Below, piece after piece: positions 1 to 37,989 of a stretch of 37,989 nucleotides of DNA. A program made the position numbers and the translations under genes. Under the pieces are notes generated by a model. That model saw only the letters and a list, made by a program, of their open reading frames with translations. It ran no database searches and was not told the origin of the DNA. Source of the stretch: a virus. Numbering within the stretch: the first letter of the stretch is position 1; the number at the start of each line of letters is the position of its first letter. Where the stretch lies: IMG/VR virus record IMGVR_UViG_3300005294_000850, positions 1 to 37,989 of that record; one strand, written 5' to 3'.

Positions 1-45
1 GATACGCTATCCCAAAACGTGACAACCAAGCCCAAGGAACTGAAA

Positions 46-258
46 ATGCAAAATGATGACTTAACCTCCACGACTGATTTGGATAAAGAGCAACAAAAAA
101 TGTTCAGGGAAATGCTTGATGCTGAATCAGTTAATGACACCGTTAGGGCAACAAAAGCCCACAATCGAATTAAAGAAATTGAAGATGAACAACACAAGGC
201 ACATGCTGAAGCGCGTGCCTATTACTTGAAGAAACTACAAAAGGGGAAAAATGGCTAA
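46..258 (+). CDS. Small charged hypothetical protein
   Basis: Encodes about 70 residues, rich in Lys, Glu, Asp and Gln, with a predicted helical body and no recognisable domain. The ATG at 46 is preferred over an in-frame GTG at 19 because AAGGA at 34-38 sits 7 nt upstream of it. The end overlaps the next gene by 8 nt, so the two are probably translationally coupled. It is the first gene of the early cluster. Function unknown. Confidence 0.6.
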   Translation: MQNDDLTSTTDLDKEQQKMFREMLDAESVNDTVRATKAHNRIKEIEDEQHKAHAEARAYYLKKLQKGKNG

Positions 259-598
259 GAAATTCACCGAAATTGAAATTCTATTGGCTTGCAAAAAAGG
301 GCTTGGCTTGGCAACTGACTCCGCATTTGCAGATGCGTTGGGCATCTCGCGGCAAAAACTATACAACTGGTTGAACGGCATCAACAAGCCTTCAACCGAC
401 GTGTTGAAACTTTGGGCACTGGTACTTCTACCAGTTACTAAATGGAAAGCTCACCTAGCAATTGATTTACTAAAAACCCGTGGCATGTCTGCTGAAATTC
501 CTTGCACTTGTGACAGGAATGGAAATGGCGAGATCACAATAAAGAATCCTATTTGCCCAAAGCACTTTGAAGAAAAAGAATTGGAACCCGTGCACTGA
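251..598 (+). CDS. XRE-like helix-turn-helix DNA-binding protein
   Basis: A 115-residue protein. Residues about 20-60 (SAFADALGISRQKLYNWLNG, then KPSTDVLKLWALVL) look like a Cro/CI-type helix-turn-helix with the usual five-helix spacing. The C-terminal third carries a CTC pair and a CPKH motif (about residues 85-105) that could bind a metal. AAGGGG lies just before the ATG. As the most repressor-like small protein near the left end and near the integrase side, it is one candidate for binding the dispersed palindromes, but nothing here proves that. It could equally be an early-gene regulator. Confidence 0.65.
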   Translation: MAKKFTEIEILLACKKGLGLATDSAFADALGISRQKLYNWLNGINKPSTDVLKLWALVLLPVTKWKAHLAIDLLKTRGMSAEIPCTCDRNGNGEITIKNPICPKHFEEKELEPVH

Positions 599-631
599 GC
601 ATTGACAGAAACAAAAAAAGGAGAATAAGCA

Positions 632-1213
632 ATGAAAAAAATAAAACACACAAATCCTAATGGTTCAGTTGTAGAGATTTCAATTGGTGAGTGGGCTTCA
701 ATTGGTGCACGGGCTTCAATTGGTGAGTGGGCTTCAATTGGTGAAGGGGCTTCAATTGGTGAAGGGGCTTCAATTGGTGCACGGGCTTCAATTGGTGAGT
801 GGGCTTCAATTGGTGCACGGGCTTCAATTGGTGCACGGGCTTCAATTGGTGAGTGGGCTTCAATTGGTGAAGGGGCTTCAATTGGTGCACGGGCTTCAAT
901 TGGTGCACGGGCTTCAATTGGTGGGTGGGCTTCAATTGGTGAAGGGGCTTCAATCACAGACCAGTACAGTTATTTTGTAATAAACGATATTGGCTCTCGT
1001 CGTGCTCCTTGCGTTGTTCATGTTCATAAAAATCTTGGTGTTGTTGTAAGTACAGGATGTCAAAAAAACATCTTGCCAAAGGACTTTTACAAAAAGGTCA
1101 TTCTTAATCATGGAAAAACAGAACATGGGAAGCGCTATTTAGCACGTGTCAAATTTGCAGTCAAAGAAGTTTCGGAATGGCTAAAAGAACATTCGCAAGG
1201 GAAATCAAAATGA
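632..1213 (+). CDS. Hexapeptide-repeat (left-handed beta-helix) protein
   Basis: A 193-residue protein in three parts. Residues 1-18 are a lead-in. Residues 19-108 are fifteen consecutive six-residue repeats of the form G-x-x-A-S-I, where x-x is EW, AR, EG or GW. Residues 109-193 are a non-repetitive basic C-terminal region (around YFVINDIGSRRAP and VKEVSEWLKEH). The I-G-x-x-A-S periodicity matches the hexapeptide motif of left-handed parallel beta-helices, which in the family are common in acyltransferases; no transferase catalytic residue is evident. The helix could be a binding or mimicry surface. A good AAGGAG precedes the ATG. The stop overlaps the next start (ATGA). The repeats are nearly identical at the DNA level, so the array is young or kept uniform by recombination. 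Confidence 0.75.
   Translation: MKKIKHTNPNGSVVEISIGEWASIGARASIGEWASIGEGASIGEGASIGARASIGEWASIGARASIGARASIGEWASIGEGASIGARASIGARASIGGWASIGEGASITDQYSYFVINDIGSRRAPCVVHVHKNLGVVVSTGCQKNILPKDFYKKVILNHGKTEHGKRYLARVKFAVKEVSEWLKEHSQGKSK
686..955 (+). repeat. Fifteen tandem 18-bp coding repeats
   Basis: Fifteen in-frame 18-bp units of the form GGTNNNNNGGCTTCAATT. Twelve or more positions are invariant, and variation is almost confined to the second and third codons. Only four unit types occur: GAGTGG, GCACGG, GAAGGG and a single GGGTGG. In order the encoded dipeptides are EW, AR, EW, EG, EG, AR, EW, AR, AR, EW, EG, AR, AR, GW, EG. Unequal crossing-over or replication slippage would change the copy number in steps of six residues. 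Confidence 0.95.
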
Positions 1214-1500
1214 CCACCCCTGCTCTCACTTACACCACGTTAGTGCAACTACCAGAGATTGAATCATCCCATCTGCGTGAGGCGCAATGGGCATGTGACT
1301 GGTGGCGGCAACAATACGTGGAAGCAAAAGAAAAAAGCGAAAGTGCCTGGAAAACATATAGCGACGCAATCGACAATAACGAACCTCGTGAATACAAAGA
1401 TGCTTTATACGAAATTGCAAAAATATTCGATGCCATTCGCCGTGACACATGGGTCATGTGGGACCAGGCTAAGGCCATTTATTTGGCACTACACAACTAG
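1210..1500 (+). CDS. Hypothetical protein, helical
   Basis: About 96 residues from the ATG at 1210, which overlaps the stop of the hexapeptide-repeat gene (ATGA) and follows AAGGGA. An in-frame ATG at 1177 is possible but lies inside the previous gene without a clear ribosome site. The protein is rich in Trp, Tyr and Glu (WACDWWRQQYVEAKEKSES) and probably alpha-helical. No family recognised. Its tight coupling suggests co-expression with the repeat protein. Confidence 0.6.
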   Translation: MTTPALTYTTLVQLPEIESSHLREAQWACDWWRQQYVEAKEKSESAWKTYSDAIDNNEPREYKDALYEIAKIFDAIRRDTWVMWDQAKAIYLALHN

Positions 1501-1576
1501 GAGGACTTATCGAATAACTCAACCCAATCTCACTGTCTCAATTTTCAAACCAAACCACTAACTAAAGGAAAAACTA

Positions 1577-2326
1577 ATGACAACCCCAACAACTGAAACA
1601 AAAGAATTTGATCCGTTTGAAAGCGCTTCCAATCCCGTCGTGCAAACCTATGACATTTTTGGAAAGGTGGAGATTTCCGCCTGGGCTTGTGCTTTGGTCA
1701 GGGGCCACGGGAAAGTTGCCTACGATCCTGCTATCCATGAAAAGCGGTTCACTGCCGTTGATATTTTCATTCAACCCTTGCCGGAAATTGACGTTAAGTA
1801 TCCCAAGTCTCTGGAAGATCATCCAATCTCCGAAAGCAAAGAATGGGCAAGTATCACGCTTCAATCAATCAAGGCTCTTGGCATTGATAACGTGCGAGAA
1901 CTCAACGACAAGTGGGTCCGGGTTGCACGTGTACCCAATGGCAAGCAGTATGAAAAGAAAGACACTCAGGGGAACAAAACCGGGCAGATGGCTGATGAAA
2001 CCACTTTCAAATTTGTAGCTTTGTTTGCTGATGAGAACGAATGTCGTGCCGCTTACATTGCTGCTGGTGGTCAACCCAGTGGCAACGGTCACAACATTCC
2101 CACTCCTGTTGTGCCAACCTCCGAGAATACCGAAATGGCAACCGCTTATGCGTTTCTGAAAGTGATCGTTGGAAATGCTGCACGCGGGAAAACCACTTGG
2201 GCCGATGCCAAGGCTGCGGTTGCTCAGGCGCTGGCGCAATATCCGACCGTTGCGAAATTCTACACGGCGGATTCGGTCGAAACCGGTGGACTCATCACAG
2301 AGACAACCCAACTGCTGCCCTTCTAG
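1577..2326 (+). CDS. Phage early protein, possibly ssDNA-binding
   Basis: A 249-residue soluble protein preceded by AAAGGA. Its N-terminal two thirds look beta-rich (VEISAWACALVRGHGKV, FIQPLPEIDVKY, WVRVARVPNG, TFKFVALFADENECRAAY). A Pro/Asn/Gly linker and a helical tail follow, and the protein ends in LLPF. An OB-like beta core, a flexible linker and a terminal PF loosely recall SSB proteins, and the ERCC4 nuclease and RecT-like neighbours fit a recombination role. The tail is not strongly acidic, so the SSB idea is only a guess. Confidence 0.5.
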   Translation: MTTPTTETKEFDPFESASNPVVQTYDIFGKVEISAWACALVRGHGKVAYDPAIHEKRFTAVDIFIQPLPEIDVKYPKSLEDHPISESKEWASITLQSIKALGIDNVRELNDKWVRVARVPNGKQYEKKDTQGNKTGQMADETTFKFVALFADENECRAAYIAAGGQPSGNGHNIPTPVVPTSENTEMATAYAFLKVIVGNAARGKTTWADAKAAVAQALAQYPTVAKFYTADSVETGGLITETTQLLPF

Positions 2327-2335
2327 GTGATTGCA

Positions 2336-2581
2336 ATGGATCTTGTAATTTTCGTCAACCCGATCACTGAAAAGATTGAACAGATGCCACTGCAAATGGT
2401 TTGTGCTTATGTACCGTATGTCTCTTATTTGGATTTAGAGACCGCCGCCAAGGTCGCTGCGATCCGTGATGAAGAGGCAGCAACTAATTTGCTGCTGAGC
2501 GCCGCAGAACGATACTCAGTATCAGTCTCTGAGGGTTGCGAACTCGACATCCTCGCCATTGAGCCACCGTCACTACGGTAG
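2336..2581 (+). CDS. Small hypothetical early protein
   Basis: About 81 residues from the ATG at 2336, chosen because AGGTGA at 2324-2329 is correctly spaced; an upstream GTG at 2327 overlaps that site. No domain recognised. Codons near the end (RYSVSV) contain a perfect 13-bp copy of the dispersed palindrome at 2511-2523. Confidence 0.55.
   Translation: MDLVIFVNPITEKIEQMPLQMVCAYVPYVSYLDLETAAKVAAIRDEEAATNLLLSAAERYSVSVSEGCELDILAIEPPSLR
2511..2523. repeat. Dispersed palindrome, perfect 13-bp copy 1
   Basis: GATACT-C-AGTATC, a perfect dyad around one central base. It belongs to a window-wide family with core ATACT(C/G)AGTAT. Other copies (11-bp core coordinates): 6026-6036, 6254-6264, 7701-7711, 9488-9498, 11961-11971, 13319-13329, 14612-14622, 21714-21724, 22188-22198, 23122-23132, 26694-26704, 31384-31394, 31482-31492, 34397-34407, 36065-36075, 37697-37707. 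One-mismatch copies lie at 13601-13611, 23563-23573 and 25013-25023. The remaining perfect copies are listed separately. Confidence 0.9.
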
Positions 2582-2587
2582 TTCACT

Positions 2588-2611
2588 GGTGAGGGTTGAC
2601 ACACCCTCACC
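2588..2611 (+). other. Perfect hairpin 1 of a tandem pair
   Basis: GGTGAGGGT at 2588-2596 pairs perfectly with ACCCTCACC at 2603-2611 around a 6-nt loop, 6 nt after the preceding stop codon. It is followed by a pyrimidine-rich stretch (CTCTCCTTCTTT) rather than a clean T-run. It may be a weak terminator or a processing/stability element. Confidence 0.6.
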
Positions 2612-2624
2612 TCTCCTTCTTTAC

Positions 2625-2653
2625 GGTGGGTAGGTTGGTAGTACCTACCCACC
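2625..2653 (+). other. Perfect hairpin 2 of a tandem pair
   Basis: GGTGGGTAGGT at 2625-2635 pairs perfectly with ACCTACCCACC at 2643-2653, an 11-bp stem with a 7-nt loop. No T-run follows; the sequence continues with AAAAGCAATTATT and the ribosome site of the next gene. The two adjacent stems have related arms, so they can also pair with each other in part. Confidence 0.65.
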
Positions 2654-2678
2654 AAAAGCAATTATTCAGGATTTTATT

Positions 2679-2960
2679 ATGACTACAAAACATACTCCCG
2701 GTCCGTGGCAAGTTACGAACACTATGGGAAAAGTGGCAATCACAATTCCACATAACTCAATAGGAATTGCACCATACATCGTTTGTCACATTTGGCCGCA
2801 TATCGAGAAGGGTGAACCTGATGCCAATGCCCGCCTGATTGCTGCCGCACCTGAGTTGTTGGAAGCGGCAAAAAAAGCTCTTGAAGATTGCGTTGATTTG
2901 ATTGCCACAGAAGCGGGAATAGCTCTTGAAAAAGCTATTGCCAAAGCAGAGGGCAGATAA
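2679..2960 (+). CDS. HTPGPW-type conserved phage protein
   Basis: A 93-residue protein with the hallmarks of a very common phage-encoded family: KHTPGPWQV at the start and DANARLIAAAPELLEAAKKAL in the second half. The family function is not established as far as I know. The protein probably folds as a small beta domain followed by a helical hairpin. It lies 2 nt before the ERCC4 nuclease gene. Family membership is confident, function unknown. Confidence 0.8.
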   Translation: MTTKHTPGPWQVTNTMGKVAITIPHNSIGIAPYIVCHIWPHIEKGEPDANARLIAAAPELLEAAKKALEDCVDLIATEAGIALEKAIAKAEGR

Positions 2961-2962
2961 TC

Positions 2963-3712
2963 ATGTCACAAATCAATGCAATCATGATCGACAACCGTGA
3001 GCCTGAATTTTTTCAAAGGCTCAAATTCGGCGGCGTGCCAACGATGGTTATTCAGCTTGAAACCGGCGATGTGCAAGCAGTCACTGATGATGGTTGCACA
3101 TTGGTGTTTGAAAGAAAAACACCGTCTGATTTTCTCAACACTCTCAAAGAAGATCGTCTTTTCCCGCAACTTGCACGCATGACTGAACTTCGCAATGCGC
3201 AGTTGTACGGAGAATCACTGAACTACTGGCCTTATCTCATTGTAACTGGTCAGTTTCTACCAGGCTCCGATGGAAAGGTAGTTGCAGATGGTCGAGTAAC
3301 CGGATGGAGTTTTGCCAGTGTAATGGGAACACTTCTCAGCATTCAAGAGATGGGAGTGTTCGTAGTGTTCTGCAACGGTGACATGGATTATGAAAACGCA
3401 ATCCTGCGCATCGGCAAGCGGGATAGAAATCCAGAAACAAAAATATTCGCTCCCAGACCTGCGAGGACATTGGGACCGAAGATTGATTTTCTTACTGGTA
3501 TTCCTGGCATTGGCATTGAACATGCACAAAGTATTTTGCAATGGTCTGGCGACAACGTTGCACATGCTCTTATCGGTCTCACTGATATGGAAATCAAATC
3601 ACCCGTGGGATTGAACTTGCGCCGGAGATTTAGAGACCTGTTGGGATTGCAAGACTGCGAAAATTTCGAGATCACCGGAACCCAAATCACTGAACCAATT
3701 TTGAAAGGATAA
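2963..3712 (+). CDS. ERCC4/XPF-family nuclease with helix-hairpin-helix
   Basis: A 249-residue protein with an N-terminal ERCC4-type nuclease domain: D10-N-R-E-P, G35-D36, and the signature E50-R51-K52 followed by D56 (FERKTPSDF). These are the metal-binding residues of the XPF/MUS81 family. A helix-hairpin-helix-like segment follows near residues 178-192 (FLTGIPGIGIEHAQSIL). Such proteins cut branched or flapped DNA. With a RecT-like gene next but one, it probably acts in phage recombination or replication-fork processing. Archaeal XPF and some phage enzymes have the same two-domain order. Confidence 0.85.
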   Translation: MSQINAIMIDNREPEFFQRLKFGGVPTMVIQLETGDVQAVTDDGCTLVFERKTPSDFLNTLKEDRLFPQLARMTELRNAQLYGESLNYWPYLIVTGQFLPGSDGKVVADGRVTGWSFASVMGTLLSIQEMGVFVVFCNGDMDYENAILRIGKRDRNPETKIFAPRPARTLGPKIDFLTGIPGIGIEHAQSILQWSGDNVAHALIGLTDMEIKSPVGLNLRRRFRDLLGLQDCENFEITGTQITEPILKG

Positions 3713-3718
3713 CAACCA

Positions 3719-4093
3719 ATGACAAATGAATTCTCGGTTCTATTTACCCTTGAAGTGGAAAAGAATCCTAAATACCAATCTCCGATTATAGAGGTCTATG
3801 ACACTGAATATTTAGAACTTCCGAGGCAGGAAGGTCCGAATATACGAGACGTGCTTGAGCCTTATGAGATAGTACAGAACATCAATTGTTATGAGCCGGT
3901 GGAGGCACTCGAAAGCGGTACATATGATTGTTTACTTACTGGCACATGGGATTATGAATATTCCTATGACTGTGAAGGCAACAAAGATGCAGAACTAATG
4001 ATTGACATCAAGTTTTTCGCAACTCAAAAAACCAAGACAGAAGATGAAACCCCGGACGAATGGAAATTCCTTACTCCGGGAGCCAACGACTAA
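3719..4093 (+). CDS. Hypothetical acidic protein
   Basis: A 124-residue acidic protein rich in Tyr, Glu and Asp (TGTWDYEYSYDCEGNKDAEL), probably beta-rich. It has a clear AAAGGA ribosome site and sits between the nuclease and the RecT-like gene. No family recognised. A small nucleic-acid-mimicking or accessory role is conceivable from its charge, but this is inference only. Confidence 0.6.
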   Translation: MTNEFSVLFTLEVEKNPKYQSPIIEVYDTEYLELPRQEGPNIRDVLEPYEIVQNINCYEPVEALESGTYDCLLTGTWDYEYSYDCEGNKDAELMIDIKFFATQKTKTEDETPDEWKFLTPGAND

Positions 4094-4103
4094 GGATAAA
4101 CCA

Positions 4104-4844
4104 ATGACAACCAAAACCAAAACAACCGCAATCGAAAAACAAAAGACTGAAATCATCCCCACCGCGGCGACAAGAGAACTCACTCCTGGCGTATGGGCCA
4201 TGATTGAAAAGATGGCACCGGTGATGCATAAAGCACACTTGTTTGGGGTAACAAGTCCAGATCAAGCCGCGGCGATCATGCTAAAGGGTTATGAATTGGG
4301 ATTATCCATCACCGCAAGTTTTGAACTCGTGCAAGTTATTCAAGGCAAACCCGCGTTATCTCCTCGCGGCGCAATGGCAATCCTGCTCAGTCACCCTGCG
4401 GTACAGGAAATCAAGATCGAACGCATTACCGATGAAAAGAAAAATTTCTTTGGCTATCAATGTCACATGACCCGAAAGAACGGCTTTAGTTTCGTTGGTG
4501 CATTCACTCTTGAGGATGCACGACGTGCAGGTTTGCTGAAACCTGATTCTGGTTGGGTCAAGTATCCCGAAAATATGTGCATGTGGCGTGCTGTTGGCTT
4601 TGCCGCTGATGTGGTATTTCCTGATGTTACTGCTGGCATGACCAGTCTCATGAAAGCTCCGGAAATGTATGGCGTGGCACTGACCCAAGGTGGAGATGTG
4701 ATTGATGTTCCAAGTGTCGACCCGTTGCAAGAACTTGTCAATGATTTTGGTGCCGAGCGGGTTATGGAAGCCAATGACGGCAAGATCCCGACCAATGACC
4801 AAGTGGAAGAAGTACGACGCAAACTGCAAGAGGCACGTACCTAA
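4104..4844 (+). CDS. RecT-like single-strand annealing protein (probable)
   Basis: About 246 residues from the ATG at 4104, chosen because AAGGA at 4092-4096 precedes it. The segment MLKGYELGLSITASFELVQV, then GKPALSPRGAMAILLSHPAV, and later FTLEDARRAGLLK, WVKYPENMCMWRAVGFAADVVFPDV, resembles the conserved core of RecT/recombination proteins of phages (helical GYELG region, then a WxxYPxxMxxxRAxxxxxxxxFPD motif). These proteins anneal complementary single strands during recombination. No partner exonuclease is adjacent; the ERCC4 nuclease is the nearest candidate. Assigned from motif memory, so moderate confidence. Confidence 0.6.
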   Translation: MTTKTKTTAIEKQKTEIIPTAATRELTPGVWAMIEKMAPVMHKAHLFGVTSPDQAAAIMLKGYELGLSITASFELVQVIQGKPALSPRGAMAILLSHPAVQEIKIERITDEKKNFFGYQCHMTRKNGFSFVGAFTLEDARRAGLLKPDSGWVKYPENMCMWRAVGFAADVVFPDVTAGMTSLMKAPEMYGVALTQGGDVIDVPSVDPLQELVNDFGAERVMEANDGKIPTNDQVEEVRRKLQEART

Positions 4845-4857
4845 TCAATCCATAATC

Positions 4858-5140
4858 CTGCGGTACCCGTGACATGCTAGTTTCTATTCTCCTTATGGCT
4901 TGACGGTACTCGCGGGGCTTTGAATGTATCGGATGCAATCAATCCGCCATCTCGATTTGCATATCCGTTACAGAGTGCATTGGGTGCGTCGTACCACTTA
5001 GGTGACGTAAACAGTCCACAGGCCCAATACACGATGCCAAACCGTAATAGTCGGACGAAACTGTGTGCAATTCAAACTTGGCATTTAGAGCAAGAGCATG
5101 ATGGAGCTAGCCTTATCTAGCCTGTAAGTTCTTGCTCGAA
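4858..5140 (+). ncRNA. Candidate structured non-coding region, serial hairpins
   Basis: The gap 4845-5319 has no convincing gene. A 66-codon frame starting with TTG near 4920 lacks a ribosome site. Side-by-side stems are visible: GTGCATTGGG 4975-4984 with CCCAATACAC 5023-5032 (one mismatch), ATGCCAA 5034-5040 with TTGGCAT 5078-5084, and GAGCAAGA 5088-5095 with TCTTGCTC 5130-5137. The last encloses GCTAG 5106-5110 with CTAGC 5117-5121. Three stems abutting within a few nt suggest a folded RNA or a replication origin. Strand and boundaries are uncertain. Confidence 0.35.
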
Positions 5141-5155
5141 ATCCACCAACGCAAG

Positions 5156-5213
5156 TGCCAGCAGTTGCAAAGGTGAGACCACCAAAATTCAGATGATGAC
5201 AATTCTGCTGGCA
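5156..5213. repeat. 9-bp inverted repeat
   Basis: TGCCAGCAG at 5156-5164 is repeated in inverted form as CTGCTGGCA at 5205-5213 with a 40-nt loop. A short AAAATT in the loop (5184-5189) can also pair with AATTTT at 5231-5236, but that pairing is too simple to weigh. No gene is seen here. It may belong to the structured region just upstream. Confidence 0.4.
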
Positions 5214-5288
5214 AGCAATTATCCAAAATCAATTTTAGCCATTTTAGGATGCAAGTGTCAGACTTTGAAACCATACCCTTTCCTGACA

Positions 5289-5305
5289 TGTCACAGCTTG
5301 TGACA
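5289..5305. promoter_or_regulatory. Operator-like inverted repeat before a HTH gene
   Basis: TGTCACA and TGTGACA flank a 3-bp centre (GCT), giving a perfect 17-bp dyad that ends 15 nt before the ATG at 5320. The size and symmetry suit a dimeric repressor and the position suits repression of the following gene. No well-formed -35/-10 pair could be placed around it. Confidence 0.45.
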
Positions 5306-5319
5306 GAACGAGATATACC

Positions 5320-5625
5320 ATGCAACCCGTAAGTAAAGCCCGTGCCCGAAAACTCGCAAATTCACTATTGCGCCAAAACAAGGAAATCCCTTGGCGTGAC
5401 CTCGCAAAAACCTATGGAGTGGCCGCCGGAACACTGAACAGAATAGCCAAAAGTCACGGTGCATGGTTGCCAAAGGATGACTGCATACTGATTGCACTTG
5501 GCTTGACAGCTCCACGAAAACCCCACGTCAAACCTGAACTTCTACCAGGTGAGAAAGAAACCAAGAAACGGATTGCACTCATGGCAAAGAACTTACGAAA
5601 CTCATTCAAGGAATTTACATCATGA
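5320..5625 (+). CDS. Small HTH DNA-binding protein
   Basis: A 101-residue basic protein. Residues 8-45 (ARKLANSLLRQNKEIPWRDLAKTYGVAAGTLNRIAKSHGAWLP) look like a helix-turn-helix: a helix, then WRDLAKTYGVAAGTLNRIA as the turn and recognition helix. The C-terminal half is basic. The stop overlaps the next start by 4 nt (ATGA). It follows the hairpin-rich gap and a perfect dyad, so autoregulation is plausible. The Shine-Dalgarno sequence is weak. Confidence 0.6.
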   Translation: MQPVSKARARKLANSLLRQNKEIPWRDLAKTYGVAAGTLNRIAKSHGAWLPKDDCILIALGLTAPRKPHVKPELLPGEKETKKRIALMAKNLRNSFKEFTS

Positions 5626-6443
5626 GCAAATGTCAACTTACTTCCGATGGCGGCGGTATCTCCGTCAAAACACCTTATGACCCTGGCTTTGTGGCTGATT
5701 TGAAAAGCACGATCCCTTATACGGACCGGAGATACAAACCGGAAACAAAAACGTGGATTGTCACTCCCTCGTACGGAACAACACTGCAAGACCTGTGCAA
5801 TAAATATTTTGGTGAAATGCCATTGTTGCCCACGGGATTGAATGTAAGTCCTGCAATCACACAGAAGATTTTGGATGTGAGATACATCGGGCAGACTAAA
5901 GACCGTGGCACTGATGAACGCTCCGCTTATGGTTGGCATGCTAACGGGTGGAACGTGATCTTTCCAGAATCCGTGCTCCGTGGTTGGTTCGATGCTCCAT
6001 CGTATCCTGATGAACAACCAAACCTATACTCAGTATTGGCTTGTTCACGCACGGCGACCGATGACGAAATAAAGGGTGCATACCGAAGAATGGTCAAACA
6101 GTGGCATCCCGATCATTCAAAAGAGCCGAACGCGCACGAGCAATTCTTGACCATCCAACATGCCTATGAAGTACTAACTCGTAATAGAGAACGTTATGAC
6201 GTGGGTCTAGCCTTCGAGATGAGTCTACGCAATACGCCAAAAACAGATAACCAGTACTCAGTATCAAATGGTTATCGTTCACCCCTTCGATGTGGGCTGA
6301 TTATGTGTGAAGGCATTGAAAGCATGGGATTGTTTACTGTCTCAAAAATATTTGCCTGGGAAGATGTGAAAGATTCTTACGGTCGCACATTGGTATCAAG
6401 TTGGCCTAAAGGCGCTGATGCCTTCGAGGAAATCTGGGTGTGA
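5622..6443 (+). CDS. J-domain (DnaJ-like) protein
   Basis: A 273-residue protein. The N-terminal part (about residues 1-70: VKTPYDPGFVADLKSTIPYTDRRYKPETKTWIV) resembles the small beta domain seen before helicase-like domains. A J domain lies at about 130-195: LYSVLACSRTATDDEIKGAYRRMVKQW, the H162-P163-D164 motif, then FLTIQHAYEVLTRNRERYD. The HPD motif is what stimulates Hsp70 ATPase, so the protein may recruit host DnaK to a phage process. A further C-terminal domain ends in EEIWV. A second J-domain gene lies just downstream, with only a broken HTH gene between. A palindrome copy at 6026-6036 encodes LYSVL of the J domain. Confidence 0.8.
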   Translation: MSKCQLTSDGGGISVKTPYDPGFVADLKSTIPYTDRRYKPETKTWIVTPSYGTTLQDLCNKYFGEMPLLPTGLNVSPAITQKILDVRYIGQTKDRGTDERSAYGWHANGWNVIFPESVLRGWFDAPSYPDEQPNLYSVLACSRTATDDEIKGAYRRMVKQWHPDHSKEPNAHEQFLTIQHAYEVLTRNRERYDVGLAFEMSLRNTPKTDNQYSVSNGYRSPLRCGLIMCEGIESMGLFTVSKIFAWEDVKDSYGRTLVSSWPKGADAFEEIWV

Positions 6444-6444
6444 C

Positions 6445-6650
6445 ATGACAAAATTACTGCTGCTCAACTTTGTAAACAGTTTCAAGTCAATCGCCGAACC
6501 ATCTACCGAGACTTGGAGTTACTTCAAGAATTGAACGTCCCCTTGTACAAAAATGAGCGTGGGTTCACGATCATGGGCACATACAAAATTCCGTCCTATC
6601 GACCGGAACTCATAAATGAAATCTCAAAGGATACTACCCATGAACAATGA
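6445..6650 (+). pseudogene. Winged-HTH (HTH_11-type) gene with a frameshift after codon 3
   Basis: The ATG at 6445 follows the previous stop by 1 nt, but its frame stops after 29 codons. The -1 frame, from 6453 to the TGA at 6648, encodes a well-formed HTH_11/DeoR-like domain: ITAAQLCKQFQVNRRTIYRDL, then LELLQELNVPLYKNERGFTI. Reading ATG ACA AAA and then slipping back one base on the AAAA run at 6450-6453 joins the start exactly to ITAAQL. So one base is missing relative to an intact gene (mutation or sequencing error), or a -1 slip occurs there. The 3' end overlaps the next gene by 11 nt, as intact genes here do. Confidence 0.65.
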
Positions 6651-7281
6651 CATCACTAACTATCCGTTATCATGGCCGGCGTTTCAGCCACGCACAAAAC
6701 CACAAGACCGTGAGCGTGCAAGATTTGGCACACGAGGCAGAACTGGTTATACCGGTAATTATGTATCCGGTCACAAACATACCATCTCTGAGAGTGCTCA
6801 GGAACTTGAACAAGAAATACGTCGCATGGGTGGAAGCAACATGATCATTTCATCCAATCTTAGGGTGAAAGCAAATGGCGTACCTTATTCAGGTCAACGC
6901 ACGCCTGATGACCCTGGCATAGCCGTTTATTTCAAATGGCATAAAAAAGATTTGGCTTTTGCCTGTGATAAGTGGTTATCCATTGAAGATAACCTGTGGG
7001 CAATTGTCAAACACATTGAAGCCTTGCGAGGTCAAGAGCGTTGGGGAGTAGGAACACTTGACCAGGCTTTTGCAGGGTATGCAGCCCTTCCGGATCCTGA
7101 CACACTGGAATGGTGGCAAGTGCTGCGAGTAAAACAAGATGCAAGCGATCAGGAAATCCGACGTGCTTATTTGCAACTGGCAAAACACTATCACCCTGAC
7201 ACTGGTGATAACGGTGGTGATCCTGTGATGTTTAGCCAAGTGCAAAAGGCTTATGACACAGCAATGGGAAAGGCGAGGTAA
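6640..7281 (+). CDS. Second J-domain protein
   Basis: About 213 residues from the ATG at 6640, chosen for the AAAGGA 9 nt upstream. The N-terminal and middle parts (ITNYPLSWPAFQPRT, then NMIISSNLRVKANGVPYSGQRTPDDPGIAVYF and WLSIEDNLWAIVKHIEALRG) are shared, from memory, with phage J-domain proteins of unknown role. The J domain is at the C-terminus: WWQVLRVKQDASDQEIRRAYLQLAKHY, the H185-P186-D187 motif and the closing helix FSQVQKAYDTAM. It differs from the upstream J protein in having the J domain last. It probably works with host DnaK. Confidence 0.8.
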   Translation: MNNDITNYPLSWPAFQPRTKPQDRERARFGTRGRTGYTGNYVSGHKHTISESAQELEQEIRRMGGSNMIISSNLRVKANGVPYSGQRTPDDPGIAVYFKWHKKDLAFACDKWLSIEDNLWAIVKHIEALRGQERWGVGTLDQAFAGYAALPDPDTLEWWQVLRVKQDASDQEIRRAYLQLAKHYHPDTGDNGGDPVMFSQVQKAYDTAMGKAR

Positions 7282-7285
7282 TAAC

Positions 7286-7513
7286 ATGCACACTGGAATG
7301 CTTTGGTTTGATAACTCATCTGCAACGCTGGAATCAAAGATACAAAAAGCCGCGGATTATTACCACAAGAAATATGGACGAATGCCTGACTTGTGTTTGG
7401 TGCATCCCAACATGTTCAAAGATGCAAAGCTGAACGATGGCAAAATCACTGTTCGCCCTTACCGCCCTGTGTTACCAGGTCATATCTGGATTGGGATTGA
7501 AGATAAGGAGTGA
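7286..7513 (+). CDS. Conserved small hypothetical protein
   Basis: About 75 residues from the ATG at 7286, preceded by GAGG. Sequence blocks such as GMLWFDN, KAADYYHKKYGRMPDLCLVHP and ITVRPYRPVLPGHIWIGIED resemble a small protein I associate with Anaerolineae genomes and their mobile elements (from memory). Function unknown. Confidence 0.65.
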   Translation: MHTGMLWFDNSSATLESKIQKAADYYHKKYGRMPDLCLVHPNMFKDAKLNDGKITVRPYRPVLPGHIWIGIEDKE

Positions 7514-7519
7514 GGCAGA

Positions 7520-7858
7520 ATGAACAAGATTGAATATGTCGAAGTAAGGCTTAATGATGGTGATGGAAACGACTACATAAATTTTTATGTAGATGGCGTC
7601 ACTCATTCGTATTTGCTTGAAGATGTATTTGAGCAGATGCAAAGCGCATCTCAAATTATGCCTTGTGGTCACCTAGTGCACTATCAGGTTCAGGAGAAGG
7701 ATACTCAGTATTGTTTGCTTTGTCGGGTGAATGAACAACACGCTGCAATTGTATATTTGGAAAAAACAATCAAAAACGCCTATGTACTTTTAGATGACGA
7801 TCACATTGAAGCCGCCCAAACGGTTTTGCAGTTCCAAATGGAAAAGGTGAAAGCATGA
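7520..7858 (+). CDS. Hypothetical protein with a possible zinc-binding motif
   Basis: A 112-residue acidic protein. A C-x-H ... C-x2-C pattern (PCGHLVHY then YCLLC, about residues 48-68) could hold one zinc. A helical C-terminal region follows. The stop overlaps the VWA gene by 4 nt. The dispersed palindrome at 7701-7711 encodes DTQYC within the putative zinc site. No family recognised. Confidence 0.55.
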   Translation: MNKIEYVEVRLNDGDGNDYINFYVDGVTHSYLLEDVFEQMQSASQIMPCGHLVHYQVQEKDTQYCLLCRVNEQHAAIVYLEKTIKNAYVLLDDDHIEAAQTVLQFQMEKVKA

Positions 7859-8415
7859 ATAACACTCAACTTGTCAAAGGCTCATTAGGTGCAATTGCCG
7901 CACAGGAAGGCAAAAGCATCGCTGAAAGTTTTGTAAATGCAGACGTGGTGATCATCACCGACACATCAGGAAGTATGGAAGCACATGACTCACGAGGTGG
8001 CAAGTCGAGATACGAAGTCGCATGTGATGAACTCAAACAACTCCAAGCCAGTCTCCCTGGCAAGCTGGCGCTGTTGAGTTTTTCCAATGATTGTGTTTTC
8101 TGTCCCGGTGGCATTCCCTTCCAGTTCGGTGGTAGTACGGATTTGGCAAAAGCTCTGAAATTTGCCAAACTCGCCGACGTAACGGGGATGCGGTTTATTG
8201 TCATCAGTGACGGTGAACCAGATAACGAGAACGAAGCCTTGAGGGTTGCCAAGACCTACAAAAATAAGATTAGCACGATCTATGTAGGTCCAGAGGGTGG
8301 CGAGGGTCAGGAGTTCTTGCGCAAGCTAGCTAAGGCTTCTGGTGGTCAAGGGGTCACCGCGGCAAAGGTGGCGCAACTCGCGGATAATGTTCAGAAATTA
8401 TTGTTGACATCATGA
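7855..8415 (+). CDS. VWA-domain protein with intact MIDAS
   Basis: A 186-residue protein that is essentially one von Willebrand factor A domain. The MIDAS metal site is visible: D36-T-S38-G-S40 (VVIITDTSGSM), a GGSTDL threonine near residue 98, and VISDGEPD near residue 121. The family mediates divalent-metal-dependent protein binding, often beside AAA+ ATPases. None is adjacent here, and its neighbours are J-domain proteins and a methyltransferase. No signal peptide, so it acts in the cytoplasm. ATGA-type overlaps on both sides indicate co-translation. Confidence 0.85.
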   Translation: MNNTQLVKGSLGAIAAQEGKSIAESFVNADVVIITDTSGSMEAHDSRGGKSRYEVACDELKQLQASLPGKLALLSFSNDCVFCPGGIPFQFGGSTDLAKALKFAKLADVTGMRFIVISDGEPDNENEALRVAKTYKNKISTIYVGPEGGEGQEFLRKLAKASGGQGVTAAKVAQLADNVQKLLLTS

Positions 8416-9638
8416 CAATTCTTTTAGTAAATGCAAACTCATTACATATTCCCCTCACTGATAAATCTGTTCAGTGTTGTGTGACTTCACCGCCTTATTA
8501 CGGCTTGCGGGACTATCAAACCGCGAAATGGGAAGGCGGGAGTCCTGAGTGTGACCACAAAGCACCCCCGGCTGGTGGAATCGGCGAGAGCTCGAAATTG
8601 CAACTCAAAACGAAACGAATTGATTTTGCTTCAGGCTTTTATAAATCCACTTGTGGCAAATGCGGTGCGCTCCGTGTAGATAATCAAATCGGCCTGGAAG
8701 AAACGCCTGAGCTATACGTTTCCAAACTGGTGGAAGTATTCCGCGAAGTGTGGCGCGTGATGAAAGATGACGGGACTCTGTGGCTGAATTTGGGAGACTC
8801 TTATTGGGCTAATAGAGCTGGCAATGGCGAAGCAGGCGGGGAGGGTAGAACGGCATTGTCTGGCCGAGTGCATCAAACCCGCGCGGGCGGACGCCCGCGC
8901 GGAGACATCAAACCCAAAGACCTGATTGGAATTCCCTGGATGGTTGCCTTCGCTCTCCGTGCCGATGGCTGGTATTTGCGAAGTGATATTATCTGGGCAA
9001 AGTCCAACCCCATGCCCGAATCAGTGACCGACCGCCCCACTAAAAGCCATGAGTATATTTTCCTGCTAAGTAAAAGTGCATCGTATTACTACGACGCGGA
9101 GGCGATAAAAGAGCCGGCGAAATATAGCGCGTCCGACCGGATCGAACGTGCTAAGGGAAATCATAAATCCAATCCAGATGAAAAACGAAATGGCATCCGG
9201 GTGCGCAAACCTGCTGGCTGGGACATAAGCCGTCAGGGCGCGCACGGTGCATTCCACCGAGACGGCCGTTCGCTGGATGTTGAATACACCACCACGCACG
9301 CGGAAACCCGTAATAAACGCTCTGTCTGGACCGTAGCCACTAAGCCCTATGTAGACGCCCACTTCGCCACATTCCCCCCAGCTCTGATTGAGCCATGTAT
9401 CCTGGCTGGCAGCCGAGTGGGCAACACGATACTTGACCCGTTCGGCGGCAGCGGTACTACCTCACAAGTGGCGAGACTCTTGAAAAGACACTCAGTATGT
9501 GTTGACTTATCTCTATCCTACCTCCGCGAACAGGCACGAACGCGGTTGCAACTCACCGCACTGGAAGAGTTTCAAAACGGGAAAAAAGTCTCAGGCGGTT
9601 ATGACGATCTCCCACTCTTCATGGACTCAATGCAATGA
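8412..9638 (+). CDS. DNA methyltransferase (N4-cytosine/N6-adenine, TSPPY type)
   Basis: A 408-residue protein with the beta-class order of motifs: catalytic T25-S-P-P-Y (CVTSPPYYGLRDY) at the N-terminus and the SAM-binding ILDPFGGSGTTS at about residue 340. TSPPY is typical of N4-cytosine enzymes, though N6-adenine members exist. The block ECDHKAP ... CGKCG (about 38-86) may be an inserted zinc ribbon. No restriction partner is nearby, so it is likely an orphan phage methylase that protects phage DNA or alters regulation. The target is not readable. The palindrome at 9488-9498 encodes HSVC. Confidence 0.88.
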   Translation: MTILLVNANSLHIPLTDKSVQCCVTSPPYYGLRDYQTAKWEGGSPECDHKAPPAGGIGESSKLQLKTKRIDFASGFYKSTCGKCGALRVDNQIGLEETPELYVSKLVEVFREVWRVMKDDGTLWLNLGDSYWANRAGNGEAGGEGRTALSGRVHQTRAGGRPRGDIKPKDLIGIPWMVAFALRADGWYLRSDIIWAKSNPMPESVTDRPTKSHEYIFLLSKSASYYYDAEAIKEPAKYSASDRIERAKGNHKSNPDEKRNGIRVRKPAGWDISRQGAHGAFHRDGRSLDVEYTTTHAETRNKRSVWTVATKPYVDAHFATFPPALIEPCILAGSRVGNTILDPFGGSGTTSQVARLLKRHSVCVDLSLSYLREQARTRLQLTALEEFQNGKKVSGGYDDLPLFMDSMQ

Positions 9639-9677
9639 CCTCCAACGATCCCCGCGCGGAATGTGGTAGAATTGCAA

Positions 9678-9779
9678 TTGCTGAGGGTGTTCGTGTATTT
9701 TTATTTGTCCGCGGAATGCCGCTATTAATGGAATGCACGAGCCCCTCAGCAAGGCAAGGACAAACCATTGATAGCGGCA
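9678..9779 (+). ncRNA. Structured RNA candidate with three crossing helices (A-B-C-A'-B'-C')
   Basis: It sits in the 163-nt gap before the ParB-methyltransferase gene. Helix A: TTGCTGAGGG 9678-9687 with CCCTCAGCAA 9743-9752, extended inside by 9690-9696 with 9735-9741. Helix B: TTTGTCC 9704-9710 with GGACAAA 9758-9764. Helix C: TGCCGCTATTAATGG 9717-9731 with CCATTGATAGCGGCA 9765-9779. The single irregular pair in C (T9726-G9770) is a G-U wobble in a plus-strand RNA but an A-C mismatch on the other strand, which favours a plus-strand transcript. A crosses B and C, so it is at least a pseudoknot. B and C also cross each other, so they may be alternatives. Confidence 0.6.
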
Positions 9780-9801
9780 CTTTGCGTTTAAGGAATGAGC
9801 A

Positions 9802-11031
9802 ATGAAGAATCAAATAAAAGAAATCAAACTGTCTGAAATCATCTTGGATAAAAAAGCCCAGCCCCGCGCAGACGTAGACGGCAAGGTCATTGATGAATAC
9901 CGCGCTGACCTCATGGCTGGCGACACGTTCCCTCCGTTAGTTGTCTTTGCCAATGGAGATGACAAATACTATTTGGCAGATGGTTGGCATCGCTATCATG
10001 CAATGGTCAATCTCAACTCTGACGGTGAGGCTGTTTGTACTGTTCATCATGGCGATTTGCGGGATGCAATTCTTTATAGTTGCGGTGTAAATACAGATCA
10101 CGGAAAACGTCGAACTGAGGGTGATAAGCGCCGAGCAATTAAACGACTATTGCAAGATGATGAATGGGTGAAGTGGTCGAACAGAGAGATTCTTAGGAAT
10201 TGCAAGATACCGTATGGGGGTAGTTGGAACTCATTCATTGAGAGTGAGAGAAAAAATCTCACTGCACCTGCAGGTGCAGTGACAACCGAGCGACAGTACA
10301 CCACAAAGCACGGCACGGTTTCCACAATGAACACTTCCAACATCGGCAGCAACAGCAAAACCGCAGAATCAGAATCAGAGCAACCCACGTTTCAAGTAAT
10401 CACCGAACAACCAGAGCCAGCATTCTCACCACTGAATTACCAGTTATTTGTCAGTCCGATAAATGAACTTAGAGAACATCTTCCGCCCGCCTCAGTAGAT
10501 GTAATTATTACCGATCCGCCATATCCGAAAGAATACATGCATACGTATTTCGAGTTAGCGGAACAGGCCGCGGAGATTTTGAAACCCAGTGGCGTCCTGG
10601 TTGCTATGTCCGGCCATCCATATATCAAAGAGCTGATTGAAGGAATGTCAAAGTTTTTGAAATTCCATTGGCTTGGATGTTACTACATGCCAACCGGTCC
10701 CCATGCCTCACTTCAACCATACCGAGTATCTGTTTACTGGAAACCGTTGTTGATATTCTGTAAAAACAAATGGCCCAATCGAGTATTCAAGGATGTATTT
10801 ATCAACAATGAGGCAGATAAAGATTTTCATCATTGGGGACAAGGCGTTGGAGGATTTGAGGAAATTGTCAATGCGTTCACGTTCCCAAATGAAACTGTGC
10901 TTGATCCATTTGTTGGAGGTGGCGCAACTGCTATCGCTACATTGAAAAACGGACGGTATTTTATTGGCTCAGACATTAGCACCGATGAAGTAGAGAAGAC
11001 TCGTAAGAGAATCGTTGAGGTGGTCAAATGA
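9802..11031 (+). CDS. ParB-like domain fused to DNA methyltransferase
   Basis: A 409-residue fusion. Residues 1-110 form a ParB/Srx-type domain (KLSEIILDKKAQPR, YLADGWHRYHAM with D60-G-W-H-R). Residues about 110-150 contain a possible HTH (KRRAIKRLLQDDEWVKWSNREIL). A low-complexity Ser/Thr/Glu linker (about 153-205) follows, then a methyltransferase with IITD-P-P-Y at about 238-241 and LDPFVGGGATAIA at about 366. DPPY suggests N6-adenine or N4-cytosine methylation. ParB domains bind DNA and in some families bind CTP. AAGGA lies before the ATG and an RNA-like element just upstream. The stop overlaps the next start (ATGA). Confidence 0.85.
   Translation: MKNQIKEIKLSEIILDKKAQPRADVDGKVIDEYRADLMAGDTFPPLVVFANGDDKYYLADGWHRYHAMVNLNSDGEAVCTVHHGDLRDAILYSCGVNTDHGKRRTEGDKRRAIKRLLQDDEWVKWSNREILRNCKIPYGGSWNSFIESERKNLTAPAGAVTTERQYTTKHGTVSTMNTSNIGSNSKTAESESEQPTFQVITEQPEPAFSPLNYQLFVSPINELREHLPPASVDVIITDPPYPKEYMHTYFELAEQAAEILKPSGVLVAMSGHPYIKELIEGMSKFLKFHWLGCYYMPTGPHASLQPYRVSVYWKPLLIFCKNKWPNRVFKDVFINNEADKDFHHWGQGVGGFEEIVNAFTFPNETVLDPFVGGGATAIATLKNGRYFIGSDISTDEVEKTRKRIVEVVK
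10259..10282. repeat. Perfect 24-bp palindrome inside a coding region
   Basis: Arms TCACTGCACCTG and CAGGTGCAGTGA abut with no spacer. The palindrome encodes LTAPAGAV at the join between the ParB/HTH part and the linker of the ParB-methyltransferase gene. A perfect 24-bp dyad can extrude as a cruciform and is a likely site for a dimeric DNA-binding protein. It may also mark where the domains were joined. Confidence 0.85.
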
Positions 11032-11489
11032 ATAACTGGGCTCTTGCCACTTGTGTTTATTGCGGAGAAAAATTTATGTCTAGGGGAGAACCACATTGTT
11101 GGAGAAGCAATTGTAAATGGAGGTATCGTCAAGAACATCACGATTCAGAAGAAGAAAAAACCATGAATGTAATTCGCCCATTCACAGACCGTCATCATTT
11201 ACCAGATAGATGGGTTTCTTTCAATGGGAAATTATGCGCGTGGGACTTGAAAACAAATGTGTTTGTAGAAGATAACTCGCATGACGAATATTTCCGTTTA
11301 TTCAAACAGGACAAGATCCCAGTTTTTATTGTTTACATAGACCAAGGGCAAGAATTAGCGAATTGGATTCAGTCTTTACGCTGGGATGGCCCCAATCCTC
11401 CATCACCTAATAGCACTTGTGGCGATTCTTATTATCGTATATCGGGAGGCATACCACTTCAAGACTTCTTGGATTTGCAGAAGGTATAA
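11028..11489 (+). CDS. Zinc-ribbon hypothetical protein
   Basis: A 153-residue protein. The N-terminus carries CVYCGEKF ... CWRSNCKWRYR (C9, C12, C24, C29 by count), a likely single zinc site. The rest is mixed alpha/beta with several Trp and Asp residues (KQDKIPVFIVYIDQGQELANW, LRWDGPNPP). The start overlaps the methyltransferase stop. An internal ATG at 11163 would remove the zinc region and has no good ribosome site. The gene sits between the methyltransferase fusion and the replicative helicase. Function unknown. Confidence 0.6.
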   Translation: MNNWALATCVYCGEKFMSRGEPHCWRSNCKWRYRQEHHDSEEEKTMNVIRPFTDRHHLPDRWVSFNGKLCAWDLKTNVFVEDNSHDEYFRLFKQDKIPVFIVYIDQGQELANWIQSLRWDGPNPPSPNSTCGDSYYRISGGIPLQDFLDLQKV

Positions 11490-11491
11490 CG

Positions 11492-12946
11492 ATGCCGCCA
11501 AACAGAACAACGGTTTTCCGAACCAATCTATCACTGTCTGAAATTGCCGAATTCGTAAAACGCGGCGAGGTAGGAGACGCTGAATTGTTTGCACACCAAT
11601 ATAAAGATCAAGTTGTCTTTGACCATTCAACAGATGATTGGTACATCTTCCGCGGTGCATATTGGGAGAAAGATGCAAAGCGCGAAATCATCAGATATGT
11701 TGGCAATCGACTTGCAGCGATATATCTCTATGCCGCTGGTGATGAAAGAAACGCTAACGGGGAATCAGAACTCTATGAAATGCTTACTGGCCGTGCGGCA
11801 GATTTGCATAAGATAATCAGAATCAAGCACGTATTAGAGCTGGCGGCCAGCGAACCCGGAATTACTATGAGCGGTTCCGAGTGGGATATATGCCCTGACT
11901 TACTACCCGTCAATAATGGCGTGGTTGAACTCAAAACAGGGATCATGCGAACATCAAGCCCTACTGAGTATATACGCCGTCATTCATCTGTTGATTGGAT
12001 GGGACTGGATGCACCCGCACCACTTTGGGAAAAAACAGTTATAGAAATCTTTGACTGTAACAGCGACATGGTTTCATTCATTCACAGGCTTTTTGGATAT
12101 GCAACTTGTGGATATATCACCGAACACAAGTTACCTATCTTCTTAGGCGAGGAAGCACGCAATGGTAAGACAACAATCTTTGAAACATTGAACAAAGTAT
12201 TAGGAAATGAATTTTGTGCTTCGATACCTGTAAAGGTTCTCATGAAAGGCAGTTTTGATTCTGATGGTAATAGCCCGGAGCCTTACATAGCTTCATTGCG
12301 TGGTAAGCGTTTGGTGTATGCGTCCGAAAGTGCAAAGGGAATGAAATTGAACAGCGCGCTCGTAAAAAAACTAACAGGTGGAGACCAGCTAAATGCACGT
12401 GGACTGTATGAAACGCCAACAGCATTTGACCCTACACATAAGATCATGCTATTCACCAACGATAAGCCAATCGTACCTCCTGAAGATCAGGGGATATGGG
12501 AAAGAATAATGCTTATTGAACTCAAAATAAGTTTTGTTGATAATCCGGATCCTCAGAAACCAAATCAACACGCCGTTGATAAAAGTATAGGCGAAAAGCT
12601 GAAGCCTGAATATCCAGGGATCCTCGCCTGGCTTGTACGCGGTTTTATGAAATGGCAAGAGCAGGGATTGAACCCACCTGCTGAAGTTGTTGATGCGACG
12701 AACCAATATCGCGAGAGTGAAGATTTATTGGCTGAATATATAAAACATGGTTGCACCGTTGGCGATCCCCTGCTTTATCAGGTGCGCGTGATGGATATTT
12801 TTACTCATCATCGAAGTTGGTGCTCAAAGTACGGCATGACAGCTTTAGACCTGAAAGAATTCAAACAACAGATGAAAAGGAAATTCGGCGATCCTAAAAA
12901 AAAGAACAATGGTTGGTTTTACCTCGGGTTGGAGTTGAAACCGTAA
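11492..12946 (+). CDS. D5/P4-type replicative helicase (SF3)
   Basis: About 484 residues from the ATG at 11492, with AGAAGG upstream. The N-terminal part has the D5_N-like region (LLPVNNGVVELKTGIM, then YIRRHSSVDW and FIHRLFGYATCGYITEHKLPIFLGEEARNGKTT). The Walker A is G219-E-E-A-R-N-G225-K226-T227. Later motifs are KRLVYASESAKG, LTGGDQLNARGLYETP and HKIMLFTNDKPIV, with arginine-bearing WERIMLIEL. This matches the helicase half of P4 alpha/poxvirus D5 proteins, hexameric 3'-5' DNA helicases. The primase half is a separate prim-pol gene 1.1 kb downstream, with a truncated copy and an HNH gene between. Palindrome copy at 11961-11971. Confidence 0.9.
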   Translation: MPPNRTTVFRTNLSLSEIAEFVKRGEVGDAELFAHQYKDQVVFDHSTDDWYIFRGAYWEKDAKREIIRYVGNRLAAIYLYAAGDERNANGESELYEMLTGRAADLHKIIRIKHVLELAASEPGITMSGSEWDICPDLLPVNNGVVELKTGIMRTSSPTEYIRRHSSVDWMGLDAPAPLWEKTVIEIFDCNSDMVSFIHRLFGYATCGYITEHKLPIFLGEEARNGKTTIFETLNKVLGNEFCASIPVKVLMKGSFDSDGNSPEPYIASLRGKRLVYASESAKGMKLNSALVKKLTGGDQLNARGLYETPTAFDPTHKIMLFTNDKPIVPPEDQGIWERIMLIELKISFVDNPDPQKPNQHAVDKSIGEKLKPEYPGILAWLVRGFMKWQEQGLNPPAEVVDATNQYRESEDLLAEYIKHGCTVGDPLLYQVRVMDIFTHHRSWCSKYGMTALDLKEFKQQMKRKFGDPKKKNNGWFYLGLELKP

Positions 12947-13194
12947 AAAGTGACGAAAGAGTGACTTTACTTCACGCTTTGTCACAAAGTTTCGCATATC
13001 CCTAGAGTAAAAAGGCAGTTGTCAGACAAACCGTGACTTTTTTGACATCAAAAAGTAAAGTATTCTCGGAACCCCCTCGCGTATACAAGACTTTTACTTT
13101 TTTGTGTCATTTGTGTCATTCGTCATTGTTTATGCGAAAAATGTCAGAAGAAGTCAAATTTATTGAAAATCTCATGAATAAGGATGAACAAACT
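12947..13194. other. Non-coding AT-rich gap with repeated GTGAC/GTCAC motifs; possible origin
   Basis: No gene is supported between the helicase stop and the prim-pol fragment, although the frame stays open from 13033. The stretch repeats GTGAC and GTCAC (12950, 12961, 12981, 13033) and GTGACTTT-like units. Its second half has AAAAAGTAAA 13050-13059 inversely repeated as TTTACTTTTT 13093-13102, then three TCATT-type repeats at 13106-13127. Repeats beside a replicative helicase and primase suit an origin, but this is inference. Confidence 0.3.
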
Positions 13195-13332
13195 ATGACA
13201 AAACATGACTTTATAAGACAATTTGCTAATTTAGGTATCGCCATGATCCCATTACGACATCGGGGCAAGGAACCGATGTTGCCATCGTGGGAACCATTCC
13301 AAACCCGGCTACCCAGTGATACTGAGTATAAG
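13195..13332 (+). pseudogene. 5' fragment of a prim-pol primase gene
   Basis: The first 46 or so codons from the ATG at 13195 (AAGGATG upstream) encode FIRQFANLGIAMIPLRHRGK, then EPMLPSWEPFQTRLPSDTEY. They align residue for residue with the first 46 of the complete prim-pol at 14029 (FAMQFLELGVSVIPLYHRSK, NPLLISWEPYKTKLSADLEI), roughly half identical. Similarity ends abruptly at DTEY, where the DNA is a copy of the dispersed palindrome (13319-13329). The structured element and HNH gene follow in the same open frame. It is therefore a truncated, diverged duplicate of the primase 5' end, probably broken by the HNH-bearing insertion. Confidence 0.75.
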
Positions 13333-13348
13333 ATTTGTGATACAATAA

Positions 13349-13462
13349 TTTTGTCTAGGGAACGTGGGCTTTTTCTTTTCTCGCCCGCATATAGCCGTCA
13401 TTCTGTTTTAAGTTCGCGTTCCCTAGACAAGAACCGGGCGAGGCAGGATGGCGGCTATATGC
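13349..13462 (+). ncRNA. Structured RNA candidate upstream of the HNH gene (A-B-C-A'-B'-C')
   Basis: Helix A: 13349-13370 with 13411-13432, 22 bp whose core TTGTCTAGGGAACG / CGTTCCCTAGACAA is perfect, with four G-U pairs. Helix B: CTCGCCCG 13380-13387 with CGGGCGAG 13435-13442. Helix C: 13387-13405 with 13444-13462, 19 bp with two G-U pairs. All six wobble pairs work only in a plus-strand RNA. B and C lie in the A loop and their partners follow A' in the same order, exactly the topology of the element at 9678-9779. C' ends directly against the ribosome site (TTGGAG, 13463-13468) of the HNH gene, so folding could control its translation. Confidence 0.7.
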
Positions 13463-13473
13463 TTGGAGTAACA

Positions 13474-14025
13474 ATGTTAAAGCAATGTACACAATGTAGA
13501 AGGTGGAAACTAAGAAGTGAATTTCATAAGCGCGAAGAAAGTCCTGATGGTCTGAAGCCAATCTGTAAGGAATGTAGAAAGTCAGTTGAGAAATCATACA
13601 ATACTGAATATCATCAAAACCATAAAGAAGAATTTCGCGAAAGAAATCGAAACTGGCGTTTAAACAACAAAGAAAAAGCTGATGAATGGATGCTTGCATA
13701 CAGAGCCGAAAACAAAGATAAAGTAAGTGAATGGAATCGAAGGTATCGTGCGGCTCATCCCGAAAAAGTTCAAGAATATACTCATAATCGTTATGCTCGT
13801 AAAAAGTCTAATGGCGGCAATGTAACTGCTGAGCAATGGGAAATGCTCAAGCAGGAATATAACTATACTTGCTTGCAATGCGGACAACAAGAGCCTGAAA
13901 TCAAATTGACAATGGATCATGTGTTACCACTAAAACTTGGTGGTAAACATGAAATAGAGAACATTCAACCACTCTGCGGGAATTGTAATTCTAGCAAGCA
14001 AGACAAACACATTGATTATAGGTGA
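13474..14025 (+). CDS. HNH homing-type endonuclease
   Basis: A 183-residue protein from the ATG at 13474 with TTGGAG 5 nt upstream. The N-terminus has a zinc ribbon (CTQCRRWKLRSEF ... CKECRKS). A basic, repetitive helical middle follows (YHQNHKEEFRERNRNW, YRAENKDKVSEWNRRYRAAH). The HNH nuclease is at the C-terminus: CLQCGQQ ... MDHVLPLKLGG ... ENIQPLCGNCNSSK, with both CxxC pairs of the treble-clef zinc site and the D-H catalytic pair. Such genes are typical free-standing homing endonucleases of phages. The frame is open back to 13033, so a fusion with the primase fragment could in principle be made. It has no RuvC or PLMP-like motif, so it is not IscB. Confidence 0.88.
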   Translation: MLKQCTQCRRWKLRSEFHKREESPDGLKPICKECRKSVEKSYNTEYHQNHKEEFRERNRNWRLNNKEKADEWMLAYRAENKDKVSEWNRRYRAAHPEKVQEYTHNRYARKKSNGGNVTAEQWEMLKQEYNYTCLQCGQQEPEIKLTMDHVLPLKLGGKHEIENIQPLCGNCNSSKQDKHIDYR

Positions 14026-14028
14026 AAC

Positions 14029-14934
14029 ATGGCAAAGATATTTGATTTCGCTATGCAGTTTTTGGAATTAGGAGTTTCTGTTATTCCGCTTTATCACCGA
14101 AGTAAGAACCCTTTGCTTATCAGTTGGGAACCATATAAAACAAAACTTTCTGCTGACCTTGAAATACGTCAGTGGTTTCCCACTGACTGGAATAACTACG
14201 GCGTAGTGGCTGGATGGCAAAACTTGGTCATCATTGATTTTGATGACATTGAATACTTCAACCTATGGCAGTTATGGTGTGGCACTCAGGATAGCGACGT
14301 TCAATACATAGCTGAGCGATCCTTCAAGGTTCTGACACGGCGAGGAATACATGTGTATCTGATGACTGATAAACCTGCAAGTAACAGCAAGCGAATTGCC
14401 AAGAAAGGCGGCATTGATATTCAGGCACAAGGCAAATATGTTGTGGGTCCTGGTTGTGTGCATCCATCAGGACATGTGTATGAGCCGACTGGTGATTTTA
14501 TTTTTCCGATTGTGCCTGACATCGAATCCATTATGCCATTGGATCTGTTTCCACCTGTGGCAATTAGTGATGTGGAATTTCACGGTGAACCTCCGGTGAT
14601 CGTGCCGATGGTTACTCAGTATGATGCTTTTGCAGCAGCATCGGTTGCATCGGATGTTGATCTGATTTCTAAAGTCAAACAGTCAGTGCGGATTGAAAAT
14701 CTTTTCAGTGGTGTTCAAAAAAGTGGTGTTGATGGTCGGTGGTTGAAAGCATTATGCCCGTTTCATGACGATGCCCATCCATCGTTTTGGATTGACACTC
14801 GCAAGCAGTTGTGTGGTTGCAATGTATGCGGAATGAAGCCGATGGATGCTATCAATCTATATTCACGAATGCACAACATCAGTGAGAGCCTGGCTGTGAG
14901 TGAGTTGGCTCGGGAGGTGGGAGTATGGGGATGA
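14029..14934 (+). CDS. Prim-pol (AEP) DNA primase with CHC2-like zinc finger
   Basis: A 301-residue protein. The N-terminal bifunctional primase-polymerase domain has the family opening (FAMQFLELGVSVIPLYHRSKNPL), the metal-binding IID70-F-D72-D (about 68-73), a helical segment, and GIDIQAQGKYVVGPGCVHPSG (about 129-149). A C-terminal CHC2-type zinc finger lies near residues 243-268 (LCPFHDDAHPSF, then CGCNVCG). It would lay down primers for the D5-type helicase upstream. It begins 3 nt after the HNH gene and is complete, unlike the truncated copy at 13195. Palindrome copy at 14612-14622 encodes TQYD. Confidence 0.88.
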   Translation: MAKIFDFAMQFLELGVSVIPLYHRSKNPLLISWEPYKTKLSADLEIRQWFPTDWNNYGVVAGWQNLVIIDFDDIEYFNLWQLWCGTQDSDVQYIAERSFKVLTRRGIHVYLMTDKPASNSKRIAKKGGIDIQAQGKYVVGPGCVHPSGHVYEPTGDFIFPIVPDIESIMPLDLFPPVAISDVEFHGEPPVIVPMVTQYDAFAAASVASDVDLISKVKQSVRIENLFSGVQKSGVDGRWLKALCPFHDDAHPSFWIDTRKQLCGCNVCGMKPMDAINLYSRMHNISESLAVSELAREVGVWG

Positions 14935-15122
14935 ACACTGAAGAAAAAGTAATGCAGGAACTAATAGATGCGGAACATAAAGCTTGGGACGCTTTATCTC
15001 GATACAAATTTATGATGTTTGGTTATTGGGCTGCTGTTTGGGTGCATCTCAATCGGTTATCAAATACAAAGAAATCTAATCCGTGGAAACAACTTGTTCA
15101 AGAAGCTAGGAAAATGCGATGA
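14925..15122 (+). CDS. Small hypothetical protein
   Basis: A 65-residue helical protein overlapping the primase end by 10 nt and the next gene by 4 nt. The start could be the ATG at 14925 or 14931; GGGAG spacing fits the second slightly better. A Trp/Tyr/Phe-rich centre (FMMFGYWAAVWVHLNRL) might be a weak amphipathic or membrane-associated helix. No family recognised. Confidence 0.55.
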   Translation: MGMNTEEKVMQELIDAEHKAWDALSRYKFMMFGYWAAVWVHLNRLSNTKKSNPWKQLVQEARKMR

Positions 15123-15436
15123 TAAAGAAATTTGAAATGCGGCAAATTCGAGAAGCTATTGAATATGCAAAACAAGGTGGTCAAGCATTGCATGTTCATA
15201 CACTTAATTCAGGTCATCGGCTTTTTCGCCGTTATCCTGTGATCGGTCATTTGTTCGATCAGGACACGAATCGGTTGATTTACCTGGCTTATCGACTAGG
15301 TGTGCGTGTTGTGAAAGTTGAACATCAGGGAACACCGAAACAACACATTGATTTATGTGGCAAGCCGTTTGAATTGGCTTGTGAAATAGCAAAGGCCGTT
15401 GAGTATCAAGGTGATGCCAATGAACAAAAAACTTGA
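15119..15436 (+). CDS. DUF4031-like small protein
   Basis: A 105-residue protein. The block HLFDQDTNRLIYLAYRLGVRVVKVEH ... HIDLCGKPFELACEIAKA resembles DUF4031 proteins, in which a H-L-x-x-D segment, a helix with ARxLG and a later H-[IY]-D-L are conserved. The function of the family is not known to me. It overlaps the previous gene by 4 nt and the next small membrane gene by 17 nt. Confidence 0.6.
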   Translation: MIKKFEMRQIREAIEYAKQGGQALHVHTLNSGHRLFRRYPVIGHLFDQDTNRLIYLAYRLGVRVVKVEHQGTPKQHIDLCGKPFELACEIAKAVEYQGDANEQKT

Positions 15437-15515
15437 AGCTCTTATAGAATTATTTGCTTGGCTCATGATCGTCGGCTATTTTATTTTGGTTGTTTGTAAG
15501 GATTGGCCGTGGTGA
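15420..15515 (+). CDS. 31-residue single-span membrane protein
   Basis: An ATG at 15420 opens a 31-codon frame ending at 15515, with a strongly hydrophobic centre (LIELFAWLMIVGYFILVVC) bounded by KK before and KDWPW after. This is the profile of a single-pass inner-membrane peptide. It overlaps the end of the DUF4031-like gene and ends in GTGA, which starts the next gene. Coupled arrangement and composition argue for a real gene despite its size. Confidence 0.55.
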   Translation: MNKKLEALIELFAWLMIVGYFILVVCKDWPW

Positions 15516-15709
15516 CGTTGTTGGAAGCAACACAAAAGATATTGCCTGATGGCGTGCTCATGCAACGTGCCGTTTGGTTGATGTTCGGTTGCGTTGTTCA
15601 AATTGTTCGCTACGATGGTGATAACAGTTCGGTGATCGCGTGTGTAGGTAGGCGCGCGAAGCAAATGCCGCTGAGTAAAGTTGGCAAGTGGATCCGGGAG
15701 AGACTATGA
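15512..15709 (+). CDS. Small hypothetical protein
   Basis: About 65 residues from the GTG at 15512 (GTGA overlap with the preceding stop; AAGGA at 15498-15502 is well placed). A GTG at 15509 and TTG at 15503 are alternatives. The protein is mixed alpha/beta (AVWLMFGCVVQIVRYDGDNSSVIACVG) with a basic C-terminus. No family recognised. It overlaps the lipoprotein gene start (ATGA). Confidence 0.5.
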   Translation: MTLLEATQKILPDGVLMQRAVWLMFGCVVQIVRYDGDNSSVIACVGRRAKQMPLSKVGKWIRERL

Positions 15710-16776
15710 AACAATATATGTGGTTCAGTGTGAAAACATTTGTCGGTGTTGCATTGTGTGCGGTTGTATTGATTTTAATTCTATCTAGTTGTACCACGTA
15801 CCAGGCGCAAGCTCTGATGCAGAATGATGTTACTCCGCGACCATTGGTAACCTTATCGGCAACGATTGCGCCAAGTGTAACAATTGACTATAAGGCCACG
15901 GCTGAAGTGGCACAAGCACAGGCAGACATTGCCCAGGCGACCGCTGACGAGGCAAGACGGATCAATGCAATGGCGACTGCGGAATATGTGCGATTACTCA
16001 ATGAGCAAATAGCATTTACTGCTGAAGTTGAGAGAGAAGAATTTGCAATCGCCTCTTGGACTCAAACCGCTGCGGGAACTGTGATACCGCTGACAGCAAC
16101 ACAACAAGTGATAAGCAACACTCAAATTGCAGATCAACGCACACAAGTGGCAAGTTTGATGACGGCAACCGAACATGCGCCTACGCAAATGGTAGCGATG
16201 CTGAGAGCGCAAAATTACCAGGTGTACGGTCGTGCAGATTATGTTGCTGGCATCGTGGGTAAGTATTCGATTGCAATAATTATTCTTGGTCTTGTTGCAA
16301 TCCTATTGCGAATACCTGTGACGCGACATGATAAAGATCTGAAACCGGAGCCCGAACCAGAGCCGAAAGAAAAAGTATTAGGTACCGTGGTCACTGTTGC
16401 GCAAAGTCACGGCGGTCCAGATTACGGTATGACGCGCTATGTGGTGCCATGCACACCGGGGCAATTATCCGAGTTCGCGGAGAATATCACGCAAGGGAAA
16501 AAGACGATGGCCATTAACCAATGGGAAGGAGCCGATACGTTATTTACACGACCGGTTATTTTACGGTTTCGTGCATGGGCTAGAGATAATGATTTTGCGG
16601 TGAGTACTGAAGATAATCAGCTCGCACCGACCAATGATTTTATGGATTTTCTGTGTGGGTGGCTCGATAAGCAGCGCCTGCCGACTGAATATAAGTTCGC
16701 CGAAAAAGAGTCGGAAACTTCCTCCCCCTCTCATGTTTTGCATGATTCTGCCATGAGTATGAGAGTTTCTCCATGA
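15706..16776 (+). CDS. Phage lipoprotein with coiled coil and second membrane span
   Basis: About 356 residues from the ATG at 15706 (GGGAGAG upstream). Residues 1-30 form a hydrophobic signal ending in a lipobox, LSSC, followed by TTYQAQ. A long Ala/Gln/Thr-rich helical region (about 60-160) is probably coiled coil. A second hydrophobic segment (about 185-205, YSIAIIILGLVAILLRI) is followed by a basic stop and a Pro/Glu linker (PEPEPEP). The last 130 residues look like a cytoplasmic domain (LSEFAENITQGKKTMAINQW, FLCGWLDKQRLP). A cell-surface role such as superinfection exclusion is possible for a lysogen-expressed lipoprotein, but this is inference. Confidence 0.6.
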   Translation: MKQYMWFSVKTFVGVALCAVVLILILSSCTTYQAQALMQNDVTPRPLVTLSATIAPSVTIDYKATAEVAQAQADIAQATADEARRINAMATAEYVRLLNEQIAFTAEVEREEFAIASWTQTAAGTVIPLTATQQVISNTQIADQRTQVASLMTATEHAPTQMVAMLRAQNYQVYGRADYVAGIVGKYSIAIIILGLVAILLRIPVTRHDKDLKPEPEPEPKEKVLGTVVTVAQSHGGPDYGMTRYVVPCTPGQLSEFAENITQGKKTMAINQWEGADTLFTRPVILRFRAWARDNDFAVSTEDNQLAPTNDFMDFLCGWLDKQRLPTEYKFAEKESETSSPSHVLHDSAMSMRVSP

Positions 16777-16828
16777 TCTCATGCGAAAATTGGACACAGG
16801 TTAGATCGGGGCAGGGGAGGTGGCGTTG

Positions 16829-17074
16829 ATGAATCCCCTTTCCATCACCCCCTCTTTACTTCCTGGCTTGGTTGCGCGTCTGACACCTAGGCAATTGGAG
16901 ATTGTCGGTTTACTGGCCGAGGGACATAGTAACAAGACGATAGCAGCGATACTGAGTATCAATTGGCTAACCGTCAGGACACATATTCATAATGCTTGTG
17001 AAAGACTGGGGGTTGATAATCGGATTCAGTTGATTGTGATTTTTGCAATGTGGAAAGTGGGGAAAGTTCCCTAA
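16829..17074 (+). CDS. LuxR-type (GerE) HTH regulator, domain only
   Basis: About 81 residues from the ATG at 16829, chosen over a GTG at 16820 because GGGGAGG at 16813-16820 is 8 nt before it. It consists almost only of a LuxR/FixJ C-terminal HTH: RLTPRQLEIVGLLAEGHSNKTIAAILSI, then TVRTHIHNACERLGVDNRIQLI. No receiver or ligand domain is present, so it resembles small phage or GerE-like regulators. A perfect 13-bp palindrome copy lies inside it (16948-16960). It immediately precedes the twin-operator promoter and is a candidate for controlling it. Confidence 0.85.
   Translation: MNPLSITPSLLPGLVARLTPRQLEIVGLLAEGHSNKTIAAILSINWLTVRTHIHNACERLGVDNRIQLIVIFAMWKVGKVP
16948..16960. repeat. Dispersed palindrome, perfect 13-bp copy inside the LuxR-type gene
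   Basis: GATACT-G-AGTATC, perfect, with the central G on the plus strand, encoding AILSI in the HTH protein. If that protein is the one that binds the family, this copy would sit in its own gene. Confidence 0.9.
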
Positions 17075-17140
17075 AGGTAACTATATACTTGCCACGTATG
17101 AAAACTTCCTCCTTGCAGAAACATTACAGCAGGATTCGGT

Positions 17141-17182
17141 AGGTATTTACCTATTGACAAAGGTATATACCTATGATAAACT
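17141..17182 (+). promoter_or_regulatory. Promoter with twin palindromic operators
   Basis: TTGACA at 17154-17159 and TAAACT at 17177-17182 are separated by 17 bp, a credible sigma-70-type promoter. Two 12-bp palindromes flank the -35: AGGTATTTACCT at 17141-17152 and AGGTATATACCT at 17161-17172. Their centres are 20 bp apart, close to two helical turns, so dimers would bind the same face and block polymerase. It drives the small genes from 17233. Confidence 0.65.
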
Positions 17183-17232
17183 ATGAGTACGTTAGCAATT
17201 CGGCTGACGAAATACACCAAAGGAGTTATGAC

Positions 17233-17460
17233 ATGGATCAAGACACGAAAAATCAAGACTTTGTTGAATTTATCGACGAGACGGTTGACATGGCACTGGA
17301 AACCTGTGAGACGCAAGTTGAACTGGATGAATGGATATGGTGCTCGTGGAGCACGGACGACGCAAGGCGGCGAGATGCAGTCGGAACATTCCAGGATTTT
17401 AGACAGCATGTTCTGAATGTCCTGGATGCCAAATATCCTGATAAAGTTTTTGTGGCATAA
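17233..17460 (+). CDS. Small acidic protein downstream of the regulated promoter
   Basis: About 75 residues from the ATG at 17233, with AAAGGAG at 17218-17224. An in-frame ATG at 17173 falls in the promoter -10 region and is rejected. An ATG at 17228 in another frame gives an implausible basic, Trp-rich peptide. The protein is acidic (FVEFIDETVDMALETCETQV, ELDEWIWCSWSTDDARRRD) and helical. No family recognised. Its own promoter and acid charge suggest a lysogeny- or host-interaction gene. Confidence 0.6.
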   Translation: MDQDTKNQDFVEFIDETVDMALETCETQVELDEWIWCSWSTDDARRRDAVGTFQDFRQHVLNVLDAKYPDKVFVA

Positions 17461-17481
17461 CATCACAACAGGAGTTTTGAA

Positions 17482-17733
17482 ATGGCTACATATGAAGTCA
17501 CGTACGCAAATCATTTGAACGAAGCTGGTGAGACTTTCGAGTTTCCTACTGACGATTTCAACAGCAATGGCGTTGAACTTGTCACGTTTGATTTCGTGGA
17601 TTCCGACATCCGCGAAGGTGAGGATTTTGCACGCGAAACATGGAGTTACGAAGTGGATGATGAAGATGCTGGCCGCTTTGAAAGTGGTCTTGAACGAATT
17701 GACTCTGCGATCTCTTGGAAACGAGTTGAGTAG
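17482..17733 (+). CDS. Small acidic beta-rich protein
   Basis: An 83-residue acidic protein preceded by AGGAG. Its sequence alternates hydrophobic and acidic residues (YEVTYANHLNEAGETFEFPTDD, GVELVTFDFVDSDIREGEDF). No family recognised. It is probably co-transcribed with the gene before it from the promoter at 17154. Confidence 0.6.
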   Translation: MATYEVTYANHLNEAGETFEFPTDDFNSNGVELVTFDFVDSDIREGEDFARETWSYEVDDEDAGRFESGLERIDSAISWKRVE

Positions 17734-17734
17734 C

Positions 17735-18046
17735 ATGGCACATAAGCCAAACTTCACAGCACAACTCACCAACAAAGAAGCCGTCCGCCAAGTAGCGGCT
17801 TCAGTTGGTTGCATCCACACTCGCGGAGCAGAGAAAGGAAAAGGCTCGATCCGTGAGATGTTGGAGGAGATCGGCGGCGGTGATGCCATTGTCATGTTCC
17901 ATCTATACGAGTATGCAGACGACATCAAAAAAGATGTGAGGGAGCTAAGAAAATTAGCGAAGCAATATGTCGGTGAAAAGATGGAAAACACTTTGCTAGC
18001 CTTGGCAAACGCTTTAGAAAAAGTGCAGGACGTATACGATGACTGA
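17735..18046 (+). CDS. Hypothetical helical protein
   Basis: About 103 residues from the ATG at 17735, which begins 1 nt after the preceding stop. The frame is open further upstream but those codons overlap the better gene at 17482. The N-terminal half contains TNKEAVRQVAASVGCIHTRGAEKGKGSI, a helix-loop pattern that might be a DNA-binding fold; the C-terminal half is a long charged helix (DDIKKDVRELRKLAKQYVGEKME). Last gene before a terminator. Confidence 0.55.
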   Translation: MAHKPNFTAQLTNKEAVRQVAASVGCIHTRGAEKGKGSIREMLEEIGGGDAIVMFHLYEYADDIKKDVRELRKLAKQYVGEKMENTLLALANALEKVQDVYDD

Positions 18047-18095
18047 CAAGCCACAGACCTTACAGCAAGCTACAGTCTATTTTTCGGACAAAAGT

Positions 18096-18120
18096 AAAAG
18101 CCCCAATGTGGGGCTTTTTA
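18096..18120 (+). terminator. Intrinsic terminator ending the early/lysogeny block
   Basis: AAAAGCCCC, a 5-nt loop AATGT, then GGGGCTTTT followed by further T. A 9-bp stem with A and T tracts on the two sides can work in both directions. It separates the small-gene operon from the lysis and structural genes. Confidence 0.9.
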
Positions 18121-18312
18121 TTTAGGAGTAAATCTCTCTTTGCTTGAAAACTAAGGACACAGAAAATTATTTCATGGTACACCTCCGATTAATCGGACAA
18201 AAAGACACATTGCGCATTGTAACATACTGCTTTATTTCAAAAGGATTACATACACACTTTAGACGATAGTCATTATTGACTAGTGTTTGTAATATTGAGA
18301 GTGGAGGTAGCC
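18121..18312. promoter_or_regulatory. Regulatory gap before the lysis cassette
   Basis: No gene is supported in this 192-nt gap. It contains CCGATTAATCGG (18185-18196), a perfect 12-bp palindrome, and TAGTCA/TGACTA around TTAT (18267-18282). Both could be operator sites for the late transcription unit, which must start near here because a terminator lies just upstream. No convincing -35/-10 pair was found, which would fit a phage- or activator-dependent late promoter. Confidence 0.4.
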
Positions 18313-18696
18313 ATGAAACTTTTTCGTTTGATTTCGATTGTTTGTATCGTGTTGGTGTTGACCGCGTGTGCGCCGGTGGTGAATCGTGTCGTGCAATTAC
18401 CTGGTGCATTGGCTCAATTTATTGAAGCCCTCGCTGTGCTCATTGTAGGTTGGGTATTTTCTCAAATTGGTGTGCGGCTTCCGTGGTTTGTCAAACTATT
18501 CGGCCAATATACTGATGAGATTGCATTTGCAATTTCCGGTGCCGTGATAGGAGCGATACAGACTTGGCTCAATGCGATCCCTTGGCAATGGGAAACGGTT
18601 GGTAATCTTGCACTTGCATTGGTGGTTGCAATATTGACAGCATTGCAGGTATTCAGGTTGCTAGGTAAAGCAGGCATCAAAAGTTTTCGAGCATAA
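18313..18696 (+). CDS. Membrane lipoprotein, possible holin
   Basis: About 127 residues from the ATG at 18313, with GGAGG 5 nt upstream. The N-terminus is a signal ending in the lipobox LTAC. Two or three further hydrophobic segments follow (FIEALAVLIVGWVFSQIGV, EIAFAISGAVIGAIQTWL, LALALVVAILTALQVFRLL) and a basic tail (KAGIKSFRA). Small size, multiple spans, a charged tail and position before the endolysin suggest a holin. A lipobox in a holin is unusual, so it may be a membrane accessory protein. Confidence 0.6.
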   Translation: MKLFRLISIVCIVLVLTACAPVVNRVVQLPGALAQFIEALAVLIVGWVFSQIGVRLPWFVKLFGQYTDEIAFAISGAVIGAIQTWLNAIPWQWETVGNLALALVVAILTALQVFRLLGKAGIKSFRA

Positions 18697-18709
18697 TAGG
18701 TACAACAAT

Positions 18710-18973
18710 ATGGCATCTGCGTGGGCGTTGGCGATTTGTTATTTACCAATGGCGGTTGTGTGGTTGTGGCTTTGGTGGCGTGAACGAAAACACTGGATGT
18801 TGGGTGTGGTTCAGTTTCCGTTGTTGATTGGGATGTTATATTTATGGATTGCTTGGCCGCAACCTCCTCAACCGGTATATAGTCCGGTTGCCCGCGCGGT
18901 TCTGTTTTATATGTGTGGTGCGGGATGGATTATGACATTATTCTACATGATGTGGGTGAACCGAAATGAATGA
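18710..18973 (+). CDS. Small three-span membrane protein, possible holin
   Basis: An 87-residue very hydrophobic, Trp-rich protein with about three membrane segments (WALAICYLPMAVVWLWLWW, VVQFPLLIGMLYLWIAW, AVLFYMCGAGWIMTLFYMMW). It overlaps the next gene by 8 nt. Together with its neighbours it forms a membrane cassette in front of the endolysin, so a holin or antiholin role is likely but unproved. Confidence 0.6.
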   Translation: MASAWALAICYLPMAVVWLWLWWRERKHWMLGVVQFPLLIGMLYLWIAWPQPPQPVYSPVARAVLFYMCGAGWIMTLFYMMWVNRNE

Positions 18974-19340
18974 TGAAAATCTCCGCAATAATTTGTTGTC
19001 TCTGTTGCTTGGAGGAATTATTACTTGGTTTACTACTCGTTATAAACCAAGGATTGAAAGAACTTCGGATCATGCTGAGCAACAACAAAAACTCATTGAA
19101 GGTCAGACAAAAACACTTAAGGACGCTTTCGATGAGATTGATGAAATGCGCACTCAACAACGAAAAACCGATAAATACATCAAAGCACAGTGGGTATACA
19201 TCATAAGGCTTTTAGAGGAATATGTGCGTCTTGGTTTGGTACCACCGCGCCCGCCAAAAGATCTTGAAAGTGATCCTGAAATTATCCGATTGATTAGTAT
19301 TGTGCATGATAAGAAAACCAAGGATATAAGTGGTGAATGA
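18966..19340 (+). CDS. Anchored coiled-coil protein, spanin- or holin-accessory-like
   Basis: A 124-residue protein with an N-terminal hydrophobic stretch (NNLLSLLLGGIITWFTTRY). A charged helical, probably coiled-coil region follows (HAEQQQKLIEGQTKTLKDAF, DEIDEMRTQQRKTDKYIKAQ), then a proline-rich tail (GLVPPRPPKDLESDP). This is the general shape of membrane-anchored lysis accessory proteins such as inner-membrane spanins. It overlaps the endolysin gene by 4 nt, which supports a lysis role. Confidence 0.55.
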   Translation: MNDENLRNNLLSLLLGGIITWFTTRYKPRIERTSDHAEQQQKLIEGQTKTLKDAFDEIDEMRTQQRKTDKYIKAQWVYIIRLLEEYVRLGLVPPRPPKDLESDPEIIRLISIVHDKKTKDISGE

Positions 19341-20446
19341 ACTACGATCAACTGAAACAATATGCAATCAATAACCTCTGGCACGGTGAAAACAGCCGTG
19401 AACGGAATCGTGTATCTCTCGCCTATCCCGTAGCCAGCCTGTTAGCTCAGCCAAATTACTCCAAGGTTTGGGGCATTGATATTAGTCACTGGGATCATAA
19501 TGTGCAACTTGATGTAACCAAAGCATTGGGTGCGCAATTTGTTTTTATAAAGGGACTGGATGGCACCCTAAGGACAAAATACTTTCCAGAGAATCGCGCC
19601 CGGGCGATTGCATCAGGTTTGTATCAAGCTCCTTATGTTTGGTTGTATCCAAATAGCAAAGTATCTTGTGTAGCCCAAGCACAAGAAGCTACAAAGTTGT
19701 TGAAAGAATATCCTGCTGACTTGCCGTTGCTTTTAGACTTTGAAACCACATACTACGCAGGGCAATTAGCTAATCCAAACTTTAATGACTTGAGAATATG
19801 GGTTACTGAGTTTTTGAGATTGGGTAATCGACGGCCGTTGCTTTATTCTGGCAAATATTATATGGATCAGTTCGGGATCATTCCCACAGATTTGAAGGAA
19901 ATGTTTGAAGGTTTGCATATTGCTCAGTATGGACCTAATGTTCCTAGTTTGCCATTAGGTTATTCCCATTGGGAATTACATCAGTTTTCGGGAAGTGGTG
20001 ACGCTATGCTTATTGCTCCCAACGATGCGAATAAAAAAGAGCTAGACCTTAATTACGCGTTCGATCAAACAACATTAGATAGATTGGTAGGAGTTATTAC
20101 TCCCCCACCAGATAACGGAGTTACTATGAAAATCGGAACTGTAACTGTTGCCACGCTAAACATTCGCAGTGGGCCAAGTACGAGTAATGCAGATATTGGC
20201 GATTTGCTCAGAGACGATCAGGTTATTGGCGAGTTGGATCCTGTTACAAACTGGCTGCACTTTGGAAAAATTATCCGGGTCAATGGCACACAAGAAAATA
20301 CGGACGGTTGGGCATTGGCGGCATATATGACACTCAAAGATTATGTGCCTCCCGCTGTGTCTGATTTGTCGGTGTCAATTACGGCGGGGGATGATGTAGT
20401 GTATGAAAAGCAGACAGTAACTATCACGCTGAAAGCGAAAGTATGA
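19337..20446 (+). CDS. GH25 endolysin with SH3-like domain
   Basis: A 369-residue protein. Residues about 43-245 form a glycoside hydrolase 25 (Chalaropsis-type lysozyme) domain: VWGIDISHWDHN (D48), FVFIKGLDG, LLLDFETTYY with the D-x-E catalytic pair near 133-135, PLLYSGKYY, and HWELHQFSGSGD. Residues about 257-335 form an SH3-like wall-binding domain (TLNIRSGPSTSNADIGDLL, then WALAAYMTL). It cuts the glycan backbone of peptidoglycan. No signal peptide, so release would need the holin-like proteins upstream. A short C-terminal extension (LSVSITAGDDVVYEKQTVTI) is beta-rich. Confidence 0.92.
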   Translation: MNYDQLKQYAINNLWHGENSRERNRVSLAYPVASLLAQPNYSKVWGIDISHWDHNVQLDVTKALGAQFVFIKGLDGTLRTKYFPENRARAIASGLYQAPYVWLYPNSKVSCVAQAQEATKLLKEYPADLPLLLDFETTYYAGQLANPNFNDLRIWVTEFLRLGNRRPLLYSGKYYMDQFGIIPTDLKEMFEGLHIAQYGPNVPSLPLGYSHWELHQFSGSGDAMLIAPNDANKKELDLNYAFDQTTLDRLVGVITPPPDNGVTMKIGTVTVATLNIRSGPSTSNADIGDLLRDDQVIGELDPVTNWLHFGKIIRVNGTQENTDGWALAAYMTLKDYVPPAVSDLSVSITAGDDVVYEKQTVTITLKAKV

Positions 20447-21147
20447 CACTTCCGATTAGCATCACGCCGAATCCAAGTGAACCCGTGAAGCCTATTACTT
20501 TGCGTCGCGTTCGCAAGTGGGGCGATCCTGTGATGATTCAATACGGTTTCAATGTGAATGTTGTTGGTACAAGCAATTTTCAGGCAGTGCGAAGTTTCAA
20601 CAAGGAAACCGGATTCGGTGCGGTAAGCAATTTTCTTTACATACCACACAACGAGGTAATGCTTTTGCGTGATATGCAATTTGCAGAAATTACAGAACGC
20701 GGTTATTTCGATGAAGATTCTAAAATGGAGTGGCTATGTAGTTGGCGCGGTTCGTTGTATATGTACAACAGTCAAGCCGACGAATGGCCTACCGCAAAAA
20801 CCATACGTTGGGGCACGCTGACACTTGGGGGCAATCTTGTACAAGTAGAAAGATACGAAGTCATTCGTTATGTGTTCGGAACAAATTACGAGGAGAAAAC
20901 CATTCGTGATGTGCCAATGGCGCGGCTTGTAGGGTTTAGAAAATCAGATTGGTCAAGACCATTAAACGATTTGATTTCAGAAGGACTTGTACACTATTGC
21001 TATTGCGCGTACAAAGATAATGGTTTTGGACATTCGCCGAAGGGAGTTGTTTATAGTCCATTCTATTCGCCGTTGGATTATGACTTTAGTGGAAATTTGC
21101 AACCCGACGCATTGTATATTCCTGAGATATGGTTAGAGAATGAGTGA
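20443..21147 (+). CDS. Hypothetical protein between endolysin and terminase
   Basis: A 234-residue soluble protein, rich in Tyr and Trp and probably beta-rich (QAVRSFNKETGFGAVSNFLY, TIRWGTLTLGGNLVQVERYE). No family recognised. It overlaps the endolysin by 4 nt and the terminase by 8 nt, so it is translated with both. It could be a virion or wall-interaction protein; nothing in the sequence decides. Confidence 0.65.
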   Translation: MTLPISITPNPSEPVKPITLRRVRKWGDPVMIQYGFNVNVVGTSNFQAVRSFNKETGFGAVSNFLYIPHNEVMLLRDMQFAEITERGYFDEDSKMEWLCSWRGSLYMYNSQADEWPTAKTIRWGTLTLGGNLVQVERYEVIRYVFGTNYEEKTIRDVPMARLVGFRKSDWSRPLNDLISEGLVHYCYCAYKDNGFGHSPKGVVYSPFYSPLDYDFSGNLQPDALYIPEIWLENE

Positions 21148-22915
21148 CGAACAGGAACTCAAACCACTTTCTGATAAGCACCGACGTGTTATGGATGCGT
21201 ACCTTTTGTGCTGGAAAAAAGGCGATGCATATCGGGAGGTGTACGGTCCTAAGGGTGACTCTGGAGCCGCAACCAAGTTATTTAAGGATCCGAATTTCGC
21301 TGCGCATCTTTCAGCGCGACTGGATGAGGTGCACTTATCGGCAGACGAGGCGCTGAAACTACTCGCCGATATTGCACGTGGTGATCTGGGTGATTTCCTA
21401 AAAATCACTAAGGATGGTTTTGAATTGGACTTGAAGAAGGCCAAAGAAAAGACCAGGCTTATCAAACGAATCAAGAACAAAACTACTAAGATTAATGGTC
21501 CACGGATTGATAGAGAAATTCACACGGAAGAAATAGAGCTGTACAGTGCTTTGGATGCGTTGGATAAAGTGCTCCGTGTGCATGGTCGGTACAACGACAC
21601 GCTGAACCTGAATACATCCGGCGCAACGGTGCAACCACAAACCTTTGTCATTCCCGCGGATAAGATAGCCCCAAGTTTTACCAATGTTTATAGGGACATC
21701 GTTCACAAGCGCCATACTGAGTATATTTTCAAAGGTGGACGCGGTTCAGCAAAATCTAGCTTTGTCTCAGAAGCGTTTATTTACCTGCTTGTCAACAATC
21801 CGCAAGTTCACGGTTTGGCGCTTCGTCAAGTCGCCGATACTTTAAGAGATAGCGTTTTCGCTCAATTGCAATGGGCTGTGAGTGAGTTGGGATTGGGAGA
21901 CCAATTTAAGTCGACCCTTTCCCCGATGGAGATCGAATACCTCCCCACGGGGCAGAAAATTTATTTCCGTGGCGCGGACGATCCGGGGAAAATTAAATCC
22001 ATCACTCCGACATTTGGCTATATCGGTATCGTCTGGTTTGAAGAATTAGACCAGTTCCGAGGACAGAATGCCATCCGGGTAGTGGAGCAATCCATCCGAG
22101 GTGGGGATGAGATTTATTATCTAAAGAGTTTCAACCCACCGGCGACCAAGAGCAATTGGGCGAATAAGTATCTTGAAATTCCAAAGGATACTCAGTATGT
22201 GCATAGCAGTACGTATCTGGACGTTCCCCCGGAATGGTTAGGTCGCACGTGGCTTGATGAAGCCGAACATCTCAAAGCGACAAACTTTGAAGCCTACAAA
22301 AACGAGTACCTTGGCGAAACGACCAATGATAGTGGCATGGTGTTTGCCAATGTAAAGGTGCGCGATATTACCGACGAAGAAATCAGTCAATTCGATTACG
22401 TCCTTCATGGCCTGGATTGGGGCTTTTATCCCGATCCCGCGAGTTATGGCAGAATGCATTACGACGCGGCAAGGCGAACACTGTATATCTATGGGGAAGG
22501 TAGGCACTATAAAAAGTCAAACGAAGATTTGTTTAATACGCTGGTTGAAGATAGTTTAATTCGCAAGTTGGAATACGGCGAGGGTAAGAAAAAAGAAGTC
22601 TCTTACCCCGACCTAATCATTGCTGATAGCGCGGAGCCTAAATCAGTTGGTGACTTCAAAGCCTATGGTGCAAATATTCGAGGCGCTGAGAAGGGACCAG
22701 AATCACGGAAATATTCTTACAAATGGCTGCAAGGTCTTACGGCAATAATCATTGACCAAAAACGCGCTCCCTATCATGCAGAAGAATTCTTAAACTGCGA
22801 GTATGAACGCACGAAAGACGGTGAGATTATCAGTGAATATCCTGCGAAGAACGATCATGCAATTGATGATACCCGTTATGCGACAAATCTAATTTGGAAA
22901 CGACGAGGCGAGTAA
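21140..22915 (+). CDS. Terminase large subunit with N-terminal small-terminase-like region
   Basis: A 591-residue protein. Residues about 8-150 resemble a phage terminase small subunit (LSDKHRRVMDAYLLCWKKGDAYREVYG ... GAATKLFKDPNFAAHL, DEALKLLADIARGDLGDFLKI, ALDALDKVLRVHGRY). The large subunit follows: FKGGRGSAKSSF Walker A at about 196-206, Walker B IGIVWFEELDQF at about 294-305, ATPase coupling SFNPP, then nuclease acidic residues in HGLDWGFYPDPASY, IIADSAEP and NDHAIDDTRYA. This is the PBSX-type terminase that cuts and packages DNA. No separate small-subunit gene is seen, so the fusion may supply DNA recognition. Palindrome copies at 21714-21724 and 22188-22198. Confidence 0.92.
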   Translation: MSDEQELKPLSDKHRRVMDAYLLCWKKGDAYREVYGPKGDSGAATKLFKDPNFAAHLSARLDEVHLSADEALKLLADIARGDLGDFLKITKDGFELDLKKAKEKTRLIKRIKNKTTKINGPRIDREIHTEEIELYSALDALDKVLRVHGRYNDTLNLNTSGATVQPQTFVIPADKIAPSFTNVYRDIVHKRHTEYIFKGGRGSAKSSFVSEAFIYLLVNNPQVHGLALRQVADTLRDSVFAQLQWAVSELGLGDQFKSTLSPMEIEYLPTGQKIYFRGADDPGKIKSITPTFGYIGIVWFEELDQFRGQNAIRVVEQSIRGGDEIYYLKSFNPPATKSNWANKYLEIPKDTQYVHSSTYLDVPPEWLGRTWLDEAEHLKATNFEAYKNEYLGETTNDSGMVFANVKVRDITDEEISQFDYVLHGLDWGFYPDPASYGRMHYDAARRTLYIYGEGRHYKKSNEDLFNTLVEDSLIRKLEYGEGKKKEVSYPDLIIADSAEPKSVGDFKAYGANIRGAEKGPESRKYSYKWLQGLTAIIIDQKRAPYHAEEFLNCEYERTKDGEIISEYPAKNDHAIDDTRYATNLIWKRRGE

Positions 22916-23241
22916 TGAAAAAACTGATTCTGATTTCAATGTTCATGATAATTCTGATTGTTTTGGCTGGAAACAAAATTCATTCAGAAATACAGGTTCA
23001 AAATAATAATATTGTTGTTGATGGTGATGTCGTCATGGGCAATGATCCTCCTCGATATGCGTACACGTGCGAGGAAGTTGAAGTCAAGAGTGCGCCCAGG
23101 TTTGACGCCCCCACAACATCAATACTGAGTATCAATACGAAGGTTTTCATCCGTGATATTGGTCGGGGTTACGGTGTGAACTGGGTCATGATTGATAAGC
23201 CTGCGCAATGGATTCCGATTGCAACACTATGTGATTGGTAA
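22915..23241 (+). CDS. Secreted or anchored small SH3-like protein
   Basis: About 108 residues from the ATG at 22915, which overlaps the terminase stop (TAATG). Residues 1-28 are a hydrophobic signal or anchor (KKLILISMFMIILIVLAGNK). The rest resembles a small SH3-like fold (CEEVEVKSAPRFDAPTTSIL, then VNWVMIDKPAQWIPIATLCDW). An exported protein gene inside the packaging module is unusual; it may act at the envelope, for instance on superinfecting phage. It contains a palindrome copy at 23122-23132. Confidence 0.55.
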   Translation: MKKLILISMFMIILIVLAGNKIHSEIQVQNNNIVVDGDVVMGNDPPRYAYTCEEVEVKSAPRFDAPTTSILSINTKVFIRDIGRGYGVNWVMIDKPAQWIPIATLCDW

Positions 23242-23246
23242 TTATT

Positions 23247-24671
23247 ATGTTTCAAAGAATCCTTTCCTGGATTAGAGAGGTACTCAATAAGATGTTATCT
23301 ATTCCTACCGTGAAACAGGGATTGAATGTTGATGTTGCTATTACGCCACTGATGACTGAAGCATTGCAATTGTGGAGTGCAGTGTACAAGAACGAATCCC
23401 CGTGGCTGACTGGCGGTATACGATCACTCAACCTTGGAGCGGCGATTGCTGCTGAAGTGGCCAGGGATGTGACCATTGAAATGGATGTACAAATCAGTGG
23501 CAGTGCACGGGCTGATTTCCTGGCTTTGCAATTCACCCAAGTTCTCAACAATATCCGCACTCATATTGAGTATGCGTGCGCTAAAGGCGGGTTAGTTCTG
23601 AAACCTTACATCAAAGGTGATTCGCTCGTAATTGATTATGTCCAAGCGGATATGTTCTATCCCATTGCCTTTGATGCCAATGGAAAAATGACTGCGTGTG
23701 TTTTCGCAGATCAAAAGACTATTGGACAAACCTTCTATACGCGTTTGGAATTCCATTCCCCTGTTGAAAATGGATATAGGATTTCAAATACTGCTTGGAA
23801 GTCAACAGTTAGAGATACTTTAGGAAATCAAGTGTCACTCACTCAGGTGCCCGATTGGGCTGAGTTGGAACCTGAAGCGTTTGTACTCAACATTGACAGA
23901 CCGCTATTTGCTTATTTCAAAATGCCGTTTGCAAATAACATTGATCCAACGTCACCGTTGGGAGTATCTATTTATTCTCGAGCGGCACAGGGTACTAAAA
24001 GTCTGATGCGCCAGGCTGATGAAGCTTGGAGTGGCTTACTGTGGGAGATGGAGTCGGGCGAACGTGCGGTTTACACAACTCCGGATGCGTTTGCCAAAGG
24101 GACTGACGGTAAGCCGAAACTGCCAAATCAGAGACTATATCGACTTCTCGACCTCTCCGCAGTGCAGTTAGATAAGCCCGGGTTTTTCCACGACTGGACC
24201 CCAACAATGCGGGAACAGAATTACATCAATGCGCTGGATGCAATATTGCGACGAATTGAATTTGTTTGTGGCTTGTCCTATGGCATACTGTCCAATCCGG
24301 AGCAAGTTGCACTGACTGCGACTGAAATCAAATCAAGCAAGCAACGATATTACGCTACGGTCACTGACACTCAGAAGGCTTTGCAAGATACTTGTGACGA
24401 TTTGTTCTATGTAATGGATGTGTGGTGCACGTTGGGCAATCTTTCGCCAACGGGCACCTATAAAGTCACGTACCAGTTTGACGATTCGATTGTCTCTGAT
24501 TATGACACTCAGTTTGTACAGGACCAGCAATCGGTCACGCAAGGCACGATGCCCAAGTACGTTTTCAATATACGGAATTATGGTTTATCTGAAGAGGATG
24601 CTCGTAAATGGATCACCGAAGCAAAAGCCGAACAACCTGCGCCACTTAGTTTCTTTCCCCCGGAGGTATGA
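23247..24671 (+). CDS. Portal protein (SPP1 gp6-like)
   Basis: About 474 residues from the ATG at 23247; an in-frame TTG at 23235 overlaps the previous gene. Features of the SPP1-type portal family are present: an early helical region (ALQLWSAVYKNESPWL), VLKPYIKGDSLVIDYVQADM and FYPIAFDANGKMTACVFADQ in the clip/wing region, and LDAILRRIEFVCGLSYGILSNPEQVALTATEIKSSKQRYYATVTDTQ in the helical stem. A dodecameric portal forms the DNA entry channel at one capsid vertex. Position after the terminase and before the minor capsid protein agrees. The ribosome site is weak. Confidence 0.88.
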   Translation: MFQRILSWIREVLNKMLSIPTVKQGLNVDVAITPLMTEALQLWSAVYKNESPWLTGGIRSLNLGAAIAAEVARDVTIEMDVQISGSARADFLALQFTQVLNNIRTHIEYACAKGGLVLKPYIKGDSLVIDYVQADMFYPIAFDANGKMTACVFADQKTIGQTFYTRLEFHSPVENGYRISNTAWKSTVRDTLGNQVSLTQVPDWAELEPEAFVLNIDRPLFAYFKMPFANNIDPTSPLGVSIYSRAAQGTKSLMRQADEAWSGLLWEMESGERAVYTTPDAFAKGTDGKPKLPNQRLYRLLDLSAVQLDKPGFFHDWTPTMREQNYINALDAILRRIEFVCGLSYGILSNPEQVALTATEIKSSKQRYYATVTDTQKALQDTCDDLFYVMDVWCTLGNLSPTGTYKVTYQFDDSIVSDYDTQFVQDQQSVTQGTMPKYVFNIRNYGLSEEDARKWITEAKAEQPAPLSFFPPEV

Positions 24672-24672
24672 C

Positions 24673-24816
24673 ATGGATAGAGCGTTTGTTACCAAGCTCG
24701 CTTACATTATTTTCTTTTTCGGTCTTGCCCTGTTTTTTCTGGGTATTGGTTTTCCCTATTTGAAAATACTGATAGGCATTGCCGCGCTGATATTGGGAAT
24801 ACTGCAATTAGTGTAG
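24673..24816 (+). CDS. 47-residue two-span membrane peptide
   Basis: A short gene from the ATG at 24673, with GGAGG at 24662-24666 inside the end of the portal gene. The product is almost entirely hydrophobic (LAYIIFFFGLALFFLGIG, then ILIGIAALILGILQLV), i.e. two membrane spans with a short turn and MDRAFVTK in front. A strong ribosome site and a position 1 nt after the portal stop support a real gene. Function unknown; it is out of place in a head module. Confidence 0.65.
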   Translation: MDRAFVTKLAYIIFFFGLALFFLGIGFPYLKILIGIAALILGILQLV

Positions 24817-24825
24817 GAGTGACTA

Positions 24826-24987
24826 ATGGATAAAAGAACATCTCTAACAATAATAGTTGTTGCTTTAATTGCTAGTTCAACAATATTGATTATTGCAAAT
24901 CATCCTGGATGGGGAGGCTTTTTCTTTTTCGTGGCTACAATGTTGAGCGGCGAAGACATAGAAAAAAAATATAATGCTCACCTCTGA
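24826..24987 (+). CDS. 53-residue membrane peptide
   Basis: An ATG at 24826, preceded by AGGAGTG, opens 53 codons ending at 24987, overlapping the minor capsid gene by 14 nt. The N-terminus is MDKRTS followed by a hydrophobic span (LTIIVVALIASSTILIIAN), a Gly/Trp turn and a second hydrophobic stretch (GGFFFFVATML), then a charged tail (SGEDIEKKYNAHL). With the gene just before it, this makes a pair of tiny membrane proteins between portal and minor capsid genes. Function unknown. Confidence 0.6.
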   Translation: MDKRTSLTIIVVALIASSTILIIANHPGWGGFFFFVATMLSGEDIEKKYNAHL

Positions 24988-26098
24988 CCAGTTCGACACG
25001 CTCACGCCCCCGATATTGAGTATCTTTCACGAATACGAAATATCCGTGATTAAAGATATCGCTCGTCGGCTGAAAAATCTTGACTTCGCATCTGCTGCAT
25101 GGCAAGTGCAGAGATTATCAGAATCAGGTGCGCTGTATCAAGATGTGTTGAAACAACTTGCAAAACTCACTGGGCAGTCTGAAAAAGAGATTGCAGATAT
25201 TTTACAACGTGCTGGTGTGAAAACAATCACGTTCGATGACAAGATATACAAGGATGCTGGATTGAATCCCTTGCCGCTTAACCTTAGTCCCGCGATGTTG
25301 CAGACACTAAAAGCAGGAATAGAGAAAACCAACGGAGTGATTGAAAACCTGACTAAAACCACCGTGCTGACGGCACAACAGAGTTTCATCCAAGCATCCA
25401 ATCTTGCTTACATGCAAGTTTCCACCGGTGCAATGGACTATAACTCAGCGATACGGATGGCCATTAAGGACGTTGCATCTCAGGGGTTAGATGTAATTGA
25501 TTACGCATCCGGGCATCAGGATAAGTTGGATGTGGCGGTTAGGCGAAACGTTCTCACTGGTGTTGCACAAACCGCAAACCAATTGCAGATCAATCGTGCG
25601 GATGAAATGCAAACTGACCTCGTGCAAGTATCCGCGCACGCGGGCGCGAGGAATAAAGGTGTGGGCCCAGAAAATCACGAATCCTGGCAGGGAAAAATAT
25701 ATTCACGTTCTGGCAAACATCCAAAGTATCCAAATTTTGTGGAAGTCACAGGTTATGGCACTGGGGAAGGATTAGGTGGTTGGAACTGTAGGCATTCGTT
25801 CTTTCCCTACTTTGAGAATATCTCTGAAAGTGCATACGAGAAATCTGAACTGCGAAGTTTGGCGAAACAAAAGGTTAAGTACAACGATCAAACTATCTCT
25901 CTCTACGATGCAACACAGATTCAAAGAGAAATTGAACGCAAGATTCGATTTTGGAAACGAACCGCTGAAGCATTAGATGCGGCAGGGTTGGATAATGCAA
26001 AGGAACTTGCCAAAATTTCCGGATGGCAAGCACGGATGCGAGACTTTATTACTGAGACTGGTTTAGATCGCCAACGAATACGAGAGCAGGTGCAATGA
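24974..26098 (+). CDS. Phage minor capsid protein 2-like protein
   Basis: A 374-residue protein with a helical N-terminal region. The signature of the phage minor capsid protein 2 family follows (AHAGARNKGVGPENHESWQGKIYS, then GYGTGEGLGGWNCRHSFFPYF). The family lies directly after the portal gene in many siphophages and is thought to be injected or to line the head interior; the conserved core has been compared with ADP-ribosyltransferase-like folds, unverified here. The C-terminus is a charged helix (TQIQREIERKIRFWKRT). A near-copy of the palindrome (25013-25023) encodes ILSI. Confidence 0.85.
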   Translation: MLTSDQFDTLTPPILSIFHEYEISVIKDIARRLKNLDFASAAWQVQRLSESGALYQDVLKQLAKLTGQSEKEIADILQRAGVKTITFDDKIYKDAGLNPLPLNLSPAMLQTLKAGIEKTNGVIENLTKTTVLTAQQSFIQASNLAYMQVSTGAMDYNSAIRMAIKDVASQGLDVIDYASGHQDKLDVAVRRNVLTGVAQTANQLQINRADEMQTDLVQVSAHAGARNKGVGPENHESWQGKIYSRSGKHPKYPNFVEVTGYGTGEGLGGWNCRHSFFPYFENISESAYEKSELRSLAKQKVKYNDQTISLYDATQIQREIERKIRFWKRTAEALDAAGLDNAKELAKISGWQARMRDFITETGLDRQRIREQVQ

Positions 26099-26099
26099 G

Positions 26100-26114
26100 C
26101 AATACTGAGTATTG
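26100..26114. repeat. Dispersed palindrome, longest copy (15 bp), intergenic
   Basis: CAATACT-G-AGTATTG is perfect over 15 bp. It starts 2 nt after the minor capsid stop and 16 nt before the pseudoknot region. It is the only clearly intergenic copy and the longest dyad of the family. Confidence 0.9.
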
Positions 26115-26129
26115 TTCTTTTGGAAATAA

Positions 26130-26216
26130 GAGGGTGGGATTGGTTTTCGTCGCTGTAACCAATTCTACCCTTTGTTCGGGGGGTATTTTGTGGTAGGATA
26201 AAAGCGATACAGCGAC
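26130..26216 (+). ncRNA. H-type pseudoknot candidate upstream of the scaffold gene
   Basis: AGGGTGGGATTGGTT 26131-26145 pairs with AACCAATTCTACCCT 26157-26171, 15 bp including two G-U pairs that only a plus-strand RNA would tolerate. The 11-nt loop contains GTCGCTGT (26149-26156), complementary to ACAGCGAC at 26209-26216, so loop and downstream strand form a pseudoknot. CTACC (26165-26169) can alternatively pair with GGTAG (26192-26196), and a terminator-like hairpin follows at once. That is the layout of a regulatory leader. It begins 18 nt after a palindrome copy. Confidence 0.55.
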
Positions 26217-26255
26217 CGCAAGCACTTACGAAAAGTGCGGCGGTTTTTGTGTTTT
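26215..26255 (+). terminator. Terminator-like hairpin before the scaffold gene
   Basis: ACCGC + GCACTT (26215-26227, with AA bulge) pairs with AAGTGC + GCGGT (26233-26244), loop ACGAA, followed by TTTTTGTGTTTT. Its first two bases overlap the downstream strand of the pseudoknot, so the two structures may compete. It would cut transcription between the minor capsid and the scaffold and capsid genes unless relieved. Confidence 0.65.
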
Positions 26256-26342
26256 AAACTTCGCCTGACCAGCGTAACGGGTCAAACACACGAGGAGCGA
26301 CCTCGTACAAAAAGCGTAGTGAAAGGCAAACAGGTAAATATT
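26256..26342 (+). promoter_or_regulatory. Leader of the scaffold/capsid genes with two short hairpins
   Basis: No gene is supported here. TGACC 26266-26270 pairs with GGTCA 26280-26284, and ACGAGG 26290-26295 pairs with CCTCGT 26301-26306. They may extend the structured leader that begins at 26130. AGGTAAA near 26330 serves as ribosome site for the scaffold gene. Confidence 0.4.
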
Positions 26343-26918
26343 ATGAAACGCGAAGATTTGAAAAAACTGCTTGGAGATGCTGCAACTGACGAAGTGCTTG
26401 ACAAGATCATGGGTTTGAACGGTACAGATATTGAAACCCACAAAACCAATCTTGCTAATCTCACCAAGCAGCTCGAAACAGCGCAAGGTCAAATCACAGA
26501 AGCCAATAAGCAAATTGAAAGTTTCAAAAACATGAAACCGGAAGAACTGCAAAAGGCCGCTGATGACTATAAAGCTAAGTGGGAGCAGGCACAGAAGGAT
26601 GCCGCTGACCAATTAGCCGCGGTCAAGTTTGATCATGCGCTTGAATCTGCACTCACTGGTGCTAAGGTCAAGAACATCAAGACGGTCAGACCACTACTCA
26701 GTATGGATAAGCTGAAACTGAAGGACGATGGCACGGTAGATGGTCTCGAAGATCAATTGACTGAAATCAAGAAAACGAACGATTACCTGTTTGAACCGGA
26801 AAAAGCTACCCCGAAAATTGTTGCGAGTAGCAATAATCAACCTGTTATCACGGACGCGTTTGAAGCTGCGATGTGGAAAGGTTCGGGCTTGAAGCCTCCT
26901 GGTACACAGCAATCATAA
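26343..26918 (+). CDS. Scaffold protein (phage GP20-type)
   Basis: About 191 residues from the ATG at 26343. The frame is open further upstream but only into the structured leader. The protein is highly helical and charged (LTKQLETAQGQITEANKQIES, KMKPEELQKAADDYKAKWEQA), with a family-typical FDHALESALTGAKVKNIKTVRPLL segment and an acidic C-terminal part. This fits GP20 minor structural/scaffold proteins, which direct capsid assembly. The position directly before the major capsid gene agrees. A palindrome copy at 26694-26704 encodes LLSM. Confidence 0.88.
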   Translation: MKREDLKKLLGDAATDEVLDKIMGLNGTDIETHKTNLANLTKQLETAQGQITEANKQIESFKNMKPEELQKAADDYKAKWEQAQKDAADQLAAVKFDHALESALTGAKVKNIKTVRPLLSMDKLKLKDDGTVDGLEDQLTEIKKTNDYLFEPEKATPKIVASSNNQPVITDAFEAAMWKGSGLKPPGTQQS

Positions 26919-26930
26919 GGATTCTTTGCA

Positions 26931-27827
26931 ATGGCAAACTCTGTTTCACTTGTAAGTAAATTTCTGGCACTCATCGACGCGGCATACAAAGCCATGTCGA
27001 AAACTGCCGTTTTGGATGCGATCACCCAGTCGCCGGATTATCTCGGCGCAAACGAAGTCAAGGTGATGAAGCTCAGTATGGTGGGTCTGGGCAACTACTC
27101 CCGCTCTACTGGCTATCCTGCTGGCGATCTGACCGCCGCATGGGAAACGATGACCCTGGCAACCGAACGTGGTCGTGCATTCACCCTGGACCGCATGGAT
27201 AACGAAGAAATGCTTGGGCTTGTTCTGGGTAATCTCGTTGCGGAGTGGATGCGTATGCACGTTTCTCCTGAATTGGATGCGTACCGCTTCTCGAAATATG
27301 CCAGTTTTTCCGGCATCAGTGAAGTGGGCACACCTGCAACACTGTCAAATTCCACGGTGCTGGCTGCAATTGATGTTGCCACTGGGCAGATGAACGCAGA
27401 TGAAGTACCGGAAGATGGACGGATCCTCTTTGTGTCCGATACCGTGCAAACGTTTCTTGATCAAGCGGTAACTCGTTCGATGAACAACAATGAAACCACT
27501 GTTGTACGGCAAACGAGAAACTATAACAACATGCAGGTCATCATGGTGCCACAGACCCGGTTTTATAAGGGCATTACCCTGAACGCGGGCGCGACCAGTT
27601 CCGCGGGTGGATTTGTGAAAACCGCAAGCACTGGCCGGGACATTAATTTCCTGATGGTGCATCCCTCTGCTGTACTTCAACCGGTCAAGCTCAATCAGGT
27701 GAAATATTTCCCCCCCGAAGTAAATCAGATCAGTGACGGGCATCTCTGGCAGTATCGCCTCTATCACGATACGTTCGTGTACGAAAACCATGTTGATGGT
27801 GTGTACTCGCACATCAAGGCAAGCTAG
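26931..27827 (+). CDS. Major capsid protein
   Basis: A 298-residue protein preceded by AAGGA. Its position after the scaffold gene and before small head genes, its length, and segments such as TLATERGRAFTLDRMDNEEM, RILFVSDTVQTFLDQ, RNYNNMQVIMVPQTRFY and FLMVHPSAVLQPVKLNQVKYFPPE are those of HK97-fold capsid proteins of siphophages, the last resembling the P-domain/A-domain end region. It forms the icosahedral shell. I cannot assign a subfamily. Confidence 0.88.
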   Translation: MANSVSLVSKFLALIDAAYKAMSKTAVLDAITQSPDYLGANEVKVMKLSMVGLGNYSRSTGYPAGDLTAAWETMTLATERGRAFTLDRMDNEEMLGLVLGNLVAEWMRMHVSPELDAYRFSKYASFSGISEVGTPATLSNSTVLAAIDVATGQMNADEVPEDGRILFVSDTVQTFLDQAVTRSMNNNETTVVRQTRNYNNMQVIMVPQTRFYKGITLNAGATSSAGGFVKTASTGRDINFLMVHPSAVLQPVKLNQVKYFPPEVNQISDGHLWQYRLYHDTFVYENHVDGVYSHIKAS

Positions 27828-27836
27828 GAGGTTATT

Positions 27837-28022
27837 ATGTTCCTAGAAAAAGATGGTGTAAGGATTGAAATCCTGGTTGCGGTAGATATTGCCCGATTGA
27901 AATCCGCAGGCTACAAGGAAGTTACCCCCGAGGAAGCGAAACCGCTCACCCCCGAGGAGCAAAACGCCATAGCAATCGCCGAGGTAAACAAGTCAAAGAA
28001 AACCAAAGGCGGTGAGAAATGA
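27837..28022 (+). CDS. Small head-associated protein
   Basis: A 61-residue protein with GGAGG upstream. The N-terminus (MFLEKDGVRIEILVAVDIARLKSAGYKEV) is a short beta-hairpin-plus-helix. The C-terminus is Lys/Glu-rich and basic at the end. Short genes of this type follow the capsid gene in many siphophages. The codons for TPEEAKPLTPEE contain a small direct repeat (ACCCCCGAGGA twice). Function unknown. Confidence 0.6.
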   Translation: MFLEKDGVRIEILVAVDIARLKSAGYKEVTPEEAKPLTPEEQNAIAIAEVNKSKKTKGGEK

Positions 28023-28504
28023 CACTTAAATCTATTACCCCCGCGGGTATGTTGAAAGACATCAACGATAACTTTGCTGATCTTGGGCCAGTAGGCAGCG
28101 TCAATGGTTTGGGCACGTTGCGAGTAGCCCGTTTTGAATTTGATTGTGCTGTTGCTGGAAATCTTCCCATTGGCGCGCATGGCACGGGAGTAATTCTGCC
28201 CATTTATGCAATTGTGGTGGGTGGGTTTATTGATGTCAACACGGCGATCACTGGTGATACGAATGCAACATTGGCGATCCATGTGCAAGCGGCAAACGAT
28301 ATTATCTCTGCCGCGGCGGTCTCGGGTGCGCCATACAGCACAATTGGTCGAAAAGCCATTGTGCCAAAAGCCAACACGCCCGAATCAACTTCGGTCAAAT
28401 GCACCGCAGCGCGTGAGATCACCTGCACGGTTGCAGTTGCGGCATTGCTTACTGGCAAGCTCACTGGCTATCTGTATTATGTTGAAGGTATTGCAAGCGC
28501 ATAA
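28019..28504 (+). CDS. Head fibre/decoration-type protein
   Basis: A 161-residue protein overlapping the previous stop (ATGA). The body is Ala/Val/Thr/Gly-rich and probably beta-structured (ARFEFDCAVAGNLPIGAHGT, TNATLAIHVQAANDIISAAA, ITCTVAVAALLTGKLTGYLY). The composition and the place between major capsid and connector are typical for head-decoration or head-fibre proteins. This is inferred from position and composition, not from a specific motif. Confidence 0.6.
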   Translation: MTLKSITPAGMLKDINDNFADLGPVGSVNGLGTLRVARFEFDCAVAGNLPIGAHGTGVILPIYAIVVGGFIDVNTAITGDTNATLAIHVQAANDIISAAAVSGAPYSTIGRKAIVPKANTPESTSVKCTAAREITCTVAVAALLTGKLTGYLYYVEGIASA

Positions 28505-28515
28505 GGATCTAGGAA

Positions 28516-28914
28516 ATGGCGCCTTACGCCGATTACACGTATTACACCGGCACGTATCTTGGCACTGCGATTGCATCGGCTGATTTTGCTGCATTGGCAT
28601 TACGGGCATCAGCAGTAATTGATAGGATCACATTTCAACGTGCCGCGGTTGATTTTGCGGCAAATACAAACGTAACAGCAATCAAAAATGCTATGTGCGC
28701 GGTCGCTGAAGAATTGCAACGTCAGGATCGTGCCGGTGGATTGGATGCAATAACCAGCGAAAGCCAAGGCCGATACTCAGTATCCTATGCGGTGAATTCC
28801 GAACGGTCAAAAACCAATCTTCAGAAACAGCAGGACGCCGCACGTTTATACCTCGATGGTACATTCCTGATGTTCGCTGGTTTTGTTGATGGAGAATACA
28901 GCAGTGATTCCTAA
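28516..28914 (+). CDS. Head-tail connector (adaptor) protein
   Basis: A 132-residue, mostly helical protein. It starts with a YADYTYYTGTYLGTAI segment and contains FAALALRASAVIDRITFQRA and AIKNAMCAVAEELQRQD. This is the pattern of gp6/gp15-like adaptors that bind beneath the portal. Its position agrees. A perfect 13-bp palindrome copy at 28772-28784 encodes RYSVSY. Confidence 0.8.
   Translation: MAPYADYTYYTGTYLGTAIASADFAALALRASAVIDRITFQRAAVDFAANTNVTAIKNAMCAVAEELQRQDRAGGLDAITSESQGRYSVSYAVNSERSKTNLQKQQDAARLYLDGTFLMFAGFVDGEYSSDS
28772..28784. repeat. Dispersed palindrome, perfect 13-bp copy in the connector gene
   Basis: GATACT-C-AGTATC, perfect, encoding RYSVS in the head-tail connector gene. 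It is identical to the copy at 2511-2523 in an unrelated early gene, which argues for selection on the DNA rather than on the protein. Confidence 0.9.
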
Positions 28915-29311
28915 CTGTGACATTACCATTTACAACAAATATATTGATAACCGCGTTGAGAAATGGCAACGGTCTGAAATCTTAGAAGTTGGTTGGGAAT
29001 TGACCGATGCGGTTAGTGCACTGCGTTGGAACCTAGCGGCAAACATAGCTGTAATTTTTATACCTTTTGACCGCAAATTAACCGGTTACGTTAGTCCTAA
29101 AACTTGGCAAGCACTTGCGGATAAATCAGATCGTTGGACATTACAACAAGGCGATGTGATTGTGAAAGGCATTGTTACTGATGAGATTGACAGTGATTTC
29201 ACAATCACTGACCTTCGAGCGGCAAACGATAATGTGGTTGTAATTGCAAGTGTAGACGCAATGGACTACGGTTCACCGGCGGTGCAGCATTTTGAAGTAG
29301 GTTGCAAATGA
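28904..29311 (+). CDS. Head-closure/minor capsid protein
   Basis: About 135 residues from a GTG at 28904, chosen because TGGAGAA lies just upstream; it overlaps the connector gene by 11 nt. An ATG at 28889 is an alternative. The sequence CDITIYNKYIDNRVEKWQRSEI resembles phage minor capsid proteins placed between adaptor and neck proteins. The fold is probably beta-barrel (AVIFIPFDRKLTGYVSPKTW, WTLQQGDVIVKGIVTDEI). Identity rests on gene order and this segment. Confidence 0.7.
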   Translation: MIPNCDITIYNKYIDNRVEKWQRSEILEVGWELTDAVSALRWNLAANIAVIFIPFDRKLTGYVSPKTWQALADKSDRWTLQQGDVIVKGIVTDEIDSDFTITDLRAANDNVVVIASVDAMDYGSPAVQHFEVGCK

Positions 29312-29724
29312 TCAATCAGCCGCGGGATGTGACTGTACGTAAATCTGGCAACAAAGCGGAATTGGCCTGGAATATCCGGCTATCTTCTAAGTGGTCAGAA
29401 CGCTATGGAGCTGCGCAAGTGTTTGTTGACAATGAAGTATTGTTACAGAGTGAACCTTACACTCCCCGTCTTACGGGAACGCTTGTTCGCTCTGGCATTC
29501 TTGGCACGGATATTGGTTCTGGAAAAGTGCAATGGATTGCACCGTATGCACGTTATCAATACTATGGCAAGGTCATGGCCGGTAAGCCAAGAAAGCCAAC
29601 AAGCAAAAACCTTGTCTATCATGGCGGTGGTAAACGTGGTGCGTTCTGGTTCGAGCGCATGAAAGAAGTATCCGGTAAAACCATTATCGATGGTGCAAAG
29701 AAAATCGCAGGTGGCAAAAAATGA
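29308..29724 (+). CDS. Minor capsid/neck protein (Minor_capsid_2-like)
   Basis: About 138 residues from the ATG at 29308 overlapping the preceding stop. DNEVLLQSEPYTPRLTGTLVRSGIL followed by IAPYARYQYYGKVM is the signature of phage minor capsid 2/HK97 gp10-like proteins, which complete the neck between head and tail. The C-terminus is basic (KTIIDGAKKIAGGKK). It overlaps the next gene by 4 nt. Confidence 0.82.
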   Translation: MINQPRDVTVRKSGNKAELAWNIRLSSKWSERYGAAQVFVDNEVLLQSEPYTPRLTGTLVRSGILGTDIGSGKVQWIAPYARYQYYGKVMAGKPRKPTSKNLVYHGGGKRGAFWFERMKEVSGKTIIDGAKKIAGGKK

Positions 29725-30146
29725 GTGTTCTATCAGCAATACGGACATTCATACTCACTTACAGTGGTCTCAACGATGACGCTGGAATGCTCATCGATGT
29801 TCTTGGCAAAACTCCCACGCAGTATGCTCTTGTGCCATTGCCAGGTACGAAACTTCTGGAAACATATCTTGACAATAGCTCGCTCCGTCAGTATCCGTTT
29901 GCATTGCAAAGTATGGAAAGCACCGCGGATGATGTTACACGACTAGCCAACGTTGAATTTTACGAAGCGTTCACTGAGTGGCTTGAAAATCAAAACACTG
30001 CTGGCACCTTGCCAACTCTCGGTAGTGGCAAAACCGCTGAGACTATCGAGTCTCTTGGTCAACCTATATTATTTGAATTCGGTGAGAGTGGCACTGGGAT
30101 TTATCAACTCCAGTGCCGTCTCACATATCAGCAAAATGCTCCGTAG
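29721..30146 (+). CDS. Tail terminator/completion protein
   Basis: A 141-residue protein beginning with SVLSAIRTFILTYSGLNDDA. A beta core follows (YALVPLPGTKLLETYLDNSS, RQYPFALQSMES), then helices (ANVEFYEAFTEWLENQN) and GIYQLQCRLTYQQNAP at the end. The order and small alpha/beta layout match tail terminator proteins, which cap the tail tube and join it to the neck. It is located just before the tail tube gene. Confidence 0.75.
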   Translation: MSVLSAIRTFILTYSGLNDDAGMLIDVLGKTPTQYALVPLPGTKLLETYLDNSSLRQYPFALQSMESTADDVTRLANVEFYEAFTEWLENQNTAGTLPTLGSGKTAETIESLGQPILFEFGESGTGIYQLQCRLTYQQNAP

Positions 30147-30158
30147 GAGAAAAACACA

Positions 30159-30647
30159 ATGGCAAAAGTAAAACGATCACAATTCTGGACATTTATCAAC
30201 ACAACCCCGGCATCATCTGCAACCTATGTCAAACTTGGGCCCGGTGTGACCACAGGGCTTGTGAACTACAACCCCGAAGTTTCGACTGAAACATATATCC
30301 ATGAGGATATAGCAACAATCTCAGTTGAGAAATACGCACCCACCATGCCGATTGAAGCGACGTGTATAAACACGGATGCGATCTTTGAATTTATTGATGG
30401 GCTGCGCCGCACAGCTACAGGCCCAGCCACTCTATCAGATGCTGAGACAGATATTCTTTTGGTTTATGGTTACGAAACGGCCGTAAGCACGGATCAATAT
30501 CCCGCCCAAAAACAGCCGGTATCAGTCCAGATTGATAGTTTTGGTGGCGAAGGTGGTGTAGCGAATAAGATCAATTTCACCCTGAACTTTAGAGGTGCGC
30601 CCACGCCTGGTTTGTATGACGTTTCAGCAAATAGCTTTACCCCGTAA
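30159..30647 (+). CDS. Major tail (tube) protein
   Basis: A 162-residue protein with AGGAG upstream. Its features are a beta-rich body (YVKLGPGVTTGLVNYNPEVS, VEKYAPTMPIEATCINTDAI), the PAQKQPVSVQIDSFGGEGG segment and a closing NFTLNFRGAPTPG. These fit major tail proteins, which stack as hexamers to make the tube. It is followed at once by a strong terminator, as is usual for this highly expressed gene. Confidence 0.85.
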   Translation: MAKVKRSQFWTFINTTPASSATYVKLGPGVTTGLVNYNPEVSTETYIHEDIATISVEKYAPTMPIEATCINTDAIFEFIDGLRRTATGPATLSDAETDILLVYGYETAVSTDQYPAQKQPVSVQIDSFGGEGGVANKINFTLNFRGAPTPGLYDVSANSFTP

Positions 30648-30649
30648 CG

Positions 30650-30679
30650 AAAAGCCCACTCGCACGGGTGGGCTTTTTT
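30650..30679 (+). terminator. Intrinsic terminator after the tail tube gene
   Basis: AAAAGCCCAC and GTGGGCTTTT form a 10-bp stem around an 8-nt loop, followed by further T. It begins 2 nt after the tail tube stop and probably reduces transcription of the following tail genes relative to the tube protein. Confidence 0.9.
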
Positions 30680-30694
30680 GAAAGGATATAAATT

Positions 30695-30913
30695 ATGGAA
30701 GGTTTAACCGAAGGTCGCATGGTTCACTTTGTTGCTAGGGATGGCATGCACCGCTCCGCCGTAATCACGCATGTTTGGAATAAAGAAACCGGAATGATAA
30801 ACCTGTTTGTTTTTCCAGATGGCTCTCATTCGATAGAAAGCACGACTCCCACATCTATTTCATTTGATGCAACAGGTGCTGTCAATACCTGGCATTGGAT
30901 TGAAAAGGCATGA
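30695..30913 (+). CDS. Small conserved phage protein
   Basis: A 72-residue protein starting MEGLTEGRMVHFV and ending TWHWIEKA. EGRMVHFV ... MHRSAVITHVWNKETGMINL ... GAVNTWHW is a pattern I associate with a small phage protein of unknown role, often placed among structural genes. It is preceded by AAAGGA and overlaps the next gene by 4 nt. Its position between tube and chaperone genes is not functionally informative. Confidence 0.65.
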   Translation: MEGLTEGRMVHFVARDGMHRSAVITHVWNKETGMINLFVFPDGSHSIESTTPTSISFDATGAVNTWHWIEKA

Positions 30914-31341
30914 TCGATTCATTGCAGATCAATACTGGTGAAAAGCGAATCCCTATCGTGCGTGATGGTGAAAGCGTGGGCGAAATTGTTTTCAATCCGT
31001 CGGATGTGGTTTGGGTTGAAAGGTTTTACAAAATAGTCTCTGAGTTTCAAATCACGCTCACAGACTACCAGACCCGTTATAAGGCTCTTGAAAAAGACAA
31101 AGACGGTAAGCCTGTACAAGTGGATGTATCTTTAGCATTGCTGCATGATGCTTGTACCTATGTCAGAGAGAAAATTGATTATGTGTTCGGCTCGGGAACA
31201 TCACAACTTGTTTTTGGTGACGCAATGGTGATCGAAGTGTTCCCCCAATTCTTTGATGGCATTACGCCGCATATAAAAACCGTGCGTGCCGAAAAAATTG
31301 AGAAGTACACAGGCAAGCAACGCAAGAGAGTTTTGAAATAA
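30910..31341 (+). CDS. Tail assembly chaperone (upstream partner)
   Basis: A 143-residue protein with no strong motif, but size, place (after the tube, before a Gp15-like gene and the tape measure) and pattern (KRIPIVRDGESVGEIVFNPS, then a helical VERFYKIVSEFQITLTDYQT and YVREKIDYVFGSGTSQLVFGD) fit the first of the two tail assembly chaperones. In many phages the two are linked by a frameshift. Here the downstream gene is in the -1 frame, but that frame has a TGA at 31299, so a shift at the A6 run (31292-31297) would stop at once. Confidence 0.75.
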   Translation: MIDSLQINTGEKRIPIVRDGESVGEIVFNPSDVVWVERFYKIVSEFQITLTDYQTRYKALEKDKDGKPVQVDVSLALLHDACTYVREKIDYVFGSGTSQLVFGDAMVIEVFPQFFDGITPHIKTVRAEKIEKYTGKQRKRVLK

Positions 31342-31934
31342 ACATCCTCACCGAATCTCCACCTGATAGCGTTGAGATAAACCATACTGAGTATAAGGTT
31401 GTCTCCGATTTTAGAACTTGCTTGCGAATCATTTTAGCCTTTGAAGATGAAGAATTAACTCCGCAAGAAAAGCAAGTAATTTTACTCAGTATGTTGTATC
31501 CCATTATTCCTCCTGATGCTCAAGAGGCAATCAAGAAAGCAAATTTATTCTTGAGTGGTGGCAGGATCAATGAAGAAGATGAATCAGAACCCATGCGTCT
31601 GTACTCGTTTAGCAAGGACGCAAATTTTATTTATGCGGCGTTCAAACAAACACATGGAGTTGATTTGCAAACCGCTAAGTTGCATTGGTGGCAATTTCTG
31701 GCTCTGTTTATGGATCTAGGTCAGGACACGACCTTTTGCCAACTCGTAGGACTTCGCAAGCGGTTGCGTACAGGCAAAGCCACGAAAGAAGAACGCGCCG
31801 CCGCGCGTGAAATGGGAGAAATGATAGATCTCCCCGAATTAGATAACCGCACATTTGAAGAAAAGGAAATGGCGTTGGAATTCGAGCGCAAAGTTGAAGA
31901 GGCGCGTCTAAAAAGGTTAAGCAATAATGTCTGA
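31338..31934 (+). CDS. Gp15-like tail assembly chaperone, apparent ATA start
   Basis: About 198 residues if it starts at 31338. The conserved Gp15 opening (NILTESPPDSVEI, then EYKVVSDFRTCLRIILAFED) is in frame from 31341, and the only codon in the normal place is ATA at 31338, overlapping the previous TAA as ATAA. AAGAGAG lies 7 nt upstream. A TTG at 31422 would remove 28 conserved residues and has no ribosome site. An ATG-to-ATA change would also convert a TGA stop into TAA, which fits a single substitution. The C-terminal part (KLHWWQFLALFMDLGQDTTF, then REMGEMIDLPE) is typical Gp15. It overlaps the tape measure by 8 nt. Confidence 0.75.
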   Translation: MNILTESPPDSVEINHTEYKVVSDFRTCLRIILAFEDEELTPQEKQVILLSMLYPIIPPDAQEAIKKANLFLSGGRINEEDESEPMRLYSFSKDANFIYAAFKQTHGVDLQTAKLHWWQFLALFMDLGQDTTFCQLVGLRKRLRTGKATKEERAAAREMGEMIDLPELDNRTFEEKEMALEFERKVEEARLKRLSNNV

Positions 31935-33510
31935 CGGCTCCGTAGTTATTGACACAAAGATCGATCAGTCTGGCTTCAACGCTGGCATGAAGAAATTGCA
32001 AGCATCTGCCGCTGGTGCGCTGAATACTATTTTGTTTCAAGTTGTAAGGATTGGCAGTGGTATTCGTGGCGTATTAGAGGGTGTTGTTTCATCGGGTGTG
32101 GCAGTACTTAAGAAACTAATTGTAGGTACGTTTTTAGTTTTCGCTTTATCAATTGCGAAAATCTTTGGAGCTATTCGTGATTCAATGAGTGATGTACTCA
32201 AGCTGCGTGGTGCTGATACTGTCAAACAAGTGGATGAAATCAAGAACAGCTTTGAAGAACTCAAGGCCGCGGTTGCAAATGCCTTTTTGCCATTGATCAT
32301 TGCGGCGATCCCGTATATAAAGATGGCCTTATCCTGGCTAATTGAATTATTCAATCGCGCATCTATGATCACCGCGGCATTTCTGGGTCAGAAAGAAGCT
32401 CTGCAAATTATTCAAGGTTCCGCGCAAAAGATAGCGGATGCCAATAAAAAGACCGAGAAAGCTGCCAAGGGGCAACTTGCGGCATTCGATCAAATCAATG
32501 TGCTACAAAAACAGGAGTCCGGAACCAAGACCGAAAATTTACCCAAAGTTGCAGCAGAGTTAGTGCCCATTACTGATGAAATCATAGGAAAAGTTCAAAC
32601 AATCAAAGAAGAAATTTCTACCTGGTGGGGAGATGTTGTGAAAGGATTTCAATTTACTTGGGAATTTATCAAACAGTGGCTTGAAGATGCAAAAACAGGA
32701 TTTAAGTTTTTAGGAATGTTCTTTGCTGAAATTTGGGATAAAGTGGTTGTTGCTCTTTGGAATAATTTTATAGATACATGGGCACTTATCTTTGAAAATA
32801 CTAAAGAGACGATTGAAAGAATCAAGGAAAGAGTCATACAAATTTTCACAGGACTAAAGGATTTCGTTCATGGCATTTTTACAGGTGATTGGGCTCTCGC
32901 TTGGGAGGGCTTGAAAAACATTGTTGCCGGTGTGTTCGGTGCAGTGTGGGAATTGTTCAATGGCATGCTGATAAATATGTCTATTGCTCTCGCTGGAAAT
33001 ATAAACACCCTGAAAATACTGTGGGGTGCACTACAGCCCATTTTCGGCGATACGTTAGATTGGGTTCAAAGCAAATTTGTTTCCGTGTTCACTGGCATAC
33101 AAACATTTGTACAAGATGTAATCAATAATATTTTGGGTTTCATAAACTTGCTAATTGGATCTATCATGTCGGCTATGGAACTTGTATCAGGGCTGAACGT
33201 TTCTCCTGGTGCAATTGGCGGAGGCACTGTCACTGCACCTTCAACTCGTGTTCCCCGATTAGCCACAGGTGCAGTCATTCCACCGAACGCCTCATTTGCC
33301 GCAATACTTGGGGACCAACGAAGCGGACGCAATTTAGAAGCACCCGAGGGACTTATCAGGCAGATCATTCGAGAGGAGTTAGGTAATGCAGGAGGGCAAG
33401 AAATCAATGTACCTGTTACTCTCACCCTCGATGGCGAGGTACTCTATAAGAGCAATAAACGTGTATCCATGCGACATGGCAAGAATTTAATTTCGAGTGG
33501 TAACACATGA
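31927..33510 (+). CDS. Tail tape measure protein
   Basis: A 527-residue protein. The start (VVIDTKIDQSGFNAGMKKLQ) is the characteristic tape measure opening. Hydrophobic segments follow (VGTFLVFALSIAKIFGAIRD, FLPLIIAAIPYIKMALSWLI), then long amphipathic helices with regularly spaced Trp and Phe (TWWGDVVKGFQFTWEFIKQW, FVHGIFTGDWALAWEGLKNI). The C-terminus has a GG-rich stretch and FAAILGDQRSGRNLEAPEGL, common in tape measures. The length sets tail length, so the tail should be short for a siphophage. No lysozyme or peptidase domain is visible. Confidence 0.9.
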   Translation: MSDGSVVIDTKIDQSGFNAGMKKLQASAAGALNTILFQVVRIGSGIRGVLEGVVSSGVAVLKKLIVGTFLVFALSIAKIFGAIRDSMSDVLKLRGADTVKQVDEIKNSFEELKAAVANAFLPLIIAAIPYIKMALSWLIELFNRASMITAAFLGQKEALQIIQGSAQKIADANKKTEKAAKGQLAAFDQINVLQKQESGTKTENLPKVAAELVPITDEIIGKVQTIKEEISTWWGDVVKGFQFTWEFIKQWLEDAKTGFKFLGMFFAEIWDKVVVALWNNFIDTWALIFENTKETIERIKERVIQIFTGLKDFVHGIFTGDWALAWEGLKNIVAGVFGAVWELFNGMLINMSIALAGNINTLKILWGALQPIFGDTLDWVQSKFVSVFTGIQTFVQDVINNILGFINLLIGSIMSAMELVSGLNVSPGAIGGGTVTAPSTRVPRLATGAVIPPNASFAAILGDQRSGRNLEAPEGLIRQIIREELGNAGGQEINVPVTLTLDGEVLYKSNKRVSMRHGKNLISSGNT

Positions 33511-33887
33511 GCATCGTAATTGATTCTACTACCTATAATATCCCCTTCAAGGTTGTAAACCGCAAGGCTGACTTGCTCTTTAAGGATGGTGCGGGACGTA
33601 CAGAGGATGGCGTTTTACATGCTGAAATTCTTGGCGTGTACTATAACTATGATTTGGAAATGGGCATGAGTGCCAATAATGTTTCAGACTACGCCGCGTT
33701 GTGGGTGAAACTTACCGAACCTGTGAACTTACACGAAATTACCCTTCCCGATGAATCAGGTACGCTCACTTTCGATTGTTATTTTGCTAATATCAAAGAT
33801 ACTGTTATCAAGCAAGGAGCTACAAATTATTTTCGTAATCTGACATTTTCGGTAATTGCTATCTTCCCCGCGAGAACACCTGCATGA
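33507..33887 (+). CDS. Tail protein, distal-tail-like (probable)
   Basis: A 126-residue, beta-rich protein (STTYNIPFKVVNRKADLLFK, RTEDGVLHAEILGVYYNYDL, TLTFDCYFANIKDTVIKQGA). It follows the tape measure and overlaps its neighbours by 4 nt on each side. The position is that of a distal tail protein, and the N-terminal beta pattern is compatible, but the protein is shorter than most Dit proteins. Confidence 0.6.
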   Translation: MSIVIDSTTYNIPFKVVNRKADLLFKDGAGRTEDGVLHAEILGVYYNYDLEMGMSANNVSDYAALWVKLTEPVNLHEITLPDESGTLTFDCYFANIKDTVIKQGATNYFRNLTFSVIAIFPARTPA

Positions 33888-35626
33888 GTACACATCCGAT
33901 TGTTATATTTGGTCGCAGTGCAATTACTATCAAAGATGATATTACGAGCATTATAGCAATTGACCAACAGCCATTTGTAAATCTAAACGATCTGGCCTCT
34001 GGCATCTATGTTGATAAACCTTACGCAACTTATGAGCCTGATTATTGGTTGTTGGATGGTAATTTCAAATTTGCACCAAGTGCCAATGCTCACCCTGGAT
34101 ACATCAGCCTAGAGCAAGCTCCCTCTACGTCTACATTTGTAATTACTCCGGTGCTCACGATCACATTCAATTCGGTGCATTCCACTACCGGTGGTTTGAC
34201 ACTGCATTTTTCAACATTAGCGGATGAGTATGCCGATAATATTAGCATTCTATATTACGATTCTGTTGGTGCTCTTATTCGTAATGATACTTATACTCCC
34301 ACAGGGAAAGATTTCTCCACAAATCAAGCCGTCTCTAATTTCAAGCAAATAAAAATCGGTTTTACATCCATGCACAAAGCCTATCGTTATGCACGTCTAC
34401 TCAGTATCGATTTTGATTCGGCGGTGACGTTCTCCGGTGCAAATATCAAAGCGGCGCGACTGATTGAAGATATAAACCCGTTATCTATTGAACTCACTGT
34501 AAACACATTAGATCTAACTTTATTTTCAAGTGCAGGTGCATTCAGCATTACCAACCCCACTGGCATTTATGCAAATTTACAATATAAAGAACCACTAGAT
34601 GTTTACGAATCAATCGACGGTTTGTTAGTTTATCTGGGCCGGTTCTACCTGGACGAATGGAACAGCGAATCGGAAAACCTTGCAGCGTTTCGCGCGTCGG
34701 ATGGAGTAGGATTGTTAGAACGTGGCACATATATCGGTGGGTTATTTCAAGCTCCAACTATTTCAGTAGGAGATTTGGTATCTGCCATTATGAGCGCGGC
34801 AGATGTTGATTACGTAATAGATGCTTCTCTCACTACTCCCAAAGTTGATGGACTGATTGAATTATATTCAAATTGCCGTGATGCTTTGCAACAGGTTTGT
34901 TTCTATGTTGGTGCGTATGTGACGTGTGCAAGGTCAAAAGTTATAAACATCCTTCCCCTTCCCGTTCCCCCTGGTGCAACTGGAAACGATCACGCACTTA
35001 CATCTGCTCAAAAGGGTATTGCGTCTCCATTGACGCTCAAACCACTTGTAACGGGAGTGGAAATCCACCAGTGGGCATACGACTCAGATAACGCTCCCAC
35101 GGGTGAGATTTTATACTCTGCGACATTGGGAACTGGCAATCATACAGCAATTCTGGGCAAAGGCGCAAAACTCGCGGCAGGGTTAACCTTGGGCGGTACT
35201 GCAACTTATTCAATTACAGTCAACCGCTATCTCTATGCAACTATCAATGTTACTGTGGCGGGGACGGTAATACTTAGCCAGAACGAAGGATTAACCATTA
35301 CAGAAACCTATGTAGGTGAATACAATCCCTCGGTGCCCGCGGGGTCACAGGAGAACGTTGTCATTATTGACAAAGCCACTTTGATGACTACTGCCAGTGT
35401 TACCGACACAATAGCCACTGTGACAATTGCTGAACGTGTTTATGATTATTACCAACAGCGATATTTGCAAAAGACAAAGCTCTTTGCCTCGTTGATGGTG
35501 GTAGGTAATTCGGTACTTGTCAATGTGCAATCTAATAAACAGCTTAGTGGCATTGTGGAAAAAATGACTACCGATCTCTCCGGTGGGTTTGTGTCCGATG
35601 TTGAAATCGTTGGAGTAATTGTATGA
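33884..35626 (+). CDS. Tail tip/baseplate protein
   Basis: A 580-residue protein. A beta-rich N-terminal region (about 75-200) looks like a carbohydrate-binding-type module (TITFNSVHSTTGGLTLHFST). The core (SIELTVNTLDLTLFSSAGAF, YLGRFYLDEWNSESENLAAF, RASDGVGLLERGTYIGGLF) resembles tail-associated hub proteins, and the C-terminus has ERVYDYYQQRYLQKTKLFAS. It probably forms the hub or tip below the distal tail ring. Palindrome copy at 34397-34407 encodes LLSI. Confidence 0.7.
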   Translation: MSTHPIVIFGRSAITIKDDITSIIAIDQQPFVNLNDLASGIYVDKPYATYEPDYWLLDGNFKFAPSANAHPGYISLEQAPSTSTFVITPVLTITFNSVHSTTGGLTLHFSTLADEYADNISILYYDSVGALIRNDTYTPTGKDFSTNQAVSNFKQIKIGFTSMHKAYRYARLLSIDFDSAVTFSGANIKAARLIEDINPLSIELTVNTLDLTLFSSAGAFSITNPTGIYANLQYKEPLDVYESIDGLLVYLGRFYLDEWNSESENLAAFRASDGVGLLERGTYIGGLFQAPTISVGDLVSAIMSAADVDYVIDASLTTPKVDGLIELYSNCRDALQQVCFYVGAYVTCARSKVINILPLPVPPGATGNDHALTSAQKGIASPLTLKPLVTGVEIHQWAYDSDNAPTGEILYSATLGTGNHTAILGKGAKLAAGLTLGGTATYSITVNRYLYATINVTVAGTVILSQNEGLTITETYVGEYNPSVPAGSQENVVIIDKATLMTTASVTDTIATVTIAERVYDYYQQRYLQKTKLFASLMVVGNSVLVNVQSNKQLSGIVEKMTTDLSGGFVSDVEIVGVIV

Positions 35627-36150
35627 GTTATGTCACCCCGATCACTGACCGAGCACAATCGGACATTACAAATAAAACATCTAAAGGCTATTGGAATGTT
35701 GCTGATTGGTCACGGGTCTATGGAAATTCAAGGCTTGTAAATGGACTTACGGCAATTGAACTGGGCGCATTAGTTTATTTTGACACGTTGATTATGCCAA
35801 CAATCATTACAATTCCCACAGTGGCAGAATTCAATATGTTTCTTGCCAATATTGAGCGCGTACGTGTTGCTGTATCTGGAGAATCCATTTCGGGGACAAC
35901 CACAGAAATCAAAGATGATTACATCGCGGGACCGGGACAAGATGCGCCAGATTTCAGTGATGCAAATTTATGGGAAAGTACACTGGATGCAATTTGGGAT
36001 TATTATGATGGGGCAAGTCTGAATATATGCCCAACACTTAATAATGATCTGACTATTCTCACGGGTACTCAGTATGTGGTTGTAGATTGCCTTGATTTGG
36101 CTACCTACAATGTAGATATACAGGGAACGGGAGTGTTAATTATATTATGA
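35623..36150 (+). CDS. Tail-tip associated protein
   Basis: A 175-residue protein starting SYVTPITDRAQSDITNKTSKGYWNVADWSRVYGNSRL. Such an opening is common in small tail-tip or adhesin-carrier proteins of siphophages (from memory), often with a helical linker and a beta C-terminus (NNDLTILTGTQYVVVDCLDL). It overlaps genes on both sides by 4 nt. Palindrome copy at 36065-36075 encodes GTQYV. Confidence 0.55.
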   Translation: MSYVTPITDRAQSDITNKTSKGYWNVADWSRVYGNSRLVNGLTAIELGALVYFDTLIMPTIITIPTVAEFNMFLANIERVRVAVSGESISGTTTEIKDDYIAGPGQDAPDFSDANLWESTLDAIWDYYDGASLNICPTLNNDLTILTGTQYVVVDCLDLATYNVDIQGTGVLIIL

Positions 36151-37046
36151 CTACTATTTACAACGTAAATAATGCAATTGTCAGTGCTTTTGCTTTGCCG
36201 CAAGGTTATTTAATCAATGGACTGATACAGGTCAGTGTGACATCTAATAATTTGACCGTTGCAATCAAAGGATTAGATGGCAATAATCCCAGCGCATCTA
36301 ACCCTGTTTATGTTCGGATCAATAATACTATTCGTGCAATCACCGCGGCATTGAGTGTGACCAAAAACGCCGGGACGAATTGGTGTAATTCAGGATCAGC
36401 GGAACTGGCAACCAAAGAAATAGATTATTTTGTGTACCTGATTTGGAATACTACACCTGCCACTGACATTATTGACATTGGTTTCAGTCGCATTCCATAT
36501 GCGCGGGTATATTCTGAATTTTCAGGTACATCAACAAACGAAGCGTATCTTGCACAGGGCAACGCTTCTACACCAACGTCCACGGATGATTGCGTTGTAA
36601 TTGGGCGCTTTGCGGCAACACTTTCAGCGGGAGCAGGTTATACGTGGTCGGTTCCCACTTTTACAACTGCAAACCTGATTCAACGTCCAATCTTTGAAAC
36701 CCGCTGGCTGGATTTTGCTCCTGTTCATTCACGCACAGGCACGAACTATACAAATTTACCAACGCAAAATGCAAGATCGTACAGGATAACTTATGATTTG
36801 ATGATTCTCAAAGAAACTCATTCACAAAACGCCACGCCTGGTGGCACAGGCGATCAGCAATTTACAATACCCTGGACACCACCGAATTACAATATGGGCT
36901 CCGCTCGAAATGTAACGGACTATTATGTCATGACATGTGCGGTAGCATTTTCATCTAATCTGTGCTTGCTGAAAAAATACGATGGCACAACGGACGTTAC
37001 AGCCAGCAAGCAATATGATACAACGCTGCATATCAAAATGAGATAA
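36147..37046 (+). CDS. Putative tail fibre/receptor-binding protein
   Basis: A 299-residue, Asn/Thr-rich beta protein. The N-terminus (YLINGLIQVSVTSNNLTVAI, KGLDGNNPSASNPVYVRI) is typical of phage tail-fibre knob or adhesin proteins. The rest (FEFSGTSTNEAYLAQGN-like repeats, VVIGRFAATLSAGAGYTWSV) is probably trimeric beta. As the last structural gene it is the best candidate for host recognition. It ends 1 nt before the oppositely oriented integrase, with no terminator visible between. Confidence 0.65.
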   Translation: MTTIYNVNNAIVSAFALPQGYLINGLIQVSVTSNNLTVAIKGLDGNNPSASNPVYVRINNTIRAITAALSVTKNAGTNWCNSGSAELATKEIDYFVYLIWNTTPATDIIDIGFSRIPYARVYSEFSGTSTNEAYLAQGNASTPTSTDDCVVIGRFAATLSAGAGYTWSVPTFTTANLIQRPIFETRWLDFAPVHSRTGTNYTNLPTQNARSYRITYDLMILKETHSQNATPGGTGDQQFTIPWTPPNYNMGSARNVTDYYVMTCAVAFSSNLCLLKKYDGTTDVTASKQYDTTLHIKMR

Positions 37047-37047
37047 A

Positions 37048-37989
37048 TCACAATCGCCAATTATCCACCGGACTAGCACGGCGGTGAGCACTCTCCAGAT
37101 CGGATTTTACAAATTCTACGTATCGCAGGGTCATGGGTAAGGTTTTATGACCCATGAGTTTTTGTAGTGTGAAAACATCTCCACCGTTGCGAAGATACTC
37201 CACTGCGAAAGTATGACGAAAGCGGTGGGGATGTGCACGAACAACTTTTGCATTGCGTCCAACACGATTGATTATCAATCTAATTGATGCCGCTTGTAAA
37301 TCAAACAGTCGTTGTTCATGATTTGGTCTTGCTTGTTGTTTAGCGATATATTTCCAAACTGCTTGTTTTGCCCTTTGTCCAATATACACCGTGCGCGGTG
37401 AACTTTTTATACTGCTGCGATAGGGACGAACATAAATTTCACCATTTTCTAAATTCACATCTCCAACCCGCAAGCGGAAAAATTCACCAAGTCGCACACC
37501 GGTGTCAAGTAAAATTAGAATAATTGCTTTATCTCTATCGGCATTGGGGCGTTTAATTCGATAAGTTTTTCCTGATTGCTTTGTCACTTGTGTATATTCT
37601 GATGCACCAATCAGCCGCTTTACCTCATCGTGTGAAAATGGATGGATTTGTGGTGATTGGTATTTGGGTCTGGGTAATTCCAAGTCTGGCCGATTGATAC
37701 TCAGTATTTCTGTTGCCCAGTTATAAAAGCCTCGGATTGTTTTCCAGTGATTGTCAATCGTCGCCGGTGAAAGCGGTGAAGGGTCCCCATTGAATCGCTT
37801 TGGTTTGTAATCGGTGCGAAGATGAACCAAATATCTTTTCCAATGCTCGAGTGTGAGCGTTTCCAATTCCGGATCCTGGAAAAAGACGCTCATATACTTG
37901 AGTTGATACTGTATTGTTGGAATATATGCTGGGGAATAATTGTTGGTTGCGTCCAACAGAAATCCCTCAATAGCTTTTGAGAATTGCAT
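37048..37989 (-). CDS. int: Tyrosine recombinase integrase
   Basis: A 313-residue protein on the minus strand. The N-terminal SAM-like core-binding domain is at about 1-100 (YSPAYIPTIQYQLKYMSVFF, TIDNHWKTIRGFYNWATEIL). The catalytic domain follows at about 115-300 and all active-site residues are present: R166 (TGVRLGEF), K195 (SIKSSPRT), H255-x-x-R258 (HPHRFRHTF), H281 (MGHKT) and the nucleophile Y290 (LRYVEF). It catalyses site-specific integration of a temperate phage. The start codon is the last three bases of the window, so promoter and any attachment site on that side are not visible. Palindrome copy at 37697-37707. Confidence 0.93.
   Translation of the reverse strand: MQFSKAIEGFLLDATNNYSPAYIPTIQYQLKYMSVFFQDPELETLTLEHWKRYLVHLRTDYKPKRFNGDPSPLSPATIDNHWKTIRGFYNWATEILSINRPDLELPRPKYQSPQIHPFSHDEVKRLIGASEYTQVTKQSGKTYRIKRPNADRDKAIILILLDTGVRLGEFFRLRVGDVNLENGEIYVRPYRSSIKSSPRTVYIGQRAKQAVWKYIAKQQARPNHEQRLFDLQAASIRLIINRVGRNAKVVRAHPHRFRHTFAVEYLRNGGDVFTLQKLMGHKTLPMTLRYVEFVKSDLESAHRRASPVDNWRL

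Follow-up and report, generated by a model that had tools for sequence, protein, structure and literature searches.

The window analysed here, the whole 37,989-nucleotide stretch of the viral metagenome record IMGVR_UViG_3300005294_000850, carries an HNH endonuclease gene that is preceded by a structured element, element 2, at positions 13349-13462. A second element, element 1, lies at 9678-9786 in front of a gene that encodes a ParB-like domain and a DNA methyltransferase. In both elements three helices, A, B and C, follow each other in the crossing order A-B-C-A'-B'-C' (Table 1). This topology had been claimed for both places in the preliminary description and was found at both. For element 2 it was far beyond the shuffled controls: the crossing pair A+C scored 45.1, against 29.6 for the top of 60 dinucleotide shuffles of the entire window. 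The top three ungapped inverted repeats of the window were helix A of element 2, helix C of element 2 and helix C of element 1. The last strand of element 2 had been described as adjoining the Shine-Dalgarno sequence of the HNH gene, and GGAG indeed follows 2 nt after the final paired base. All of its G-U pairs, said to be six, had been reported to favour the plus strand; the direction was correct for all wobbles of A and C, but we counted five. In element 1, five of the six wobbles favour the plus strand. The primary sequences of the two elements differ, as had been stated, with 49% identity in the paired blocks, but they are not unrelated: both belong to one family, within which they have diverged, and have motifs in common with the other members described below. 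At 31321-31500, a possible third crossing pair scored no better than chance in the comparison with shuffles.

Table 1. Coordinates of the features of the two elements and of the neighbouring genes in the window
Feature	Positions	Strand	Remark
Extended -10-like box TG-G-TAGAAT, element 1	9664-9672	+	promoter spacing
Helix A 5' arm, element 1	9678-9699	+	single-base bulge at 9688
Helix B 5' arm, element 1	9704-9710	+	pairs with 9758-9764
Helix C 5' arm, element 1	9711-9731	+	pairs with 9765-9785
Helix A 3' arm, element 1	9732-9752	+	pairs with 9678-9699
Helix B 3' arm, element 1	9758-9764	+	pairs with 9704-9710
Helix C 3' arm, element 1	9765-9785	+	then Shine-Dalgarno AAGGA at 9790
Gene 3' of element 1	9802-11031	+	ParB-like domain and DNA methyltransferase, 409 aa; not an HNH/GIY-YIG endonuclease
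Second prim-pol gene, truncated to an N-terminal fragment	13198-13332	+	42 aa aligned with the intact prim-pol at 14029, 52% identical
Extended -10-like box TG-A-TACAAT, element 2	13338-13346	+	-10-like hexamer at family spacing
Helix A 5' arm, element 2	13351-13371	+	12/14 aligned pairs covary
Invariant G that opens the helix A core, predicted transcription start	13353	+	-10 spacing; pair 1 is G-C in 11/11
Linker L1, pyrimidine-rich	13372-13379	+	U-rich in most members
Helix B 5' arm, element 2	13380-13387	+	final base common to B and C; 6/6 aligned pairs covary
Helix C 5' arm, element 2	13387-13405	+	conserved AGCCGYYA core; 13/19 aligned pairs covary
Helix A 3' arm, element 2	13410-13430	+	pairs with 13351-13371
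Helix B 3' arm, element 2	13435-13442	+	pairs with 13380-13387
Helix C 3' arm, element 2	13444-13462	+	pairs with 13387-13405; ends 2 nt 5' of Shine-Dalgarno
Shine-Dalgarno GGAG	13465-13468	+	2 nt past last paired base of element 2
HNH endonuclease gene	13474-14025	+	ATG at 13474; 183 aa; PF01844/PF14279; phrog_1035 endonuclease VII

A search for the same topology beside HNH genes of other phages had been suggested; it yielded new members, and the topology was conserved in these homologues. An HNH alignment gave 80 viral loci, which were scanned for the crossing helices. They were found directly 5' of the HNH genes at L017, L019 and L020, with a looser fit at L025 and L029. Reading of whole contigs added L176 (18976-19077) and L183, a DNA pattern of helix C detected L264 without any protein information, and a pattern combining the -10 box with the helix C core detected L420, L422 and two elements on L423. 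The covariance model R1 was made of helix C plus sequence. With this model the known core members reached 59-106 bits and other matches 37 bits or less, and one further member, L448 (G814:11987-12103), was returned with 55 bits on the L423 contig. L448 has helices A and B and a correctly spaced -10 box and is followed by an HNH_3 gene. Since helices A and B are absent from the structure of R1, L448 is an out-of-sample confirmation of the family. Five candidates (L020 1554-1664, L176 minus strand 8357, L236, L196 and L186) were excluded because they had no promoter spacing or were terminator-like.

The family thus comprises 12 core members, spread over 8 viral contigs, and three looser variants (L025, L029 and L183); ten of the core members and the three variants come from phages other than that of the window, and every member is of metagenomic origin. 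The closest relative of element 1 is L423a (72% identity) and that of element 2 is L176a (65%), and the leaders of one phage are mostly not each other's nearest relatives. A second viral metagenome record was identical to the window over the compared stretch, and scans of viral contigs with single proteins (HNH, ParB-methyltransferase and helicase) returned only this window-identical contig. Neither the HNH region nor the best family member had a blastn match among cultured phages and plasmids, and the element was absent 5' of the gene in six HNH relatives from cultured phages. When HNH loci were scanned with an alignment for a second time, no additional members appeared, and the conserved pattern of helix C had only chance matches in GTDB genomes. 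When R1 was applied to about 800 genomes of Chloroflexota and of the Clostridia group, two weak matches were obtained, which we judged to be noise; with only 8 candidates scored in each genome, this does not demonstrate absence. Helicase homologues that are 44-45% identical come from the phylum to which an Anaerolineae genome belongs, presumably Chloroflexota; no leader was seen in twelve stretches around Chloroflexota helicase homologues.

The pairing was evaluated in structural blocks of 11 members with 39 aligned pairs. Of the 429 cells 98.6% were paired, a percentage that is inflated because the arms of the family were picked partly for their complementarity. Changes on both sides had occurred in 31 of the 39 pairs, namely in 12/14 of helix A, 6/6 of helix B and 13/19 of helix C, so that even B, the shortest of the three, has changed on both sides at all six positions. 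The observed covariation values were reached by none of 500 shuffles. The covariation score was 0.81, compared to 0.26 for the shuffles and at most 0.17 for slid controls, in which 39-49% of the cells were paired. The first pair of helix A was G-C in 11/11 aligned members, and MAFFT without structural guidance brought 14 pairs of helix C into register in 11/11. Read on the plus strand, the wobbles were 32 G-U against 2 A-C (P 7e-8), which is best explained by selection on a plus-strand RNA. Covariation demonstrates the pairing, and not the alternation of B and C in vivo that is proposed below.

Rfam 15 (4227 models) was searched with the whole window and gave a single match at gathering level, GP20-b, elsewhere in the window. 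A permissive Rfam search with elements 1 and 2, L423a and L423b returned only miRNA, RUF1 and snoRNA models below threshold. With 12 core members, three covarying helices, the G-U bias of the plus strand and no Rfam match, the claim of an unrecognised class of phage RNA was borne out. The new RNA family and its gene context are strongly supported, and this three-helix phage RNA of about 110 letters appears to be an undescribed family. The GP20-b match (RF03003, window 26262-26318) was barely above the gathering score and is located 5' of a gene starting at 26931.

All core members have a -10-like hexamer 6 nt (10/12) or 7 nt (2/12) 5' of the invariant G that opens helix A, and 9/12 have the TG of an extended -10 box. 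For L420, L422 and L423a the box was built into the search pattern and cannot count as independent evidence; how far it lies from helix A was unconstrained in all searches. In L025, L029 and L183, which were inspected outside the computed table, the box is found 6 nt before a G. From this spacing we infer that the transcript starts at or beside the first base of helix A, for which energies of about -26 to -34 kcal/mol were calculated in five members. The leader is about 95-115 nt long. On both strands the gaps between B and C are -2 to +3 nt in 12/12 core members. Helix C ends 0-4 nt before purines that resemble a Shine-Dalgarno sequence, a stretch that is weak in L448, and the start codon follows 9-17 nt after C' in all 12. 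The pyrimidines of L1 are complementary to the Shine-Dalgarno/start region in L020, L423b, L420, L017 and L448, but not in element 2; this complementarity, present in about half of the members, exceeds that of swapped leaders (P 0.008).

The HNH frame of the window is open upstream across the leader and the prim-pol fragment (13033-14025, 330 aa), and the frame is also free of stops through the leader in L020, L423a and L423b. Of 11 leaders, 4 are stop-free in the HEG frame, compared with 3 and 1 in the remaining two frames, a difference perhaps due to chance.

Nuclease domains were supported by Pfam in 12 of the 15 downstream genes, and a thirteenth gene is GIY-YIG by motif only. HNH genes stand behind element 2, L017, L019, L020 and L422, HNH_3 genes behind L176a, L420 and L448, and a T5orf172/MUG113 gene behind L423b. 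The L423a gene has the GIY-YIG-like motif, no Pfam match and an AlphaFold pLDDT of 39. Among the looser variants, L025 precedes an HNH_3 gene with an AP2 domain, L183 an HNH_3 gene and L029 an HNH gene. The downstream proteins of the HNH, HNH_3 or GIY-YIG type have 130-280 aa and no RuvC. Two of the 12 core members are followed by genes that do not encode endonucleases: the gene at 9802 behind element 1 and, behind L264, a gene for a 90-aa protein without a Pfam match. The leaders L423a, L423b and L448 lie on one contig, each in front of a different nuclease gene.

The suggestion that the element is mobile together with the endonuclease was borne out in part. The leaders mostly precede endonucleases of several families, and their sequence type is independent of the phage, but two of the 12 core members precede other genes. 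The homology of the prim-pol fragment ends a few bases 5' of the element 2 promoter, and this end may be the left edge of an inserted cassette, with the unit beginning at the promoter. In two related phages, promoter and leader of L264 (minus strand, 2136-2281) and L420 (709-846) are 74% identical and occupy the same locus; the genes directly behind the leader differ and synteny resumes downstream. This locus and the uncoupling of nuclease type from leader type indicate that leader and coding region are separable modules. In the window, an imperfect inverted repeat with A/T runs (13043-13109) lies 5' of the prim-pol fragment and is followed by short TGTCATT repeats, possibly an origin or a terminator. 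A perfect 24-bp palindrome, TCACTGCACCTGCAGGTGCAGTGA, occurs within the ParB-methyltransferase gene at 10259-10282.

Homing endonucleases are costly when mistimed, and phages restrain them. Leaders with an H-type pseudoknot, for example those of ribosomal protein S15 and of T4 gene 32, control translation at the ribosome site. The leaders described here likewise have a pseudoknot beside the ribosome site, but their helices are about 20 bp long, a third helix crosses them and the genes have no common autoregulating protein product. In T4-like phages, the homing endonucleases I-TevI, SegB and MobE have RNA hairpins at their ribosome sites that restrain or time translation, and in Aeromonas phage 25 a very stable hairpin of seg43(25) is located just 5' of, and not over, the ribosome site (PMC2988022). 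Structured RNA at the start of a homing-endonuclease gene is common to both. However, the T4-like structures are single gene-specific hairpins, whereas the present family has three crossing helices and its own promoter and serves HNH, HNH_3/AP2 and GIY-YIG-type genes. In the T4 type the promoter leaves late transcripts without the 5' arm, whereas here it lies upstream of the entire structure. No pseudoknotted leader of a homing endonuclease was found in the open-access literature searched. Structured leaders of such genes are already known; what appears to be new is the family, with its topology and its occurrence in front of unrelated endonucleases.

The formal pairing pattern is that of the ABCABC 'pseudotrefoil', which was represented by 51 surveyed sequences versus 1688 for ABAB, with a mean span of 74 nt (PMC3390330). 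With rigid A-form geometry, helix A (17-22 bp) and the full helix C can be stacked as an H-type pseudoknot, for which the two 13-nt loops reach. When B (6-8 bp) is formed, C (19-21 bp) must open by at least 3-5 bp. As B adjoins C without a linker on both strands, B and the full-length C are mutually exclusive, and with helices of this length the ABCABC pattern describes alternative states. Since B and all of C are kept by covariation, their alternation is the simplest reading.

We propose, at about even probability, that the leader is a conformational switch in the 5'-UTR that governs the translation of mostly homing-endonuclease genes. The dedicated extended -10 promoter would start the transcript at helix A, followed by the leader and then by the gene, usually that of a homing-type endonuclease. 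Two states are predicted, and A would be common to both. In the first, the complete C together with A would form a long H-type pseudoknot and place the AU-rich outer part of C against the Shine-Dalgarno sequence, so that translation would be low. In the second, B would form and C would be open over 3-5 bp or more, most usefully at the AU-rich outer end, which would free the Shine-Dalgarno region for translation. B could form once B' is transcribed, before C', and this might result in an early pulse of endonuclease and then a shutdown. Alternatively, the leader might be shifted by the ribosome or by a general factor. As the nuclease family varies and the RNA remains constant, control by the ribosome or a general factor is favoured, and binding by the encoded endonuclease is unlikely. 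A translational switch had been among the functions offered in the preliminary description and is the best fit of those proposed; it is favoured by the AU-rich end of C at the Shine-Dalgarno sequence and by the L1 complementarity in about half of the members. Still more tentative is the wider idea of a mobile promoter with a pseudotrefoil-type RNA switch that travels with unrelated homing endonucleases and, by its exclusive crossing helices, limits its own pulse of translation.

The main rival, which we regard as somewhat unlikely and which may hold alongside the switch, is that the structure stabilises the 5' end. The first base would be locked in a 20-bp helix and a pseudoknot that block pyrophosphate removal and 5'-dependent decay, and the mRNAs of weakly transcribed cassettes would be preserved. 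A paired 5' end shields bacterial mRNA, and helix A, stable as calculated for the five members, begins, in every one of the 12 core members, at the predicted +1 and always with a G-C pair. However, a plain hairpin would be enough for this, and helix B, the exclusion of C and the end of C at the Shine-Dalgarno sequence are left unexplained. The conservation of the L264 and L420 leaders at one locus in front of different genes suggests instead that the leader may be native to the phage group and is exploited by endonuclease genes. As a native operon leader it would respond to a general signal (a metabolite, temperature, or a phage or host protein), and endonuclease genes would have landed behind it repeatedly, a view to which element 1 lends itself by leading a ParB-methyltransferase gene. 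We consider this unlikely, as a nuclease gene follows 13 of the 15 leaders (12 by Pfam, one by motif), three different nuclease genes follow the three leaders of one contig, and the alignment has no invariant unpaired core of the ligand type.

Transcription attenuation, in which helix C with its U-rich 3' end would be an intrinsic terminator and the formation of A and B would set the read-through, agrees with the GC core of C and the U-rich arm after it. It is very improbable because the U-rich stretch is paired within C with compensatory changes and because the putative loop would have 30-48 nt and contain the strands of helix A. The arms are also inverted repeats at the level of DNA and the cassettes look mobile, as might be expected of a recombination or binding site or a cruciform without RNA function; this is contradicted by the 32 G-U against 2 A-C wobbles and by the strand-specific placement of promoter and gene, and has almost no probability left. 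Hardly better are the prospects of a self-cleaving ribozyme or an omega-like guide RNA used by the endonuclease; the preliminary description had suggested the former and named HEARO/omega RNAs as a loose parallel. Mobile nucleases with companion RNAs do exist (HEARO/IscB, group I introns), and the HEARO/omega RNA of IscB likewise lies upstream of a mobile HNH-bearing gene. Here, however, the structure is unrelated, there is no RuvC/IscB protein, and a single RNA family accompanies nucleases of different families. The alignment has neither an invariant unpaired core nor a variable guide segment, and the transcript is predicted to start in helix A. Neither a ribozyme nor a HEARO model matched at gathering score, and the covariance models of group I introns had no match in the window.

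If the leader is a translational switch that moves with its genes, it would represent a type of RNA switch in which the knot topology differs between the states. One RNA design in front of unrelated endonuclease families would amount to a portable control device, and it is a rare testable RNA, the alternative folds of which exclude each other by geometry and not by overlap of sequence. The regulatory RNA of uncultured phages is a poorly charted area, in which this well-supported family offers a handle for finding mobile cassettes.

Some further features were observed. Tandem 18-bp repeats, TCAATTGGTGCACGGGCT, are present within an open frame at 579-939 of the window; a copy in complementary orientation is found at 579-598. 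The gene at 21140-22915 encodes a protein of 591 aa that matches both the small subunit (phrog_51, residues 4-172) and the large subunit of the terminase and is apparently a fusion. On L037, a long terminator-like hairpin at 459-600 is crossed by a short helix and followed by a sequence that resembles the D arm of tRNA-Leu.
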